The notes beneath the pieces were generated by a model, which saw nothing but the letters and a program-made list of their open reading frames with translations, did not search any database and was not told the DNA's origin. From Brucella thiophenivorans (GTDB lineage Bacteria > Pseudomonadota > Alphaproteobacteria > Rhizobiales > Rhizobiaceae): DNA of 64,000 bases. Location: positions 496,001 to 560,000 of the forward strand of contig NZ_NNRJ01000015.1 of assembly GCF_002252445.1 (NCBI RefSeq), given 5' to 3'. Positions 1 to 64,000 of the stretch are shown one piece after another. Position numbers and translations under genes: made by a program. The number at the start of each line of letters is the position of its first letter. The stretch's first letter is position 1.

Positions 1-575
1 AAGCGGAACTTGCCGACCTTCATAAGAACGAAACGCTGGTTGCGTCGGAAATGCCGAATATTTCCGGCGGCGGCATCGCGCTTTCGGTCGATCTTTCGGG
101 AGATGCAAACAAGCTCATCGGTTATCGCGGCAAGCATCACACGGCGGTTGTTGATGTGGATAAGCGCGCAGCCCATGAAGTTTTGGATTTCTGGGAGCCG
201 ATCTATGATCGCGGCTCACGCGAACTGGTGCTCGACCCGGATGAATTCTACATCCTTGTTTCGCGCGAAGCGGTGCATGTGCCGCCGCTTTTTGCTGCCG
301 AAATGACGCCTTTTGACCCGCTGGTTGGTGAGTTCCGCGTGCATTATGCTGGCTTCTTTGATCCGGGTTTTGGTCACACCGCTGCTGGTGGAACGGGGAG
401 TCGTGCGGTCTTGGAAGTGCGCAGTCATGAAGTCCCGTTCATTCTTGAACATGGGCAGATTGTCGGTCGTCTTGTTTATGAGCATATGTTGAATCGCCCG
501 AAGGCGCTTTATGGCCTTGATCTTGGATCAAACTATCAGGCGCAGCAGCTCAAGCTCTCCAAGCATTTCAGGTGA
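1..575 (+). CDS. dcd: 2'-deoxycytidine 5'-triphosphate deaminase, C-terminal part
   Basis: The reading frame is open from base 3 with no start, so this is the 3' part of a gene entering from the left. About 190 codons are visible, ending in TGA. The segment AGFFDPGFG followed by LEVRSHEVPF and the ending LSKHFR match the beta-barrel core of the Dcd/dUTPase superfamily. Alphaproteobacteria carry a long form of about 360 residues with two such domains, so roughly the second half is present. The enzyme deaminates dCTP to dUTP for dTMP synthesis in the cytoplasm. Family assignment is firm; the long-form assignment is inferred from what is known in relatives. Confidence 0.85.
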   Translation, partial: AELADLHKNETLVASEMPNISGGGIALSVDLSGDANKLIGYRGKHHTAVVDVDKRAAHEVLDFWEPIYDRGSRELVLDPDEFYILVSREAVHVPPLFAAEMTPFDPLVGEFRVHYAGFFDPGFGHTAAGGTGSRAVLEVRSHEVPFILEHGQIVGRLVYEHMLNRPKALYGLDLGSNYQAQQLKLSKHFR

Positions 576-632
576 TTGCGTTCTTCCCGGTTCGGTCTCT
601 ATAAAATAGGGAATAGGTGGAGGACTGCTTGG

Positions 633-1631
633 GTGAGAAATGGGAAGGAAGAGGTTCGGGAAAACACAGCAGATGCGCCAGTGCGTCGCTTGTCTGTTGG
701 GATTGTCGCATTGCCGGGGTTTACGCTGACGGCACTCAGCCTGTTTCTCGATCCGTTCCGCCTTGCAGCAGATGATCGCGACAAAAGTCGTCAGATCAGA
801 TGCGGGTGGAAAATCTGCACATTGTCGGGCGATCCGGTCACGTCCAGTTCTGGCATGGTGATTGAGCCAACTGCGCCCATTGGTGAGCTGGATGAGTGCG
901 ATTATGTGGCGGTTGTCGGTGGTATTCTCGCGCAATATCGTCCGCGTCAACAGGCGCTGATTGATCTTATCAAACGGGCAGACAAGCGCGGCAAGACAGT
1001 TGTAGGGCTTTGCACGGCGGCGTTTTTGTTGGCGGAAGGCGGCTTGCTGGATGACCGCAACTGCTGCGTAAGCTGGTTCCACCGCGACGATTTTATCGAT
1101 CTTTTTGATGGCTATTTTGCCGATACGACAAGCCTGTTTCATCGCAGTGGGCGGCATTATACCTGTGCGGGTGGCTTGGGCGCGGCATCACTTTCCCTTT
1201 CGATCATCCAGAATGAAATTTCCGAGGAGTTGGCACGTAAAAGCGCGTCCATTCTGATGATCCCTTATGAACTGGTGCGTTCAGAACAGCCGGCATTAAG
1301 CTTCAATGGTGTTCGCTCGCCAATGATCCGCAAGGCGATCCGCATTTTCGAGGAAACGCTGGAAGAGCCGGTGCCGATGATTGATGTCGCGCACAGGCTT
1401 GGTATTTCCGTGCGCCAGATGGAGCGCGGTTTTCGCATGGCGATAGGCCGCACGGCATTTGAGGTGCGCGAAGAGCTGCGGGTCAAGAAGGCGCGTGAAC
1501 TCCTGTCTGAAACCGGGCTTTCGCTACTGGAAGTGGCCGTCGCGAGCGGCTTTACCGATACGCGCAGCATGAACCGCTCCTTTGTTCGTCAGAAGCAGAA
1601 ACCGCCGCGCGATTATCGCAAACAGCGGTGA
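633..1631 (+). CDS. GlxA-family AraC-type transcriptional regulator
   Basis: The protein has about 332 residues. The N-terminal two thirds is a DJ-1/PfpI-like (class I amidotransferase-like) domain with the nucleophile-elbow segment VVGLCTAAFLLAEGG; the C-terminal ~100 residues are an AraC double helix-turn-helix ending FTDTRSMNRSFVRQKQKPP. This is the GlxA/ArgR/CdhR layout, whose members regulate catabolism of amino acids and quaternary amines such as arginine, carnitine and glycine betaine. I chose GTG at 633 because GGAGGA lies 8 bases upstream; the frame could also open at TTG 576, directly after dcd, but that has no ribosome site. The regulated genes are not identifiable from context. 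Confidence 0.85.
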   Translation: MRNGKEEVRENTADAPVRRLSVGIVALPGFTLTALSLFLDPFRLAADDRDKSRQIRCGWKICTLSGDPVTSSSGMVIEPTAPIGELDECDYVAVVGGILAQYRPRQQALIDLIKRADKRGKTVVGLCTAAFLLAEGGLLDDRNCCVSWFHRDDFIDLFDGYFADTTSLFHRSGRHYTCAGGLGAASLSLSIIQNEISEELARKSASILMIPYELVRSEQPALSFNGVRSPMIRKAIRIFEETLEEPVPMIDVAHRLGISVRQMERGFRMAIGRTAFEVREELRVKKARELLSETGLSLLEVAVASGFTDTRSMNRSFVRQKQKPPRDYRKQR

Positions 1632-1733
1632 TTTTCGGAGATTACTTGCGAAGCATCGTACGAGAGCATATTTCTTGCGCCATATTAATGTGAATCTGCC
1701 AGCTTGGCAGAAACCCCAATGCAGGAGATTTGC

Positions 1734-2000
1734 ATGTCTGATGGTGTGAACCGTTTTCTTGGAGACTCGCCCGCACGCGTGTTGATAAAGCTTGTACTGA
1801 TCTCGCTGGTGGTTGGCGTGGTGATGAGCGCATTCCACTGGACGCCTTATGATATTCTCTATGGCATCCGAGATTTTGTGCTGCGCCTCTGGAATATGGG
1901 CTTCTCAGCCATTGCAGGTTTTGCCGATTATCTCATTCTCGGTGCGGCAGTCGTTATTCCTGCCTTTATTTTGCTCCGAATTCTCAGCTACCGGAAATAG
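1734..2000 (+). CDS. small DUF6460-type integral membrane protein
   Basis: An 88-residue protein with two hydrophobic segments, around residues 14-32 (LIKLVLISLVVGVVMSAF) and 57-80 (ending VVIPAFILLRI), with charged ends. It looks like the small DUF6460 membrane proteins common in Hyphomicrobiales; function unknown. ATG 1734 is preferred over an upstream ATG at 1704 because AGGAGA stands 5 bases before it. It stands alone between the GlxA regulator and a CAP-domain gene, followed by a dispersed palindromic repeat. Confidence 0.7.
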   Translation: MSDGVNRFLGDSPARVLIKLVLISLVVGVVMSAFHWTPYDILYGIRDFVLRLWNMGFSAIAGFADYLILGAAVVIPAFILLRILSYRK

Positions 2001-2010
2001 CTCGAGTATT

Positions 2011-2051
2011 TCCAGCAAAAGTGCGAAGCGGTTTTGCGTGGGATAATGCGC
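2011..2051. repeat. dispersed palindromic repeat, divergent copy
   Basis: GCAAAA and TTTTGC arms enclose GTGCGAAGCGG, followed by an ATAATGCGC end. It is a divergent copy of the core AAAAGTGNGAANCGGTTTT seen at 14.4, 18.7, 26.9, 34.3 and 48.0 kb. It lies between the DUF6460 gene and the CAP gene. Confidence 0.6.
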
Positions 2052-2079
2052 AACCCCAAGTATCTCAGAAGCCGGAAAA

Positions 2080-2562
2080 ATGCAGCAGAACAACAGTTTT
2101 ACTCTCTCCCGGCGCGGATTTTTGATCCTCGCCGGTGGGGCTCTCGCTTTCGCAGCTTTGCCGAAAGGCTTTGCAGAAGCCGCCACTGATGTTGATCCAA
2201 CGGCGCTGTTTAATCAGATCCGCAAATCCAATGGTTTGTCTTCCATGGCGACCGACAGCAAGCTTGAGAAAGCAGCGCTTTATCAGGCGCGGCGCATGGC
2301 AGCGTATGGCAAGATCGGCCACTCTGTCGGCTGGGGGAATGGGTTCGTTTCGCGGCTTAAGCAAGCGGGCATTCGTGGTCCAGCCGCAGAAAACGTGGCT
2401 TCCGGCCAGCCCAACACGCAAGCCGTTTTCGATGCCTGGATGAAATCGCCCGGCCATCGCAAGAACATGCTTGACCCAACGTTTGGGCATTACGGCCTTG
2501 CCTGGGCGACGCCTGAAAACAATCCACGTCGCCTTTACTGGGCGATGATGCTGGGCCTCTGA
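2080..2562 (+). CDS. Tat-exported CAP-domain (SCP/PR-1) protein
   Basis: 160 residues. The N-terminus has a twin-arginine motif (SRRGFL, residues 10-15), a hydrophobic stretch and AEA near residue 35 as a likely cleavage region, so export by the Tat system is expected. The rest is a CAP domain: IRKSNGL near the start, a central GHSVGWGNGF histidine segment, AAENVASG, and WMKSPGHRKNMLDPTFGHYGLA, the CAP signature. Bacterial CAP proteins are periplasmic or secreted with mostly unknown activity. The length is short but normal for the alphaproteobacterial subfamily. Confidence 0.85.
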   Translation: MQQNNSFTLSRRGFLILAGGALAFAALPKGFAEAATDVDPTALFNQIRKSNGLSSMATDSKLEKAALYQARRMAAYGKIGHSVGWGNGFVSRLKQAGIRGPAAENVASGQPNTQAVFDAWMKSPGHRKNMLDPTFGHYGLAWATPENNPRRLYWAMMLGL

Positions 2563-2698
2563 ATATTGTTGAACGCGCTCCTGACATAAGGCTGTCAGGG
2601 CTGCGACAATGCGGTGGCCGAATTCTCTGTCGTTTTGAATGATTCCAGCATAGAGCTTCTCCTGATCTTGTTTGAATTTTGGGAAAGCCGGGGATCGG

Positions 2699-4048
2699 AT
2701 GCTGCACGACCAAAGCATTGTTTCCAAACCATTTGAAGTGACCAATCGCATGGTGATGATGATCGCCGTGCCAATGACACTTGCCGCCGTCACCACACCT
2801 TTGCTGGGGTTGGTGGATATGGGCGTGGTCGGTCAAATGGGGCAGGCAGAGCTGATTGGCGGCCTAGCCATAGGCGCGCTGGTTTTTGACTTTCTGCTGA
2901 CCATGTTCAGCTTTCTGCGCTCCGGCACAACCGGGCTTGTCGCTCAGGCGATGGGCGCTGGCGATAAGGCGGAAGAACAGGCCATCTTCTGGCGGGCAAT
3001 CGTCATTGCCATTGCAGCCGGTATCCTGATGATCATTACCCTGCCGCTGACGTTAAAAGTTGCATCTGATTTCATTCATCCAACCGCTGCCACGCAGGAG
3101 GCGATGGTCACTTATGTATCGATCCGTATGCTTTCAGCGCCTGTGGCACTGATTAATTATTCGGTGCTTGGCCTGCTGCTTGGACGCGGACAGGGCATTT
3201 TGGGGCTAAGCCTTCAGGTGCTGATCAATGGCATCAATATCGTGCTCTGCATTATTCTCGGGTTGGAACTCGGCTGGGGTGTGGCCGGTGTTGCATGGGC
3301 AACGGTGACGGGTGAAACAGTAGCGGCGATTGTCGGTCTCTTCCTCGTCATGCGGCATTTCCACAAGCAGACGGGGCGTCACCCTGATGTCAAGCAGATT
3401 TTGGATAAGACGGGCATCGTGCGGATGATCGCGCTTAATCGCGACATCATGATCCGCTCGATCCTGCTTTTGGCAGCCTTTGCTTATTTTACCCGTGCAG
3501 GTTCTGAACTTGGGCCGGTCACGCTTGCGGCTAATGCAGTTCTGATGAACTTCTTCCTGATTTGCGGCTTCTTTCTTGATGGAATGGCCGCAGCGGTCGA
3601 GCAAATCGTGGGCCGCTCGGTTGGCGCACGCTATAGCCCGGCTTTCGTGCGTGGTGCGAAGCTCACTTTTGTTTGGGGGCTGGTGATGGCCAGCTTGATT
3701 GCATTCATTTTGCTGGTGTTTGGTGATGCGATTATCGACCTTCTGTCGAAGGCTTCCGATGTGCGCGATGAGGCGATCAAATATCTGCCATGGGCGGCAT
3801 TAACCGGACTGACCGGCTTACTCGCATTCCATATGGATGGGGTTTACATCGGCGCAACATGGTCGCGCGATATGCGCAACATGATGTTCTTCTCGCTGAT
3901 ATTCTTTTTGGCGGTGCTTTATGCAGTAAAGCCCGTGATGGGAAATCACGGGCTTTGGCTGGCGATCAATTTGTTCTTGTCGATCCGCGGCATCACGCTT
4001 TTGGCGTTGCTACCACGTAGGTACAGAACAGAGTTTTTTAAAACCTAA
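2699..4048 (+). CDS. MATE-family efflux transporter, DinF-like
   Basis: 449 residues with about twelve hydrophobic segments arranged as two six-helix halves. The opening VTTPLLGLVDMGVVGQMGQ and later SFLRSGTTGLVAQAMGAGD are typical of the DinF branch of MATE transporters, Na+ or H+ antiporters that export cationic drugs or toxic metabolites across the inner membrane. I prefer ATG 2699 over TTG 2672 because homologues start close to this point. The 3' end overlaps the convergent pyrD stop by 4 bases. Confidence 0.85.
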   Translation: MLHDQSIVSKPFEVTNRMVMMIAVPMTLAAVTTPLLGLVDMGVVGQMGQAELIGGLAIGALVFDFLLTMFSFLRSGTTGLVAQAMGAGDKAEEQAIFWRAIVIAIAAGILMIITLPLTLKVASDFIHPTAATQEAMVTYVSIRMLSAPVALINYSVLGLLLGRGQGILGLSLQVLINGINIVLCIILGLELGWGVAGVAWATVTGETVAAIVGLFLVMRHFHKQTGRHPDVKQILDKTGIVRMIALNRDIMIRSILLLAAFAYFTRAGSELGPVTLAANAVLMNFFLICGFFLDGMAAAVEQIVGRSVGARYSPAFVRGAKLTFVWGLVMASLIAFILLVFGDAIIDLLSKASDVRDEAIKYLPWAALTGLTGLLAFHMDGVYIGATWSRDMRNMMFFSLIFFLAVLYAVKPVMGNHGLWLAINLFLSIRGITLLALLPRRYRTEFFKT

Positions 4049-5139
4049 GCCGGCAGACGGCGCGCGGCCCATTCCTTCGTGTCGCGGTCGCGCAGATCAG
4101 CAATGCTGGCGACACCTGCGGTTTTGACGGCGTCTGAAAGTCCGCGCACGATGTCTGAGGCAAGGCCCGGACCGCGATAGATCATGCCGGTATAAAGCTG
4201 AATAAGATCAGCACCAGCTTTGATCTTGGTCAGAGCGGTTTCAGCACTATCTATACCGCCGACGCCGATCAACGGCATGTCGGCACCGACGCGCTCACGC
4301 ATGCGCGCCAGAATAATCGTCGAACGCTCAAACAGCGGCACGCCGGAAAGACCACCGGCTTCTTCGCGGTTGTCAGCACTTTTCAAGCCATTGCGCGAAA
4401 GCGTTGTGTTGGAAACGATAATACCGTCGAGCTTCTGCTCAAGCGCTTCTGTTGCAATATCGTCGAGTTCGTCATCGGAAAGATCAGGTGCAATCTTGAG
4501 GAAGACCGGACGCTTGAGCGTGCACATCTTGCCTTCTTCATCGCGCGCAGCAAGCACACGCGAGAGCAGCTCACGCAGCGCATCGCGTGATTGCAGATTG
4601 CGCAGGCCCGGCGTGTTGGGCGAAGAAATATTGACGGTGAAATATCTGGCAAGCTGATAGAATTTGCGAATACCGGCCACATAATCGCCGATACGATCCT
4701 CGGCATCCTTATTGGCACCGATATTGACGCCGACGATGCCGCTTTTGCCAGCGCGCTGTGACAGGCGCTTGAACGCCGCATCATGGCCTTCATTGTTGAA
4801 GCCGAGGCGGTTGATGACGGCGCGATCATCAACCAGACGGAAAATGCGTGGGCGCGGATTGCCGCTCTGCGGACGAGGTGTGATAGTTCCGACTTCCGTA
4901 AAGCCAAAACCTACCTTCAAAAGCGCATCCGGCACTTCAGCATTCTTGTCATAGCCTGCGGCCATGCCAACTGGATTGGGAAACTGTAGCCCTGCGATCT
5001 TTACGCTAAGAGCTGGGTCATCCGGCCGATTGCAGGTGACGATACCTGTTTTCAGTCCGGCGATGGACAGACCATGCGCTTGCTCGGCGTCGAGCGTAAA
5101 CAATGCACGTCGGCCGATAGTTTCAAAAATCCCGCTCAT
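4045..5139 (-). CDS. pyrD: dihydroorotate dehydrogenase, quinone-dependent (class 2)
   Basis: 364 residues, the usual class-2 length. It oxidises dihydroorotate to orotate with FMN and passes electrons to membrane quinone, the fourth step of UMP synthesis. FPNPVGMAAGYDKNAEV near residue 50, TITPRPQSGNPRPR, NRLGFNNEG, and NISSPNTPGLRNLQ with the class-2 catalytic serine are all present; the C-terminal IGVGGIDS and LIQLYTGMIY bind the FMN phosphate. The N-terminal helix (FETIGRRALFTLDAEQAHG) is the membrane-contact segment of class 2. Its start overlaps the stop of the upstream DUF952 gene by 4 bases (ATGA), so the two are translationally coupled. Confidence 0.96.
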   Translation of the reverse strand: MSGIFETIGRRALFTLDAEQAHGLSIAGLKTGIVTCNRPDDPALSVKIAGLQFPNPVGMAAGYDKNAEVPDALLKVGFGFTEVGTITPRPQSGNPRPRIFRLVDDRAVINRLGFNNEGHDAAFKRLSQRAGKSGIVGVNIGANKDAEDRIGDYVAGIRKFYQLARYFTVNISSPNTPGLRNLQSRDALRELLSRVLAARDEEGKMCTLKRPVFLKIAPDLSDDELDDIATEALEQKLDGIIVSNTTLSRNGLKSADNREEAGGLSGVPLFERSTIILARMRERVGADMPLIGVGGIDSAETALTKIKAGADLIQLYTGMIYRGPGLASDIVRGLSDAVKTAGVASIADLRDRDTKEWAARRLPA

Positions 5140-5489
5140 TTGTTTTCCAGCTCCGGGAAGATATGGAGACCATTTTTATCAAGCGGCAATGGCCCGACTT
5201 TTATCACTGCCGATAAAGGCAGCGCGGCATAAAGATGCGGAAACAACGCACCGCCACGCGAGACTTCATATGTGAGCGCATCACCCAAAACAGCGGCGTC
5301 TACGCTTATAAGCAGCAGATCCGTTTGCCCGGCAAAATGTTTGGCGGCTGTTTCACGCACCTGTTCATGGGTGGAGAAATGTATATAGCCATCGGCAATA
5401 TCAACTGGTGCACCGGTAAAAGTGCCAGCCTTTTCTGCCTGCGCCCAGAGATCGCGCGGGGCGATCTTGTAAATGGTCGTTTTGGTCAT
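5136..5489 (-). CDS. DUF952 family protein
   Basis: 117 residues with the family hallmarks: the opening IYKIAPRDLWAQAEKAGTFTG, the central DGYIHFSTHEQVRETAAKHFAGQ, and the C-terminal FPHLYAALPLSAV. The biochemical role of DUF952 is not established. Its position directly upstream of and overlapping pyrD is conserved in many Hyphomicrobiales, as far as I recall, and suggests co-transcription; that says nothing certain about function. Confidence 0.88.
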   Translation of the reverse strand: MTKTTIYKIAPRDLWAQAEKAGTFTGAPVDIADGYIHFSTHEQVRETAAKHFAGQTDLLLISVDAAVLGDALTYEVSRGGALFPHLYAALPLSAVIKVGPLPLDKNGLHIFPELENK

Positions 5490-5603
5490 GGCAGCTCTCT
5501 ATCCCGAATTTATTTGAAAATCAAAGCATGGCTTGTTCGTTTTTCTTGCATAGCTCCCATATGATGTGGGACGCTTAAAAAATGCTCTGAAGGAGTTCGA
5601 ACC

Positions 5604-6041
5604 ATGTCTGGCAAAAATATGCCGTTAATTTGCACCTTGGCTGTCGCTTCATTGCTTGGGTTTAGCAGCGCTTATGCGCAGGACAATGGGCGCTATCGCC
5701 TTGAAGGCACGGAAACTGGCTATGTGCGGCTTGATACGCGCACAGGCGCGCTTTCGGTTTGCAACGAGCAGCAGGGTCAACTCATCTGCAAAATGGCGAC
5801 CGAAGACCGCGAAGCTTATGAGAACGATATTTCTGATTTGCAGGGCAGGGTGAAAAAGCTTGAGGACAAGCTTGCAGCGGTTGAATCGGGCGCTGCATCG
5901 GCCACGCCTTCCAAGCTGCCCTCGGAAGCAGAGTTCGAGCAATCGCTTGGTTATATGGAGCGTTTTATGCGCCGCTTCATGGATGTTGCAAAAAGCTTTG
6001 ATAGTGAGCCTGAGAAGCCTGCGGACGGCGCACAACAGTGA
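5604..6041 (+). CDS. secreted/periplasmic coiled-coil protein, unknown function
   Basis: 145 residues. Residues 1-25 are a Sec signal peptide ending SSAYAQ. The mature part begins with a small segment containing two cysteines (LSVCNEQQGQLICKMATEDR), which could form a disulfide, followed by a predicted coiled coil (DISDLQGRVKKLEDKLAAVE) and an acidic tail. AGGAG lies 8 bases before ATG 5604. I recognise no enzyme signature; it is a conserved-hypothetical type of envelope protein. Confidence 0.75.
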   Translation: MSGKNMPLICTLAVASLLGFSSAYAQDNGRYRLEGTETGYVRLDTRTGALSVCNEQQGQLICKMATEDREAYENDISDLQGRVKKLEDKLAAVESGAASATPSKLPSEAEFEQSLGYMERFMRRFMDVAKSFDSEPEKPADGAQQ

Positions 6042-6219
6042 CGATCTGATAATTTAGTAGGCCTTGCGCGTTGTCTATGAAAATGCTTGCCTTCCCTAGT
6101 GTGGTGAATTTGTAGTTCCTACCATGTGTGTTGCATGCACTTTTAGGAACTTCAAATTCATAAGCCATACTAGTCTGTTTTCCCAATAGAGGTAAACGGT
6201 AGGGGAGGATAGTCCGGCA

Positions 6220-9200
6220 ATGCAGGGCTGGGGAATTTTAGGCGTCGCATTTCTGTATCTGTTGATGCTGTTCGCTGTGGCCAGCATTGGCGATAGACAA
6301 GCTGCGCGCTGGAGCAGCGCCCCGCGCCCCTATATCTATGCGCTGAGCCTTGCGGTCTATTGCACCTCGTGGACGTTTTTCGGCTCCGTTGGCTTGTCTG
6401 CTCAACGCGGGCTTGAGTTTTTAGGCATCTATATCGGCCCCATTCTGGTTTTCACGCTCGGCAACCGATTATTGCGTCATATCGTGCGGCTGGCCAAAGC
6501 CGAGCACATTACCTCTATCGCCGATTTTCTGGCTGCGCGTTATGGCAAAAGCTTTGGCGTGGCGTCGCTTGCCACCGCAATTGCTGCCGTTGGCTCCATT
6601 CCCTATATCGCGCTGCAACTCAAAGCCGTTTCGGGCAGTGTCGGTCTGGTGATGGAGCATTATGGCTCGGCCTTTGATCCATCATCCTTTGTGTTTGGCG
6701 ATATTTCATTGCCGGTGGCTGCGGTTCTCGCGGTCTTTGCGATCCTGTTTGGTACCCGACATACCGATGCCACCGAACATCAGAACGGACTCATTTTGGC
6801 TGTCGCGCTAGAATCAGTCATCAAACTTTGCGCATTTCTGACGGTAGGATTGGCCTGTACATTTTTTCTGTTTGGCTCGCCGGGCGAGCTTATCGACAAG
6901 ATTTCGCAATCGCCAGCAGCGCTTGATGCCTTCCACTACGAAACATCTATTGGCACATGGATCGTACATACGATGCTGAGTGCCGCAGCCATCATCATGC
7001 TGCCGCGCCAGTTTCATGTGACGGTTGTTGAAAGTCGCAGCGAAAAAGAGCTGCGAACGGCCTTCTGGCTGTTTCCGCTTTATCTGATCCTGATCAATAT
7101 TTTTGTTTTCCCGATTGCGCTGATCGGCGTGATGACGCTCGGCAACACGGTGAGCGGCGATCTGTACGTTCTGGCACTTCCCTTGTCCGCCGGTGCGCAC
7201 TGGCTGGCATTGATCGCCTTTCTCGGTGGATTGTCTGCGGCAACGGCCATGGTCATTGTTGCCTGCGTTGCGCTCTCGATCATGATCTCGAACCATCTTG
7301 TTCTGCCGCTGATCATTCGCAGGCTTGCAGTCCGCCATCCGACCGAACAGCGCGATCTGACAATGATTATTTTGAATACGCGGCGGCTGACGATTATTGG
7401 CATTCTGGCGCTGGCATTCGTCTATTACCGCATGGCGTCGAACAACATTCACCTTGCATCCATCGGTCTCATATCCTTTGCGGCCATTGCGCAGTTCGTC
7501 CCTTCTTTTATCGGTGGCCTGTTCTGGCGCAACGCCAATGGACGCGGCGCGATGCTGGGTCTTTCCGCAGGCTTTCTCATCTGGGCATATACGTTGCTTC
7601 TGCCAACGGTTGCACCAGAAGATGCGGCTATCCTGCGCGACGGCTTTCTTGGCTTTACGGCGTTGCGCCCCGAAGCACTTTTTGGCACAGACGCACTGCC
7701 ACTGACCCATGGCGTGTTATGGAGTTTGGCTGCCAATACATTGTTTTATCTCCTGGGTTCGCTGTCGCGTGCATCAACGCCGCTTGAGCGTATTCAGGCC
7801 AGCATATTTTTGCCACGCTATTTCATCGGCACACCGACGCTCAAGCGTTTTCGGACGACTGTAACCGTCGCAGAACTCAAAGCCACCATGGCACGTTATC
7901 TGGGCGCAGAACGTGTCGAGCGCGCTTTCATTCGCTTTGAAGGGCGAGAACAGCGCAGGCTTGACCCAGGCATGACCGTCGACACGCCGCTCATCCGCTA
8001 CGCTGAGCAATTGCTGGGAACGGCGGTCGGATCATCCTCGGCGAGGCTGGTTTTATCTTTGCTGCTTAAGCGTAATGATGCGTCCGCGCGTGATGCGCGG
8101 CAATTGCTGGACGATGCTTCTGTGGCACTGCAACAAAACCGCGATCTGTTGCAGATCGCCCTCGACCAGATGGATCAGGGCATTACCGTGCTAGACAAGG
8201 ATTTGCGCCTAACCTGTTGGAATCGGCAGTTCCGCGCGTTGTTTGATCTGCCCGACGAAGTAATGCAGGTCGGCATTCCCGTCTCTGAAATTGTCGAGCA
8301 TTTGGGCCGCAACGGTGATCTTGCACCGCACGCCCAAAATGCTGCCATTCGTTCGCTTGCGACCTTGCGCAAACCATGGCGATTGACGCTGAAATCGACG
8401 GGTAAGGTGCTGGAGATCAATTCCAATCCGATGCCGGATGGCGGGCTTGTTGCAACCTATACCGACATCACTGCTGAGGTTGAGGCGGACTTGACGCGCC
8501 AGAAGGCGGCGGAAATGCTTGAGCAGCGCGTTGCTGACCGTACTGCCGAACTAACTGACGTGAACCAGCGATTGGCCAAGGCGCAGAGCGTTGCCGAAGA
8601 AGCCAATCTCGGCAAGACACGGTTTCTGGCGGCGGCAGGACACGACATTCTGCAACCGCTCAATGCGGCGCGGCTTTACAGCACTGCACTGGCTGAAAAG
8701 CTTGGCCGAGCCGAAACGAGCCAGCTTGCCCGCAATATTGATTCGTCGCTGGAGTCAGTCGAGGCTATTCTCGGAATGGTGCTCGACATATCGCGGCTTG
8801 ATACGGGGGCATTGAAGCCTGAAGTCTCGGTGTTTCGTCTTGATAAGTTGCTCAGTCAGATTGCAACAGATTTCACGCCCATGGCGCGTAAGAAGGGCCT
8901 TAAGCTTCGTGCGGTTCCTTCAAGCATCATTGTGAAAACCGACCGCAACATGCTGCGTCGTTTGATCCAGAATCTGGTGTCCAATGCGATTAAATATAGC
9001 CGCAAGGGCGGCATCCTCTTTGGGGTGCGCAGGCGCGGCAACTTCGTGGAACTGCAAGTGCTTGATACCGGCATAGGCATTCCAAAGCAGAAGCTCAAAC
9101 TTGTATTTCGCGAATTCACGCGTCTTGATGAAGGCATGCGCGAAGCCGAAGGTCTGGGCCTTGGGCTTTCCATCGTTGATCGCATTGCGCGAGTGCTGGA

Positions 9201-9717
9201 ATTACCGCTTGCTGTCATATCTTCAACGGGGAGAGGCAGCGTTTTCACGCTGCACATTCCGGTGAGTGACGAGTCCGTGCCTGTCGAGGAAGTGGTCAAC
9301 CGCAAGGGCGTAAAACGTGCATCCAGTTTGACAGGGCTTGATGTACTTTGTGTGGATAATGACGCCAATATTCTCGCTGGTATGGAAACACTTTTGACTG
9401 GCTGGGGCTGCAATGTGACGACGCTGCGCAACGGCTCCGGTTTGAAAGTTTTCTGCGTTGAGCGCGAGGTGGCGCCTGATATTATCGTGGCGGATTATCA
9501 CCTCGATCATGAGAACGGGCTGGATATGATCGGCTTTGCACGTGAAAATTTTAAGCGTGACATACCGGCAATCCTGCTGACCGCTGATCGCTCCAAAGAA
9601 GTGCGCAAACGGGCCGACGACGAAAACGTCATCGTGCTGCATAAGCCTTTGCGCCCGGCAGCCTTGCGCTCATTGTTATCAAGTGCACTGCATCAGCGCT
9701 CGGCTGCGGCTGAATAA
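6220..9717 (+). CDS. CrbS-like hybrid sensor kinase with sodium/solute-symporter (SLC5) input domain
   Basis: 1165 residues. Residues 1 to ~520 form a sodium:solute symporter-like membrane domain with about 12-13 helices (LAVYCTSWTFFGSVGLSAQRG, YISFAAIAQF-type segments). A linker (STAC-like region ~540-620), a PAS domain (~640-750, ITVLDKDLRLTCWN), a coiled coil, HisKA with phospho-acceptor His808 in AAGHDILQPLNAARL, an HATPase domain (NLVSNAIKYS, DTGIGIP, GLGLGLSIV) and a C-terminal receiver with Asp1092 follow. This order is that of CrbS/NahK/ErcS kinases; CrbS with CrbR controls acetyl-CoA synthetase (acetate switch) in Vibrio and Pseudomonas. GGGGAGGA precedes ATG 6220. The regulated genes here are inferred only. 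Confidence 0.88.
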   Translation: MQGWGILGVAFLYLLMLFAVASIGDRQAARWSSAPRPYIYALSLAVYCTSWTFFGSVGLSAQRGLEFLGIYIGPILVFTLGNRLLRHIVRLAKAEHITSIADFLAARYGKSFGVASLATAIAAVGSIPYIALQLKAVSGSVGLVMEHYGSAFDPSSFVFGDISLPVAAVLAVFAILFGTRHTDATEHQNGLILAVALESVIKLCAFLTVGLACTFFLFGSPGELIDKISQSPAALDAFHYETSIGTWIVHTMLSAAAIIMLPRQFHVTVVESRSEKELRTAFWLFPLYLILINIFVFPIALIGVMTLGNTVSGDLYVLALPLSAGAHWLALIAFLGGLSAATAMVIVACVALSIMISNHLVLPLIIRRLAVRHPTEQRDLTMIILNTRRLTIIGILALAFVYYRMASNNIHLASIGLISFAAIAQFVPSFIGGLFWRNANGRGAMLGLSAGFLIWAYTLLLPTVAPEDAAILRDGFLGFTALRPEALFGTDALPLTHGVLWSLAANTLFYLLGSLSRASTPLERIQASIFLPRYFIGTPTLKRFRTTVTVAELKATMARYLGAERVERAFIRFEGREQRRLDPGMTVDTPLIRYAEQLLGTAVGSSSARLVLSLLLKRNDASARDARQLLDDASVALQQNRDLLQIALDQMDQGITVLDKDLRLTCWNRQFRALFDLPDEVMQVGIPVSEIVEHLGRNGDLAPHAQNAAIRSLATLRKPWRLTLKSTGKVLEINSNPMPDGGLVATYTDITAEVEADLTRQKAAEMLEQRVADRTAELTDVNQRLAKAQSVAEEANLGKTRFLAAAGHDILQPLNAARLYSTALAEKLGRAETSQLARNIDSSLESVEAILGMVLDISRLDTGALKPEVSVFRLDKLLSQIATDFTPMARKKGLKLRAVPSSIIVKTDRNMLRRLIQNLVSNAIKYSRKGGILFGVRRRGNFVELQVLDTGIGIPKQKLKLVFREFTRLDEGMREAEGLGLGLSIVDRIARVLELPLAVISSTGRGSVFTLHIPVSDESVPVEEVVNRKGVKRASSLTGLDVLCVDNDANILAGMETLLTGWGCNVTTLRNGSGLKVFCVEREVAPDIIVADYHLDHENGLDMIGFARENFKRDIPAILLTADRSKEVRKRADDENVIVLHKPLRPAALRSLLSSALHQRSAAAE

Positions 9718-9719
9718 AC

Positions 9720-10370
9720 TTATCCGGCGTCCGGTGTGAAGGCATCATTTCCAATGCGCGACAAAACGATCACCGCTTGCGTGCGACTATCAACGCCCAG
9801 CTTCTGCAAAACGGCGGAGACATGCGCCTTGACGGTCGCCTCCGACACATTCAGCTCATAGGCGATCTGCTTGTTGAGCAGGCCTTCCGCCAGCATGGTC
9901 AGAACGCGGGTCTGTTGCGGCGTCAACGTTCTGATTTTGGTGATCAGCGCTTCGATTTCCGGGTCATGTGCCTGATCAAGATCAATATCTGATGGCGTCC
10001 AGATGTCGCCTGCTAGCACGCCATTTACCGCTTCGCCTATGGTTTCCATGCTAGCGGATTTGGAAATAAAGCCCGATGCTCCCAATTCGATTGCGTGTCT
10101 GATCGTTGCAGCATCATCGGTTGCCGAAACAATAATGATCGGTAATGCAGGCTGGAGTGCTTTGAGGGTGACAAGACCAGACAGGCCCGATCCGCCAGGC
10201 ATGGTCAGATCCAGCAATAGCAAATCAACATCGTCGCGTTCAGCAATCAGCTTTTTCACTGCATCGAAATCGCCAACCTCCATGATCGTTGCTTCTTCCG
10301 GCATGCCGGACAAAACCTGCCGCAATGCGCCCCTGAAAAGCGGATGGTCATCAGCGATGATAAATTGCAT
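9720..10370 (-). CDS. LuxR/NarL-type response regulator, CrbR-like
   Basis: 216 residues: a receiver domain (IIADDHPLFRGAL acid pocket, phospho-acceptor Asp54 in LLLLDLTMPGGSG, conserved Lys in GFISKSAS) and a C-terminal LuxR helix-turn-helix (LTPQQTRVLTMLAEGL, then VSEATVKAHVSAVLQKLG). It is encoded tail-to-tail with the CrbS-like kinase, the two stops separated by 2 bases, and is the obvious partner by analogy to CrbSR. It is expected to bind DNA in the cytoplasm after phosphorylation; in CrbSR systems acs is the main target. Confidence 0.87.
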   Translation of the reverse strand: MQFIIADDHPLFRGALRQVLSGMPEEATIMEVGDFDAVKKLIAERDDVDLLLLDLTMPGGSGLSGLVTLKALQPALPIIIVSATDDAATIRHAIELGASGFISKSASMETIGEAVNGVLAGDIWTPSDIDLDQAHDPEIEALITKIRTLTPQQTRVLTMLAEGLLNKQIAYELNVSEATVKAHVSAVLQKLGVDSRTQAVIVLSRIGNDAFTPDAG

Positions 10371-10580
10371 AAGCCTCGCACGCCATGTTGAAAGTCCTCC
10401 CCGAGCGATGCATTTTTACATGCAACTGTTTCGTTTTATGCCGATTTTAAATCCGGGCAACTGAAAATAGCGTTGTTTAGCTGGATTCATATGTCGCATT
10501 GCCGCGTTGTGGCCGCATTATGTGCTAGTTTCAGGTTTGAATGGAAGTAAGATGCCATAGCGGGAATGAAAAGGCAGTTT

Positions 10581-11531
10581 ATGACGCGCAATACGCTTTA
10601 TCCGGAAATTCAGCCCTTCAAGGAAGAGATGTTGCAGGTTTCGCCCCTGCATCGCATTTATGTTGAGCAATGTGGCAATCCTGACGGCAAGCCTGTTATC
10701 ATGATTCACGGTGGCCCCGGTGGCGGTATTACGCCTGCCATGCGCCGCCTGCATGATCCGGAAAAATATCGCATCATCCTTTTCGATCAACGCGGCTGTG
10801 GGCGTTCGACGCCGCATGCGGAACTGCGCGAGAATACCACCTGGGATCTCGTGGCGGATATGGAATATATTCGCGAACATCTCGGCATCGACAAATGGCA
10901 GGTGTTTGGCGGTTCATGGGGATCGACACTCGGTCTTGCTTATGCGCAAACCCATCCGGAGCAGGTGTCGGAAATGATCCTGCGCGGCATTTTCATGGTC
11001 CGGCGCTTCGAAATTGATTGGATGTATTCCAACGGTGCGAGCATCATTTTCCCTGATCACTTCGAGGCCTATCAGGAGCATATTCCCGAAGATGAACGCG
11101 GTGATATGATTGCAGCCTACTATAAGCGACTGACCGACCGCGATCCGCAGGTGCAGCTTGCGGCCGCTCGCCTGTGGGCGCGATGGGAAGGCTCGGTGCT
11201 CTCCGTGCAGCCCGATCCGGCGCGCGTGGAAGCCTTTGGTGAAGACCTTTATGCGGTCGCTTTCGCACGTATCGAATGCCATTATTTCCAGAATCGCGGT
11301 TTTCTGGACAGCGATGACCAGCTACTGCGCAATGTCGAACGCATCCGGCAAATTCCGGGTGTGATCGTCCATGGACGCTATGACATCTGCACACCATTCA
11401 TCAATGCATGGCAGTTGAAGAAGATGTGGCCGGAAGCAGAGCTTAAAATTGTGGAAGATGGCGGTCATGCCGTGACAGAACCCGGTATCACTCATGAGCT
11501 GATCGAAGCAACAAAGCGCTTCGTAGCATGA
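10581..11531 (+). CDS. pip: proline iminopeptidase (alpha/beta hydrolase, S33)
   Basis: About 316 residues. It removes N-terminal proline from peptides in the cytoplasm. The oxyanion-hole segment HGGPGGG, the nucleophile elbow GGSWGSTL (serine near residue 110), the downstream FDQRGCGRSTPHA, and the C-terminal VHGRYDICTP (Asp) and EDGGHAVTEP (His) give the complete S33 triad. ATG 10581 has AAGG 6 bases upstream; ATG 10566 in the same frame would add five residues and has no clear ribosome site. The gene stands alone and is followed by a strong terminator. Confidence 0.93.
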   Translation: MTRNTLYPEIQPFKEEMLQVSPLHRIYVEQCGNPDGKPVIMIHGGPGGGITPAMRRLHDPEKYRIILFDQRGCGRSTPHAELRENTTWDLVADMEYIREHLGIDKWQVFGGSWGSTLGLAYAQTHPEQVSEMILRGIFMVRRFEIDWMYSNGASIIFPDHFEAYQEHIPEDERGDMIAAYYKRLTDRDPQVQLAAARLWARWEGSVLSVQPDPARVEAFGEDLYAVAFARIECHYFQNRGFLDSDDQLLRNVERIRQIPGVIVHGRYDICTPFINAWQLKKMWPEAELKIVEDGGHAVTEPGITHELIEATKRFVA

Positions 11532-11539
11532 TTTATACC

Positions 11540-11567
11540 AAAGGGCGCTTTAAGCGCCCTTTGTTTA
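11540..11567 (+). terminator. intrinsic terminator after pip
   Basis: AAAGGGCGCTT pairs with AAGCGCCCTTT around a short loop, followed by a T-rich tail (TTTGTTTATT). Confidence 0.85.
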
Positions 11568-11761
11568 TTGCTGAAAAATGCAGCTCTAAATAGCGTATTT
11601 TGAAAATTCACCTTTTCTTTGAATATTTTCGCCTACAATCTAGAGACTGAACATTGTGATCCTCCCGATCCCCAATGCTCATCGATAGTAATTTATTTAA
11701 CGAACCAATCCGCAGCAATGACGGCCCGGTTTGCGTTCGTGTAGGAGAGGGATAAAATTTC

Positions 11762-12184
11762 GTGTTGAAAGAATTCAAAGAATTTGCCCTTAAGGGCAAT
11801 ATGGTCGATCTGGCCATCGGTGTTATCATCGGCGGGGTGTTTGGTGGCCTCGTCAATTCGATCGTCAATGACATCATCATGCCGATCATTGGTTTGATCA
11901 CAGGCGGTATCGACTTCTCCAATATGTATTTCCAGCTTGCTGGCAACCCACAACCCACATTGGCTGCCGCACGTGAAGCGGGTGCAACGATTGCCTATGG
12001 CAATTTTATTACGCTGCTTATCAACTTCCTGATTATTGCTTGGGTTTTGTTCCTCGTCGTCAAAGGCATGAACAGGCTCAAGAAGAAGGAAGAAGCAAAG
12101 CCGGAAACAGTTGCCGAGCTGCCACGAGAGGAAGTTCTGCTGGCTGAAATCCGCGATCTTCTCGCAAACCAGAACAAAGCTTGA
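11762..12184 (+). CDS. mscL: large-conductance mechanosensitive channel
   Basis: 140 residues. It is a homopentameric inner-membrane channel that opens under hypo-osmotic shock. N-terminal amphipathic helix [21 protein letters not shown] leads into TM1 ([16 protein letters not shown]), a periplasmic loop, TM2 ([19 protein letters not shown]), a basic linker and a C-terminal helix ending [15 protein letters not shown], the full MscL layout. The start is GTG 11762 (AGGAGAGGG about 10 bases upstream). It is monocistronic with its own terminator. Confidence 0.96.
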
Positions 12185-12207
12185 TTGAGTTAGAACCTGA
12201 ATGTCTG

Positions 12208-12235
12208 AAACGGGGCCCTTGCGGTCCCGTTTTGA
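12208..12235 (+). terminator. intrinsic terminator after mscL
   Basis: AAACGGG(GCC) pairs with (GGT)CCCGTTT around CTTGC, followed by T residues. Confidence 0.75.
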
Positions 12236-12311
12236 TTTCATCTATCAATTTGACTGATCTTTCCATCACAAAATGCCACGTGATTTCATGATTGCTCTTT
12301 GCTAGGCGTGA

Positions 12312-13508
12312 GTGATCGATATTGAAATCATGCGAGCCAAAATGACGCTTATTGCTAATCTTCGACGTGAAGCAGCTCAGTCCCCAGAAAGCGGTATCAT
12401 CACCGTTGCCAATCATGGTCGCGGGAAAGAGGGGCTTATACCGCTATGGGTTGGCGAGGGTGATCTAGCTACGCCCGATTTCATTCGCGAAGCAGCCCAG
12501 AAGGGCATCGCCGATGGCGAAACCTTCTACACGTGGCAGGCTGGAATTCCGGATCTACGCGAGGCGCTTGCGCGTTATCATGCGCGCCATTTCTCGAAAA
12601 GTTTCAGACCTGAAAATTTTTATGTCACTGGTTCCGGTATGCACGCCATCGAAATGGCGCTCAAGGCAACCACAGGTGCGGGCGAAGAAGCGATTTATCT
12701 GTCGCCCGCCTGGCCGAATTTTGTTGGCGCATCCGGGCTTGCAGGTGTGGTTCCCGTGCCGGTTGAGCTTGAGTTTGGTGCAAATGGCTGGATGCTCGAT
12801 CCTGAAAAGATAGCGAGCGCCATTACACCGCGTACCCGCGCCATGTTTATCAATACGCCTTCCAATCCGACCGGTTGGACCTCCGATATTGAAACGCTGC
12901 GCTTTATTCTCGATCTGGCACGCGAAAAGGGCATCTGGATCATTGCCGACGAGATTTACTCGCATTTCTGTTATGGTGGCACGCGTGCGCCTTCCTTTAT
13001 GGATATTATGGAGCCGGATGATCACATCATTTTCGTCAATTCTTTTTCCAAAAACTGGGCAATGACCGGCTGGCGCGTGGGCTGGATGACAGTGCATCCG
13101 TCAATCGGTCCGGTTGTTGAAAACATGATCCAATATTCCAACTCCGGCGTGGCGCAGTTCATGCAGCGCGGCGCGGTTGCAGCACTTGATCATGGCGATG
13201 ATTTTATTGCCATGCAGGTTGAACGGGCGCGTTTAACGCGTGACCGCCTTTGTGCAACGCTTCAGGGGACGGGCAAAGTTAAGCTGACGCCACCGCAAGG
13301 CGCGTTCTATCTGTTTTTCGGTGTCGATGGAGTGACGAATTCGGTGAAGGCTGCAATTGACATGGTCGATAATGCCAATGTGGGCCTTGCGCCGGGTAGT
13401 GCTTTTGGGCTTGGCGGTGAGGGCTTTTTCCGACTCTGCTTCTGCCGTAATCCACAGCAGGTGGATGAGGCGGCAGCACGGCTCGTTCGCTGGATCGATC
13501 AAAGGTAA
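12312..13508 (+). CDS. class I/II PLP-dependent aminotransferase
   Basis: 398 residues, fold type I aminotransferase. Motifs: PLWVGEGDLATPDFI at the N-terminus, FINTPSNPTGWTSD (the NPTG motif), IADEIYSHFCYGG, the PLP Schiff-base lysine in NSFSKNWAMTGWRVGW (Lys247 from this start), and FRLCFCRNPQ with the carboxylate-binding arginine. This is the aspartate/aromatic-type subfamily; the substrate cannot be told. The start is uncertain among GTG 12312, ATG 12330 and ATG 12342, none with a good ribosome site. Confidence 0.87.
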   Translation: MIDIEIMRAKMTLIANLRREAAQSPESGIITVANHGRGKEGLIPLWVGEGDLATPDFIREAAQKGIADGETFYTWQAGIPDLREALARYHARHFSKSFRPENFYVTGSGMHAIEMALKATTGAGEEAIYLSPAWPNFVGASGLAGVVPVPVELEFGANGWMLDPEKIASAITPRTRAMFINTPSNPTGWTSDIETLRFILDLAREKGIWIIADEIYSHFCYGGTRAPSFMDIMEPDDHIIFVNSFSKNWAMTGWRVGWMTVHPSIGPVVENMIQYSNSGVAQFMQRGAVAALDHGDDFIAMQVERARLTRDRLCATLQGTGKVKLTPPQGAFYLFFGVDGVTNSVKAAIDMVDNANVGLAPGSAFGLGGEGFFRLCFCRNPQQVDEAAARLVRWIDQR

Positions 13509-13560
13509 ATCCAGCTGTTAGCTGGTCCGCTGAAATCAACCCTGCTGCCACCATCGACCG

Positions 13561-14196
13561 GTGAGCTGCAAGGTTTTGGCTCAAGAAACCGGCGTCAGTA
13601 TTCGCACCCTTTATCGCGATATTGTGAGCCTTCAGGCGCAGGGCGCCGAGATAGAGGGCGAGCCGGGCATCGGCTATGTTCTCAAGCACGGCTTCTTGCT
13701 ATCACCCTTGATGTTTCGTCCCGAAGAGATCGGCGCGCTGGTATTGGGGGCGCGTTGGGTGGCAGAGCGAACCGACCACAGACTTCGCGATGCCGCAAAA
13801 AGTGCACTTGTGCGTATAGGTGCTGTTTTGCCTGATGAATTGCGTGCAATACTGGATGCATCAACGCTGCTTGTTGGCCCGGGTACGAAGTTGCTGCCCG
13901 ACGGCGTCGATACTGCCATGCTTCGCGAAGCGATCAGGACTGAGCGCAAACTGTTGATCGATTATCGCAACGGCAATGACGAGTTTCCACAGCGCGTGAT
14001 CTGGCGCTTCGCGCTGTCATTTTTTGATGAAGCGCGTGTGCTCGTTACCTGGTGTGAATTGCGTGGGAGCTTCCGGCACTTTCGCACGGACCGCATTGTG
14101 GCTGCTGAAATGCTGCAAGTTCGCTACCCGAAACGTCGCCAGACCTTGTTGCGCGAATGGCGTGAAGTGGAAAAAATCCCACCGCGTGAATTATGA
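13561..14196 (+). pseudogene. YafY/WYL-type HTH regulator lacking its normal N-terminus
   Basis: 211 codons. It contains the second half of the DeoR-type helix-turn-helix (VSIRTLYRDIVSLQAQGAEI) and a full WYL domain (LLIDYRNGNDE, VLVTWCELRGSFRHFRTDRI) through a normal C-terminus. Intact relatives begin about 25 residues earlier with the first HTH helix. The same frame continues upstream only ten codons (ending HHRPVS, which still resembles the family) before a stop at 13531, and no start codon or ribosome site is present; GTG 13561 lacks a Shine-Dalgarno. I read it as a 5'-damaged gene, with a residual possibility of an unusual start. Confidence 0.6.
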
Positions 14197-14264
14197 TGCT
14201 GCCATAAACTGGCAGTGTGTCGTTGTAGATTACCGATGTTCCCACTTTGACAGAGGATATTTAC

Positions 14265-14345
14265 ATGATCGACAAGAATAGCGTTCTACTCTTTATCACC
14301 GATCCCGACGGACATCGCCTGCGAGTCTATACGGTGGATGACTAG
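14265..14345 (+). pseudogene. remnant of a VOC (glyoxalase-fold) gene
   Basis: A 26-codon frame with a good ribosome site (AGAGGA, 7-8 bases before ATG). Its ending ITDPDGHRLRVY is the C-terminal signature of VOC/glyoxalase-superfamily proteins (DPDGHRxRV), directly preceded by only the first ten or so residues of such a protein. The centre, about 80-90 codons, appears deleted. WYL regulators are often next to a VOC gene that they control, so this and the damaged regulator upstream look like one decayed unit. Confidence 0.5.
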
Positions 14346-14443
14346 AGCGCGTTTCGATCTTATTTCATCAGATCGGCGCTCTAATTATTTGCTTTAACGC
14401 GCATATTTTCCGAAAACCGTTTCACACTTTTCTGGATGCGCTC
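14343..14443. repeat. composite dispersed repeat (REP-like), full-length copy in inverted orientation
   Basis: Two palindromic modules: AGAGCGC...GATC...GATC..GCGCTCT (14343-14383) and GCGCATATTTTCCGAAAACC...TGGATGCGCT (14399-14441). Read on the minus strand, the whole unit matches the plus-strand unit at 34342-34437 in module order and spacing. Confidence 0.65.
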
Positions 14444-14453
14444 TAATAAACAA

Positions 14454-14475
14454 AAGGCCGGTGAAAACCGGCCTT
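14454..14475 (-). terminator. terminator of hemA
   Basis: AAGGCCGGT pairs with ACCGGCCTT around GAAA. Read on the minus strand the hairpin is followed by TTTTGTTTATT, placed just after the hemA stop. Confidence 0.85.
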
Positions 14476-14501
14476 CTTCTATTCTTATAAAGCCAAGCTA
14501 A

Positions 14502-15779
14502 TCAGCCGCCTGCTTTTGAAACCATCAGCGAAATGACGTGGTCGGAATTTGCAGCTTTCGGCGCATATGGCTCCGAAAAAGGAATCCCTAATGTGTTCCA
14601 TACTTCCAGCAAGGCGTCTTTCAGACCATCGATCAGCAAATCGTCATGCAATGGCGATGGCGTGATCCGAAGACGCTCTGTGCCGCGCGGTACAGTCGGG
14701 TAGTTGATTGGCTGAATATAGATGCCATGCACGTCGAGAAGACGGTCGCTGGCTTTCTTGCAAAGCTCGGGATCACCAACCAGAATTGGCACGATATGGG
14801 TTTCCGATGGCATAACCGGGAAACCGGCGGCCGAGAGGACATCCTTGGCGCGTTGCGCCTGCCGCTGCTGGCCATCGCGCTCAACCTGCGAAACTTTGAG
14901 GTGACGGATTGCAGCGGTCGCGGAAGCCGCCACTGCCGGCGGCAGCGACGTGGTAAAGATGAAGCCCGGCGCATAAGAGCGCACGGCGTCAATGATGGCG
15001 CGCGAACCTGTGATGTAACCACCCAATGCGCCAAATGCCTTGGCAAGCGTGCCTTCGATAATGTCGATGCGATGTGCAAGTCCGTCGCGTTCGGTGATAC
15101 CACCGCCGCGCGCACCATACATGCCAACCGCGTGGACTTCGTCGATATAGGTCATGGCGTTATATTTTTCGGCCAAATCGGCAATCTTCTCGATTGGCGC
15201 AATATCGCCATCCATCGAATAGACGGATTCAAATACGATCAGCTTGGCGCGGGAATGGTCCGCAGCCTTTAGAAGCTGTTCGAGATGCTCAACGTCGTTG
15301 TGACGGAAAATCTTCTTCTCTGCACCTGAACGGCGCACACCTTCGATCATCGAAGCGTGGTTCAGTTCGTCGGACAGGATCAGGCAGTTTGGAAGCAATC
15401 GTGCAATAGTTGAAATAGAGGCTTCATTGGAAACAAAACCCGAGGTGAAGACAAGGCCAGCTTCCTTGCCATGCAAGTCAGCAAGCTCTGTTTCAAGCTC
15501 AACAAGCGGATGGTTATTGCCCGAAATATTGCGCGTGCCACCTGCGCCGGAGCCGGTTGAGTTGGCTGTGTCGCACATCGCCTTGATGACGTCGGCATGA
15601 TGGCCCATGCCAAGATAATCGTTCGAGCACCAGACGGTGATCTCACGAGCCGTGCCATTATTACGCCAGATAGCGCGGGGGAAACGTCCAACAATGCGTT
15701 CCAGATCAGCAAAAACGCGGTAACGTTTCTCGGCGTGCAGCTGGTCGATCGCTTCTTCAAAAAACCGGCGATAGTCCAT
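14502..15779 (-). CDS. hemA: 5-aminolevulinate synthase
   Basis: 425 residues. It condenses glycine and succinyl-CoA to 5-aminolevulinate (C4 pathway of heme synthesis), as a PLP homodimer in the cytoplasm. The N-terminus [23 protein letters not shown], the [11 protein letters not shown] motif, GTRNISGN, the aspartate of [12 protein letters not shown], and the PLP lysine Lys247 in [14 protein letters not shown] are all as in the alphaproteobacterial enzyme. A perfect FNR/FixK box lies 94-107 bases before the start codon, so induction under low oxygen is expected, matching the oxygen-regulated cbb3 oxidase genes later in the window. Confidence 0.97.
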
Positions 15780-15872
15780 TATACGCTCCTTGTTATTGCT
15801 CTAGTACCGCTTTTATTTTGTTGCGTCCATGCCGCAATGACGGGCAATTTGCCACGCTTTCGTGAAACTGCA

Positions 15873-15886
15873 TTGATCAAAATCAA
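15873..15886 (-). promoter_or_regulatory. FNR/FixK-type anaerobox upstream of hemA
   Basis: TTGATCAAAATCAA is an exact match to the TTGAT-N4-ATCAA consensus. It lies between the hemA start and the stop of the next minus-strand gene, so hemA is the only gene it can serve as a promoter element. If centred at -41.5, transcription would begin near 15838 with a leader of about 59 bases. Confidence 0.8.
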
Positions 15887-15899
15887 ATAAATAATCGTT

Positions 15900-16610
15900 T
15901 TATCTTGTCTTTAGGCGAATAATGAACTTTGCCGCCATATCTCTGCGCCGCACATAAACCCGCGGCATTCCGAAAGGATCATCCGTGGCTCTGGCGCGCG
16001 CATGAACCGTGGTGGTGGCAGTTTGATATCCGGCTTCACGACACATATCGCGGTGGATCTCAAGATTGCCACCGTAAGGATAGGCAAAATTGGTTACAGC
16101 CGATCCAAGCATATCTTCGAGCATGGCTTTGGATTGCACGATCTGACGGCGGGCTTCGTCTTCCGGGGTCTCTTCCAGATTGACGTGATCAACCGTATGC
16201 GCGCCGACTTCGTGGCCAAGCGCCGCCCATTCGCGCATCTGCGTAACCGACATGCAGGGTGTCACTGGAACGCCCATGGCCTGATCCCAGACATTACTGC
16301 CGCCAAGCTGATTGGCGACAAAGTAATTGGTCGCGGTAAAGCCGAATTCCGAGAGAACCGGCAGCGCATTTTCATAATTGTTGAGAAAGCCGTCATCAAA
16401 GGTAATCACGGCGACTTTGCCGGTTTTCTCGCCCTTAATGTAGGGCATTGCATTGTTGAGAGAGAGGCCCTGATAACCAAGTCGTTTTAGCCACGCCATC
16501 TGGCTGCGAAACTTGTCCGGGTGCACCCAAAGCCCGCGAAACGGGATTTTCTTATGAGGCAGCGGTGCAATCTGGTGATAGAGAAGAACAGGAACAGCCA
16601 TATGTCTCAC
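15900..16610 (-). CDS. polysaccharide deacetylase family protein (NodB fold, CE4)
   Basis: 236 residues. The CE4 motifs are present: VITFDDGFLNNY (catalytic base and metal Asp) near residue 72, HEVGAHTVDHVNL (metal histidines), and FAYPYGG. The N-terminal VPVLLYHQIA is typical of the subfamily that deacetylates surface or capsular glycans. No signal peptide is obvious. Its start overlaps the stop of the GT25 gene by 4 bases, so they form an operon and probably modify the same surface polysaccharide. Confidence 0.85.
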   Translation of the reverse strand: MRHMAVPVLLYHQIAPLPHKKIPFRGLWVHPDKFRSQMAWLKRLGYQGLSLNNAMPYIKGEKTGKVAVITFDDGFLNNYENALPVLSEFGFTATNYFVANQLGGSNVWDQAMGVPVTPCMSVTQMREWAALGHEVGAHTVDHVNLEETPEDEARRQIVQSKAMLEDMLGSAVTNFAYPYGGNLEIHRDMCREAGYQTATTTVHARARATDDPFGMPRVYVRRRDMAAKFIIRLKTR

Positions 16611-17332
16611 TTCGATCTTGCAGAGAAACGACGCACGCGCATCCGATAGATCGGACGCAGGATTTCACGCGTGAGCTTGTCGGAAAAGGATTTCTTGTGC
16701 TGGATGGTCGTTCCGCCCAGTTCAGCTGAAATCTCCTTCACGCCACCGGGAATAACGGCTAGGGGCTGAAGGTCGGTGACCCAACGCATTTGAACCATGG
16801 TGTCGACAGGCCGATCAAATTGTTCGGTCAAGGCCAGTAGTTTTATTGCTGCGTCATAGCTTACAAGCTGCGCCACCATGCCAAGGCCAATCGGGTTTGG
16901 GATGATGATGCGTATATTTTCATCCCGAAATACTTCGCGACCCTGTTCGCGATCATCGCGAAAGGTAAAGCGAATGAAGCTGCCCGGCTCGAAATGATTG
17001 CTGACCGCACGGAAGGCAGTGCTGAAAACGGGTGTGAGCTCAATATCATCTTCTATGACGAAACCTGCGTCGAGCTGTTTATCGACAATAGCCTGCCATG
17101 CTTTGCGATGGGAAAGAAAACAGGCAATCTCGTTTTTACTCAGTACAAACGGATAGCGCGGCGTATGAAGCTTTCGCTTGTAAACACGACTGATTTCGGA
17201 ATCGGCAAGCGTGCGGCTGTCAATAGCTTTGATCACTTCTGCTTTGAGGGGAAGCTCGTGAATTAGCCTTTCCACTTGCGGCTTGCGATCTTTTGCACGC
17301 TCCAGATGGATGATGAAAGCCTTGATATTCAT
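16607..17332 (-). CDS. glycosyltransferase family 25 (LPS/oligosaccharide)
   Basis: 241 residues. The N-terminal INI-type strand KAFIIHLERAKDRKPQVERL, the LSKNEIACFLSHRKAWQAIVD segment and the acidic VIEDDIEL metal motif near residue 93-100 define GT25, which includes LPS galactosyltransferases. It acts on the cytoplasmic side of the inner membrane on a lipid-linked acceptor. It is translationally coupled to the downstream deacetylase and preceded by a GT29-like gene 76 bases away on the same strand. Confidence 0.87.
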   Translation of the reverse strand: MNIKAFIIHLERAKDRKPQVERLIHELPLKAEVIKAIDSRTLADSEISRVYKRKLHTPRYPFVLSKNEIACFLSHRKAWQAIVDKQLDAGFVIEDDIELTPVFSTAFRAVSNHFEPGSFIRFTFRDDREQGREVFRDENIRIIIPNPIGLGMVAQLVSYDAAIKLLALTEQFDRPVDTMVQMRWVTDLQPLAVIPGGVKEISAELGGTTIQHKKSFSDKLTREILRPIYRMRVRRFSARSK

Positions 17333-17408
17333 GTCAAACCTGAGCGTAAAGTCGGCCGAATTTGCATTCTATATCTGCTATGCGCTCAATTTCTGCAAGT
17401 CACACTTA

Positions 17409-18023
17409 TTAGCCTATCTTATGCAGAAGTCCTGCCGAAATCTTTTCTTCGATCCATTTCCGCTCGGCTGCCCAATCGTGGCGTTTCCAGCCTTCCCAGC
17501 TAAATCCGCATATTTTGATGTCCCAGTCGGGCAGAGAATATTTTCGTAATGCAAGCCATATGCCGAAGAAGCCGGTACTCGGGAAGACTTCTTTCATCCG
17601 TTCAGGACCTATTCCCAATTCATCGCAGACTGTAAAATAATCCTGCGACGGCATGATGCGGATTTTTTTGCCAGCCCGCCCGAAATAATCGATGGCCTCA
17701 TTCGTCCAGTCGGCGCGACGCCCCTTCAATCGCGACAAGAAGTTTGGATGGTGATGAAATCTTTTGATGATGCTTGGATGGAAAGCAAACAGAATTTCTG
17801 GCGTGTTCTGAACAATCTCCGAATTGATGAAGGCTGGGTCTTTGATCCATTGCTCCATCTGCTTGCTTGATGTCGCGAGCATCAGCATGTCGGTTTTTGT
17901 GCCACTCATTCCTAGTGAAACGCGCGGTTCGTTGAAACGCACGACAATTTCGGCCGCATCAATTTCGGACGAGAGATTATGGTCAAGCGGACCGTTTCCT
18001 ACGATAACGAGGGTATTGTTCAT
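17409..18023 (-). CDS. glycosyltransferase family 29 (sialyltransferase-like) protein
   Basis: 204 residues. The N-terminus TLVIVGNGPLDHNLSSEID, then AAEIVVRFNEPRVSLG and SGTKTDML, reads like the sialyl motif L of GT29; the later VFPSTGFFGIWLALRKY and IKICGFSWEG read like motif S, and the following HDWAAERKWI supplies the late histidine. GT29 is known best from eukaryotic sialyltransferases, but related proteins occur in rhizobia and Brucellaceae. Donor and acceptor are unknown; a role in LPS core or capsule is inferred from the adjoining GT25 and deacetylase genes. Confidence 0.72.
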   Translation of the reverse strand: MNNTLVIVGNGPLDHNLSSEIDAAEIVVRFNEPRVSLGMSGTKTDMLMLATSSKQMEQWIKDPAFINSEIVQNTPEILFAFHPSIIKRFHHHPNFLSRLKGRRADWTNEAIDYFGRAGKKIRIMPSQDYFTVCDELGIGPERMKEVFPSTGFFGIWLALRKYSLPDWDIKICGFSWEGWKRHDWAAERKWIEEKISAGLLHKIG

Positions 18024-18143
18024 ATGTGTGGGAATCTTATTCTGTTAAGCCAGATAAATAGTTTTAATTAAAATATGACGATTCCAAGTTTCATGGTCAC
18101 CTCCCATATAATTGCGGGCAGTTTTGTGATCACTTTTGTCGCA

Positions 18144-18183
18144 CCTTCTGACTTACAGCGTTACCGCGCGGCATGTCAGAAGG
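18144..18183 (+). other. long-loop hairpin in the region upstream of the DUF1127 gene
   Basis: CCTTCTGAC and GTCAGAAGG form a perfect 9-bp inverted repeat around a 22-base loop, about 130 bases before the DUF1127 start. It could be a leader structure or an operator; nothing else distinguishes these. Confidence 0.35.
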
Positions 18184-18314
18184 CATCAATATCGGCATTG
18201 CTGCTATGCAGTTTCTGCACTTCTCAAAACGATTAAAAAGACGGAAGCTTCATATCGGGAGGAAGGTAAAAAAGCACAGCGCATTGTTTGCGCGGCACAT
18301 AAGGGGATACCATT

Positions 18315-18464
18315 ATGAACCACCTTCGCACTCGTTTTTCCCGTTGGATGCAGTATCGTGAAAACCTTCGCGAACTGAGCTGCTGCACTGATCGCGATCT
18401 TTCAGACCTTGGTATTTCACGCGACGACATTCGCCGCGTGGCTCAAGAAGCAGCCTTTGTTTAA
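18315..18464 (+). CDS. DUF1127 mini-protein
   Basis: 49 residues, opening MNHLRTRFSRWMQYRENLREL. The core YRENLRELSCCTDRDLSDLG and ISRDDIRRVAQE are the DUF1127 signature (arginine-rich helix, then RDLxDLGISRxDI). AAGGGG lies 8 bases before the ATG. These small basic proteins are abundant in alphaproteobacteria; one from Rhodobacter (CcaF1) is RNA-binding and co-transcribed with CCUCCUCCC-type sRNAs. That pairing is notable because an sRNA of that type lies 2.6 kb downstream here, though not in the same unit. Confidence 0.9.
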   Translation: MNHLRTRFSRWMQYRENLRELSCCTDRDLSDLGISRDDIRRVAQEAAFV

Positions 18465-18470
18465 TTCGAC

Positions 18471-18656
18471 CTAAACATCACCTGGTCGCTTGAAGCGAAT
18501 ATGGATGTTGTCATCCGCAAGATCAAAACCGGCATAATTACGTTGGAACGCGATAAGGGCATCGTTGACGCCCTTTGAGTAATCATCATCGTGCACTTCA
18601 ACGTGATGCCGGTAAATGATCCGGTCGCCTTTGTAGAATATAACCTGACCTTCCAT
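18471..18656 (-). CDS. conserved small protein, unknown function
   Basis: 61 residues, beginning MEGQVIFYKGDRIIYRHHVEV. It has a perfect ribosome site (AGGAGG, 6 bases before ATG) and a soluble, mixed alpha/beta composition (KGVNDALIAFQRNYAGFDL). No domain is recognised. It is convergent with the DUF1127 gene, the two stops separated by 6 bases. Confidence 0.7.
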   Translation of the reverse strand: MEGQVIFYKGDRIIYRHHVEVHDDDYSKGVNDALIAFQRNYAGFDLADDNIHIRFKRPGDV

Positions 18657-18673
18657 GATAGCCTCCTCTTTTA

Positions 18674-18717
18674 GCGCATCCCGAAAAGTGTGAAGCGGTT
18701 TTCGGATAAGATGCGCG
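18674..18717. repeat. dispersed palindromic repeat
   Basis: GCGCATC-CCGAAAAGTGTGAAGCGG-TTTTCGG-ATAAGATGCGC: nested arms GCGCATC/GATGCGC and CCGAAAA/TTTTCGG. It is the cleanest copy of the window's repeat family, placed upstream of the 61-residue gene. Confidence 0.75.
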
Positions 18718-18822
18718 ATAAATGGGTCTAAAAGCCTTATGGGTGATGGGTGCGCAAATGCGCCCTACCATGATCCCTGAACGTCGGTATATTAAAAAGA
18801 AGTAGGCGGACGGGCGTGGGTT

Positions 18823-19713
18823 TCAAGCCTGCTCCGTTGTATTTTCGCCCTTGCAAAGTGCTAGCCACGCGCGGGCTGCATGAGACAGAAATGCGCCTTT
18901 TCGCCAGATGAGTGCCAGGTCCCAATCGAGTTTGGCATTTTTGATTTGATGAATGCGCACGCCTGGATGCTTGCGCTGCTCGGCGATCATTTGCGGCAAG
19001 AAAGCAATACCCATATTTGCCGCGACAAGTTCGACGATGAAATCGATCTGACTTGATTGGACTGCGATATGGGGAAACAGGCCGCGCTGATGGCATGCAT
19101 CGAGAATGATGTGATTGAGCGCGAAGCCGCTTTCGAAAAGAATGAAGGGCAGGCTGGCAATATCGTGAAGCGGAATACCGCCATCGTCCTTGAAGCTATG
19201 ATTGGCTGGGAGAAGAGCAACGACTGGCTCATAGCGAACTGCCTGCCATTCGAAGCTTTCTTCAACGGGCAGCAGGGACGCGGCCAGTTCCACGTCACCG
19301 GACAAAAGCAATTCTTCCAGCCGCTTGCTGCCGTGTTCAATGAGTTGAATGTCGATGTCGGGATAAAGTTTGGTGAAAGCCGCAAAGACCGGGGCAAACA
19401 GAACGCTGGAGCCGATGGGAGGAAGACCGAGGCGTAGAAGGCCGCGCTTTAACCCGCGCAATTCGCCAAGCTCGGTCAGCATGTCGTCTTTTTCGGTGAG
19501 CATTGCGAGCGCGCGTCGATAAACGATTTCTCCGGCGCTCGTTAGGCGCGGAGGGCTGACATCGCGGTCGAGAAGAATAAGGCCGAGTTCATCTTCCAGC
19601 TGTCGCACAGTCTTGCTGACGGTGGATTGGGTCGCATGGATCGTGCGGGCGGCAGCGGAAAAGCCGCCCTGTCGCACCACTTCCACGAATGTCTGAAAGC
19701 CACGTAAATTCAT
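18823..19713 (-). CDS. LysR-type transcriptional regulator of the lrgAB pair
   Basis: 296 residues. N-terminal winged HTH (LRGFQTFVEVVRQGGFSAAARTIHATQSTVSKTVRQLEDELG) and a periplasmic-binding-like effector domain. It is divergent from lrgA/lrgB with 103 bases between, and a symmetric operator lies directly before its own start codon. By analogy with CidR, it probably activates the holin-like pair in response to a small metabolite and represses itself; both are inferences. Confidence 0.88.
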   Translation of the reverse strand: MNLRGFQTFVEVVRQGGFSAAARTIHATQSTVSKTVRQLEDELGLILLDRDVSPPRLTSAGEIVYRRALAMLTEKDDMLTELGELRGLKRGLLRLGLPPIGSSVLFAPVFAAFTKLYPDIDIQLIEHGSKRLEELLLSGDVELAASLLPVEESFEWQAVRYEPVVALLPANHSFKDDGGIPLHDIASLPFILFESGFALNHIILDACHQRGLFPHIAVQSSQIDFIVELVAANMGIAFLPQMIAEQRKHPGVRIHQIKNAKLDWDLALIWRKGAFLSHAARAWLALCKGENTTEQA

Positions 19714-19714
19714 A

Positions 19715-19737
19715 AGCTATTCTATTATCGAATAGCT
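19715..19737. promoter_or_regulatory. LysR operator between lysR and lrgA
   Basis: AGCTATTC-TATTATC-GAATAGCT: perfect 8-bp arms with a 7-base spacer, containing T-N11-A, the LysR box form. A further half-site GAATAGC stands at 19761-19767, about two to four helical turns toward lrgA. Confidence 0.7.
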
Positions 19738-19816
19738 GCAATGAAATCAATTCATTTCTGGAATAGCGATCGAACGCCTATAGTGTCTTCACAACTGCCC
19801 GCATTGGAACAACACC

Positions 19817-20224
19817 ATGAATGTTCATAACCTGATGATCCGCTTTCGCTACGCGCTGCACAACAGCCGCATCATGCAGATCGCGACCCTATTCGGCTTC
19901 TGGTTGGTAGGTGAAGGGTTCGTTCGTTTGAGTGGCCTGCCGCTGCCGGGTGGTGTTGTCGGTATGGCGCTGGTTTTGGCTCTGCTGTTAAGTGGTCGCG
20001 TCAGTTTGTTCAGCATGAAGCGCGGCGCAGAATGGTTTCTTGCTGAAATGTTGCTGTTCTTTGTGCCTGCGGTTCTCGCAATTCTCGAACATCAGGAATT
20101 GCTTGGCATGATGGGCGTGAAAATCATGGCCGTTATACTTGTGGGCACGCTGACGGTCATGACTGTAACTGCACTGACCGTCGATTTTTGCTACCGCTTA
20201 AGCCTGCGCTATGTCGCTAAATAA
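19817..20224 (+). CDS. CidA/LrgA holin-like membrane protein
   Basis: 135 residues with four hydrophobic segments; LFGFWLVGEGFVRLSGLPLPGGVVGMALVL is the CidA/LrgA signature (LPIPGSVIGM in Firmicutes). These proteins are holin-like and are tied to control of murein hydrolases, or to pyruvate uptake in some species. The 3' end overlaps lrgB by 14 bases. Confidence 0.87.
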   Translation: MNVHNLMIRFRYALHNSRIMQIATLFGFWLVGEGFVRLSGLPLPGGVVGMALVLALLLSGRVSLFSMKRGAEWFLAEMLLFFVPAVLAILEHQELLGMMGVKIMAVILVGTLTVMTVTALTVDFCYRLSLRYVAK

Positions 20225-20906
20225 TCCCTATGTGGCGATGCTGTTTTGGTCTGCCGCAACCATTCTTCTCTATCTGGCTGCAAAGCGCTTTTATCGACGC
20301 TTTCCAATGTGGTGGCTGACGCCACTTTTGATAACGCCTTTGCTGCTGATGGCGTTGCTGATGGGCCTGAATGAAAACTACCATGGCTATTTCAGCGCAA
20401 CGCATTGGCTTGTCGCGCTGCTTGGCCCTGCGACCGTTGCATTCGCCATTCCCATCTATCAGCAGCGCGCGACCATCCGCCGTTACTGGCCGGTCCTGCT
20501 GGTCGGCGTTGTGGTGGGTAGTTCATCCGCAATGTTGTCGGCCTGGGGCTTGGCGCATCTTCTCGGTCTTCACGATGCCATTAGCCTCAGTCTGATGCCG
20601 CGTTCCATGAGTACGCCTTTTGCGATGGCTGTTTCCGGCGATATTGGCGGTACACCTGATTTGACGGCTATATTCGTTGTGATTACCGGCATATTTGGTG
20701 CAGCACTAGGCGAAGTGATGCTTAATTGGTTGCCAATCCGCTCGGCACTTGCTCGTGGCGCACTTTTTGGCATGGGGGCGCATGGCGCAGGGGTTGCCAA
20801 GGCGCATCAGATTGGCAATGAAGAAGGTTCAATCGCCGGTCTCGTCATGGTGCTGGTCGGTCTGGTCAATGTTCTGGCAGCGCCGTTGATCGCTCACCTT
20901 CTTTGA
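20211..20906 (+). CDS. CidB/LrgB family membrane protein
   Basis: 231 residues, the normal family length, with about seven to eight membrane segments. LGPATVAFAIPIYQQ near residue 75, LMPRSMSTPFAMAVSGDIGG near 130 and FGMGAHGAGVAKAHQIG near 185 are the LrgB motifs. It overlaps lrgA, so the two form one operon under the divergent LysR regulator. LrgA and LrgB act together in the inner membrane. Confidence 0.93.
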   Translation: MSLNNPYVAMLFWSAATILLYLAAKRFYRRFPMWWLTPLLITPLLLMALLMGLNENYHGYFSATHWLVALLGPATVAFAIPIYQQRATIRRYWPVLLVGVVVGSSSAMLSAWGLAHLLGLHDAISLSLMPRSMSTPFAMAVSGDIGGTPDLTAIFVVITGIFGAALGEVMLNWLPIRSALARGALFGMGAHGAGVAKAHQIGNEEGSIAGLVMVLVGLVNVLAAPLIAHLL

Positions 20907-21062
20907 AACACTGTTTTTGCAGCATATTTTTCTTTATTTGATTATTATCTGAGCATATTCGGTATGTTTGCATTTTTGCATCAATCTTAAGCATCGGCGT
21001 ATTTGCATAACTGATATGCGTTATTGGGCGTTGTTGAATAAAGAGGCGCTTGGTAAACATTG

Positions 21063-21175
21063 GTCATCGGGTTCACTCCTCCTCCCAGAACCCGATGACG
21101 GATACGGCACTCCTCCTCCCAGCCGTATTCAAGATCAGGCCGCGCATCCTCCTCCCGCGCGGCCTTTTTCTTTTT
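21063..21175 (+). ncRNA. cuckoo-like sRNA: three hairpins with anti-Shine-Dalgarno loops
   Basis: Three consecutive hairpins, each presenting CCTCCTCCC in the loop. H1: 12-bp perfect stem 21063-21074/21088-21099, loop 21075-21087. H2: 9-bp stem (one G-T) 21100-21108/21122-21130, loop identical to H1 in all 13 bases. H3: 9-bp perfect stem 21137-21145/21157-21165, 11-base loop, followed by an 11-base T-rich tail, so it is also the terminator. Stem sequences differ while loops are conserved, the mark of a functional RNA. The motif pairs with GGAGG ribosome sites. This fits the alphaproteobacterial cuckoo/CcsR sRNA group (CCUCCUCCC motif). The 5' end and promoter are not determined; no protein frame is present. 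Confidence 0.85.
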
Positions 21176-21352
21176 CTAAACCTCCCCAAAAAAACCAAAT
21201 CTATTGCCAGTAATCCATATTTGTTGACAGTGCGTTGCCGGCTTACCCCATGGGCAATCCTATTCAAGTGAACTATCTCTCGGTCAACATCAGACTTGCG
21301 ATGAGTGTCACTCCCTGAGAGAGCCATCGCGATAACGCGGGAGATCAAAACC

Positions 21353-22906
21353 ATGACCAGCGGCATTCATCACCTGACTATGATTACGCGCAAGGTTCAG
21401 GCCAATGTCGATTTCTATGCGGGCTTTCTGGGCTTGCGCATCGTCAAAAAGACTGGAGGTTTTGAGGACGCCGAACAGTTGCACCTGTTCTATGGTGACA
21501 GGTCCGGCACACCCGGTTCGCTCATCACTTTTCTGGTCTGGGAAGATGGTGCCAAGGGACGGGTCGGCCATGGTCAGGTCAGCGAGATAGCACTTGCAAT
21601 TGATCGCGCCTCGATAGGCTTCTGGCTGGAACGCGCTTTGCGCTATCATGTGCAGTCGGAAGGTCCGGTGCAGGAATTTGGCGAGCCGGTGCTGCGCCTG
21701 CGCGATCCCGACGGGATAATCCTCAAGCTTGTGGGCTGTGATCTTGCAGCCAGTGACGCATGGGTTTCAGGTGACATCCCGGCAGAACACGCTGTGCGAC
21801 GCATTCGCTCGGCAACCATTTTGTCCGAAACGCCGGAACAGACGGTTGGCTTTATCGAACGTTATTTCGGCTTCCGTGCGGATGCAAAGGAAGGCACGAT
21901 TGACCGGCTGGTGTCCAGTTCAGGCGATGTGATCGACGTGCACGACGCAAGCGGCTTCTGGCCGGGCATTCCCGGTACAGGCATTGCCGATCATGTCGCG
22001 TTCCGGGCGGTTGACTGCGATGAAATTGAACGGGTGGAAAAGGAACTGGCAAAGCTCAATTCCAGCGAAACGAATGTGCATGATCGCAAGTATTTTGCGT
22101 CACTCTATGTTCGTGAGCCGGGTGGTACTTTGTTTGAACTTGCAACCGATGGTCCCGGCTTTACCGTGGATGAACCGGTCGAAAGTCTTGGCAAAGTGCT
22201 GTTCGTTCCACCCGGCAATGACGATCGCGAAGCTGCCATTCGCATGCGGATGCCGCAATTCTCAGCGCCCGGCGAGGAGAGGGTGATCTATCGCGATCTG
22301 CCTTTTGTGCATCGCGTTCACGTGCCTGAAGATCCCGATGGTACGACGCTGGTGCTTCTGCATGGAACTGGGGGCAATGAATATGATCTCATGCCACTTG
22401 CTCATAAGGTAGCGCCACGCGCCACACTTTTGGGTGTGCGTGGTCGCAGTACGGAAGAAGGCACGCAGCGCTGGTTTCGCCGGATAACGATGGATCGTTT
22501 CGATCAGGATGACATTCGCTCTGAATCAGAAGCCTTTGAGGCTTTTGTCGATGGCGCAACCAAATCCTATGAGCTCGACCCGGATCGGACGGTCTATCTT
22601 GGCTATTCCAATGGTGCGAACCTGATTGCAGCCTTCATGCGACTTCATCCACATATCGTGCACAAGGCAGTTTTGTTGCGCGGCATCGAGGTGTTGGAAA
22701 ACAATCCTGTCGATGATCTCAAAGATGCATCGGTGCTGCTTTTGACCGGCGTTGACGATCTTTATGCAGCCTTGTCTGGTCCATTGGCCAAGGCTTTGAG
22801 CGACAGTGGTGCAGATCTCGATAATCGGCGTTTGCCGGGCGTTGGCCATATGCTGGTCGAGGATGATGCAACGATCATCCGTGAATGGCTTTCGGATAAG
22901 CTGTAA
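21353..22906 (+). CDS. VOC ring-cleaving dioxygenase fused to a phospholipase/carboxylesterase (MhqO-MhqD-type fusion)
   Basis: 517 residues. Residues 1 to ~300 are a double VOC domain of the ring-cleaving-dioxygenase type: GIHHLTMITRKVQANVDFY, GIADHVAFRAVD and LFELATDGPGF provide the His/His/Glu metal ligands. Residues ~325-517 are an alpha/beta hydrolase of the carboxylesterase type: LLHGTGGNEYDL, nucleophile GYSNGANL, LLTGVDDLYAAL (Asp region) and GVGHMLVEDD (His). In Bacillus MhqO and MhqD are separate members of one quinone-stress regulon; here they are one chain. ATG 21353 has GGGAG about 10 bases upstream and follows the sRNA by 177 bases. Role in quinone or electrophile detoxification is inferred. 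Confidence 0.87.
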   Translation: MTSGIHHLTMITRKVQANVDFYAGFLGLRIVKKTGGFEDAEQLHLFYGDRSGTPGSLITFLVWEDGAKGRVGHGQVSEIALAIDRASIGFWLERALRYHVQSEGPVQEFGEPVLRLRDPDGIILKLVGCDLAASDAWVSGDIPAEHAVRRIRSATILSETPEQTVGFIERYFGFRADAKEGTIDRLVSSSGDVIDVHDASGFWPGIPGTGIADHVAFRAVDCDEIERVEKELAKLNSSETNVHDRKYFASLYVREPGGTLFELATDGPGFTVDEPVESLGKVLFVPPGNDDREAAIRMRMPQFSAPGEERVIYRDLPFVHRVHVPEDPDGTTLVLLHGTGGNEYDLMPLAHKVAPRATLLGVRGRSTEEGTQRWFRRITMDRFDQDDIRSESEAFEAFVDGATKSYELDPDRTVYLGYSNGANLIAAFMRLHPHIVHKAVLLRGIEVLENNPVDDLKDASVLLLTGVDDLYAALSGPLAKALSDSGADLDNRRLPGVGHMLVEDDATIIREWLSDKL

Positions 22907-22913
22907 AAAACAC

Positions 22914-22945
22914 AAAAGGCGGCTATGAAAATAGCCGCCTTTTGC
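22914..22945 (+). terminator. strong terminator after the VOC-esterase gene
   Basis: AAAAGGCGGCTAT pairs perfectly with ATAGCCGCCTTTT around a GAAA tetraloop (13-bp stem). Confidence 0.88.
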
Positions 22946-23135
22946 ATACCCTTTGACGGCTCTGTGTGTAACTTAGATGTCGCAGCCACCTGATCTTTCC
23001 ACAGGTCTTTATAATTAGGACTTGGCATATCCGTTTTGGTAAAGAATATATTACCCGCGCGCCTTAAATCAGATATTGCCAAATTCGGATGCTGATGGGC
23101 AATTGTGTTACTGGGTTTTGTCGGGGAGTTGGGTT

Positions 23136-24377
23136 TTGCAGAGCATTCTTCGTCGCATGACCCCGGCATTGTTGGTTGTCCTGATCTTGATTTCAGGCTG
23201 CGCCAGCCGCCCCGATGGGGTGCTGATCCCTGTTGGTCAAAGTGTTCCGGGTGCATCAAAGGTGGACTTGCTTGTTGCGACTACCCGTGCGCCGTCAGCT
23301 AATCCCGGTCTTTTGTTCTCCGGCGAGCGTGATAGCGAAATCAGTCTTACAGAGATTGTCGTTTCTATTCCGCCTGACAAGAACCGCAAAATTGGTGAAG
23401 TGCAGTGGCCTAAGAAATTGCCGGCCGATCCGCTTAAAGAATTCACGACCGTTGAAGTGAAAGCCATAAACAACGAAACCGGCGCGCAGAAATGGCTCAA
23501 TCAAAGCCTGCCTAAATCGCGCCGCGTGATGGTTTTCGTGCACGGCTTCAACAATACGTTTGAAGATTCTGTCTACCGTTTTGCGCAAATTGTGCATGAT
23601 TCAGGTGCGGAGGTTGCACCCGTCATCTTCACATGGCCGTCACGCGGCAGCGTGTTCGATTACAATTACGATAAGGAAAGCACCAACTATTCGCGCGATG
23701 CGCTGGAAACGGTGTTGCGCAAGCTCGCTGACGATCCGCGTGTCAAGGATGTAATCATCATGGCGCATTCCATGGGCAGCTGGCTGACGGTCGAAGCCTT
23801 GCGTCAAATGGCAATCCGTGACAAGCGCGTGGACCCGAAGATTACAGATGTCATTCTGGCATCGCCCGATCTCGATGTGGATGTTTTCAACAAGCAGTTC
23901 CGCGCTATGGGCAAGGACCATCCGCGGTTCACATTGTTCACATCGCGCGATGATCGTGCGCTGCGAGCATCACGCTTTATATCCGGCAATGTGGATCGTC
24001 TTGGCCAGATCGACCCGTCGGTAGAGCCTTATCGTTCACAGCTTGAGCAGGCAGGCATTACGGTGATTGATCTCACGCAGCTTAAAGCAGGCGACAGGCT
24101 CAATCATGGCAAGTTCGCTTCCAGTCCCGAAGTGGTTCAGTTGATCGGTCAGCGTTTGGTAACAGGCCAGACGATCACGGATTCGGATATTGGCCTTGGT
24201 GAGCGCCTCGGCGCGGTAGCCCTTGGCACAGCGCAGGGTGTGGGAACGGCTGCATCGCTGGTTGTCAGTGCACCGATTGCGATCTTTGATCCGAACACGC
24301 GGCGTACCTATAATGAACAGATCGACCGCTTCGGCAGAACTGTGGGCGGCACTGTAAGCGGTGCAGTTGGCAACTGA
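23136..24377 (+). CDS. lipoprotein alpha/beta hydrolase (DUF900 type)
   Basis: About 413 residues. A short N-terminal hydrophobic segment ends in the lipobox LISGC (Cys22), so it is lipidated and anchored in the envelope. VMVFVHGFNNTFEDSVYRFAQ, VIFTWPSRGSVFDYNYD, and the nucleophile elbow MAHSMGSWLTVEAL are the DUF900 esterase motifs. I chose TTG 23136 (GGGGAG 7 bases upstream); ATG 23157 would also leave a signal peptide. The physiological substrate is unknown. The C-terminal ~60 residues are a glycine/alanine-rich tail. Confidence 0.83.
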   Translation: MQSILRRMTPALLVVLILISGCASRPDGVLIPVGQSVPGASKVDLLVATTRAPSANPGLLFSGERDSEISLTEIVVSIPPDKNRKIGEVQWPKKLPADPLKEFTTVEVKAINNETGAQKWLNQSLPKSRRVMVFVHGFNNTFEDSVYRFAQIVHDSGAEVAPVIFTWPSRGSVFDYNYDKESTNYSRDALETVLRKLADDPRVKDVIIMAHSMGSWLTVEALRQMAIRDKRVDPKITDVILASPDLDVDVFNKQFRAMGKDHPRFTLFTSRDDRALRASRFISGNVDRLGQIDPSVEPYRSQLEQAGITVIDLTQLKAGDRLNHGKFASSPEVVQLIGQRLVTGQTITDSDIGLGERLGAVALGTAQGVGTAASLVVSAPIAIFDPNTRRTYNEQIDRFGRTVGGTVSGAVGN

Positions 24378-24477
24378 TCCGCTTCACATTCCATGCATTA
24401 GCAAATGTTCTGTTGTCATATTTAAGGGCGCGCTGTAGGACTGGCGACCAAATCTGGTTGTTGGCAGGGAGGCCGCC

Positions 24478-25347
24478 ATGCGGATCATCCATACGATAGA
24501 AGAATTGCGTCAGGCGCTGGCGATTGAACGCAAGAGCGGAAAATGCATCGGTCTTGTGCCGACAATGGGCTATCTCCACAAAGGGCATCTCGAACTTGTT
24601 CGCCGTTCTCGCGCGGAAAACGATGTCACCGTCGTTTCTATCTTCGTCAACCCGTTGCAGTTTGGCGCCAATGAAGACCTCGACAAATATCCGCGTAATC
24701 TGGAGCGTGATGCCAATCTGCTGCGCAATGCTGATGTGGATTACCTTTTCGCGCCTGCCGTCCCGGATATGTATCCACGTCCGATGCAAACCGTTGTCGA
24801 TGTGCCAGCACTCGGCAATCAGATGGAAGGCGAGGCGCGGCCCGGCCATTTTGCAGGCGTTGCGACTGTTGTGAGCAAGCTTTTCAATGTCGTCGGCTCA
24901 GACGCTGCTTACTTCGGCGAGAAGGATTTCCAGCAGCTTGTCATCATCCGCCGCATGGTCGAGGATATGGCGATCCCTGTGCGTGTGGTGGGTGTTGTAA
25001 CTGTGCGCGACGATGACAATCTCGCCTGTTCATCCCGCAATGTTTATTTGACGCCTGAACAGCGTGCTGCTGCCATCATCGTGCCCAAGGCACTTGATGA
25101 GGCAGAGCGGCTTTATCGGTCTGGCATAGACGACCCGGAAGCGCTTGAAGCCGCCATCCGTGCCTTCATCGAAGCAGAGCCGCTTGCCAGCCCGGAAGTG
25201 GTTGTACTCCGCGATCCTGAAACATTGGAGCGCTTGACGTCGGTGCAGGGCAGGCCGGTTCTGGTTGCACTTTTCGTGCGATTTGGCTCAACGCGTCTTC
25301 TCGATAATCGCGTCATTACCCATGTTTCGCAGGAAAAGGCAGCCTGA
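24478..25347 (+). CDS. panC: pantoate--beta-alanine ligase (pantothenate synthetase)
   Basis: 289 residues. It adenylates pantoate and joins it to beta-alanine, the last step of pantothenate synthesis. The HIGH-type site is [10 protein letters not shown] (residues ~29-38); [18 protein letters not shown] and the KMSKS-like [11 protein letters not shown] loop are present, as is the pantoate/ATP segment [15 protein letters not shown] stands 6 bases before the ATG. panB starts one base after its stop, so the order is panC-panB in one operon. Confidence 0.97.
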
Positions 25348-25348
25348 A

Positions 25349-26176
25349 ATGAGCGCCACTGTAAACAAAAAACGCCTTTCTCCAAAAGCAATTCAGGCGA
25401 TGAAAGGCGAACGCCCGGTGGTCAGCCTCACGGCTTACACCACGCCGATTGCCCGATTGCTTGATCCGCATTGCGATCTGCTTTTGGTGGGCGATTCCGT
25501 TGGCATGGTGCTTTACGGCATGGATTCAACGCTTGGTGTAACGCTCGACATGATGATCGCCCATGGGCGGGCGGTCATGCGTGGCGTGGATCACGCTTGT
25601 GTGACGGTTGATCTACCATTTGGAACCTATCAGGAATCTAAAGAGCAGGCCTTTCGCAGCGCCGCCCGCATCATGCAGGAAACCGGCTGCGATGGTATCA
25701 AGCTTGAGGGCGGAGAGGAAATGGCCGAGACGGTTGAATTCCTCGTCAAGCGCGGCATTCCGGTGTTCGGCCATGTCGGGCTGATGCCGCAGCAGGTTAA
25801 CACGGTTGGTGGTTTCCGCTCGCTCGGACGCGGCGATGAAGAAGCCAATCGTATCCGCCGCGACGCACAGGCGATTGCCAATGCTGGTGCTTTTGCGCTT
25901 GTCATTGAAGGCACGGTTGAGCCATTGGCGCGCGAGATCACAGCATCGCTCACTATCCCAACAATCGGCATCGGTGCGTCACCGGCTTGTGATGGGCAAA
26001 TTCTGGTTTCAGACGATATGCTAGGGCTGTTTCAGGATTTCACACCACGCTTCGTCAAGCGCTTTGCAGAGCTTGCGCCGCAAGTGTCGGATGCTGCCAA
26101 AGCTTATGCGGAAGAAGTGCGCGCACGTTCATTTCCGGGGGCGGAACATGTCTTTGGCATGAAGCCAAAAGTGTGA
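25349..26176 (+). CDS. panB: 3-methyl-2-oxobutanoate hydroxymethyltransferase
   Basis: 275 residues. It transfers a hydroxymethyl group from methylene-THF to ketoisovalerate, giving ketopantoate. [15 protein letters not shown] (Mg-binding Asp), [25 protein letters not shown] and the catalytic glutamate region LVIEGTVEP, then [15 protein letters not shown], match PanB throughout. ATG 25349 overlaps nothing but lies immediately after panC. A terminator follows. Confidence 0.97.
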
Positions 26177-26207
26177 AAATGCCTGCCCGCTTCGTAAGCA
26201 GGCATTT
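26177..26207. terminator. bidirectional terminator between panB and catB
   Basis: AAATGCCTGC pairs with GCAGGCATTT; A and T tracts on both sides serve the two convergent genes. Confidence 0.75.
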
Positions 26208-26218
26208 CATAATTCACA

Positions 26219-26854
26219 TTACCTGTTAAGTGTTGCACGCTGCCAATAGCGATAAAGCGCTTCCACATCGCCGCTTGTCAGTGTCTGCATCGCACCTTTT
26301 AATTGATCGTCGGGCCAGTCCCACCATTGCAATTCCAGGAGCATACTGACGCTGTTCTCATCGAAACGCGAACGAATGGTGCGGGCAGGGTTTCCCCCAA
26401 CAATCGAATACGGTTCAACATCACGTGTCACCAGTGCGCGTGTGCCGATGATGGCACCATGGCCGATCTTGACGCCCGGCATGATAATGGCTTCAGAACC
26501 AATCCACACATCATTGCCGATGACCGTATCGCCTGATGGGCTGTAGCCGTTCTCAGCGCCCTCAAATATGCCCACTTCCGACATGAAGAAGAACGGGAAG
26601 GTGCTGATCCAGTCGTGTCGATGGCCCTGATTGCCGGCCATGATGAAGGCTGCACCTGATCCGATGGAGCAGAAGCTGCCAATGATCAGCTTGTCAGCAC
26701 CTTCATCAGGCAGGAGAAAGCGGACACAGTCGTCGAAGCTATGGCCATGATAATAGCCGGAATAATAGCTGTAGCGCCCGACGATGATGTTTGGGTTTGT
26801 GACCTGTTTGTCGAGGGTGATGCCCTTGAACGGGCTTTCAAAGTAATTTTTCAT
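26219..26854 (-). CDS. catB: CatB-type xenobiotic acetyltransferase
   Basis: 211 residues, the family length. The opening [20 protein letters not shown], then [19 protein letters not shown], the hexapeptide-repeat left-handed helix, the catalytic histidine His78 in [10 protein letters not shown], and [20 protein letters not shown] match the CatB (type B chloramphenicol acetyltransferase) branch of xenobiotic acetyltransferases, distinct from the Vat streptogramin enzymes though related. Acetyl-CoA-dependent O-acetylation of chloramphenicol is the family activity. ATG 26854 is chosen because CatB proteins begin here; the longer upstream frame overlaps a dispersed repeat and is not believed coding. 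Base use does not differ visibly from neighbours, so it may be an intrinsic chromosomal copy. Confidence 0.9.
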
Positions 26855-26885
26855 GAGAATACTCACTGCATGAGTGCCAGTCAGT

Positions 26886-26930
26886 AGCGCATTCCTGAAA
26901 AGCGGGAACCGGTTTTCAGAATAGGATGCG
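26886..26930. repeat. dispersed palindromic repeat
   Basis: Arms GCGCAT(T)C / G(G)ATGCGC and CTGAAAA / TTTTCAG around GCGGGAACCGG; same family as at 18.7 kb. It lies upstream of catB. Confidence 0.72.
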
Positions 26931-27102
26931 CGTGAAACGAAAGGCTTGGCATTTATCCGCTTGCTTAAATGCAAACGAAAACCTCTCAAGAAACCGCAAG
27001 GTTACTTGAGTTCGTGCTCCTTGTGTAAAATCACAGGAGCGCGATGCAGGCGGTACTCGAACAGTTTATCATGGCCTGAACATAAGGCGGACTATGGAGA
27101 AA

Positions 27103-27130
27103 ATAAAGGGAGGCTGATGCCTCCCTTTAT
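27103..27130 (-). terminator. terminator of fpr
   Basis: ATAAAGGGAGGC pairs perfectly with GCCTCCCTTTAT around a TGAT loop, just after the fpr stop. Confidence 0.85.
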
Positions 27131-27135
27131 AATTC

Positions 27136-27912
27136 TTACTTCTCGACAAAAGCCTTTTCGATCACGAAGTGACCGGCTTCGCTCTGGCTACCTTCTTCAA
27201 GGCCGAGGCCTTCAAGAATGACACGCATGTCGGCCAGCATTTCCGGGCTTCCGCATAACATCATGCGGTCGTCCTGCTCAGAGAATTTGGGCAGGCCGAG
27301 ATCTTCAAAAATCTTGCCGGAGCTGATGAGGTCAGTGAGGCGACCCTTGTTGCGGAAGTCTTCACGCGTCACGGTCGGATAATAGATGAGCTTCTCGCGC
27401 ACCATTTCGCCGAGGAATTCGTCTTCTGGCAGTTCTTTGGTGATCAGATCAGCATAGGCCAGTTCGTTCACTTCGCGAACGCCATGCACCAGGATGATTT
27501 TCTTGTAGCGCTCATAGGCTTCAAGATCGCGGATGATCGACAGGAATGGCGCAAGGCCGGTGCCGGTCGAAAGCAGCCACAGATTGTCGCCCGGAATGAG
27601 ATTGTCATAAAGCAGCGTGCCAACCGGCTTTTTGCCAACGATCAGCTTGTCACCTTCTTTCAGGTGCTGCAAGCGCGAGGTCAGCGGACCGTCCTGCACT
27701 TTAATGGAGAAAAATTCGAGCTGTTCATCATAGACACTGGAAGCAATGGAATAAGCGCGCAGCAGCGGTTTGCCGTTCACTTCAAGGCCGATCATGATGA
27801 ACTGGCCGCTCTGGAAGCGTAGGCCCTGGTCGCGTGTCGTGCGGAAGGAAAACAACCTGTCGGTCCAGTGGTGAACGTCAAGAACGGTTTCCTGATAAAA
27901 ATTGCTGCTCAT
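27136..27912 (-). CDS. fpr: ferredoxin--NADP(+) reductase
   Basis: 258 residues, the bacterial plant-type FNR of subclass I/II. FAD site LRAYSIASSVYDE, phosphate loop FFSIKVQDGPLTSRLQ, NADP-binding VGTLL and LWLLSTGTGLAPFLSII, the ILVHGVRE strand, and the terminal VEK after SEAGHFVIEKAFVEK are diagnostic. It reduces ferredoxin/flavodoxin with NADPH in the cytoplasm and supports Fe-S and redox-stress functions. ATG 27912 opens the homologous region; an ATG at 27954 is in frame but upstream of the conserved N-terminus. Confidence 0.94.
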   Translation of the reverse strand: MSSNFYQETVLDVHHWTDRLFSFRTTRDQGLRFQSGQFIMIGLEVNGKPLLRAYSIASSVYDEQLEFFSIKVQDGPLTSRLQHLKEGDKLIVGKKPVGTLLYDNLIPGDNLWLLSTGTGLAPFLSIIRDLEAYERYKKIILVHGVREVNELAYADLITKELPEDEFLGEMVREKLIYYPTVTREDFRNKGRLTDLISSGKIFEDLGLPKFSEQDDRMMLCGSPEMLADMRVILEGLGLEEGSQSEAGHFVIEKAFVEK

Positions 27913-28225
27913 GTCGGAACTGTCTCTATTTCGCTTTTCACGGTGTCCGCTCAAAACAAGCGAACTTCATTTATCGCAATCATGGGGGATCGCGTCTGGC
28001 TGCCTTCAGGGTGGCTTCCGCGGAGGTCGTGATTTGCCGGTATGCTGCACCATGCCCGGCCGACGATTACGGAAGTTGGAATAATGCTTCTGTGTCCCGA
28101 CATCAAGAGTTAATCAGGTATATGCGTCGCGCAATTAAATCGAATCCGAACGCAGCCTCAAGAAAACACGTTCTAATCAAGCGAGCTTCCGAAGCATGTT
28201 ATGCTCAGGAAGCTCGACTTGTCTT
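27913..28225. other. gene-free stretch between fpr and the MFS gene
   Basis: 313 bases. It should hold the fpr promoter on the right side. Near the MFS end CGAGCTTCC and GGAAGCTCG (28181-28214) form a hairpin that may end the MFS transcript, though the following T-run is weak. No frame in it looks coding and no other motif stands out. Confidence 0.5.
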
Positions 28226-29659
28226 TCAACGCGAACTGCGCACCAGTGCGATAGCCGCAAAGAGTGCGACGCCAGACATTACGGCAAAGCCGATAAACAA
28301 CCAGAGTGCCGCATTCGCAGTGCCTGCAACACCGCCGGGATTGCTAAGACCCGCCAAATTCGCAATCATCCCCGCCAGCGCTGCACCCATAGCTGTGGTG
28401 AAAAGCTGGACTGTGGTGAGCGACGCTGAAGCCAGATTCTGGTCCGCAGCTTCGGCACGTTTGAACACACGGGTAAGCAGGTGCGGCCATGTCATGCCGA
28501 CGCCGAAGCCGACGATGACCATCGCAAGGCAGATTGGCACCAGCGTGGTCCAGTGACCAGCGCTGCCCGGAGGCACGAGGATAGCAAGTGTCGCCATGCC
28601 GACAACGCCCATAATGGGTGCGGCAAGGATAACCTTGTTCACGCTCTTGCCTGTCACGCCGGATGAACCGATGGAGCCAAGCGTCCAGCTTCCGCCCATC
28701 AGTGCCGCAAGATAACCGGCAATCAGTGGAGACTGGTTATGCAAAACCTGAAAGAACAGGGGAACGAACACCTCAGAACTGGTGACCGATCCGCCCAGAA
28801 AACCCATGGTGAGATAAAGCGCACCAAGACGGCTCAGGCTGAACGTACCTTTCGGCAAGATGCGCTTTGTCGACTTATGTTCGACCCACACAAGCAGCAT
28901 TAGCACGGCAAGTGCGATCAAAACGCCAGCGATATTCCAAAACGCACTTGGCGAAATACTGGCGGCGGAAATGATTAGCACGGCCATTGTGAGCAGGATC
29001 AACTGCGGCCATGCCAGACGGTCTTTATTTTCAGCATTGCTGATCTGCTTTGGCAAAATGACCATCGCCATCACAGCAAAAATGCCAATGACCGGTACCA
29101 ACGACCAGAAGGCAGCACGCCATTCGCCAAGTTCGGCAAAAATGCCGCCAACAGCAGGGCCAACCAGCGTTGCCACACCCCACATGCCAGAAACAAGCGC
29201 AATGGCACGCGGCCAAAGCCGTTCGCTAAAGACGATACGGATCATCGCATAGGAGAGTGCCAGCAACATACCGCCGCCTAACCCCTGCACAATACGCCCG
29301 CCAAGCATGGTTGGCATGGAAGGGGCGAAGCCGCAGATGAGCGTGCCAATGGCGAAGATTATGGCCGCGACCACATAGGCATAGCGCGGCGCTGCCTGTG
29401 ACAAGAGTTTCGGTACAAGAGCTGAGCCAAGAATCGATGCCGTCACGAACAATGCCGTGTTCCAGGCATAATAATCCATGCCGCCAATATCGGCGACTAC
29501 GGTTGGCAATATGGTTGTGGCGATAAAAACATTGATGGCGTGGAGTGCTACGCCGCCCACGAGCGTCAGCGAACGGATCGCATTTTTGCCCGCAAACAAT
29601 TCTCCCCAGCCTGCGGTAGCCCCTGCTGTTACAGTGGCGGCTGGATTTTCGGTCTGCAT
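28226..29659 (-). CDS. MFS transporter, drug:H+ antiporter type
   Basis: 477 residues with twelve to fourteen hydrophobic segments. The first helix ALHAINVFIATTILPTVVADIGG, the MFS loop 2-3 region and IVQGLGGGMLLALSYAMIRIVF (motif C-like) belong to the DHA drug-export group. ATG 29659 has AGGGA about 7 bases upstream; the longer frame to 29716 lacks one. Substrate unknown. It stands alone on this strand. Confidence 0.85.
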   Translation of the reverse strand: MQTENPAATVTAGATAGWGELFAGKNAIRSLTLVGGVALHAINVFIATTILPTVVADIGGMDYYAWNTALFVTASILGSALVPKLLSQAAPRYAYVVAAIIFAIGTLICGFAPSMPTMLGGRIVQGLGGGMLLALSYAMIRIVFSERLWPRAIALVSGMWGVATLVGPAVGGIFAELGEWRAAFWSLVPVIGIFAVMAMVILPKQISNAENKDRLAWPQLILLTMAVLIISAASISPSAFWNIAGVLIALAVLMLLVWVEHKSTKRILPKGTFSLSRLGALYLTMGFLGGSVTSSEVFVPLFFQVLHNQSPLIAGYLAALMGGSWTLGSIGSSGVTGKSVNKVILAAPIMGVVGMATLAILVPPGSAGHWTTLVPICLAMVIVGFGVGMTWPHLLTRVFKRAEAADQNLASASLTTVQLFTTAMGAALAGMIANLAGLSNPGGVAGTANAALWLFIGFAVMSGVALFAAIALVRSSR

Positions 29660-30010
29660 TTCTTTCCCTGGTCCTATCCCGCATTTCAGAGACGGGTTAA
29701 TGCCCGTTGTCCGCACGCGTTGATCGCGCTTATAAAATGCTTTTTCAAACTTCGAAATGGGTCGCGAAGTAAAACAGTTGTCATAAAAGCCAAAAGGGGT
29801 TCAATTTTAAATGAAAAGCCCTATATCAGGCGAAGAAATATCGAATACGGCGTTTCACAAAAGAAATTTTTCTTGAAATGTCAGTGGCGGATTTGTGTTT
29901 CTGTCACAAGGTTCCTATAAGCCTGTCAATTAGTGGCTTTCTATAGCTGCATAACGTGCCCGCCAGACAACTGGACAGGCCATTTCCCCTAACTGACGAC
30001 CCGGAAGACC
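29660..30010. other. divergent intergenic region, MFS / carboxyspermidine decarboxylase
   Basis: 351 bases carrying the promoters of two divergent genes. It is somewhat AT-richer than the flanking genes and I see no convincing frame, hairpin or perfect operator within it. Confidence 0.5.
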
Positions 30011-31108
30011 ATGATCCAGACGCCCTATTATCTGATCGATAAGACCAAGTTGAAGCGCAACATGGAAAAAGTTGCCTATGTGCGCGAGAAGTCGGGCGCA
30101 AAAGCGCTGCTGGCGCTCAAGTGCTTTGCCACATGGTCGGTGTTTGATCTGATGAGCGAATATATGGACGGCACAACGTCGTCTTCGCTCAATGAGGTGC
30201 GTCTCGGCCATGAGCGGTTTGACGGTGAAACCCATGCCTATAGCGTGGCCTATGCCGATCACGAGATCGACGACGTTGTCAGCCATGCCGACAAGATCAT
30301 CTTCAATTCGATCAGCCAGCTTGAGCGTTTTGCGGATAAGGCTTCGCATATCAAGCGTGGTCTGCGTCTTAATCCCGGCATTTCGTCATCAACGTTTGAC
30401 CTCGCCGATCCGGCGCGTCCCTTCAGCCGTCTTGGCGAATGGGATGTCGCGAAGGTCGAGAAGGTCATGGACAGCGTTACCGGCTTCATGATCCATAACA
30501 ATTGCGAAAACTCCGATTTCGGTCTTTTCGACAAGATGCTGACCGATATTGAAGAAAAGTTCGGCTCGCTTCTCCATCGCGTTGAATGGGTCAGCCTTGG
30601 CGGCGGTATCCATTTCACGGGCGATGATTATCCGGTCGATGATTTCTGTACGCGCCTGAAGGCGCTGTCGGAAAAATTCGGTGTGCAGGTCTATCTGGAG
30701 CCGGGCGAAGCCTCGATCACCAAGACCACGACGCTGGAAGTGACTGTTCTTGATACGCTTTATAACGGCAAGAACCTTGCCGTCGTCGATAGTTCGATTG
30801 AAGCGCATATGCTTGATCTGCTGATCTATCGCGAAAAGGCGAAGATGGCGCCAAACAACGGCGAGCATAGCTATATGATCTGCGGCAAGTCCTGCCTAGC
30901 GGGTGATATTTTTGGCGAATTCAATTTCGATAAGCCTTTGGCCATTGGCGACCGTCTCTCATTTGAAGATGCGGCTGGTTACACGATGGTCAAAAAGAAC
31001 TGGTTTAATGGCGTGAAAATGCCAGCCATTGCCGTGCGTGAATTGGACGGCACGGTCAAGCTTGTCCGCGAATTTGATTACGCGGATTTCGAAGGGTCGC
31101 TTTCATAA
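30011..31108 (+). CDS. nspC: carboxynorspermidine/carboxyspermidine decarboxylase
   Basis: 365 residues, alanine-racemase-fold PLP decarboxylase. The PLP lysine is Lys37 in LLALKCFATW; DGTTSSSLNEVRLG, NNCENSDF, SLGGGIHFTGDDYP, YLEPGEASI and the partner-subunit cysteine in CGKSCLAGDIFGE are family residues. It removes CO2 from carboxyspermidine (or carboxynorspermidine) to give spermidine, the alternative to the S-adenosylmethionine route. The synthase for the previous step follows 112 bases downstream on the same strand. Confidence 0.92.
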   Translation: MIQTPYYLIDKTKLKRNMEKVAYVREKSGAKALLALKCFATWSVFDLMSEYMDGTTSSSLNEVRLGHERFDGETHAYSVAYADHEIDDVVSHADKIIFNSISQLERFADKASHIKRGLRLNPGISSSTFDLADPARPFSRLGEWDVAKVEKVMDSVTGFMIHNNCENSDFGLFDKMLTDIEEKFGSLLHRVEWVSLGGGIHFTGDDYPVDDFCTRLKALSEKFGVQVYLEPGEASITKTTTLEVTVLDTLYNGKNLAVVDSSIEAHMLDLLIYREKAKMAPNNGEHSYMICGKSCLAGDIFGEFNFDKPLAIGDRLSFEDAAGYTMVKKNWFNGVKMPAIAVRELDGTVKLVREFDYADFEGSLS

Positions 31109-31220
31109 AGATCCTGTTGCAGCGTTCAAACTGCAATGAATTCATGTGTTTCGACGGGAAAGTGATCGGGACGAGAAACAGATGGCGGGAAACCGCTGGA
31201 AGAGGAAGCATCGACAGAAA

Positions 31221-32462
31221 ATGAAGAAGAACGTTCTCATTATCGGCGCCGGGGGCGTGGCACAGGTTGTTGCACATAAATGTGCGCAAAACTCTGACAT
31301 ATTGGGCGATATCCATATTGCGTCCCGCACGGTTGAGAAATGCCGCAAGATTATCGATAGCGTGCATGAAAAGAAGAGCCTCAAGACTGAGGTGAAGCTG
31401 GAAGCGCATGCGCTGGACGCGCTGGATATTGAAGCCACCAAGGCTCTGATCCAGAAGACGGGCGTTCAGATCGTCATCAATGTCGGCTCGGCCTTCCTCA
31501 ATATGTCGGTCCTTCGCGCCTGTATAGATACGGGCGTGGCTTACATGGACACCGCGATCCATGAAGATCCGAAGAAGATCTGCGAAACCCCACCGTGGTA
31601 TGGCAACTACGAATGGAAGAACTTGCAGGAATGCGAAGAGAAAGGCATCACCGCCATTCTCGGCATCGGCTTTGATCCAGGCGTGGTCAATGCCTATGCA
31701 CGTCTGGCTGCTGACGACTATCTCGATGAAGTCAAATCCATCGACATCGTTGACATCAATGCCGGTTCGCATGGCCGCTGGTTCTCGACCAACTTTGATC
31801 CTGAAATCAATTTCCGCGAATTCACCGGCACGGTTTATTCGTGGCAGGGTGGTCAGTGGCAGTCGAACAAGATGTTCGAAGTCGGCCACACTTTCGATCT
31901 GCCTGTCGTCGGCCCAAGCAAGGCCTATATGACTGGACATGATGAGGTGCATTCGCTGTCGAAAAACTATCCGAACGCAGATGTGCGTTTCTGGATGGGC
32001 TTTGGCGATCACTATATCAACGTTTTCACGGTACTCAACAATCTCGGCCTCCTCTCCGAACAGCCGGTCAAGACCGCTGAAGGCCTGGAAGTTATTCCGC
32101 TTAAAGTGGTCAAGGCTGTTCTGCCTGATCCATCATCGCTGGCACCGGATTATACCGGCAAGACCTGCATTGGCGATTTTGTCAAAGGCACCAAGGACGG
32201 CAAAGAGAAGGAAGTCTTCATCTATAACGTTGCCGACCACAAGGATGCCTATAATGAAGTGGGTAGCCAAGGTATTTCCTACACCGCAGGTGTTCCGCCG
32301 GTCGCAGCCGCAATCCTGATCGCTTCGGGCGAATGGGATGTGAAGAAGATGGTCAATGTGGAGGAGCTGAACCCCAAGCCTTTCCTTCACATTCTCAACC
32401 AGATCGGCCTGCCATCCCGCATCAAGGATGAAGATGGCGACCGCGCGCTCGACTTTGCGTAA
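31221..32462 (+). CDS. carboxynorspermidine/carboxyspermidine dehydrogenase (saccharopine dehydrogenase fold)
   Basis: 413 residues. Rossmann start NVLIIGAGGVAQVVAHKCA, then IHIASRTVEKCRKI; ITAILGIGFDPGVVNAYARL and DINAGSHGRWFSTNFDPEINFREF are saccharopine-dehydrogenase-like. It condenses aspartate semialdehyde with putrescine and reduces the imine with NADPH, giving carboxyspermidine for the upstream decarboxylase. ATG 31221 is placed at the Rossmann strand as in homologues; earlier ATGs at 31146 and 31182 add a basic extension with no ribosome site. Also called LYS1-like in automatic annotations. Confidence 0.9.
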   Translation: MKKNVLIIGAGGVAQVVAHKCAQNSDILGDIHIASRTVEKCRKIIDSVHEKKSLKTEVKLEAHALDALDIEATKALIQKTGVQIVINVGSAFLNMSVLRACIDTGVAYMDTAIHEDPKKICETPPWYGNYEWKNLQECEEKGITAILGIGFDPGVVNAYARLAADDYLDEVKSIDIVDINAGSHGRWFSTNFDPEINFREFTGTVYSWQGGQWQSNKMFEVGHTFDLPVVGPSKAYMTGHDEVHSLSKNYPNADVRFWMGFGDHYINVFTVLNNLGLLSEQPVKTAEGLEVIPLKVVKAVLPDPSSLAPDYTGKTCIGDFVKGTKDGKEKEVFIYNVADHKDAYNEVGSQGISYTAGVPPVAAAILIASGEWDVKKMVNVEELNPKPFLHILNQIGLPSRIKDEDGDRALDFA

Positions 32463-32483
32463 GTCAGGTCTGAATGATTAAAG

Positions 32484-32512
32484 AAACCCCCGCTTTTTGC
32501 GGGGGTTTTTTG
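32484..32512 (+). terminator. terminator of the carboxyspermidine operon
   Basis: AAACCCCCGC pairs with GCGGGGGTTT around TTTTT, followed by more Ts. Confidence 0.9.
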
Positions 32513-32880
32513 TAAGGTATTGTTGGCACTCGTGAAAACTGATTTCTCACCATGTCAGCAGCAGAGAATTTACTTCCCAAGATGTGTTGCTTCTTTAGGC
32601 AGGTCTGGTATCCATAGCGCATTGATTTTGTGCAACCCGCCTGGCTCCGGATCAATTTCTGGAACATACACAACGTTCCCAATAGAAATTGAAAAGCCCG
32701 AAAAGTGGGAATGCGCGTCACTTACAAAGTGACGCGCATTCTTAGCCGGCATGGGGCGATCGATATTCGTATCACGATGCTAAATTCCTCAGATTGACAT
32801 GGTCTCTGACGTCATGGCGCGTGTTTCAGCTATGGATTGTCTGGCGGATTGACGGCCCCGGACCGTTCGGGGAGTGACTT
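32513..32880. other. gene-free stretch ahead of the NorM-type gene, with one long perfect hairpin
   Basis: 368 bases. At 32709-32723/32727-32741 a 15-bp perfect inverted repeat with a 3-base spacer (GAATGCGCGTCACTT arm) stands alone, preceded by GAAAAGTGGG, which resembles half of the dispersed repeat. A 60-codon frame on the minus strand here has no ribosome site and I do not call it. The rest holds the promoter of the next gene. Confidence 0.5.
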
Positions 32881-34299
32881 GTGACCAATACAGTTGATAC
32901 CGGCTTTCACGAGCCACAGTTAAACGGCGTACAGCGCTGGACCCGGGAAATGTGGATAGCCCTCAAGCTGGGCTGGCCGCTGATCCTGACAAATGTCTCA
33001 CAGGCGGCACTAACCGCGACCGATGTGATCTTCATCGGGCGTCTTGGCAAGGATACGCTTGCCTCGGCGCTGCTGGCGACCAGCTTTTATCATACACTGA
33101 TGATCTTCTCGATGGGGCTGGTCTCGGCCGTCATGCCGATGATCGCCATTGCGCTCGGTAAAAATCGGCATTCGGTACGCGATGTACGCCGCACCGTGCG
33201 TCAGGGCATGTGGTCGGCAATCATCATCTCAATCCCAATCTGGATTGTCTTATGGCATTGCGAAGAAATCTTCATCTTCCTCGGCCAGCAGCCGGATATT
33301 GCCGCGCGCTCAACGGATTTCATGCACACGTTGCAATGGGCGCTGCTGCCATATCTCTTCTATATCGTGCTGCGCTCGTTCTTTGCGGCGATGGAAAAGC
33401 CGATGTGGACGCTGCTGATTGCCGCTGGTGCGATCGGTTTCAATGCGCTCGCTGGCTGGACCCTGATTTTCGGTCACTTTGGCTTCCCGCGTATGGAACT
33501 GCACGGCGCGGGTATTGCCACCACGCTATCGAGCATCATGATGTTTCTCGGCATGGCGATTATCACCGTTCGCCATCATCGGTTCCGTCGCTATCGTTTG
33601 TTCGGTCGATTCTGGCGTCCGGACTGGCCGCGCTTTGTTGAACTCTGGCGCATCGGTTTCCCGATGGCGCTCACCTTTGTTTTCGAGACCTCGATTTTCT
33701 ACGCGGCAGTGATCATGATGGGCTATATCGGGCCAACCGCCATGGCAGCACATGCGGTTGCTATTCAGGTAGCTTCTTTGAGCTTTATGGTGCCGCTCGG
33801 CTTCGGTCAGGTGGCAACCGTGCGTGTGGGACGCGCTTACGGGCGCGGTGATGCGCAGGCTGTCGCTTATGCGGGATGGAGTGCCTATGCGCTTGGCGTC
33901 GGCTTCATGGCCATCATGGGCTTGTTGATGATATTAATTCCTCGGCTATTTATCGGCGTATTTCTCGACCTTAAAGATCCCGAAAATTTTGCGGTTATTG
34001 AGCTTGCTGTCACGTTCCTTGCACTTGCGGCACTTTTCCAGATCGTTGACGGCGCTCAGGCCGTTGCGGCAGGTATGCTGCGTGGCCTCCGCGATACGCG
34101 TATTCCGATGTATCTGGCTCTGATTGGCTATTGGGGCGTCGGCTTGCCGCTTGGCGCGCTGCTGGCATTCCAGTTCAAACTCGGTGGTGCAGGTGTCTGG
34201 CTCGGTCTGGCAGCAGGGCTTGCAATCGTTTCAGTGCTGATGACCATGCGCTGGAAGCGGTCTCTAAAGCGCATCAGCAATATTTCTGCGGCGATATGA
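32881..34299 (+). CDS. MATE-family efflux transporter, NorM-like
   Basis: 472 residues with twelve predicted helices. LTNVSQAALTATDVIFIGRLG at the first helix, a second-half start FPMALTFVFETSIFYAAVIMMG, and QVATVRVGRAYGRGD place it in the NorM branch, which exports cationic drugs with Na+ or H+. It starts at GTG 32881 with GGGGAG about 8 bases upstream. It is unlike the DinF-type transporter at 2.7 kb, so it is not a recent duplicate. Confidence 0.87.
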   Translation: MTNTVDTGFHEPQLNGVQRWTREMWIALKLGWPLILTNVSQAALTATDVIFIGRLGKDTLASALLATSFYHTLMIFSMGLVSAVMPMIAIALGKNRHSVRDVRRTVRQGMWSAIIISIPIWIVLWHCEEIFIFLGQQPDIAARSTDFMHTLQWALLPYLFYIVLRSFFAAMEKPMWTLLIAAGAIGFNALAGWTLIFGHFGFPRMELHGAGIATTLSSIMMFLGMAIITVRHHRFRRYRLFGRFWRPDWPRFVELWRIGFPMALTFVFETSIFYAAVIMMGYIGPTAMAAHAVAIQVASLSFMVPLGFGQVATVRVGRAYGRGDAQAVAYAGWSAYALGVGFMAIMGLLMILIPRLFIGVFLDLKDPENFAVIELAVTFLALAALFQIVDGAQAVAAGMLRGLRDTRIPMYLALIGYWGVGLPLGALLAFQFKLGGAGVWLGLAAGLAIVSVLMTMRWKRSLKRISNISAAI

Positions 34300-34302
34300 A
34301 CA

Positions 34303-34336
34303 AAAGCCGCCCTACTTTTGGCAGGGTGGCTTTGAA
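34303..34336 (+). terminator. terminator after the NorM-like gene
   Basis: AAAGCCGCCCT pairs with AGGGTGGCTTT (one G-T) around ACTTTTGGC. Confidence 0.7.
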
Positions 34337-34341
34337 TTAGC

Positions 34342-34437
34342 GCGCATCCCGAGAAGTGTGAAGCGGTTTTCTGAAAAAGATGCGCGTAAAAATAAAGAAT
34401 TGGAGTGCCGGTCTGATCCAATCAGATCGGCGCCCTC
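34342..34437. repeat. composite dispersed repeat (REP-like), full-length copy
   Basis: Module 1 34342-34385: GCGCATC...GATGCGC with core CCGAGAAGTGTGAAGCGG. Module 2 from ~34402: GGAGTGCCGGTCTGATC...GATCGGCGCCCT. Same two modules in the same order as the reverse complement of 14343-14443, with a similar A/T-rich linker (GTAAAAATAAAGAATT here). Confidence 0.68.
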
Positions 34438-34451
34438 AATTGCTGTAAAGC

Positions 34452-34973
34452 TTATTTTGTCAGCGCAACAATGCGATCAAGGGCTGCGCCAAAACCTTTC
34501 AGCGAAACCTTGAAGGCTACCGGCTGGCTGGGGCTGAGAGCAGTTGTTGTTACGTTAAGATTGCTGCCCGCCTTCAAAGCGGCTGACTGTTTGGCGTCAA
34601 AGCTTACTGGAGCAAGGCAGCCCTGTGGCAGGCAGGTGGAGAAAGCAAGGTTTGGCCCGGTGGCCTCATCGATCTTGAGTGCTGCGCCTTTAGCAAGGTC
34701 GAGGCCAAATGGCATCAGCAGCACACCTTCAATTTTGCCGCCTGCAATATTGCGAAGTTCCGCAGTTAACACGCGCTGTCCGGTTTGGGAGCTGTTCTGG
34801 TCCTGACGGATCGCACAGATAGTTGCCTCCTTCTGGGACTGGCAAGATACGGTCCAGTCGTCGTAGGTTTCCTGCAGCGTGCTTGCGCCGCCAGGAAGAG
34901 GTGCCGCAAAAGCGGAAAGACTCGAAATGGTCGTGAATGCAACCGCGAGGCCGAGGGAACGATAGCTTTTCAT
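34452..34973 (-). CDS. invasion-associated locus B (IalB) family protein
   Basis: 173 residues with a Sec signal peptide (to about AFA-A, residue 23). The mature part opens [12 protein letters not shown], has a second cysteine in EATICAI, and a later pair in [12 protein letters not shown]: the four-cysteine IalB pattern. In Bartonella IalB is tied to erythrocyte invasion; in Hyphomicrobiales paralogues are general envelope proteins. It is transcribed away from the porin, sharing the AT-rich intergenic. Confidence 0.87.
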
Positions 34974-35454
34974 AAATATATTCTCTGTTGAATTGCTGAT
35001 TAGTATTTCGGATTAAACATTTTATAGCTATATTTCTATTATTGAGCACAAAATATGGCAATATTCAACAGGTAACATATTTCATTATTAATTAATATTA
35101 AAATATTCTAAAATGATACTGGGATTTATTATTCGTTATTTCTATCAGATTTGAGAAAAATCAATATTTTACCGAATTGTATGACTCCAGTGTTATTAAG
35201 CGCAATTTGGTATGGATTTTTAAATAATTATGTATTTATATGGTAAAAAGTTGCTAGCAATAATTTTTTAGATATAAATATTATTATAATTATACAAAAT
35301 TGCTATTAATTAAAGCATATTGTAAATAGTTGTTATAATGCCACATTCAATTGTTAGATTATTGTATTTGTCAAAATTACGATTGCGATAATTTTAAATT
35401 ATATTCTATCAATAAACAGTCTGAAAAATTTTAGAAATACTGGAGCATAATAAA
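34974..35454. promoter_or_regulatory. AT-rich region upstream of the porin and IalB genes
   Basis: 481 bases, nearly all A and T, unlike any other intergenic region in the window, with long runs such as TTAAATAATTATG and GATATAAATATTATTATAA. No frame is coding. It must hold both divergent promoters and would be a natural target for AT-binding silencers such as MucR/Ros or H-NS-like proteins. I could not choose a single -35/-10 pair with confidence. Confidence 0.6.
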
Positions 35455-36567
35455 ATGACTATTAAAAGTCTTCTTCTTGGTTCTGCGGCCGTTATGGCTG
35501 TGGCGACAACCAGCGCTTACGCTGCCGATTCCATCGTATCACCAGAGCCAGAGCATGTTGAGTATGTTCGCGTATGCGATGCTTATGGCGCGGGCTATTT
35601 TTATATTCCAGGCACCGAAACTTGCCTCCGCGTCTCCGGTTACGTGCGTTACGACGTTTCTGGTGGCAACAACGTCTATGGCCGTGGTTTTGTGGGTCAG
35701 GATGGTTCTGTGGATACACGCCGCAACAGCTGGGACAACACCGCTCGTTTCACATTGCGCTTTAGCACTGCTTCGGAAACCGAACTTGGCACTCTGAAGA
35801 CATTTGCTGAAACCCGTTATGATTGGGGCGATGGCGTAGAGGGTGCTTCCGGTTCGCTTCGCTTTGCTTACATTCAGCTCGGTGGTCTCCGCGTCGGTCT
35901 TGATGAATCGGCCTTCGTAACTTTCCCCGGCTATCTCGGCGACGTCATCAACGACGACGTAATCCTTGCAGGCGGCTATCGCACTGGCGCCATTAGCTAC
36001 ACCTTCAATGCAGATAACGGCTTTTCGGCAATTTTGTCGCTTGAACAGGGCAACAATGTCGATACCGATGGTGATTATGGCTATGATGGAGTCATCAAGG
36101 ATTACACGCCGCACGTTGTCGGTGGCGTAAAGTACCAGCAGGGCTGGGGCACGATCGCTGCTGTTGCTGCTTACGACGCACGCAACGAAGAATGGGCTGG
36201 CAAACTGCGTGGTGATTTGAACCTGACTGATCGCTTCTCGGTATGGGCGATGGGTGGCTATAAGTCCAACAAGGACGTGTATGAAAACGGCGTTCGCATG
36301 ATCAGCAGCTTCTACGGCACATGGGGTGGCGATTGGGCTGTTTGGGGTGGTGCTGCTTTCAAGGCAACCGACAAGGCAACGCTTAATGCACAGGTCGCAT
36401 TTGACGGCACCAACACACTCGCAGCAACCGCAAATGTTGCTTACCAGCTGGTTCCTGGTTTTACCGTTACGCCAGAAGTGTCTTACACCAAGTGGAAAGA
36501 TAGTCGTTCTGATCTGAATGGCAAAGATGTGTGGGCTGGTATGGTGCGCTTCCAGCGCTCATTCTAA
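35455..36567 (+). CDS. omp2b: outer-membrane porin, Omp2a/Omp2b family
   Basis: 370 residues. A signal peptide ends SAYA-A (residue ~23); the mature start [20 protein letters not shown], then [23 protein letters not shown], matches Brucella Omp2a/Omp2b closely. The rest alternates aromatic beta strands and acidic loops (16-strand trimeric porin, Porin_2 family) and ends with a C-terminal phenylalanine (FQRSF), the BAM recognition signal. Whether it is the orthologue of omp2a, omp2b or another paralogue cannot be told, so the symbol is a family label. The two cysteines are conserved. AT-rich DNA flanks both ends. Confidence 0.9.
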
Positions 36568-36571
36568 TAAT

Positions 36572-36605
36572 AAAATTGCCGTCACAATATGTGGCGGCAA
36601 TTTTT
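36572..36605 (+). terminator. terminator of the porin gene
   Basis: ATTGCCGTCACA pairs with TGTGGCGGCAAT (one G-T) around ATA and is followed by TTTT. Confidence 0.85.
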
Positions 36606-36823
36606 GATGTATTTTATTTATATAAAGAATAATAGCAATAACTTATAGTTTGGTTTCGATATTGATATTTTAATGTTTAAGTAAACGATATGTGATTATT
36701 TTTTATAAAGCGTATAGGTTATAAGAATTCGCCATTCATTAGCGTAGAAGGACTGCGCTATGTTTTATCTGATCTCCAGTCGGAAAATGGCTGCGGCGGG
36801 CTTTTGGCCCGCCGTTCTTTTAT

Positions 36824-37645
36824 TTATCGCGACAGCTTCATGTGACGATTGACGTCTTTGTAAAGCAGATAGCGGAATTTGCCTGGCCCGCCAGCATAAC
36901 AAGCCTGCGGGCAGAAGGCGCGCAGCCACATGAAGTCACCCGCTTCCACTTCCACCCAATCCTGATTGAGTCGGTAAACTGCCTTGCCTTCCAGCACATA
37001 AAGTCCGTGTTCCATCACATGGGTTTCGGCAAAGGGAATGACGCCGCCCGGCTCGAATGTCACCACGGTCACATGCATGTCGTGGCGCAGATCATTCGGA
37101 TCAACGAAGCGCGTTGTCGCCCATGCACCATTGGTGTCGGGCATCGGGGTGGGTGCGATATTCTTTTCGTTGAGGAAAAGCGGCTCCGGCACGTCAAGAC
37201 CGTCAACTTTTTCATAAGCCTTGCGCACCCAATGGAAGCGCGCGACAGCGCCTGAATTGTTGCGCAGCGTCCAGCCGCTTTTTGGCGGCAGATAGGCATA
37301 GCCGCCTTCAGTCAGCACATGATCTTTGCCGTCAAGCGTGACGGTGATTTCGCCTTCGACAACGAACAACACACCCTGTGCGTCGTCGTCAAGCTCTGCG
37401 CGGTCGCTGCCGCCGCCGGGCTGCACTTCCATAATATATTGCGAGAAAGTCTCGGCAAAACCCGATAGCGGGCGGGCGATAATCCATAGCCGGGTCTTGT
37501 CCCAGAATGGCAGGAAGCTCGTGACGATGTCGCTGAATGTGCCTTTTGGAATAACCGCATAGGCTTCGGTGAACATCGCGCGATCGGTCAGAATTTGCGT
37601 CTGTGGCGGCAGGCCACCGGTCGGTGCGTAATAATTACGGCTCAT
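36824..37645 (-). CDS. allE: (S)-ureidoglycine aminohydrolase
   Basis: 273 residues, a double cupin (YlbA/AllE family). MSRNYYAPTGGLPPQTQIL and TDRAMFTEAYAVIPKG open the protein; the second cupin carries the Mn ligands in ETHVMEHGLYVLEGKAVYRL and the ending PQACYAGGPGKFRYLLYKDVNRH. It deaminates (S)-ureidoglycine to (S)-ureidoglycolate with release of ammonia. It begins 12 bases after the puuE-uraD stop, on the same strand, so both are one operon. The enzyme implies that allantoate is opened by an amidohydrolase (AllC type), which is not in the window. Confidence 0.9.
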   Translation of the reverse strand: MSRNYYAPTGGLPPQTQILTDRAMFTEAYAVIPKGTFSDIVTSFLPFWDKTRLWIIARPLSGFAETFSQYIMEVQPGGGSDRAELDDDAQGVLFVVEGEITVTLDGKDHVLTEGGYAYLPPKSGWTLRNNSGAVARFHWVRKAYEKVDGLDVPEPLFLNEKNIAPTPMPDTNGAWATTRFVDPNDLRHDMHVTVVTFEPGGVIPFAETHVMEHGLYVLEGKAVYRLNQDWVEVEAGDFMWLRAFCPQACYAGGPGKFRYLLYKDVNRHMKLSR

Positions 37646-37657
37646 TGTTGCCTCTGA

Positions 37658-39085
37658 TCAATAAAGTGTTTCGGGAAGAATATCTTTCAGCCGTAGTAGC
37701 GCGATGCGCTCGACTTGCTCGGACGCGGTTTCCAGCTCCGCTTGCTTGCTGTTTTCAACGCGCCGTTTGAATGCATCGAGAATTTCCTTTTTATTACGTC
37801 CCTTGACCGCAATGATGAAAGGAAAGCCGAACTCTCGCGTATAGGCGTCGTTGAGTTCGGTGAATGTCTTGCGCTCATCATCTGTCAAAGCATCAAGACC
37901 AGCACCTGCCTGCTCAGATGTGGATTCCGGGGTCAGACGCTTCGCCGCTGCAAGTTTGCCTGCAAGATCAGGATGGGCACGCAGCACACCGAGCTTTTCG
38001 TCGTCCGATGCCGCGCGGAAAGCACGCACCAGAACCGTGTGAAGACCGGATGCAGAATCCGCCAGTTCTGTCAGGCCCGTGTCGTAGGCGCGCTCGGCAA
38101 TCCACGGCGAATGCTCGAAAATGCCGCCATAGCGTGCAACGAAATCCGCCTTGCTAGCCTTCGATGGCACAACATCGACTTGTTTCGGCTTGTGATGCTC
38201 ATGCCAGTGACGCGCAATATCCACGCGCTTGGCAACCCAGACCTTGTCATGGCTCTGCACGTAATCGAGGAACCGCTCAAGCGCTGCCACGCGACCCGGA
38301 CGACCGACGAGGCGGCAATGAAGGCCAATCGACATCATTTTCGGCGCACCTTCCGCACCTTCGCGGTAAAGCACATCAAATGTGTCTTTGAGATAGCTGT
38401 AGAACTGATCGCCGGAGTTAAAACCCTGTGGCGTTGCAAAGCGCATATCATTGGTGTCGAGCGTATAAGGCACGATCAGATGCGGGCCGTTTGGACCCTT
38501 CACCCAATAAGGCAGTTCATCGGCATAGGAATCGGCTGAATAGAGAAAGCCGCCTTCCTCCATCACCAGTTTCAGCGTGTTATCCGACGGCTTGCCCTGA
38601 TAGATGCCCAGCGGACGCGAGCCGATGATTTCCGTGTGCAGTCGTACCGCTTCGCGAATATGTTCGCGTTCCACCTCTTCGGAAACGTCCTTATATTCCC
38701 ACCAGCGCAGCCCGTGGCTGGCGATTTCCCAGTCGGCTTCCTTCATGGCGCTGACCGCTTCAGGATTGCGCTCCATGGCAAGGGTCACGCCATAGACGGT
38801 CACCGGCATGTTGCGTCGCGTAAACGCGCGCCACAAACGCCAGAAGCCCGAGCGGGCGCCATATTCGTAGATAGATTCCATATTGAGGTTGCGCTGACCG
38901 TTCCATGCCTGTGCGCCGACGATTTCGGAAAGCAGGTTTTCGGATGCGGGATCGCCATCGAGAATGCAGCTTTCGCCGCCTTCTTCGTAGTTGACGACGA
39001 ACTGCACAGCGATATTGGCTCCACCCGGCCAGCGTGGGTCTGGTGTGTTGCGGCCATAGCCAACCAGATTGCGCGGATAACTCAT
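37658..39085 (-). CDS. puuE: fusion: allantoinase PuuE (N-terminal) + OHCU decarboxylase UraD (C-terminal)
   Basis: 475 residues. Residues 1-305 are the cofactor-independent PuuE allantoinase of the polysaccharide-deacetylase fold (SYPRNLVGYGRNTPDPRWPGG, VNYEEGGE, WEIASHGLRWWEY, SIGLHCRLVGRPGR). From ~318 on is UraD: FVARYGGIFEHSPWIAE, LRAHPDLAGKLA with the catalytic histidine, and GFPFIIAVKGR. UraD makes (S)-allantoin from OHCU and PuuE hydrolyses it to allantoate, so the chain holds two consecutive steps, with the later enzyme N-terminal. The gene diverges from hiuH-xdhABC. Confidence 0.93.
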   Translation of the reverse strand: MSYPRNLVGYGRNTPDPRWPGGANIAVQFVVNYEEGGESCILDGDPASENLLSEIVGAQAWNGQRNLNMESIYEYGARSGFWRLWRAFTRRNMPVTVYGVTLAMERNPEAVSAMKEADWEIASHGLRWWEYKDVSEEVEREHIREAVRLHTEIIGSRPLGIYQGKPSDNTLKLVMEEGGFLYSADSYADELPYWVKGPNGPHLIVPYTLDTNDMRFATPQGFNSGDQFYSYLKDTFDVLYREGAEGAPKMMSIGLHCRLVGRPGRVAALERFLDYVQSHDKVWVAKRVDIARHWHEHHKPKQVDVVPSKASKADFVARYGGIFEHSPWIAERAYDTGLTELADSASGLHTVLVRAFRAASDDEKLGVLRAHPDLAGKLAAAKRLTPESTSEQAGAGLDALTDDERKTFTELNDAYTREFGFPFIIAVKGRNKKEILDAFKRRVENSKQAELETASEQVERIALLRLKDILPETLY

Positions 39086-39340
39086 ATGGTCTTCCCTCGA
39101 TTATTCATGGTTTTTTCTTATGATAATAAAGATTTAAGCAGATTATTCCCCCTCAAAATTTTGAAAGACATCCAACGATTAGCATCTTTCCCAAGACATA
39201 AGTTCGGTGAATACTCAAAATCGGGAACAAGTGTGGTTCGCAAATCGTTTAGATTCGCATGCAATAAATCGCACAAAAACAATGGCTTGTAATAGTTCTG
39301 ACGGTAGGCAGATCGAATCGTGCAAGCGGCAGGAGTATAA

Positions 39341-39706
39341 ATGGGAAGCCAAGCGAGCGGTCAGGGCCGGTTAACGACGCATGTTCTCGATACGGTGAGT
39401 GGCAAGCCAGCGTCAAATCTGCGTATCGAATTGCGTCGTATTGAGAATCAGCAGACCGAAACTTTGCGCGAAATCCGCACCAATGCTGATGGTCGCTGCA
39501 GTGAACCGCTGCTTGCAGGGGATGCTTTACATCCGGGTTCATACGAGCTGCTTTTCCATGTCGGCGAATATTTCGGCAAAAGCGATGACGCCATTCCGTT
39601 TCTGGATGTGGTGCCATTGCGCTTTGGCATTTCTGACGAAAAGGCGCATTATCATGTGCCGCTGCTGGTTTCGCCGTTTTCCTATTCAACCTATCGCGGG
39701 AGCTGA
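39341..39706 (+). CDS. hiuH: 5-hydroxyisourate hydrolase (transthyretin-like)
   Basis: 121 residues. [19 protein letters not shown] with the catalytic His, LRIELRRI (Arg), [30 protein letters not shown] with the terminal YRGS signature. It hydrolyses 5-hydroxyisourate, the product of PuuD, to OHCU for UraD. AGGAG lies 6 bases before ATG. It starts the plus-strand operon hiuH-xdhABC, with the xdhA start 6 bases past its stop. Confidence 0.96.
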
Positions 39707-39711
39707 GCGAT

Positions 39712-41190
39712 ATGGGTCAAGCAGTCAGACATAATATCCGCTTTCTGCTGAACGGCGAGACAGTTGAGCTCGACCGCGTTTCGCCGACAGAAACCTTGCT
39801 CGATTATCTGCGTCTTTCCTGCAAACTGCGTGGCAGCAAGGAAGGCTGCGGCGAGGGCGATTGTGGCGCTTGCACGGTTCTGGTCGGCAAGATTGTTGGT
39901 GACGAACTCGTGTATGAAAGCGTGAATGCCTGCATCCGCTTTGTCGGCTCGCTGGATGGCTTGCATGTGGTGACCATTGAGCATCTGCGCGGGTCAGACG
40001 GCGGTCTGCATCCGGTGCAAAAGGCGATGATCGATTTTCACGGTTCGCAATGTGGCTTCTGCACACCGGGCTTCGTCATGTCGCTTTATGGTCTGTGGAT
40101 GCGCAATCCCAAGCCAGCGGACGCGCAGATTGAAAAGGCGCTGCAAGGCAATCTTTGCCGCTGCACCGGCTACGAAGCGATCATGCGTGCAGCGCGTGTG
40201 ATTTCTGACTACGGCACTTTGATGGACGATCCGCTTGATGTTGAGCGTGCACATGTCATCAGCCAGCTGACGGCCTTGCGTGATGGCGCACGGGTTGAAA
40301 TTGGCAGCGGCAAGGATCGTCTGGTTGTGCCTGCCAGTCTCGATGATTTTGCCACTGTTTATGCAGCCGAAGCCAAGGCAACAATCGTTGCCGGTTCAAC
40401 CGATGTCGGCCTTTGGGTCACCAAGATGATGCGCGATATTTCGCCGGTGATCTTTATTGGACATCTCAATGAACTGCGCACAATGAGCGAAGAAGACGGT
40501 GTCATCACCATTGGTGCAGGCGTCACCTATACGGAAGCCTTTTCGTTTTTGGCAAAGCGCATTCCGGAGTTGGGAAGCCTCATTAATCGCATCGGTGGTG
40601 AACAGGTACGCAATATGGGCACCATCGGCGGCAACATCGCCAATGGTTCGCCGATTGGCGACACGCCACCGCCATTGATCGCACTTGATGCAAAGCTGAC
40701 GCTCCGCAAGGGAACAGAGCGCCGCACCATTCCTCTGCAAGAGTTCTTTATCGCCTATGGCAAGCAGGATCGTCAGCACGGTGAGTTTGTGGAAGCCGTC
40801 CATGTACCGGTGCCGCTTGAAGGCAGTCAGTTTGCGATTCACAAGATTTCCAAACGGTTTGAAGAGGATATCACGGCAACGCTCGGTGCCTTCCATCTGA
40901 CGCTCGATACGCAAGGCAAAGTCGCATCCATCCGTATTGCCTATGGCGGTATGGCGGCAACGCCAAAGCGGGCGTTGAATGTCGAGGCCGCACTCATCGG
41001 CAAGTCATGGAATGAGGCAACGGTTGAAGCGGCGCTCGAAGCTTATGCGAGCGACTATCAGCCTTTAAGCGATATGCGGGCGAGTGCTGATTATCGTTTG
41101 CTGGTTGCGAAAAATCTGCTTCGCCGTTTCTATGCTGAAACGCAAGGCGAGGCAGAACCTTTGCGTCGCCCAAGCGTTGAAGCTGCATAG
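39712..41190 (+). CDS. xdhA: xanthine dehydrogenase small subunit (FeS/FAD)
   Basis: 492 residues. Two [2Fe-2S] sites: GCGEGDCGACTVLVG (plant type) and CGFCTPGFVMS with GNLCRCTGYEAI; then the FAD domain with VAGSTDVGLWVTK and GTIGGNIANGSPIGDTPP; and the C-terminal CO-dehydrogenase-flavoprotein-like domain (RIAYGGMAATPKRA). Together with XdhB it oxidises hypoxanthine and xanthine to urate with NAD+. It is the second gene of hiuH-xdhABC. Confidence 0.97.
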   Translation: MGQAVRHNIRFLLNGETVELDRVSPTETLLDYLRLSCKLRGSKEGCGEGDCGACTVLVGKIVGDELVYESVNACIRFVGSLDGLHVVTIEHLRGSDGGLHPVQKAMIDFHGSQCGFCTPGFVMSLYGLWMRNPKPADAQIEKALQGNLCRCTGYEAIMRAARVISDYGTLMDDPLDVERAHVISQLTALRDGARVEIGSGKDRLVVPASLDDFATVYAAEAKATIVAGSTDVGLWVTKMMRDISPVIFIGHLNELRTMSEEDGVITIGAGVTYTEAFSFLAKRIPELGSLINRIGGEQVRNMGTIGGNIANGSPIGDTPPPLIALDAKLTLRKGTERRTIPLQEFFIAYGKQDRQHGEFVEAVHVPVPLEGSQFAIHKISKRFEEDITATLGAFHLTLDTQGKVASIRIAYGGMAATPKRALNVEAALIGKSWNEATVEAALEAYASDYQPLSDMRASADYRLLVAKNLLRRFYAETQGEAEPLRRPSVEAA

Positions 41191-41200
41191 GGAGGATGAC

Positions 41201-43555
41201 ATGAATAAGCATCCTGCAATCGAAATTAAAGCGGCCCGCATTAAAGGCGGCGTTGCAACCGATCAGCGCCATGATTCAGCGCATAAGCATGTGACAGGCG
41301 AAGCAGTCTATATCGATGATATTCCAGAACCCGAAGGCACGCTGCATATCGGTATCGGTTGTTCGACTGTCGCCCATGCCACGATCACCGGGATTGATTT
41401 GTCCGCAGTGCGCGCTGCCCCCGGCGTGGTCGATGTTCTGACTTATAAGGATATTCCGGGCGAAAACGATGTGTCGCCATCGGGCATGCATGACGATCCG
41501 ATTTTCGCGGTCGATACAGTTCAGTTCCACGGCCAGCCGATCTTTGCGGTTGTCGCCCGCACACGAGATCAGGCGCGTCGTGCCGCCCGTCTTGCCAAGA
41601 TCGACTATCAAGAAATGCCGGGTCTGTTCTCTATTTCCGACCTCGATGGCTACAAAGACAAGCTGGTCTTTACGCCGCTGACGCTCAATCGCGGCGACGC
41701 GCGTAAGGCCATTGATGATGCACCGCGCAAGGTCAAAGCCCGCATGAAAATCGGGGGCCAGGATCACTTCTATCTCGAAGGGCAGATATCGCTGGCGATC
41801 CCCGGTGAAGATGAAGACGTGACCATTTATTGTTCGACACAGGGTCCAAGCGAAACGCAGCATCTGGTCGCCCACGCGCTCGGCATACCGAGCCATTCGG
41901 TGACGGTGGAAGTGCGCCGTATGGGTGGCGGTTTTGGTGGTAAGGAAACCCAGTCAAACCAGTGGGCGGCAATTGCAGCCATTGCCGCAAAGAAACACAA
42001 GCGCACTGTGAAAATCCGGCTCGACCGTGATGAGGATATGACCTCGACCGGCAAGCGCCATGATTTCGTGGTCGACTACGAAGTCGGTTTCGACGATGAG
42101 GGCAATATTCTTGGCGTTGATTATATGTTTGCGCTCAATGCCGGTTTCTCCGCCGATCTGTCTGGTCCGGTTGGTGATCGCGCATTGTTTCACTGCGACA
42201 ATGCTTATTTCTTTCCCGCCGTTCACGCGAAGTCAGCGCCGCTTTATACCAACACCGTGTCCAACACCGCTTTTCGCGGCTTCGGCGGTCCGCAGGGCAT
42301 GGTCGGTGCCGAACGTGTGATCGAGGAAGTGGCTTTTGCTGTTGGCAAAGACCCGCTCGAAATCCGCAAGCTCAATTTCTATGATGCCATGGGAACGGAT
42401 GGTACGCGCAATGTGACGCCCTATCACCAGAAGGTGGAAGACTGCATCATCCAGCGTATTGTTGCTGAGCTTGAAGAAAGCGCTGATTACGCGAAGCGCC
42501 GCGAGGCAATCCGCCAATTCAACGCCAAAAGCAGCTACGTCAAACGGGGCATGTCACTGACGCCGGTGAAATTCGGCATTTCCTTCACCAAGACGGAATC
42601 CAATCAGGCTGGTGCGCTGGTACATGTCTACAATGACGGCTCGGTGCATATGAACCATGGCGGCACGGAGATGGGGCAGGGGCTTCATCTGAAAGTCGCG
42701 CAGGTGGTGGCTGAAGAATTTCAGATCGACATGGACCGCGTGAAGATTACTGCCACGACCACCGCGAAAGTGCCGAACACTGCACCGACGGCTGCGTCAT
42801 CCGGTGCGGATCTGAACGGTATGGCGGCGCAGGATGCGGCGCGTCAGATCAAGAAGCGGCTTATTCATTTTGCAGCCCAGCAATATCAGGTGCCGGAAGA
42901 TCAGATTGTCTTTTTGCCAAACCGTATCCGCGTCGGCAATCAGGAAATCAGCTTTAACGATCTGGTAAAGCAGGCCTATATCGGGCGAGTGCAGCTTTCG
43001 GCATCTGGGCATTATAAAACGCCGAAAATTCACTGGGATCGCGCCAAGGGTAAAGGTCACGCCTTCTATTATTACGCTTATGGCGCAGCTTGTTCTGAAG
43101 TTTCCGTTGATACATTGACCGGTGAATATGTGGTGGAGCGCACTGATATTCTGCATGATACGGGGCGCTCGCTGAATCGTGCCATTGATATTGGTCAGGT
43201 GGAAGGCGGCTTTGTGCAGGGCATGGGCTGGCTGACGACGGAAGAGCTTGTCTGGGACGATAAAGGCCGGCTGCGTACACATGCACCGTCAACCTACAAG
43301 ATCCCGCTGGCATCAGATCGTCCGAAGATTTTCAATGTGGCGCTGACCGACTGGTCTGAAGCTTACGAGCCAACGATCCACCGCTCAAAAGCCGTTGGCG
43401 AGCCGCCTCTGCCGCATGGGATGTCCGTGCTTTTTGCGCTCTCGGATGCGATTGCCAGCGTTGCCGATCACAAGATCAGTCCGCGCCTTGATGCGCCTGC
43501 GACGCCTGAGCGCGTACTGATGGCTATCGAGCGGCTGCGAAGTCAGAAAGGCTGA
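41201..43555 (+). CDS. xdhB: xanthine dehydrogenase large subunit (molybdopterin)
   Basis: 784 residues. Starts VTGEAVYIDDIPEPEG; Mo-cofactor loops MGGGFGGKETQSNQWA and RGFGGPQGM; EMGQGLHLKVAQ; and the active-site glutamate in SKAVGEPPLPHG near the end. ATG 41201 has GGAGGA 7 bases upstream; the longer frame from 41084 lies inside xdhA. Partner of XdhA, cytoplasmic. Confidence 0.97.
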   Translation: MNKHPAIEIKAARIKGGVATDQRHDSAHKHVTGEAVYIDDIPEPEGTLHIGIGCSTVAHATITGIDLSAVRAAPGVVDVLTYKDIPGENDVSPSGMHDDPIFAVDTVQFHGQPIFAVVARTRDQARRAARLAKIDYQEMPGLFSISDLDGYKDKLVFTPLTLNRGDARKAIDDAPRKVKARMKIGGQDHFYLEGQISLAIPGEDEDVTIYCSTQGPSETQHLVAHALGIPSHSVTVEVRRMGGGFGGKETQSNQWAAIAAIAAKKHKRTVKIRLDRDEDMTSTGKRHDFVVDYEVGFDDEGNILGVDYMFALNAGFSADLSGPVGDRALFHCDNAYFFPAVHAKSAPLYTNTVSNTAFRGFGGPQGMVGAERVIEEVAFAVGKDPLEIRKLNFYDAMGTDGTRNVTPYHQKVEDCIIQRIVAELEESADYAKRREAIRQFNAKSSYVKRGMSLTPVKFGISFTKTESNQAGALVHVYNDGSVHMNHGGTEMGQGLHLKVAQVVAEEFQIDMDRVKITATTTAKVPNTAPTAASSGADLNGMAAQDAARQIKKRLIHFAAQQYQVPEDQIVFLPNRIRVGNQEISFNDLVKQAYIGRVQLSASGHYKTPKIHWDRAKGKGHAFYYYAYGAACSEVSVDTLTGEYVVERTDILHDTGRSLNRAIDIGQVEGGFVQGMGWLTTEELVWDDKGRLRTHAPSTYKIPLASDRPKIFNVALTDWSEAYEPTIHRSKAVGEPPLPHGMSVLFALSDAIASVADHKISPRLDAPATPERVLMAIERLRSQKG

Positions 43556-43559
43556 TCTC

Positions 43560-44387
43560 ATGTCGGGCAGGCGGGACGACATAAGGGCGTTTCTCAACAA
43601 ACGGCCCGATAGTGTTCTGATCGAAGTCACTGATGTTAAAGGTTCTGCACCGCGTGATGCAGGTGCCTGGATGCTTGTCGCGCGCGATATGATCTTTCGC
43701 ACCATCGGCGGTGGCCAGCTCGAATATATGGCGATCGACCACGCTCGTAAAATTCTGCTTGGCGGCAAGGATTCGTCAATGGATGTCCCACTTGGCCCCG
43801 AAATCGGCCAGTGCTGCGGCGGTCGCGTGGCTTTGAGTTTTAAGCGCGTCAATCGTGGAGTGGCAGAAGAGTTGATTGCCAAGGTCGATGCGGAAATCTC
43901 CACCCGTCCACATGTCTATGTTTTTGGCGCAGGTCATGTCGGCGATGCGCTTGCCTATGCATTATCGCTGACGCCTGTGCGGGTTATTCTGGTGGATACG
44001 CGTGAGGCGGAACTGATGGCTGTGGATGCGCCGGGCGTTGAGACCTGCCTTGCAGCGATGCCCGAACAGGTGGTGCGCTCTGCTCCACCGGCAAGCGCAT
44101 TTATCGTGCTGACCCATGATCATGCGCTCGATTTTCTGATCGTGGCCGAGGCCTTGCAACGCGGCGATGCCGTCTATGTCGGCATGATTGGTTCCAAGAC
44201 CAAAAAAGCCACTTTCAAAAATTGGCTGAAACGCGAAATCGGCAGCGACGATCTGATTGACGATCTTGTCTGTCCGGTTGGCGGGTCGCTTGTAAAAGAC
44301 AAACGACCCGAAGTTATTGCTGCACTGGCTGTGGCAGAAGTTCTGACCGCCGTGCTGGTTTCCAGCAGAGTTTTCCAGACTGTTTAG
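43560..44387 (+). CDS. xdhC: xanthine dehydrogenase accessory protein XdhC
   Basis: 275 residues. GSAPRDAGAWMLV, GPEIGQCCGGRVAL (cysteine-containing motif that carries molybdopterin cofactor) and a Rossmann region YVFGAGHVGDALAYAL, then MIGSKTKKATFKNWL: XdhC/CoxI type. It sulfurates and inserts Moco into XdhB. It closes the operon, its stop overlapping the convergent lysR by 4 bases. Confidence 0.95.
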   Translation: MSGRRDDIRAFLNKRPDSVLIEVTDVKGSAPRDAGAWMLVARDMIFRTIGGGQLEYMAIDHARKILLGGKDSSMDVPLGPEIGQCCGGRVALSFKRVNRGVAEELIAKVDAEISTRPHVYVFGAGHVGDALAYALSLTPVRVILVDTREAELMAVDAPGVETCLAAMPEQVVRSAPPASAFIVLTHDHALDFLIVAEALQRGDAVYVGMIGSKTKKATFKNWLKREIGSDDLIDDLVCPVGGSLVKDKRPEVIAALAVAEVLTAVLVSSRVFQTV

Positions 44388-45298
44388 GCTAACAGTTCAC
44401 GGATCTGTCGCTGGCAGCGCTCCGTCATAAAATCAATAATCAGACGCACTTTCGGGTCCTGAAAACGCTTATGTGGATAGATCGCGGCAAGCTGGATTGA
44501 TGCTGGCGGTGTGCTTTCAAGAATCGGGACCAGCCGCCCGTCGCGGATATATTCCTTCACCTCAAACAGCGGTTTGTTGATGATTCCGCGCCCGCCTAGC
44601 GCCCATTGCGTCAATACGTCGCCATCGTCGGAGTCATAAGGACCGGTGACTTCAAACTTGCGCAGACCCTCTGCCGTTTGCAGCGACCAGTAATACTCTT
44701 TCGAGCCGGGAAAGCGCAAAAGCAGGCAATCATGCTTGTCGCCCAACAACTCATCCGGCGACTGCGGTGTGCCATGTTTTTCCAGATATTCTGGGGCAGC
44801 GCAGATCACGCGCTCGCAGTTTAAAATGCCGCGCATGCGCAGATTGGAATTTTCCAGAACGCCTAATTTGAAAGCAACATCAACGCTTTCGCTCATGATG
44901 TCGATCTCGTGGTCAGATAGTCGCAGGCGCACTTCAATGTCGGGATATTTGTCGTGAAACTCTGGAATTCCGGATGCAATGAGCCTACGACCAAGCCCCA
45001 AAGGCGCAGTAATTCGAATCGATCCCTTCGGATTCTTGGCCAATTCTGCGACTGCAGCTTCCGCTTCTTCTACCGCCTCAAGTATCTTGACAGCACCGTC
45101 ATAGAAGACCCGTCCATGCTCGGTTGGGGTCAGTTTGCGTGTCGTTCTGTTAAAGAGCCGCACGCCGAGGTGCTTCTCTAACTCCTTGATTCGATTGCTA
45201 GCAACGGCAGGCGAAGCGCGCTGGTCGCGCCCCGCAGCAGATAGATTTCCCAATTCGACAACGCGCACAAAAACGCGCAGATTATCAAGGTATGACAT
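44384..45298 (-). CDS. LysR-type regulator of the purine-degradation genes (inferred)
   Basis: 304 residues. YLDNLRVFVRVVELGNLSAAGRDQRASPAVASNRIKELEKHLG is the winged HTH; the effector domain follows the AaeR/DsdC-like subgroup (LRLSDHEIDIMSESVDVAFKLG). It is divergent from puuD-guaD and convergent with xdhC, so a regulatory role in urate degradation is likely by position only. The 124-base gap before puuD carries a perfect CAAAGCTTTG palindrome (45366-45375) and a TTGA...TCAA pair near 45351-45369. Confidence 0.85.
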   Translation of the reverse strand: MSYLDNLRVFVRVVELGNLSAAGRDQRASPAVASNRIKELEKHLGVRLFNRTTRKLTPTEHGRVFYDGAVKILEAVEEAEAAVAELAKNPKGSIRITAPLGLGRRLIASGIPEFHDKYPDIEVRLRLSDHEIDIMSESVDVAFKLGVLENSNLRMRGILNCERVICAAPEYLEKHGTPQSPDELLGDKHDCLLLRFPGSKEYYWSLQTAEGLRKFEVTGPYDSDDGDVLTQWALGGRGIINKPLFEVKEYIRDGRLVPILESTPPASIQLAAIYPHKRFQDPKVRLIIDFMTERCQRQIRELLA

Positions 45299-45422
45299 GC
45301 GTTCGTTCCACCATTGTATAGTTTTTTTTGAAAGTGATGGTCTTGATGCGACGTTCCCATAGCGTCAAAGCTTTGGCAAATACTAAACTAACAAACAAGG
45401 GAACGAAGAATGGGAGTGCCGC

Positions 45423-46658
45423 ATGTATGATCTTGCCGTGGCCTGGGACTGGCTGGGCTTCGCTGCGCGGTGGCTACACGTCGTCACCGCAATCGCGTGG
45501 ATCGGCTCATCTTTCTATTTTATTGCGCTGGACCTTGGTCTGCGTCAGCGTCCCGGCTTGCCCGTCGGTGCGCATGGCGAAGAATGGCAAGTCCATGGCG
45601 GTGGTTTTTATCACATCCAGAAATATCTGGTGGCACCCGCCGAGATGCCTGAGCATCTGACATGGTTCAAATGGGAATCCTACGCCACATGGTTGTCAGG
45701 CTTTGCGCTGCTCTGCATCGTTTATTATGCGGGCGCCGATCTTTACCTGGTCGATCCCAATGTGCTCGATGTATCCGCACCCACAGCCATCGCCATCTCG
45801 ATTGCTTCGCTGGCTTTGGGCTGGATCGCTTATAACACCATCTGCAAACTGATGCTGGGCAAGAGCGATACGCTTTTGATGATCATCCTCTATTGCATTC
45901 TGGTGTTTATGGCCTGGGGCTATACGCATCTGTTTACCGGACGTGCAGCGTTCCTGCATCTGGGTGCATTCACCGCGACGATCATGTCCGCCAACGTGTT
46001 CATGGTGATCATTCCGAACCAGAAAATCGTGGTGGCTGATCTGATTGCCGGTCGCAAACCTGATCCGAAATACGGCAAGATCGCCAAGCAACGTTCAACG
46101 CATAACAACTATTTGACGCTGCCGGTTCTATTCTTGATGCTGTCGAACCATTATCCGCTGGCTTTTGGCACTGAGTTCAACTGGATCATCGCTTCGCTGG
46201 TGTTCCTGATGGGCGTCACAATCCGCCACTGGTTCAACACCCGCCATGCCCGCAAAGGCAACCCGACATGGACTTGGCTTGTGACGGTGCTGCTGTTTAT
46301 CGTGATCATGTGGCTATCCACTGTGCCAAAAATCCTGACCGGGGAACCGGAAGAGCAGAAGATTTCATCGCTGCAACAGAGTTTCATTTCAGACCCGCAC
46401 TTTGACAAAGTGCGGGATACTGTTCTGGGACGCTGTGCGATGTGTCACGCCAAGGAGCCGGGCTGGGAAGGCATAATTGCGCCACCCAAGGGCGTAGTGC
46501 TTGAAAATGATAGGGAAATCGCGGCCCATGCCCGCGAAATCTATTTGCAGGCTGGTCGTTCCCATGCCATGCCGCCTGCCAATGTCACCGGGGTAAGCAA
46601 TGAGGAGCGCAAGCTGCTCGCTTCCTGGTATGAATCCGCGACTTCTGGAGCAAAATAA
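45423..46658 (+). CDS. puuD: urate hydroxylase PuuD (membrane, with cytochrome c domain)
   Basis: 411 residues. Eight hydrophobic segments (WLHVVTAIAWIGSSFYFIAL first) form the DUF989/PuuD membrane part; a C-terminal cytochrome-c domain (residues ~320-411) has the heme site CAMCH and the methionine ligand region HAMPPANVTG. It converts urate to 5-hydroxyisourate, passing electrons to the respiratory chain, in place of the soluble urate oxidases. GGGAG stands 6 bases before ATG. guaD follows 2 bases after its stop. Confidence 0.94.
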   Translation: MYDLAVAWDWLGFAARWLHVVTAIAWIGSSFYFIALDLGLRQRPGLPVGAHGEEWQVHGGGFYHIQKYLVAPAEMPEHLTWFKWESYATWLSGFALLCIVYYAGADLYLVDPNVLDVSAPTAIAISIASLALGWIAYNTICKLMLGKSDTLLMIILYCILVFMAWGYTHLFTGRAAFLHLGAFTATIMSANVFMVIIPNQKIVVADLIAGRKPDPKYGKIAKQRSTHNNYLTLPVLFLMLSNHYPLAFGTEFNWIIASLVFLMGVTIRHWFNTRHARKGNPTWTWLVTVLLFIVIMWLSTVPKILTGEPEEQKISSLQQSFISDPHFDKVRDTVLGRCAMCHAKEPGWEGIIAPPKGVVLENDREIAAHAREIYLQAGRSHAMPPANVTGVSNEERKLLASWYESATSGAK

Positions 46659-46660
46659 CA

Positions 46661-47965
46661 ATGACCAAACTTCTCATCCGTGGCCGCGTGCTGAGTTTTC
46701 GTGAAGAACCGCAAGCTTTGGATGATGCGCATTCCTATCGCTATATCGAAGATGGAGCCGTGCTTGTCGAAAATGGCCGCATCGCGCGTCTCGGAGATTA
46801 TGCCGAGATAAGCGCTGAAGCAGGCAGCGACGTAAAGATTGCCGACCATCGCTCGCATCTGATTATGCCCGGTTTTATCGATACGCATATCCACTATCCG
46901 CAGACACAGGTTATCGCGTCCTATGCGGCCAATCTTCTCGAATGGCTGAACACTTACACCTTCGTGGCAGAGCAGAAATTCGCCGACGAGCAGCACGCGG
47001 AATTTATCGCTGAGCGCTTTTTGGACGAACTGATCCGACACGGAACGACGACCGCCGTTGCCTATTGTTCAGTGCATCCGCAAAGCGTCGATGCCTATTT
47101 CCGCGCTTCGCAACATCGCAATATGCGCATGTTGGGCGGCAAGGTGATGATGGACCGTAATGCGCCACCAGCACTCTGCGATACGGCACAATCGGGCTAT
47201 GATGACAGCAAGCAATTGATTGCCCGCTGGCATGGCAAGGATCGCCTTGATTATGTGATCACGCCGCGTTTTGCGATTACGTCCACGCCAGAGCAGCTTG
47301 AGGCCAGTCAGGTTCTGGCACGCGAGCATCCTGAATGCTTCATCCAGACACATCTTTCGGAAAATCACGAAGAGATTGAGTTCACGAAATCGCTTTACCC
47401 CGATGCGCCGGATTATCTCGGCATCTATGAGCATTATGGGCTTCTTGGCGATAAGACATTGCTTGGTCATTCCATCCATCTTGAAGAGCGCGAAGTGAAG
47501 GTGATGGCAGAGACCGGCTCGGTTGCCGTTTTCTGCCCGACCTCGAACCTGTTTCTTGGTTCCGGGCTGTTTGACCGTGATCGCCTGAAAGCATCGGGCG
47601 TGCGTATGTCAGTTGCTACTGATGTCGGCGGCGGCACCAGCTTCTCGATGCTGCGCACGATGGACGAGGGCTACAAGGTGCTGCAATTGCGTGGAAGCCG
47701 CCTCAACCCGTTCCAGTCATTCTACATGATGACACTCGGCAACGCTCGTGCGCTGTCGATGGAAGACAAAATCGGAACACTTGATGAAGGCACGGAAGCC
47801 GACATTGTGGTGCTCGATTCATCTGCTACATCGCCGATGCGTCTGCGCATGGCAGCCGCCGCGACGCTTGAGCAGGAATTGTTCCTGCTGCAAACGCTGG
47901 GCGATGACCGCGCCATTGTTGAAACCTATGTGGCAGGTAAGCCGCTAAAGGCCGAATTGACTTAA
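46661..47965 (+). CDS. guaD: guanine deaminase
   Basis: 434 residues, amidohydrolase superfamily. MPGFIDTHIHYPQTQV (Zn His-x-His), TPRFAITSTPEQL, HLSENHEEIEF, LGHSIHLEE and the Zn aspartate in VATDVGGGTSFS are all present. It deaminates guanine to xanthine, feeding XDH. Co-transcribed with puuD. Confidence 0.95.
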   Translation: MTKLLIRGRVLSFREEPQALDDAHSYRYIEDGAVLVENGRIARLGDYAEISAEAGSDVKIADHRSHLIMPGFIDTHIHYPQTQVIASYAANLLEWLNTYTFVAEQKFADEQHAEFIAERFLDELIRHGTTTAVAYCSVHPQSVDAYFRASQHRNMRMLGGKVMMDRNAPPALCDTAQSGYDDSKQLIARWHGKDRLDYVITPRFAITSTPEQLEASQVLAREHPECFIQTHLSENHEEIEFTKSLYPDAPDYLGIYEHYGLLGDKTLLGHSIHLEEREVKVMAETGSVAVFCPTSNLFLGSGLFDRDRLKASGVRMSVATDVGGGTSFSMLRTMDEGYKVLQLRGSRLNPFQSFYMMTLGNARALSMEDKIGTLDEGTEADIVVLDSSATSPMRLRMAAAATLEQELFLLQTLGDDRAIVETYVAGKPLKAELT

Positions 47966-47993
47966 AAAATCTCTGGAGGAGGGAGAGGGAGGG

Positions 47994-48030
47994 CCCGCGG
48001 CGGAGAAATCTGCTGCGGGTCTTTCTTTAT
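47994..48030 (+). terminator. terminator of puuD-guaD
   Basis: CCCGCGGCGGA pairs (two G-T) with TCTGCTGCGGG around GAAA, followed by TCTTTCTTTATTT. Confidence 0.7.
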
Positions 48031-48040
48031 TTAGTTCTTA

Positions 48041-48086
48041 GAGCGCATGTCTCCCAAAACCGGTTCCCACTTTTGGGAGACATGCT
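48041..48086. repeat. dispersed palindromic repeat, inverted copy
   Basis: AGCATGTCTCCCAAAA...TTTTGGGAGACATGC-type arms around CCGGTTCCCAC, the reverse complement of the common core. It abuts the iclR stop and may also end transcription from that side. Confidence 0.72.
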
Positions 48087-48905
48087 TTACAGCTCTTCCG
48101 GTCGCTTCCCACCCATCTCATGGGTCAGATCATCAGCAGTTGAACGAATGAGCGGCCCAAGCTGTTCAAGCTTCTGCCGGGGCAGGCGCACGGCAGGTCC
48201 GGAGATAGAAATGCCTGCAATTGCTTCGCCATGCTCGTTGAAAATTGGCGCGGCGATACAACACATGCCGAGCGTATGTTCTTCATCGTCAATCGACCAG
48301 CCGCGTGTGCGCGTTGCCTGAATGTCTTTGAGCAACGCAGGCAATGTGTCGAGCGTGTGTTGCGTGAAATTTTCAAGTGTTCTGCCAGAGAGTGTGTGCG
48401 CTATTTCCGTATCTGACCATGTGGAGAGAACAGCTTTGCCAATGCCTGACGCATGGATCGGTCCACGCCGTCCGGGGCGGAAGAAAGCGCGCATCGGCGC
48501 GTGGCTTTCGATCTGCGAAATAAACACAACATCGCCGCCATCTTCGATGCCGATATTGGCGGTCTCGCCGCTCGTTTCCATCAGTTTCTTGAGATAAGGC
48601 CGCGCCAGAGTGCCGAGCTTGCGGAAGCGGCGAAAGGCATTGCCGATTTCAAAAGCCTTGACGCCAATAGTCCAATCGCCGCTTTCCACATCATGTGAAA
48701 CCATGCTGTGATTAGCGAGTGATGTGAGAAGCCGATGCACCGTCGAAGGCGCCATACCACTGCTATCAGCCAGATCGGTCAGTGTTGATCCGTCATTTTC
48801 GGCAATGAGTGCCAGAAGCTTAAGGCTGCGATCCAAAACCTGAACGGATGAGGGGGCTGCGTTTTCTGCTGCCTTGCGGCCCCGCTTTGCTTTTAACTGA
48901 TCCAT
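48087..48905 (-). CDS. IclR-family regulator of glyoxylate carboligase operon
   Basis: 272 residues. LDRSLKLLALIAENDGSTLTDLADSSGMAPSTVHRLLTSL is the IclR HTH; the C-terminal effector domain has GIGKAVLST and AAPIFNEHGEAIAGISISGPA. It is divergent from gcl-hyi-glxR-ttuD, with repeated ATTTCCAT sites between. By analogy with AllR/GclR it likely represses the operon until glyoxylate or an allantoin product is present (inferred). Confidence 0.88.
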   Translation of the reverse strand: MDQLKAKRGRKAAENAAPSSVQVLDRSLKLLALIAENDGSTLTDLADSSGMAPSTVHRLLTSLANHSMVSHDVESGDWTIGVKAFEIGNAFRRFRKLGTLARPYLKKLMETSGETANIGIEDGGDVVFISQIESHAPMRAFFRPGRRGPIHASGIGKAVLSTWSDTEIAHTLSGRTLENFTQHTLDTLPALLKDIQATRTRGWSIDDEEHTLGMCCIAAPIFNEHGEAIAGISISGPAVRLPRQKLEQLGPLIRSTADDLTHEMGGKRPEEL

Positions 48906-49000
48906 TCATACGTCTCCGATTCCCTGTTCTTTCATAACTACCGCATCCTGAAAGACGCGGAAAGTGTGTGTCGATTATCTCCATTTCATTGAAAATCTTT

Positions 49001-49028
49001 ATTTCCATATAATGGTATGAATTTCCAT
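49001..49028. promoter_or_regulatory. probable IclR operator ahead of gcl
   Basis: ATTTCCAT occurs at 49001-49008 and again at 49021-49028, exactly 20 bases apart (two helical turns). Between them CCAT-ATA-ATGG (49005-49015) is a perfect palindrome. Located between iclR and gcl. Confidence 0.55.
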
Positions 49029-49083
49029 TTTTTGATTATAGTGTCTGTAAATGGATTTATTTCCCGTTTAGGAGGATGTCGTT

Positions 49084-50868
49084 ATGGCCAGAATGCGCGC
49101 AGTCGATGCAGCCGTACTTGTGTTGGAGAGGGAAGGAATCAATTGCGCTTTCGGCGTACCGGGCGCTGCGATCAATCCGTTTTACTCGGCGATGAAAGCA
49201 CGCGGTTCGATCCGTCACATTTTGGCGCGTCACGTTGAAGCTGCTTCGCACATGGCTGAAGGCTATACCCGCGCAAAGCAGGGCAATATTGGCTTGTGCA
49301 TCGGAACGTCCGGCCCGGCTGGTACAGACATGATTACCGGCCTCTATTCGGCCTCTGCCGATTCTATTCCAATCCTCTGCGTTACAGGCCAAGCCCCCCG
49401 CGCGCGCCTCGACAAAGAGGACTTTCAGGCAGTCGATATTGCCAAGATTGCGGCCCCCGTTACCAAATGGGCGGTCACGGTTATGGAGCCAGCACTGGTG
49501 CCTTTTGTTTTCCAGAAGGCATTTCATATCATGAAGTCGGGTCGCCCCGGCCCGGTGCTGATCGATCTGCCGATCGATGTCCAGCTCGCTGAAATCGAGT
49601 TTGACATCGATACTTATCAGCCGTTGGAGGCTTACAAGCCATCAGCCACCCGCGCGCAGGCCGAGAAGGCCATTGCCATGCTCAACGCAGCGGAGCGTCC
49701 GCTGATCGTTGCAGGCGGCGGCATTATCAACGCTGATGCATCTGATCTTCTGGTCGAATTTGCTGAAATCACCGGCATTCCGGTCATCCCAACCCTGATG
49801 GGCTGGGGCGTTATCCCGGATGATCACCGCCTGATGGCGGGCATGTGTGGTCTTCAGACCTCGCATCGCTACGGCAATGCAACGCTGCTGGCCTCTGACA
49901 TGGTGATCGGCATCGGTAATCGCTGGGCGAACCGTCATACCGGCAATGTCGATACCTATAAAAAGGATCGAAAATTTATCCATGTCGACATCGAACCAAC
50001 CCAGATCGGCCGTGTTTTTGCTCCCGATTTCGGGATTGTTTCAGATGCTGGCAAAGCCCTGAAACTGCTGCTTGATGTGGCGACTGAATGGAAAACCGCA
50101 GGCAAGCTGCGCGATTGGTCCGGCTGGGCGCAGGAATGCGCTGAGCGCAAGAAAACCATGCTGCGCAAAACGCATTTTGATCAAACACCGCTGAAGCCAC
50201 AGCGCGTTTATGAAGAGATGAACAAGGCCTTTGGCCGCGATACTTGCTATGTCACGACCATTGGTCTGAGCCAGATTGCCGGTGCGCAGTTCCTACATGT
50301 CTATCGCCCGCGCAACTGGATCAATTGTGGTCAGGCTGGCCCTTTGGGCTGGACTTTGCCAGCGGCACTTGGGGTTCGTGCAGCCGACCCTGATCGTCCG
50401 ATCGTTGCCCTGTCCGGCGATTATGATTTCCAGTTCATGATTGAGGAACTGGCGGTCGGCGCACAGCACAAGCTGCCTTACATTCATGTTGTCGTGAACA
50501 ATTCATATCTCGGCCTGATCCGTCAGGCGCAGCGCGGCTTCAATATGGATTTCGAGGTCAGTCTTGCGTTCGATAACATCAACGCATCGGGTGATGCCGA
50601 AAAGGGCTATGGAGTTGATCATGTGGCGGTTGCCGAAGGTCTGGGCTGCAAGGCGATCCGGGTACGAAGCCCCAACCAGTTTGCCGAGAGCTTTGAACAG
50701 GCAAAGGCGTTGATGGAAGAACATCAGGTGCCGGTTGTGCTTGAATTCATTCTCGAACGTGTCACCAATATCTCCATGGGAGCCGACATTGATCAGGTTG
50801 TCGAATTTGAGGAACTGGCAGAACGTGGCGAAGATGCGCCGACTGCGATTGCGGCTTTATTAGATTAA
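49084..50868 (+). CDS. gcl: glyoxylate carboligase (tartronate-semialdehyde synthase)
   Basis: 594 residues, ThDP enzyme. [33 protein letters not shown], where Val51 replaces the glutamate usual in ThDP enzymes (a hallmark of Gcl); [12 protein letters not shown]; the ThDP motif [15 protein letters not shown]...[11 protein letters not shown]. It condenses two glyoxylates to tartronate semialdehyde plus CO2. AGGAGG stands 8 bases before ATG. First gene of gcl-hyi-glxR-ttuD. Confidence 0.97.
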
Positions 50869-50885
50869 TTTCGGAGGAATGGGCT

Positions 50886-51680
50886 ATGCCAAGATTTGCA
50901 GCCAATCTGACTATGCTTTTCAATGAAGTGCCATTCATGGATCGCTTCGCACTGGCAGCGAAAGCCGGTTTCACAGGGGTGGAGTATCTCTTCCCCTATG
51001 ACTTTAATAGGCATGAGTTGAAAGGAGAACTGAATAAGCACAATCTGGCGCAAGTGCTGCACAATCTGCCAGCGGGCAACTGGGCTGGTGGTGAGCGCGG
51101 GATTGCAGTTCTTCCTGACCGAGTAGATGAATTCCGGCGCGGTGTGGCGGATGCTATCGACTATGCCGCGACGCTCAATTGCTCGCAGGTCAATTGCCTA
51201 GCCGGTATTGCGCCGCAGGGTGTGGACCGCGATGCATTGCGTGCAATATTTGTCAGCAATCTGCGACTTGCATCGCGCGAACTTGGCAAGCACGGCATAC
51301 GCTTATTAATAGAGCCGATCAACCACTATGATATTCCGGGCTTTTACCTCAACACGGTCGAGCAAGCCGTTTCGATCATTGATGAAGTCGGTAGCAACAA
51401 CCTGTTTATCCAATATGATCTTTATCATCAGCAGCGCACACGTGGCGAACTGATCGCCACTTATGAGCGCTACAAGCCGCTGATTGCACATATCCAGCTT
51501 GCTGATAATCCGGGTCGTAATGAGCCAGGAACCGGCGAAATCAACTATCCACATGTGTTCGAAGCGCTGAAAAATGCTGGCTACAAGGGCTGGATCGGCT
51601 GCGAATACAAGCCAAAGACCACGACCGAGGAAGGGCTTGGCTGGTTCAAACATAATGAAGCCGAACGGCTTACTGCATAG
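50886..51680 (+). CDS. hyi: hydroxypyruvate isomerase
   Basis: 264 residues. Xylose-isomerase-like TIM barrel: RFAANLTMLFNEVPFMDRFALAAKAGFTGVE, LIEPINHYDIPGFYL, FIQYDLYHQQRTRGE, VQLADNPGRNEPGTGE. It interconverts hydroxypyruvate and tartronate semialdehyde. It lies between gcl and glxR as in other bacteria; GGAGG about 10 bases upstream of ATG 50886. Confidence 0.95.
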   Translation: MPRFAANLTMLFNEVPFMDRFALAAKAGFTGVEYLFPYDFNRHELKGELNKHNLAQVLHNLPAGNWAGGERGIAVLPDRVDEFRRGVADAIDYAATLNCSQVNCLAGIAPQGVDRDALRAIFVSNLRLASRELGKHGIRLLIEPINHYDIPGFYLNTVEQAVSIIDEVGSNNLFIQYDLYHQQRTRGELIATYERYKPLIAHIQLADNPGRNEPGTGEINYPHVFEALKNAGYKGWIGCEYKPKTTTEEGLGWFKHNEAERLTA

Positions 51681-51691
51681 GGAGATTTGAT

Positions 51692-52576
51692 ATGGCTAAA
51701 ATTGGCTTCATCGGGCTTGGGATCATGGGCAAGCCAATGGCGCAGCATTTGCAAAATGCGGGCCACCAGCTTTTCACTTCAAAGCACAAACAACCAACGC
51801 ACAAGGACTTGTTGGATGCAGGGTTGAGCGTTCTTGAAACGCCGAAGGCAGTCGCAGCCGAATGCGAAACTATCATTCTCATGTTGCCGGATACGCCACA
51901 GGTAGCAGAGGTTCTTTTTAGCGAAGGCGGCGTTGCAGAGGGGCTTGGCAAAGGCAAGATGCTCATTGACATGAGCTCGATTTCGCCGATTGAAACCAAA
52001 GAATTTGCCAAAAAGGTTCGCGCAACGGGTGCGGAATATATCGACGCGCCGGTATCGGGCGGCGAGGTCGGTGCAAAGAACGCCAGCCTGTCCATCATGG
52101 CAGGCGGAGCACAGGACGCCTTTGACAAGGCATTGCCGCTGTTAAAGCTGATGGGTAAAAACATCACGCTGGTGGGTGATTGCGGTGATGGACAGACGAC
52201 CAAAGTCGCCAATCAGATTATCGTCGCGCTCAACATCGAAGCCGTGGCGGAAGCGCTGGTTTTTGCTTCGAAAGCAGGGGCCGATCCGTCTAAGGTGCGT
52301 GAGGCGCTGATGGGCGGCTTTGCGTCATCGCGCATTCTAGAAGTGCATGGCGAACGCATGATCAAGCGCACCTTCGATCCGGGTTTCCGCATTTCGCTGC
52401 ACCAGAAGGATTTGAATCTGGCCTTGCAGGGCGCAAAAGCGCTGGGCGTCTCGTTGCCGAATACTTCCATGGCACAGGAATTGTTCAACTCCTGCGCAGC
52501 GCATGGCGATGATGGTCTCGATCATTCCGGTCTGGTGCGCGCGCTGGAGCGCATGGCCAATCACGACGTGGCTTAA
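51692..52576 (+). CDS. glxR: 2-hydroxy-3-oxopropionate (tartronate semialdehyde) reductase
   Basis: 294 residues of the beta-hydroxyacid dehydrogenase family. KIGFIGLGIMGKPMAQHLQNAGH (Rossmann, NAD(P) site), DAPVSGGEVGAKNASLSIMAGG, GDGQTTKVANQIIVALN (catalytic Lys), KDLNLAL. It reduces tartronate semialdehyde to glycerate. GGGAGA 7 bases before ATG. Confidence 0.95.
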   Translation: MAKIGFIGLGIMGKPMAQHLQNAGHQLFTSKHKQPTHKDLLDAGLSVLETPKAVAAECETIILMLPDTPQVAEVLFSEGGVAEGLGKGKMLIDMSSISPIETKEFAKKVRATGAEYIDAPVSGGEVGAKNASLSIMAGGAQDAFDKALPLLKLMGKNITLVGDCGDGQTTKVANQIIVALNIEAVAEALVFASKAGADPSKVREALMGGFASSRILEVHGERMIKRTFDPGFRISLHQKDLNLALQGAKALGVSLPNTSMAQELFNSCAAHGDDGLDHSGLVRALERMANHDVA

Positions 52577-52704
52577 TTCAAGAGATTAATTCTCTGGAGG
52601 GGAGAACATAGAGCTGGCGATCTGGAGGGAGATGGCTGGCTCCATTGCTTTTATATGCGCAGCACGAAATAGTGTTGTGAAATAACAATAATATCGGGAA
52701 TCTC

Positions 52705-54000
52705 ATGACTGCCATCAACGATCCGAAGAAGTTTCTGACCAGCCTGTTTGATGCAGCGGTTGCGGCTGCTGATCCTGAACTGGTGATCCGCGCCAATCTG
52801 CCTGCAAAGCCCAAGGGCCGGACGATTGTGATTGGTGCTGGCAAAGGCTCGGCACAGATGGCAGCCGCTTTCGAACGCGCATGGGCCGAGCGGCATGAGG
52901 GCGAGGACGCACCAATCGAAGGCATTGTCGTCACGCGCTATGGCTATGGTGCGCCTTGCAACACTATTGAAATCATTGAAGCATCGCACCCGGTGCCTGA
53001 TGATGCCGGCCTTGCGGCCTCAAAGCGGCTGTTTGATGCCGTATCAAACCTCACAGAAGATGATCTTGTAGTAGCGCTTATTTCCGGTGGTGGGTCCGCT
53101 TTGCTGCCGTCGCCGCCAGAAGGCCTGACACTTGAGGACGAGATCGCAGTCAACAAGGCATTGCTGGCTTCCGGTGCGCCGATTTCGGCCATGAATGCGG
53201 TGCGAAAACACCTTTCGACTATCAAGGGTGGAAGACTGGCAGCTTGCGCCCATCCGGCAAAAGTCTTCTCGCTGGTGGTTTCGGATATTCCCGGCGACAA
53301 TCCGGCCTTTGTCGCGTCTGGCCCGACCGTGCCTGATGCAACGAGCCGCGACGAAGCGTTAAAGATCATTGAACGTTACAAGCTTGAACTTCCAGATGCC
53401 GTTGTCGCGCATATCAAAAGCGAGAAGGCTCATGCGCCGAAGCCCGATGATAAAATCTTTGCCGAAAACGAAGTGCGGGTGATTGCGTCCGCTGCTGTTT
53501 CGCTGGAAGCAGCCGTAAAGGAAGCCGAGCGTCATGGGGTCGAGGCGGTGATCCTGTCCGATTCCATCGAGGGTGAAGCACGCGAAGTGGCGCATGTTCA
53601 TGCAGCAATCGCGCGCGAAGTGGCGGATCGTGATCGCCCGTTTAAAAAGCCGATTGTGCTGCTTTCTGGTGGCGAAACCACCGTCACCATCCGCGCCAAA
53701 AGCGGCAAGGGTGGCCGCAACAGCGAGTTTCTGCTGTCCTTTGCGCTTGATATTGATGGCTATGGGAATATTCACGCACTGGCTGCGGATACGGATGGCA
53801 TCGATGGTTCGGAAGACAATGCAGGTGCCTTTGCGGATGGGACAACGGTTTCGCGGCTGCAAAAGGCTGGCGAAGATGGCGCTGCACGGCTTAACGCCAA
53901 TGATGCATGGAGCGCTTTTGATGCAATCGGTGATCTGTTTATGCCGGGGCCAACCGGCACCAATGTCAATGATCTCCGCGCTATTCTGATAAAGGGCTAG
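52705..54000 (+). CDS. ttuD: glycerate 2-kinase (MOFRL family)
   Basis: 431 residues. VIGAGKGSAQMAAAFE, VALISGGGSALLPSPPEGLT, MNAVRKHLSTIKGGRLA, and the C-terminal MOFRL domain LLSGGETTVTIRAKSGKGGRN and LAADTDGIDGSEDNAGAF. It phosphorylates glycerate to 2-phosphoglycerate, ending the glyoxylate route; older annotations call the family hydroxypyruvate reductase. It is 128 bases past glxR, a wider gap than elsewhere in the operon, so a second promoter is possible. Confidence 0.93.
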   Translation: MTAINDPKKFLTSLFDAAVAAADPELVIRANLPAKPKGRTIVIGAGKGSAQMAAAFERAWAERHEGEDAPIEGIVVTRYGYGAPCNTIEIIEASHPVPDDAGLAASKRLFDAVSNLTEDDLVVALISGGGSALLPSPPEGLTLEDEIAVNKALLASGAPISAMNAVRKHLSTIKGGRLAACAHPAKVFSLVVSDIPGDNPAFVASGPTVPDATSRDEALKIIERYKLELPDAVVAHIKSEKAHAPKPDDKIFAENEVRVIASAAVSLEAAVKEAERHGVEAVILSDSIEGEAREVAHVHAAIAREVADRDRPFKKPIVLLSGGETTVTIRAKSGKGGRNSEFLLSFALDIDGYGNIHALAADTDGIDGSEDNAGAFADGTTVSRLQKAGEDGAARLNANDAWSAFDAIGDLFMPGPTGTNVNDLRAILIKG

Positions 54001-54029
54001 CGCTCAAAGCGCGGGGGAGGGGGTGTTAA

Positions 54030-54071
54030 GTTATAACGACTCAGAATCCATAATCGGGATTCTGTTATAAC
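54030..54071. terminator. hairpin between the convergent ttuD and ccoS genes
   Basis: GTTATAAC...AGAATCC pairs with GGATTCT-GTTATAAC; outer arms are themselves palindromic. It overlaps the ccoS stop and may act on both transcripts; T-tracts are poor, so the call is tentative. Confidence 0.4.
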
Positions 54072-54235
54072 GATTCATCCTTCTTTGCGGGAAAGCGGTC
54101 ATCATCGATCAAAATGCGGTTGGCGGCGCCGTCGAGGTCGTCATACTGGCCATTTTTCAGCGACCATAGAAAGCCTGCGAGGCCCAGAACACCCAGGCCA
54201 AGCGCAATAGGAATAAGGAAAAGCAGTCCGCTCAT
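54065..54235 (-). CDS. ccoS: cbb3 oxidase maturation protein CcoS (FixS)
   Basis: 56 residues. One transmembrane segment (LLFLIPIALGLGVLGLAGFLW) followed by KNGQYDDLDGAANRILIDD, the CcoS signature. It acts in heme b/CuB cofactor assembly into CcoN. The start overlaps the ccoI stop (ATGA), coupling translation. Confidence 0.93.
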   Translation of the reverse strand: MSGLLFLIPIALGLGVLGLAGFLWSLKNGQYDDLDGAANRILIDDDRFPAKKDESL

Positions 54236-56490
54236 TTGTGCGCTTCCTTAAGAATAGCAGCAGGTGCGACAGTGGTTTGGACCCGCTGTTTTTGTTTTCC
54301 GGCCCTCAGCCGCATCGCGTTGCTGACAACCACAATAGAGGACAGCGACATCGAAAGTGCGGCCACCAATGGCGTCACATAGCCGAAAATCGCAATCGGC
54401 ACGGCAATGATATTATAGCCGATGGAAAGTGCGAAGTTCTGGCTGATTAACCGGCCTGCCTCTTTGGACACCGCAAAAGCCAGCGGCACGGCGGCGAGGC
54501 TTTCGCGCAGGAATACGAAATCGGCAGCGTTACGACCAATATCGGCAGCGGTTGCCGGTGCCATTGAAACATGCGCTGCAACAAGGGCAGGGGCGTCGTT
54601 CAAGCCGTCGCCAACCATCAGCACTTTACGACCATCAGCCGCAAGACCATGCACAAGTTCCGATTTATCGGCAGGCAGAACTTCCCCGCGATAAGTATCG
54701 ACACCAAGATAACCGGCAAGCTTTTTCACCGCTGGCAATTTATCGCCGGAAATGATTTCCAGCTTCAAGCCATTGCGTTTCAGCGCGCCAATGGCGCTTG
54801 CTGCGTCTTCGCGCGGCTGATCTTCAAAGCGGAAATTTTGAACCAGCTTGCCATTGATGGAGAGGCCGGTTTCAGGACCATCGGAAGCAGCCGCATTCGC
54901 ATCGCTGTCTGCCCATTCGCGCTTGCCAAGCCGATAGATCGTGCCGTTCAGTTCGGCTTCAATGCCCGCGCCCGGAACTTCCTCAATTCGGGTGAAGGCA
55001 GTCATTGGCTTTGCACCTGAAAACAGCGCAAGCGCCCGCGAAAGCGGGTGACGCGAGTAAAGCGAAAGTTCGGACGCGATCTCGAGATTGTTCGGGTTGA
55101 TCGCATCAAGATCGATCAGGCGAGGCTGACCAAGTGTCAGCGTGCCTGTCTTGTCGAATACGGCCGTGTCTACTTCCGCCATGCGTTCCATGGCGGAGCC
55201 GTCCTTGATCATGATGCCGTTTTCAAACAAGCGACGGGCTGCCACCACCTGAACGATTGGCACCGCAAGCGCCAACGCACAGGGGCAGGTGATGATGAGC
55301 GTGCAGATCGCGATATAGATCGAGCGATACCAGTCGCCGCCGGTATAGATCATCCAACCGACAAAGGCCGCAAAGGCAATTGTATGCACCATAGGCACAT
55401 ATAGTTCCGATGCCCGGTCAGCGAGACGACGATAAAAAGCGCGACCACCTTCGGCAACGTCCATCAGACGCACCATTTCGGCGAGGAAGGAATCTTTTGC
55501 TTCAGCCGTTGCGCGAATGACGAGCGGCGCTGAGAGGTTCATCGTTCCTGCACGAATATCTGAGCCGGGACCGACTGGAACCGCATCGCTTTCGCCTGAT
55601 GCAATCGCGCAATCAAGCTCTGAACGACCGTCTTCGACTTTTGCGTCAACAGGCACACGTTCGCCTGCGGCAAGGATGATCCGCATTCCGGGGCGGATTT
55701 CATTGACCGGCAGATAGTTGCGCTCGTCATTGTCGCTGATCACCACAGCACCACGCGGGCTTAACTGGGCAAGACCTCGCACGGCGGAGCGTGCGCGTGC
55801 GCGCATCAGATAATCGAGCGTGCGGCCAATCAGCAGGAAGAACAACAGCGAGACAGAAGCGTCGAAATAAGCGTGCTGGCCATGGTTCATCGTCTCATAA
55901 ACGCTCATGCCGAACGCAAGCGAAATGGCGAGCGCAATCGGCACATCCATATTCACGCGACGCATGCGGAGCGCATTCCATGCCGAGACATAGAAGATGC
56001 GGCCCGAATAAATTAGGGTCGGAAGCGCAATAAGCGCCGAAATCCAGTGAAACAGATCGCGTGTTGCGGCATCTGCACCCGACCAGACGGCAACCGAAAG
56101 CAGCATCACGTTGCTCGACGCAAAGGCTGCAACACCAAGCGCGATCAGAAGGCGATTAAATGTCGGATCCTTGTCCTGCGTCATATCAAAAATATGCGCT
56201 TCATAGCCAAGCCTGCGCAATTGATCGACAACATCAGGAGGCGTTTCACCGTCTTGCCAGCGCAGCGAGACGCGGCGCGCTGTGAGGTTCACCCGGACAT
56301 AGTGAATGCCCTGCAGTTTTCCGAGGGTGTCCTCAATGGTCTTGATACAAAGTCCGCAATGAACACCTGGAACCGACAAATCGAGCTGGCGCAATCCATC
56401 GCCAAGGCTGCGGCTGGCAAGCTGCATTTCTTCTGGCGATAGCACTTGGGCTACAGTTGCAAGCTGGGCATTTTCAACGCAGCAGCTCAT
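54232..56490 (-). CDS. ccoI: Cu+-transporting P1B-type ATPase CcoI (FixI)
   Basis: 752 residues. N-terminal metal-binding domain with GVHCGLCIKTIEDTLGKL (CxxC), eight membrane helices, the transport motif CPCALALAV, phosphorylation site DKTGTLTLG, MVGDGLNDAPAL. It supplies copper to the periplasm/CcoN and is needed for cbb3 assembly. The stop overlaps ccoS by 4 and its start overlaps the fixH stop by 4. Confidence 0.95.
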   Translation of the reverse strand: MSCCVENAQLATVAQVLSPEEMQLASRSLGDGLRQLDLSVPGVHCGLCIKTIEDTLGKLQGIHYVRVNLTARRVSLRWQDGETPPDVVDQLRRLGYEAHIFDMTQDKDPTFNRLLIALGVAAFASSNVMLLSVAVWSGADAATRDLFHWISALIALPTLIYSGRIFYVSAWNALRMRRVNMDVPIALAISLAFGMSVYETMNHGQHAYFDASVSLLFFLLIGRTLDYLMRARARSAVRGLAQLSPRGAVVISDNDERNYLPVNEIRPGMRIILAAGERVPVDAKVEDGRSELDCAIASGESDAVPVGPGSDIRAGTMNLSAPLVIRATAEAKDSFLAEMVRLMDVAEGGRAFYRRLADRASELYVPMVHTIAFAAFVGWMIYTGGDWYRSIYIAICTLIITCPCALALAVPIVQVVAARRLFENGIMIKDGSAMERMAEVDTAVFDKTGTLTLGQPRLIDLDAINPNNLEIASELSLYSRHPLSRALALFSGAKPMTAFTRIEEVPGAGIEAELNGTIYRLGKREWADSDANAAASDGPETGLSINGKLVQNFRFEDQPREDAASAIGALKRNGLKLEIISGDKLPAVKKLAGYLGVDTYRGEVLPADKSELVHGLAADGRKVLMVGDGLNDAPALVAAHVSMAPATAADIGRNAADFVFLRESLAAVPLAFAVSKEAGRLISQNFALSIGYNIIAVPIAIFGYVTPLVAALSMSLSSIVVVSNAMRLRAGKQKQRVQTTVAPAAILKEAHK

Positions 56491-56984
56491 TGCATTTTCC
56501 CATCCTTAATGAGGATACGGACGATATGGCGATACGGATCATCAAGTCCGGCATCGCTGTTCACTTCCATGATCCAAGCGCCTTCGTCGAGTTCAAGCGG
56601 GGAACTGAGAAGGCCTGATCCATTGGCGCTCAACTTCACTTTTGTATCATTTACGTCGCCAACAGGGCGTTTGAACTCAGCTGTGCCGCCGGTGATCTGC
56701 ACAGGGGTGCCGTTGCGGTCAGTCAGCTTATAGGTGAAAATACCGTCGGCAAAAGTCGCAGTCTGTTGCCATTCAAGCGCTGCCTGCTCTTTGCCGGTTT
56801 CGGCCTTGTCATTGAATTCCTGGCTGGCGACATAAGTGTTTTTCACCACCAGTCCACTCCAGCTACTGATCGCATTATAAGCCATGGTGATATTGACAGC
56901 GATGATGACGCCGAAAAAAGCCACCATGATTGACAGCATGTGCCGTCCGGTGAATGTTCCTGAAGTTTTCGATTTCGCTGACAT
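56487..56984 (-). CDS. ccoH: cbb3 oxidase assembly protein CcoH (FixH)
   Basis: 165 residues, with one membrane helix at residues ~15-35 (MLSIMVAFFGVIIAVNITMAYNA, shown in part) and a periplasmic domain containing SWSGLVVKNTYVASQEFN, the FixH signature, and ITGGTAEFKRPVGD. It associates with CcoN during complex assembly. One-base overlap with ccoG. Confidence 0.9.
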   Translation of the reverse strand: MSAKSKTSGTFTGRHMLSIMVAFFGVIIAVNITMAYNAISSWSGLVVKNTYVASQEFNDKAETGKEQAALEWQQTATFADGIFTYKLTDRNGTPVQITGGTAEFKRPVGDVNDTKVKLSANGSGLLSSPLELDEGAWIMEVNSDAGLDDPYRHIVRILIKDGKMQ

Positions 56985-58561
56985 TATCTCTTCCCTGCTG
57001 CCGTTTCTGGGGCCATGAAGATTGCTTTGTAACGTGCATGTTCCGCGCCGTCCGCGTCACGCACTTCGATTGCATAGTCGGCACGCGTATCGGTAATCGC
57101 ATCATGTGGTATGGTGACAAAAACACGTAGTGTAGTTAGTCGGTCCGGTTCGACGGGAATGTCGTAATCGCCGCTGGCATTTTCCGTTTCATCCTGCACG
57201 GTTAATGATGCGCCGGGCAAGCCTTCAATGGAAAGGCGGAAGGTGCGTGGCACAGGGATCATATTGAGCAGCTTGACCGTATAGCCATTGCGGATCGAAC
57301 CATCTGACAAAAGCACATATTGCGGCGTGCGATCATGGAGCACATTGATGCCTATGCGCTGACGCATCGACAGTGAAATAACCAGTGTGAGGCCAATCAG
57401 CGCCCAGACGATGAAATAAAACAGCGTGCGCGGGCGAAGAACCTTCTTCCATGAAAGATGTTCAACCGCTGGAGACAGCTTGTTCGGCGCGTCATAGACC
57501 CGTGCCGGATTGATCGGTGCTGTGCCATTGTTGGTGGCAAGGTCCATATTAGCATTATAATCGGCCAATGTGGCATAGGAAATCAGCCCACGCTCTTTGC
57601 CAACCTTGTCCATGACACTGTCGCAGGCATCGATGCAGAGCGCGCAGGTGATGCATTCAAGCTGCTGACCGTCGCGAATATCGATACCCATCGGGCAGGC
57701 AGCTACACAGGCATTGCAATCGACGCAATCGCCCACTGCTTCCCCTGTTGCGATGGCCTTTTTCGTATGTCGTGAACGCGGTTCGCCACGCCAATCATTA
57801 TAGGTGACGGTCAGCGAATTTTCATCAAGCATCGCTGCCTGAATACGTGGCCATGGGCACATATAGGTGCAGACCTGCTCACGCATCAGTCCGCCAAATA
57901 TATAGGTGGTGGCGGTAAGAATCGCGACGGTGATGTAGGCAACGGGTGCTGCACGTCCTGTTACGAAATCCACGAGCAGCGTCGGTGCATCGGCAAAGTA
58001 GAAAATCCATGCGCCGCCAGTCAGAATACCAATCACTATCCAGATCGCGTGCTTGGTGACCCGCTTTAAGACCTTGTCGAAACTCCAAGGCGCTTTGTCG
58101 AGCTTCATCCGGGCATTGCGGTCGCCTTCTATGGCACGCTCGACAACCAAAAAAAGATCGACCCAGACGGTTTGCGGGCAGGTGTAACCGCACCATGCGC
58201 GGCCCGCTGCTGATGTGATCAGAAACAGTCCGAGGCCCGACATGATGAGCAAGCCTGCTACATAGTAGAATTCTTGCGGCCAGATTTCCACGAAGAAGAA
58301 ATAGAAACGGCGATTGGCAAGATCCAGTAACACTGCCTGATCGGGTGCATAGGGGCCACGATCCCAGCGTAAAAAAGGTGTCAGATAATAGATCGCCAAT
58401 GTGATGAACATGATGATCCATTTGAAGCGGCGGAAAGTGCCCTGTACGCGCTTCGGGAATATCTTCACCCGCGCCGCATAAAGCGACTTCCCACTTTTAG
58501 GGAGACGGGTCTTGGGGGAATTGACTGCCTGAACGTCTATCCGTTCGACATCATCTGACAT
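56984..58561 (-). CDS. ccoG: CcoG/FixG ferredoxin-type Cu(II) reductase
   Basis: 525 residues. Five or so membrane helices surround two ferredoxin clusters: CVDCNACVAACPMGIDI and CITCALCIDACDSVM; GRAWCGYTCPQTVW and QVCTYMCPWPRIQ are further family cysteine motifs, and a C-terminal periplasmic Ig-like domain follows. CcoG is needed for copper handling in cbb3 assembly (Cu(II) reduction before CcoI). 192 bases lie between it and ccoP. Confidence 0.94.
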   Translation of the reverse strand: MSDDVERIDVQAVNSPKTRLPKSGKSLYAARVKIFPKRVQGTFRRFKWIIMFITLAIYYLTPFLRWDRGPYAPDQAVLLDLANRRFYFFFVEIWPQEFYYVAGLLIMSGLGLFLITSAAGRAWCGYTCPQTVWVDLFLVVERAIEGDRNARMKLDKAPWSFDKVLKRVTKHAIWIVIGILTGGAWIFYFADAPTLLVDFVTGRAAPVAYITVAILTATTYIFGGLMREQVCTYMCPWPRIQAAMLDENSLTVTYNDWRGEPRSRHTKKAIATGEAVGDCVDCNACVAACPMGIDIRDGQQLECITCALCIDACDSVMDKVGKERGLISYATLADYNANMDLATNNGTAPINPARVYDAPNKLSPAVEHLSWKKVLRPRTLFYFIVWALIGLTLVISLSMRQRIGINVLHDRTPQYVLLSDGSIRNGYTVKLLNMIPVPRTFRLSIEGLPGASLTVQDETENASGDYDIPVEPDRLTTLRVFVTIPHDAITDTRADYAIEVRDADGAEHARYKAIFMAPETAAGKR

Positions 58562-58753
58562 TTGCCTTGCTCCTCAAGTGCGATGCCGGACAGACAGAAG
58601 CTGGCTTACCGGGTGGATCGCACTTGCAATGTTTGAGAGCGGGGTGGTTATTCGCCGTCCGTTCCAATGCAGTGACCTGAAATCTGAAGTCCGATTGCCG
58701 TTTAACCGAAGCCAGATTTTAATTCGCTGGCCCCGTTGCCGGGGCCAGTTTTG

Positions 58754-59617
58754 TCATTCGCCGCCACCCAGTGAGTGCACGAAAATGGCAAGCTGCTTGA
58801 CGGTTGCATCGCCCAGACGTGCTTCCCAGGCGGGCATGACGCCATGCTTAGGACGAGCTACTTGCTTGGCAATCGCATCTTCGCCCGAACCATAGAACCA
58901 GATCGCGTCGGTCAGGTCAGGTGCTCCGAATTCGCGCAGACCCTTGGCGTTCTCGCCATGACAGACGGCACAGTTTTCAGCAAAAACCTGCTTACCCGCC
59001 GGGATCATGTCAGGGTTATGTGGCGTACCGGAAAGGCTTACCACATAGGCGCTCACGTCACGAACCTGTTCTGGTTCAAGAACATCGACAAAGGCAGGCA
59101 TTTCCGAAATACGTGTATCCGCATCGTCGGTCGAGCGCACGCCATGGCGGATGGTCGTCAAGATGTCGTCGACAGAGCCGCCCCACAACCAATCGTCATC
59201 GTTGAGGTTCGGATAGCCCGGCGCGCCCTGCGCACCTGTGCCGTGGCACTGCACGCAATTAACGCGGAAGGCGGCGGCGCCACCGGCAATCGCATATTGG
59301 CGCAGATTTTCATCGGCCAGAATCTCATGCACATCCTTGCCCTTGATCTGATCGATAATGCCTTGACGGCTTGCCGCGATCTCTGCGTTTTCCTTCCAGA
59401 AATCGCCACGGCTGGACCACTCGGTGAGGCCAGCGGTTGAGCTGGAAATAAGAGGCCATGCGGGATAAGCAATCACATAGGCTGCTGCCCAGACAATCGT
59501 TGCATAGAACGTCCACAGCCACCAGCGTGGCATAGGATTGTCGAGTTCCTGAATGCCATCCCATTCATGCCCGGTGGTTTCTACGCCACTGACTTCATCA
59601 ATCTTTTTGTCAGTCAT
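58754..59617 (-). CDS. ccoP: cbb3 oxidase diheme cytochrome c subunit CcoP (FixP)
   Basis: 287 residues. An N-terminal part with ELDNPMPRWWLWTFYATIVWA (membrane anchor and CcoP motif), then two cytochrome c domains with CVQCHGTGAQG and CAVCHGENAKG. It takes electrons from cytochrome c and passes them to CcoO/CcoN. ATG 59617 overlaps the ccoQ stop. Confidence 0.96.
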   Translation of the reverse strand: MTDKKIDEVSGVETTGHEWDGIQELDNPMPRWWLWTFYATIVWAAAYVIAYPAWPLISSSTAGLTEWSSRGDFWKENAEIAASRQGIIDQIKGKDVHEILADENLRQYAIAGGAAAFRVNCVQCHGTGAQGAPGYPNLNDDDWLWGGSVDDILTTIRHGVRSTDDADTRISEMPAFVDVLEPEQVRDVSAYVVSLSGTPHNPDMIPAGKQVFAENCAVCHGENAKGLREFGAPDLTDAIWFYGSGEDAIAKQVARPKHGVMPAWEARLGDATVKQLAIFVHSLGGGE

Positions 59618-59768
59618 TTTTGTCGTCCTTGAATGGGATTTCCTTCGCTTCATCCGCCTTCTTCTTGCTTCCGGGGCGGAAAGCAAAAAGAATGACAAAG
59701 ACAAAGAAGAGCGCCATGCCGAGCAGGCCCCAGCTATCGGCGAAAGTGCGCAGGGTATTGTAATCCAT
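59610..59768 (-). CDS. ccoQ: cbb3 oxidase small subunit CcoQ (FixQ)
   Basis: 52 residues. MDYNTLRTFADSWGLLGMAL begins a single transmembrane helix (LGMALFFVFVILFAFRP) followed by a charged tail (GSKKKADEAKEIPF). It stabilises the CcoP-CcoNO complex. It overlaps ccoP by 8 bases and lies 15 bases after the ccoO stop. Confidence 0.92.
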   Translation of the reverse strand: MDYNTLRTFADSWGLLGMALFFVFVILFAFRPGSKKKADEAKEIPFKDDKND

Positions 59769-59783
59769 GGCTATATCTCCGCT

Positions 59784-60515
59784 TTATCGAGCTTTGGGGG
59801 ACTGATCGTAGGTCGAAAAATCAACAAGCGTTCCGAGCATCTGGAGATAGGCGATAAGCGCATCCATTTCGGAAATCACCTGCGGGTTGCCGTCAAAATC
59901 ACCGACTTTCGCTTTTGGATAGCGTGCCAGAAGATCGGTTGTATCGGCATCGGGTTCGGCCTGAGCTTTCAGATCGGCAAGTGCGTTGTCGACCATTTCC
60001 TGGCTGTAAGGCACGCCAACGGCAATGTTGGCCTTAAGGTTGTCGGCGATCGTGCCGGTAACAAGCGGCTTCTTCAGCAGGAAGCTATAGCTTGGCATGA
60101 CCGATTCCGGCACCACGTCACGCGGACGCACCAGATGCTGTACGTGCCATTCATTGGAATAGCGGCCACCAACGCGGGCAAGGTCAGGCCCTGTGCGCTT
60201 GGAGCCCCACTGGAACGAGTGGTCATACATGGACTCTGCCGCCAGACTGTAATGACCATAACGCTCCACTTCATCGCGGAACGGGCGGATCATCTGGCTG
60301 TGGCAGAGATAGCAGCCTTCGCGGACATAAATATCGCGTCCCGCAAGCTCCAGCGGTGAGTAGGGGCGAACCCCTTCCACCTTCTCGATCGTGTTTTCGA
60401 GATAGAAAAGGGGTGCGATTTCAACGATACCACCGACAGTCACCACGGCGAGCGAGGCGATCAGCAGCAATGTTGCGTTTTTCTCCAGCGTGGAGTGTTT
60501 TTTCAGAAAAGACAT
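59784..60515 (-). CDS. ccoO: cbb3 oxidase monoheme cytochrome c subunit CcoO (FixO)
   Basis: 243 residues. An N-terminal anchor helix ([22 protein letters not shown]), the heme site [15 protein letters not shown] and the methionine ligand region [13 protein letters not shown]. It passes electrons to CcoN. 12 bases after the ccoN stop. Confidence 0.96.
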
Positions 60516-60527
60516 AAATCACACTCC

Positions 60528-62153
60528 TTATTCTGCGGGCTGCAGAGTTGGATTGGCTACAAGGCGGCTACCATCCATCGGTGCTTCCACACGCAGGTCT
60601 CCGCGAATGGTTTTGTAGACGTTCCATGCCATCACCAGACCGCCGGTCAGGTAGAGCACGCCGCCAAGCGTACGGATGACGTAGTAAGGGAACATGGCCG
60701 CAACCGTTTCGACGAACGAATAGACGAGGAAGCCCTGGCTGTCGTATTCGCGCCACATCAGACCCTGCTGGATACCGGCAACCCACATCGCTGCGGCATA
60801 GAGAACTATGCCGAGTGTGGCGAGCCAGAAGTGCCAGTTGACCATGCGGACCGAATAAAGCCGCTCACGGTTCCAAAGCTTTGGTGTCAGGTAATAGACA
60901 GCCGCAAATGTGATCATGCCGTTCCAGCCAAGCGCACCGGCGTGAACGTGACCAATGGTCCAGTCGGTATAGTGCGAGAGCGAGTTCACAGCCTTGATCG
61001 ACAGCAGCGGACCCTCAAATGTTGCCATGCCGTAGAAGGCGATAGCTGCAACCATCAGACGGATGATCGGATCGGTACGCACCTTGTCCCATGCGCCTGA
61101 AAGCGTCATCAGGCCATTGATCATGCCACCCCATGAAGGCATCCACAGCATGATGGAGAACACCATACCGAGCGTCTGCGCCCAGTCAGGAATAGCAGTA
61201 TAGTGCAGATGGTGTGGACCAGCCCAGATATACAGGAAGATGATGGACCAGAAGTGCACGATGGATAGACGATAGGAGTAAATCGGACGGTTCGCTTGCT
61301 TTGGTACGAAATAATACATCATCGCAAGGAACGGTACGGTCAGGAAGAATGCCACCGCATTATGGCCGTACCACCATTGCGTCACGGCATCCTGAACGCC
61401 TGCAAAGGCCGAATAGCTTTTCACGCCAAGGAAGGAAACCGGGATCGCCAGATTGTTGATGATGTGCAACATGGCGATAGTGACGATAAACGACAGGTAG
61501 AACCAGTTTGCCACGTAGATATGCGGCTCTTTGCGCCTCAGCACCGTTCCCATGAATACGAACAGATAGGCGACCCAGACGATGGTGAGCCAGATGTCGA
61601 CATACCATTCGGGTTCTGCATATTCACGCGACTGCGTGATACCGAGCAGGTAGCCGGTGCCAGCCATCACGATGAACAGATTATAGCCCCAGAACACGAA
61701 CCATGCGAGATCGCCGCCGACCAGACGTGCGCGACAGGTGCGCTGCACGACGTAGAACGATGATGCGATCAGGATGTTGCCGCCAAATGCGAAAACTACC
61801 GCCGATGTATGCAGCGGACGCAGACGGCCAAAGTTGAAATAGGGTTCCAGATTGAGATCCGGGAAGGCAAGCTGTGCTGCAATGAGGACGCCCACGAGAA
61901 AGCCGACCACGCCCCAGAACACGGTTGCGATGACGCCGTAGCGGATCGGCCCATCCATATAGGTGGACTGATCGACTTTTTTGGGCGTCAGGCCGTAATC
62001 GGCGTTGCGCATCAAAAGGATGGTGAAGATGGCAAGTGTTGCGAACAGAATCCACATATGGATTCTAAACAGCTCATCATGAGAAAATCCGGCCAGAAGC
62101 ACAGCAAAAAGTGCTCCCAGACCAGATAGGACTGTTCCAGCGGCGTAGTTCAT
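60528..62153 (-). CDS. ccoN: cbb3 cytochrome oxidase catalytic subunit CcoN (FixN)
   Basis: 541 residues with twelve helices. Heme b ligand [15 protein letters not shown], the CuB histidine region [32 protein letters not shown], and the diheme [13 protein letters not shown] are present. It is the high-affinity proton-pumping oxidase for microaerobic respiration. A perfect FNR/FixK box lies 91 bases before its start. Confidence 0.97.
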
Positions 62154-62243
62154 GTAATCCCCTCGCAGCGCAAGTCAGAAGCTGTCCAAGTGATGACAGC
62201 TATATCGATAGCCCCTCTATCGGCATTCCACGGTTGCGTGTCA

Positions 62244-62257
62244 TTGATCTAAATCAA
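62244..62257 (-). promoter_or_regulatory. FNR/FixK-type anaerobox upstream of ccoN
   Basis: TTGATCTAAATCAA matches TTGAT-N4-ATCAA exactly. At -41.5 it would set the start near 62209 with a leader of about 56 bases, close to the hemA arrangement. Confidence 0.85.
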
Positions 62258-62339
62258 ACAGCGCTTGATTGGGATGCAACGAATTGGGAGTTTTGGGGGA
62301 TTTGCTTTTTAAGTTGAGATTCCGATTTTTAGCTCTTGC

Positions 62340-62607
62340 TAGGTCGTGGTGACGATTTAACTTACCGAGCGGTATGTGGGAAAATCGTTCAGCTTTAGGA
62401 GCGAAACCGAAGGTGGAGTGAACTCCATTGAGGTTTTGCGACGACAAGATGGGCGATTTTCACCATATCCTTTCAGGACGCAGCGGATTTCACCTCTGAC
62501 TTTGTCGAAATGCCCTCGTGGAGGAATACTCCACCTCGCTCACTTCTCCTCGTCAGATGCAAAATCCGACATGCGCCGCTCGAAAGTTAAATCGTCACCA
62601 CGACCTA
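62340..62607. mobile_element. MITE-like inverted-repeat element between ccoN and a sensor kinase
   Basis: 24-bp perfect terminal inverted repeats (62340-62363 and 62584-62607, outer bases TAGGTCGTGG) enclose about 220 bases with no coding capacity. The arms remain partly complementary inward (CGAGCGG, then GGTGGAGT...CTCCA hairpins on each side), so most of the unit can fold on itself. TA at both tips is consistent with a TA target duplication, as for IS630/mariner-type elements. No transposase is present. Confidence 0.6.
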
Positions 62608-62622
62608 AACCTTTGATTGTAG

Positions 62623-63975
62623 TCATTGCGCGGGAATAATCAGTGAAGCGCGCAATCCGCCCTCGGACCGATTGTGCAACTCAATCGTACCATTCATGCG
62701 AGATGCTGCCATCTGAACGATAGCAAGACCCAAACCGCTGCCATTTTCGCTTCTGTTTGAACCGCGATAGAAACGCTCGGTCACATGTGCCAATTCTTGT
62801 TGCGGAATGCCGGGGCCATCATCTTCGACAGTGAAAATGAGGCGATCATCATCCTTATTGAGATTGCACCGCACCGTTCCGCCTTCTGGCGAATGATTGA
62901 CGGCGTTCTCAATCAGATTGCGCATAGCCAGCGTGAAAAGATGCGGATATTGCATCGAAACAAGCGGCAGATTGTTGGGCAGTTCGATTTTTACACCGCG
63001 ATGGGCTGCCAACATACGCATGTCGGTGGAGATCGAAACCAGAAGCTGGCAGGCAGGCTCCGGCGCAGGCGGCTCCAGTTCATCGCCGGTTTCAAGCGCT
63101 GCAAGATCAAGCAACTGATTGACCAGTCGGCTGGTGCGATCAACGCCCGCCGCAATCTGTCGAACGGCATTGGCACGCATTGCGTCGTCTTTCGCACCTT
63201 CTGCAATTTGCGCTTGAGTCTTGAGACCGGCAAGCGGGGTCTTCAATTCATGCGCGGCAAAGATCGCAAAATTGCGTTCGCGTTCACGTGCTTCCTCCAC
63301 GCGATGAAAAAGATCGTTTAACGCTGAGACTGCAGGCGCAATTTCTGAGCGAAGGTTTTCTTCCGGCAGGGGACGCAGATCACGTGCATCACGCTTGGAC
63401 AAGGTTCGGGCAAGGCTGCTCAGCGGATTAAGCCCGCGCCGCACACAAAGCCAGATCAGAACAGCAAGGATCGGGAGCAAAAGCAGCGCCGGCAAAACCA
63501 CACCTGTCACCACATTTTGCACGAGATGTTTACGAACGGAAACGCTGTCACCAACCATCACACGCACGCCAAGCTGCGTATTTTCAATGGCAAAGACCCG
63601 CCAGCGCTCGCCTGCAACGACTGTATCGGAAAAGCCGTTTGCTACATTGGTCAAGCGCTCACCCGGTGCACTTTCGGATCGTCCGACGAGCTTTCCATTC
63701 AGCGCCCATATTTGGCAGAAAAGCTGGCTTTCATAGATGGGAAAATCTTCTAGCGGCTTGAGCGAAAGCTGTCCGCCATCGCCATCAGGGCTAACTTCCA
63801 CGCGGCGTTCGGTGAGCAATGAATTGACCATACGTGCGGCTTCCATGAGCCGCGCATCCAATACTTTTTCAAGACGTGATTGCGTGCTGACATGAATCCA
63901 GATCACGGCAAAAAGCCAGACAAGACAGGTCATGCCGATCAATATGACGGTCAAACGGCCGCGGATGGAGTTCAT
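62623..63975 (-). CDS. two-component sensor histidine kinase (QseC/PmrB-like)
   Basis: 450 residues. TM1 at residues 7-28 (LTVILIGMTCLVWLFAVIWI), a periplasmic sensor of ~140 residues, TM2 near 165-185 (LPALLLLPILAVLIWLCV), a HAMP-like linker, HisKA with FAAHELKTPLAGLKTQAQIA, and HATPase motifs NLIENAVNHSPEGG, EDDGPGIP and GSGLGLAIV. Its ATG overlaps the stop of a response regulator running off the right edge. Signal unknown; QseC-like kinases sense metals or quinols among other things. Confidence 0.9.
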   Translation of the reverse strand: MNSIRGRLTVILIGMTCLVWLFAVIWIHVSTQSRLEKVLDARLMEAARMVNSLLTERRVEVSPDGDGGQLSLKPLEDFPIYESQLFCQIWALNGKLVGRSESAPGERLTNVANGFSDTVVAGERWRVFAIENTQLGVRVMVGDSVSVRKHLVQNVVTGVVLPALLLLPILAVLIWLCVRRGLNPLSSLARTLSKRDARDLRPLPEENLRSEIAPAVSALNDLFHRVEEARERERNFAIFAAHELKTPLAGLKTQAQIAEGAKDDAMRANAVRQIAAGVDRTSRLVNQLLDLAALETGDELEPPAPEPACQLLVSISTDMRMLAAHRGVKIELPNNLPLVSMQYPHLFTLAMRNLIENAVNHSPEGGTVRCNLNKDDDRLIFTVEDDGPGIPQQELAHVTERFYRGSNRSENGSGLGLAIVQMAASRMNGTIELHNRSEGGLRASLIIPAQ

Positions 63976-64000
63976 AGTACGCGCTCCGCTAGCTTGTAGC
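63972..64000 (-). CDS. response regulator, last codons only
   Basis: Read on the minus strand the right edge gives YKLAERVL then TGA, the TGA overlapping the kinase ATG (ATGA). OmpR-type response regulators end in GYxL-type residues, and the regulator-then-kinase order is standard. Only about eight residues are visible. Confidence 0.55.

What the first reader, a model, noticed from the sequence alone, without database searches (positions are those of the whole stretch)
21063..21175. Triple-hairpin RNA whose three loops all carry the anti-Shine-Dalgarno motif CCTCCTCCC
Three adjacent stems (12, 9 and 9 bp) have unrelated sequences but the same loop motif; loops 1 and 2 are identical over 13 bases, and the third hairpin doubles as a terminator. 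Selection on the loops with compensatory freedom in stems is the pattern of a functional RNA. The motif is the reverse complement of a strong ribosome site. Alphaproteobacterial cuckoo/CcsR sRNAs are known with this motif, typically as two hairpins; three in one unit would be a less usual form. It lies between lrgAB and the electrophile-detoxification fusion gene.
Basis: partly seen in the sequence, partly recalled or inferred. Interest (0 to 1): 0.85.

Follow-up and report, generated by a model that had tools for sequence, protein, structure and literature searches.

The report
Triple-loop small RNA blocking ribosome sites
It is one more copy of a known bacterial small RNA with three identical loops that can block ribosome-binding sites, and its promoter, like those of most sister copies checked in related genomes, carries the likely binding site of one regulator (VtlR/LsrB), which points to a shared switch.

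Summary
It is not a new RNA: it is a full-length Rfam ar14 (alpha-r14, NfeR1, 'cuckoo') sRNA, 85.9 bits against a cut-off of 58.8. Three such hairpins with unlike stems are that family's published form, so 'less usual form' is wrong; the CcsR1 model fails (28.5 of 65.3 bits). The unit stands at this place in 22 of 22 Brucella-clade loci and in 0 of 58 others. Its control looks new: the upstream element GCATAACTGATATGC (21005-21019) fits the published VtlR/LsrB box. A box of that form precedes all 4 ar14 units over cut-off in this genome and 46 of 51 in 11 same-genus genomes (0.02 expected), including 23 of 24 that follow a DUF1127 gene. Reported VtlR targets in Brucella are abcR2 and three DUF1127 genes; the three papers I searched for it do not name ar14. 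Most likely it is a VtlR-activated, trans-acting blocker of ribosome-binding sites. Transcription, VtlR binding and targets are not shown here.

The parts
21005..21019 (+). GCATAACTGATATGC: VtlR/LsrB-type operator (fits published GCAT-N3-TG-N3-T); ends 40 bp before the Rfam match
   Evidence: GCATAAC[T/A]GNNATGC in 24 of 24 orthologues, GCATNNCTGNNATGC in 23 of 24, the exception being L045; one of only 2 GCATNNCTGNNATGC in the window, 0.10 expected; all 4 ar14 units over cut-off in the genome have a box GCATANCTGNNNTGC
21031..21036 (+). possible weak -35 element TTGTTG (inferred)
   Evidence: CGTTG 21029-21033 invariant in 24 of 24; not found by the sigma-70 scan
21054..21059 (+). possible weak -10 element TAAACA, 17 nt after the -35 (inferred)
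   Evidence: TA 21054-21055 invariant in 24 of 24; not found by the sigma-70 scan
21059..21170 (+). ar14 (alpha-r14 / NfeR1-type) sRNA, full-length Rfam match
   Evidence: RF02344, 85.9 bits, model 1-123 of 123
21063..21099 (+). hairpin 1, 12 bp, 13-nt loop with the aSD motif at 21078-21086
   Evidence: three outer pairs not conserved
21100..21130 (+). hairpin 2, 9 bp, 13-nt loop with the aSD motif at 21112-21120
21137..21165 (+). hairpin 3, 9 bp, 11-nt loop with the aSD motif at 21148-21156; terminator-like
   Evidence: invariant in 24 of 24
21166..21175 (+). T-rich tail TTTTCTTTTT
   Evidence: read directly
18195..18209 (+). second VtlR-type box, GCATTGCTGCTATGC, before the DUF1127 gene
18315..18464 (+). 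DUF1127 small protein gene (49 aa), about 2.6 kb upstream of the sRNA; predicted member of the same regulon
   Evidence: PF06568 at 2.8e-13; read

Best explanation
The unit is an ar14-family trans-acting sRNA of roughly 105-115 nt. Each of its three stems displays an unpaired CCUCCUCCC, much like the ribosome's own anti-Shine-Dalgarno tail. The loops pair with purine-rich ribosome-binding sites (GGGAGGAG-like) of several mRNAs, probably many of them for ABC-transporter binding proteins, and block translation start; three equal loops raise the chance of a hit. Hairpin 3 also ends the transcript. Transcription starts at a weak promoter just upstream and is switched on by VtlR (LsrB) bound at 21005-21019. 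Shown here: structure, family membership, conservation, the box and its association with ar14 units. Taken from published work on relatives: silencing through redundant aSD loops and activation of NfeR1 by LsrB in S. meliloti. Inferred: that this copy is transcribed, that VtlR binds here, and which mRNAs it hits.
For: Full-length Rfam match over cut-off; fold z -8.75; same place in 22 of 22 Brucella-clade loci, each with exactly three CCTCCTCCC 5' of the gene; 753 of 791 cells of the window's fold pair in 24 orthologues, one compensated pair; four ar14 copies over cut-off in the genome. Box before 4 of 4 of these and before 46 of 51 ar14 matches in 11 genomes: 23 of 27 stand-alone copies at 39-44 bp, 23 of 24 DUF1127-linked copies at 84-110 bp before the DUF1127 domain; 0.018 units expected. 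Box in either orientation before 17 of 44 ar14 clusters of other genera, shuffles mean 0.12, maximum 1 of 100. The genome has a LysR gene between the end of a trxB-like gene and an ar15 (AbcR) sRNA, the vtlR arrangement described for B. melitensis (PMC12595884, passages). Of its four strong DUF1127 genes, three have a box and the fourth (C46:120108) has none in 350 bp, as PMC12595884 reports three VtlR-activated DUF1127 genes and a fourth without the motif. GGGAGGAG-N3-9-ATG: 22 sites, 2 for the reversed pattern; 7 of 22 begin ABC-transporter genes. NfeR1: three redundant aSD motifs, LsrB as activator (PMC10746234, passages).
Against: No transcript data. The sigma-70 scan finds no promoter at the inferred site. 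The published short VtlR box alone is uninformative: 18 matches in the window, 17.8 expected. The extended pattern was set after I had seen upstream DNA of several stand-alone ar14 copies, and the 10 comparison genomes were picked by me from 34, mostly for few contigs. Of 51 genus copies 5 lack the exact box; 3 of these have a reversed form, 2 (L225, L227) none; 27 of 44 clusters outside the genus lack it. 34 of 85 boxes lie near neither ar14 nor ar15-like RNAs. Target evidence is weak: GGGAGG is a general ribosome site here (172 against 29), AG does not stand out after it (12 of the 100 listed, AA 20), and the ABC share is not significantly above that of GGGAGG[C/T] sites (7 of 22 against 2 of 20, one-sided p 0.09; among frames of 100 aa or more 7 of 17 against 2 of 11, p 0.20).
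Confidence: 0.85

Rival explanations
1. A CcsR-type stress RNA driven by RpoHI/RpoHII and induced by heat or singlet oxygen.
For: Same loop motif; weak CcsR1 match, 28.5 bits; DUF1127-linked sister copies resemble the ccaF1-CcsR operon (PMC10253847, passages).
Against: CcsR1 gathering score 65.3 not reached; the window copy has no DUF1127 gene directly upstream, the nearest being about 2.6 kb away; the conserved upstream element is of VtlR type. RpoH promoters were not tested.
Confidence: 0.08
2. Only the terminator region of lrgAB, without an RNA of its own.
For: It begins 156 bp after the lrgB stop and hairpin 3 is terminator-like.
Against: Two further hairpins with the same loops; a conserved upstream box; ar14 units stand at three other places of the genome.
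Confidence: 0.03
3. A cis-acting leader or attenuator of the glyoxalase-esterase gene downstream.
For: In the 22 Brucella-clade loci its last aSD motif ends 133-303 bp before that gene.
Against: In 58 of 58 other loci the gene has no such unit in the fetched flank; the unit ends in a terminator-like hairpin; sister copies stand elsewhere.
Confidence: 0.02

Closest known systems
NfeR1 (Smr14C2/SmelC397) of Sinorhizobium meliloti, alpha-r14 family (Rfam RF02344 ar14)
   Same: Three hairpins, each with CCUCCUCCC, and unlike stems; a LysR-type (LsrB) box upstream (passages of PMC10746234 and PMC7143759).
   Different: Another genomic place. The box here fits GCAT-N3-TG-N3-T (and T-N11-A), not the exact TGCA-N6-GCAT given for S. 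meliloti; the NtrC site there is reported as not evident in Brucella promoters (PMC10746234, passage).
SmelA075 / SmelA099 ('cuckoo' RNAs with three and four aSD hairpins)
   Same: The same loop module; several copies per genome (PMC3927594, section 2.7 read whole).
   Different: SmelA099 has four hairpins; in this genome the DUF1127-linked copy at C10:291968 (L004) looks like that form (by eye).
CcsR1-4 with CcaF1 (DUF1127) of Rhodobacter sphaeroides
   Same: The CCUCCUCCC motif; the DUF1127-sRNA arrangement is shared by two of the four copies here.
   Different: Two hairpins (RS0680a in PMC3927594) and an RpoHI/II promoter (PMC10253847, passage) there; CcsR1 model not met here.
AbcR1/AbcR2 (Rfam ar15, RF02345)
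   Same: The ar15 copy of this genome also has a CCTCCTCCC loop and, upstream, a box that fits GCAT-N3-TG-N3-T; ABC-transporter mRNAs are the known targets (PMC7486931, passage).
   Different: Another family; the window unit does not match it.

Membership tests
Rfam RF02344 ar14 | Covariance model score at or above the gathering score | tested here: met
   85.9 of 58.8 bits, full length
Rfam RF02344 ar14 | Three hairpins, each with CCUCCUCCC unpaired | tested here: met
Rfam RF02344 ar14 | Stems differ between members while pairing is kept | tested here: met
   Four copies over cut-off in this genome with unlike stems, judged by eye; within the orthologues only one compensated pair
Rfam RF02344 ar14 | Terminator-like third hairpin | tested here: met
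   Hairpin 3 plus T tail, stem invariant in 24 of 24; not listed by the simple scan
Rfam RF02344 ar14 | RpoD promoter (CTTAGAC-N17-CTATAT) with a conserved upstream stretch | tested here: inconclusive
   Conserved upstream element yes; hexamers only weakly like the consensus and not found by the scan
Rfam RF02344 ar14 | Expressed RNA that silences mRNAs through the aSD loops | not testable with these tools
   Needs RNA and reporter data
CcsR1 (Rfam RF02791) | Covariance model score at or above the gathering score | tested here: not met
   28.5 of 65.3 bits
CcsR / CIN1 locus | DUF1127 gene directly upstream | tested here: not met
   Not for the window copy (nearest about 2.6 kb away); met by 2 of 4 copies of this genome
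CcsR / CIN1 locus | RpoHI/RpoHII promoter | not tested
   No RpoH model was used
VtlR/LsrB regulon | Box GCAT-N3-TG-N3-T upstream | tested here: met
   GCATAACTGATAT at 21005-21017, conserved; the extended form stands before 46 of 51 ar14 matches of 11 genomes
VtlR/LsrB regulon | Protein binding and VtlR-dependent expression | not testable with these tools
   Needs EMSA, ChIP or mutant RNA data
ar15 / AbcR (RF02345) | Covariance model score at or above the gathering score | tested here: not met
   No match at the window unit

The most novel reading that the evidence does not exclude
In Brucella and its close kin VtlR (LsrB) is chiefly a switch for anti-Shine-Dalgarno small RNAs. It would directly activate the ar14 loci, both stand-alone copies such as this one and copies transcribed as the tail of a DUF1127 mRNA, together with AbcR2. 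Two of the three box-bearing DUF1127 genes would then also be carriers of ar14 RNAs, and the ar14 RNAs would be overlooked effectors of the regulon. That could explain why supplying the three DUF1127 genes and abcR2 did not rescue a vtlR mutant. A model of VtlR acting mainly through sRNAs (AbcR1, VrsA, Atu1667) is already published for A. tumefaciens; what would be new is the ar14 family as its core in Brucella.
Probability: 0.55. Interest if true: 0.55.

Novelty: new member of a known kind. Interest (0 to 1): 0.33.

Why it matters
The RNA itself is a further ar14 copy. The useful part is the link: one regulator box at fixed spacing in front of most ar14 loci checked in the genus, including the DUF1127-linked ones. 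That turns a list of VtlR targets into one testable circuit (LysR regulator, ribosome-site-blocking RNAs, transporter mRNAs), connects it with the LsrB-NfeR1 circuit of nitrogen-fixing symbionts, and offers candidates for the unexplained part of the VtlR phenotype.

Tried and rejected
The published short VtlR box as a stand-alone detector: uninformative. Selection for sRNA-extended ribosome sites: not shown. GGGAGGAG-N-ATG is above its reversed control (22 against 2), but so is GGGAGG in general (172 against 29), and AG does not stand out after GGGAGG in the first 100 of 172 sites, which is all the call listed; AAGGAGGT-N-ATG is at background, 6 against 6. ABC-transporter enrichment against GGGAGG[C/T] sites: not significant (controls were the first 20 such sites of the listing; 10 of their 11 frames of 100 aa or more were scanned, the eleventh, L249, was judged by eye). 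Of the 22 GGGAGGAG sites 18 frames were scanned; the four left out are frames of 25-53 aa, one of them antisense to an ar14 copy. First pair count: the structure was set on the wrong columns; disregarded, replaced. Paper searches with the term ar14 (0 papers) and RF02344 (0 papers) say little, since 'ar14' does not match the Greek spelling; and the finds used 'alphar14'.

Full report
What is there. Window 21063-21175 holds three adjacent perfect hairpins of 12, 9 and 9 bp. All three loops hold CCTCCTCCC; these are the only three occurrences in 64 kb, 0.11 expected. Loops 1 and 2 are identical over 15 nt. Hairpin 3 is followed by a T-rich tail. The stretch folds at z -8.75.

What it is. Rfam's ar14 model (RF02344) matches 21059-21170 over its full length at 85.9 bits, cut-off 58.8; it is the only Rfam match in the window at gathering level. 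CcsR1 scores 28.5 against a cut-off of 65.3. The literature describes alpha-r14 RNAs as three hairpins, each with the identical aSD motif, with highly variable stems (PMC10746234 and PMC7143759, passages). A 2011 survey describes the same module in two, three and four copies (PMC3927594, section 2.7 read whole, other passages seen). Three loops are thus the norm. PMC7143759 (passage) says that the family occurs in Brucellaceae and that S. meliloti has six copies. This genome has four over cut-off and one weak match of 32.2 bits; a further weak match (21.3 bits) is in fact an ar15 RNA.

Conservation. A search with the downstream glyoxalase-esterase protein found 87 relatives and kept the best 80. 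In 22 of them (L038-L058, L066: 20 named Brucella, Ochrobactrum or Falsochrobactrum, two named only 'Rhizobiales bacterium') three CCTCCTCCC hairpins stand 5' of the gene; in the other 58 there is no such unit in the fetched flank. Two of the 58, L114 and L115, have a double hit of the shorter CCTCCTCC within 35 nt, far from the gene. In 24 orthologues (window, L037 and the 22) hairpin 3 is invariant, hairpin 2 varies at one pair on one side, and hairpin 1 has one compensated pair, G-C in 8 and A-T in 16; its three outer pairs fail in many rows; 753 of 791 cells pair overall. Free stems are therefore a matter of paralogues, not of this locus.

Sister copies. The other ar14 copies over cut-off are at C46:166157 (stand-alone), C46:286312 and C10:291968. 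The last two lie 105 and 94 bp after a DUF1127 domain; the last one looks like a four-hairpin form by eye. Over 11 same-genus genomes (G000 and 10 that I picked from 34, mostly for few contigs) 24 of 51 ar14 matches follow a DUF1127 domain by 42-127 bp; one of the 51, G025:C6, has 57 bits and is just under the cut-off. The DUF1127-CcsR association as such is known (CIN1 locus; PMC10253847, passage). The ar15 (AbcR) copy at C76:60848 (L006) lies beside a LysR gene and the end of a trxB-like gene. PMC12595884 (passages) describes trxB, vtlR and abcR2 in that arrangement in B. melitensis; that the LysR gene here is vtlR is inferred from it.

The upstream element. In the orthologues the longest conserved upstream stretch is TTTGCATAAC[T/A]GNNATGC (window 21002-21019). 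It fits the VtlR box GCAT-N3-TG-N3-T proposed for B. abortus and A. tumefaciens (PMC7486931, passages and section 11 read), and so does the reverse complement of the B. abortus motif quoted in PMC12595884. The short box alone is uninformative (18 matches in the window, 17.8 expected). GCATNNCTGNNATGC occurs twice in the window, 0.10 expected: before this sRNA and before the DUF1127 gene at 18315-18464.

Test of the element. GCATANCTGNNNTGC occurs 7 times in this genome; four of these stand before the four ar14 units, two directly and two before the DUF1127-ar14 unit. Over the 11 genomes 46 of 51 ar14 matches have it: 23 of 27 stand-alone copies at 39-44 bp, 23 of 24 DUF1127-linked ones at 84-110 bp before the DUF1127 domain. 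There are 85 boxes: 46 at ar14, 5 at weak ar14 matches that I take for ar15 (all at 44 bp; only the G000 copy, which is not among the five, was confirmed as ar15), and 34 elsewhere. The reversed pattern gives 27 hits in the same genomes. Expected from the density of boxes: 0.018 units (rounded genome sizes). Of the five misses, three (L223, L224, L226) have a reversed form and two (L225, L227) none. Caution: the pattern was set after I had seen 130 bp upstream of several copies. The boxes of DUF1127-linked units lay beyond that, so their 23 of 24 is the cleaner test. Outside the genus, 17 of 44 ar14 clusters (all clusters with a match over cut-off in the 24 other-genus genomes searched; 23 of these genomes have one) have a box in either orientation, shuffles mean 0.12, maximum 1 of 100; 27 do not.

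Agreement with reported targets. PMC12595884 (passages) reports abcR2 and three DUF1127 genes as VtlR-activated and a fourth DUF1127 gene without the motif. This genome has four strong DUF1127 genes: two ar14-linked ones with a box, the one in the window with a box, and C46:120108 with none in 350 bp. The ar15 copy has a box that fits the short form. The same paper says that supplying those four targets did not restore the vtlR mutant.

How it most likely works. By analogy with NfeR1, whose three aSD motifs are redundant and which LsrB activates (PMC10746234, passages), VtlR/LsrB bound about 60 to 46 bp before the presumed start would recruit polymerase to a weak promoter. The RNA would present three equal loops that mask GGGAGGAG-like ribosome sites. 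In this genome 22 GGGAGGAG sites stand 3-9 nt before an ATG, 2 for the reversed pattern. One is antisense to an ar14 copy; 17 open a frame of 100 aa or more; 7 of these are ABC-transporter parts, six binding proteins and one ATPase. This agrees with the known target class but is weak: 2 of 20 control sites are too (p 0.09; 7 of 17 against 2 of 11 long frames, p 0.20), and GGGAGG is simply a common ribosome site here.

What is known and what is not. Known: the family, its structure, its presence in Brucellaceae, LsrB control of NfeR1, VtlR control of abcR2 and DUF1127 genes, and a model of VtlR acting through sRNAs in A. tumefaciens (PMC7486931, passages). Not seen in print by me: VtlR control of ar14 in Brucella. 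The basis is limited: word finds in a review of Brucella sRNAs, the B. melitensis VtlR paper and the A. tumefaciens VtlR paper give no hit for alphar14, NfeR, cuckoo or CcsR, and the listings of paper searches show no title on it. Reinkensmeier 2015, Sheehan 2015 and Grutzner 2021 are not held. The 2017 NfeR1 paper is cited in PMC10746234 as having aligned promoters including Brucella and found a conserved 29-nt upstream stretch, so part of this may already be in print.

Verdict. A well-conserved member of a known sRNA family; the shared regulator box is a testable extension.

Noticed in passing
window 18195-18209 and 18315-18464: A 49-aa DUF1127 gene with a VtlR-type box about 105 bp upstream, about 2.6 kb before the sRNA. 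In 7 of the 10 compared relatives (G007, G009, G010, G011, G013, G018, G031) a DUF1127 gene lies 2.5-2.8 kb before an ar14 copy in the same orientation (positions), as if other genes had come between the parts of an older DUF1127-ar14 unit.
   Followed up: partly
L152 (G000:C10:518206), L254, L257, L258, L260, L261: A perfectly palindromic VtlR-type box, GCATAGCTGCTATGC, lies upstream of a pyruvate dehydrogenase E1 (pdhA-like) gene: a simple motif match finds the gene start in 6 of the 9 genomes looked at; the E1_dh domain was confirmed for L257 only. VtlR may touch central carbon metabolism directly.
   Followed up: partly
L004 (G000:C10:291968), L009-L014: DUF1127-linked ar14 copies that look like four aSD hairpins (by eye), so the three-hairpin Rfam model covers only part of them. 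The DUF1127 link was tested for L004 and L009 only.
   Followed up: partly
G009:C2:1855581-1856412, G011:C2:258067-258890, G028:C44:231332-232162: Pairs of ar14 copies in divergent orientation about 0.6 kb apart.
   Followed up: no
G077:C23:266663-267184, G080:C12:149477-150162: Tandem arrays of four ar14 matches (G077, one of them under the cut-off) and five (G080, all under the cut-off, two overlapping) in other genera of the family.
   Followed up: no
L005 (G000:C6:188351): A weak ar14 match (32.2 bits) that looks like two hairpins with shortened aSD loops; no short VtlR box in the 500 bp upstream.
   Followed up: no
L002 860-949 (-): A glycine riboswitch about 0.55 kb from the ar14 copy at C46:286312.
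   Followed up: no
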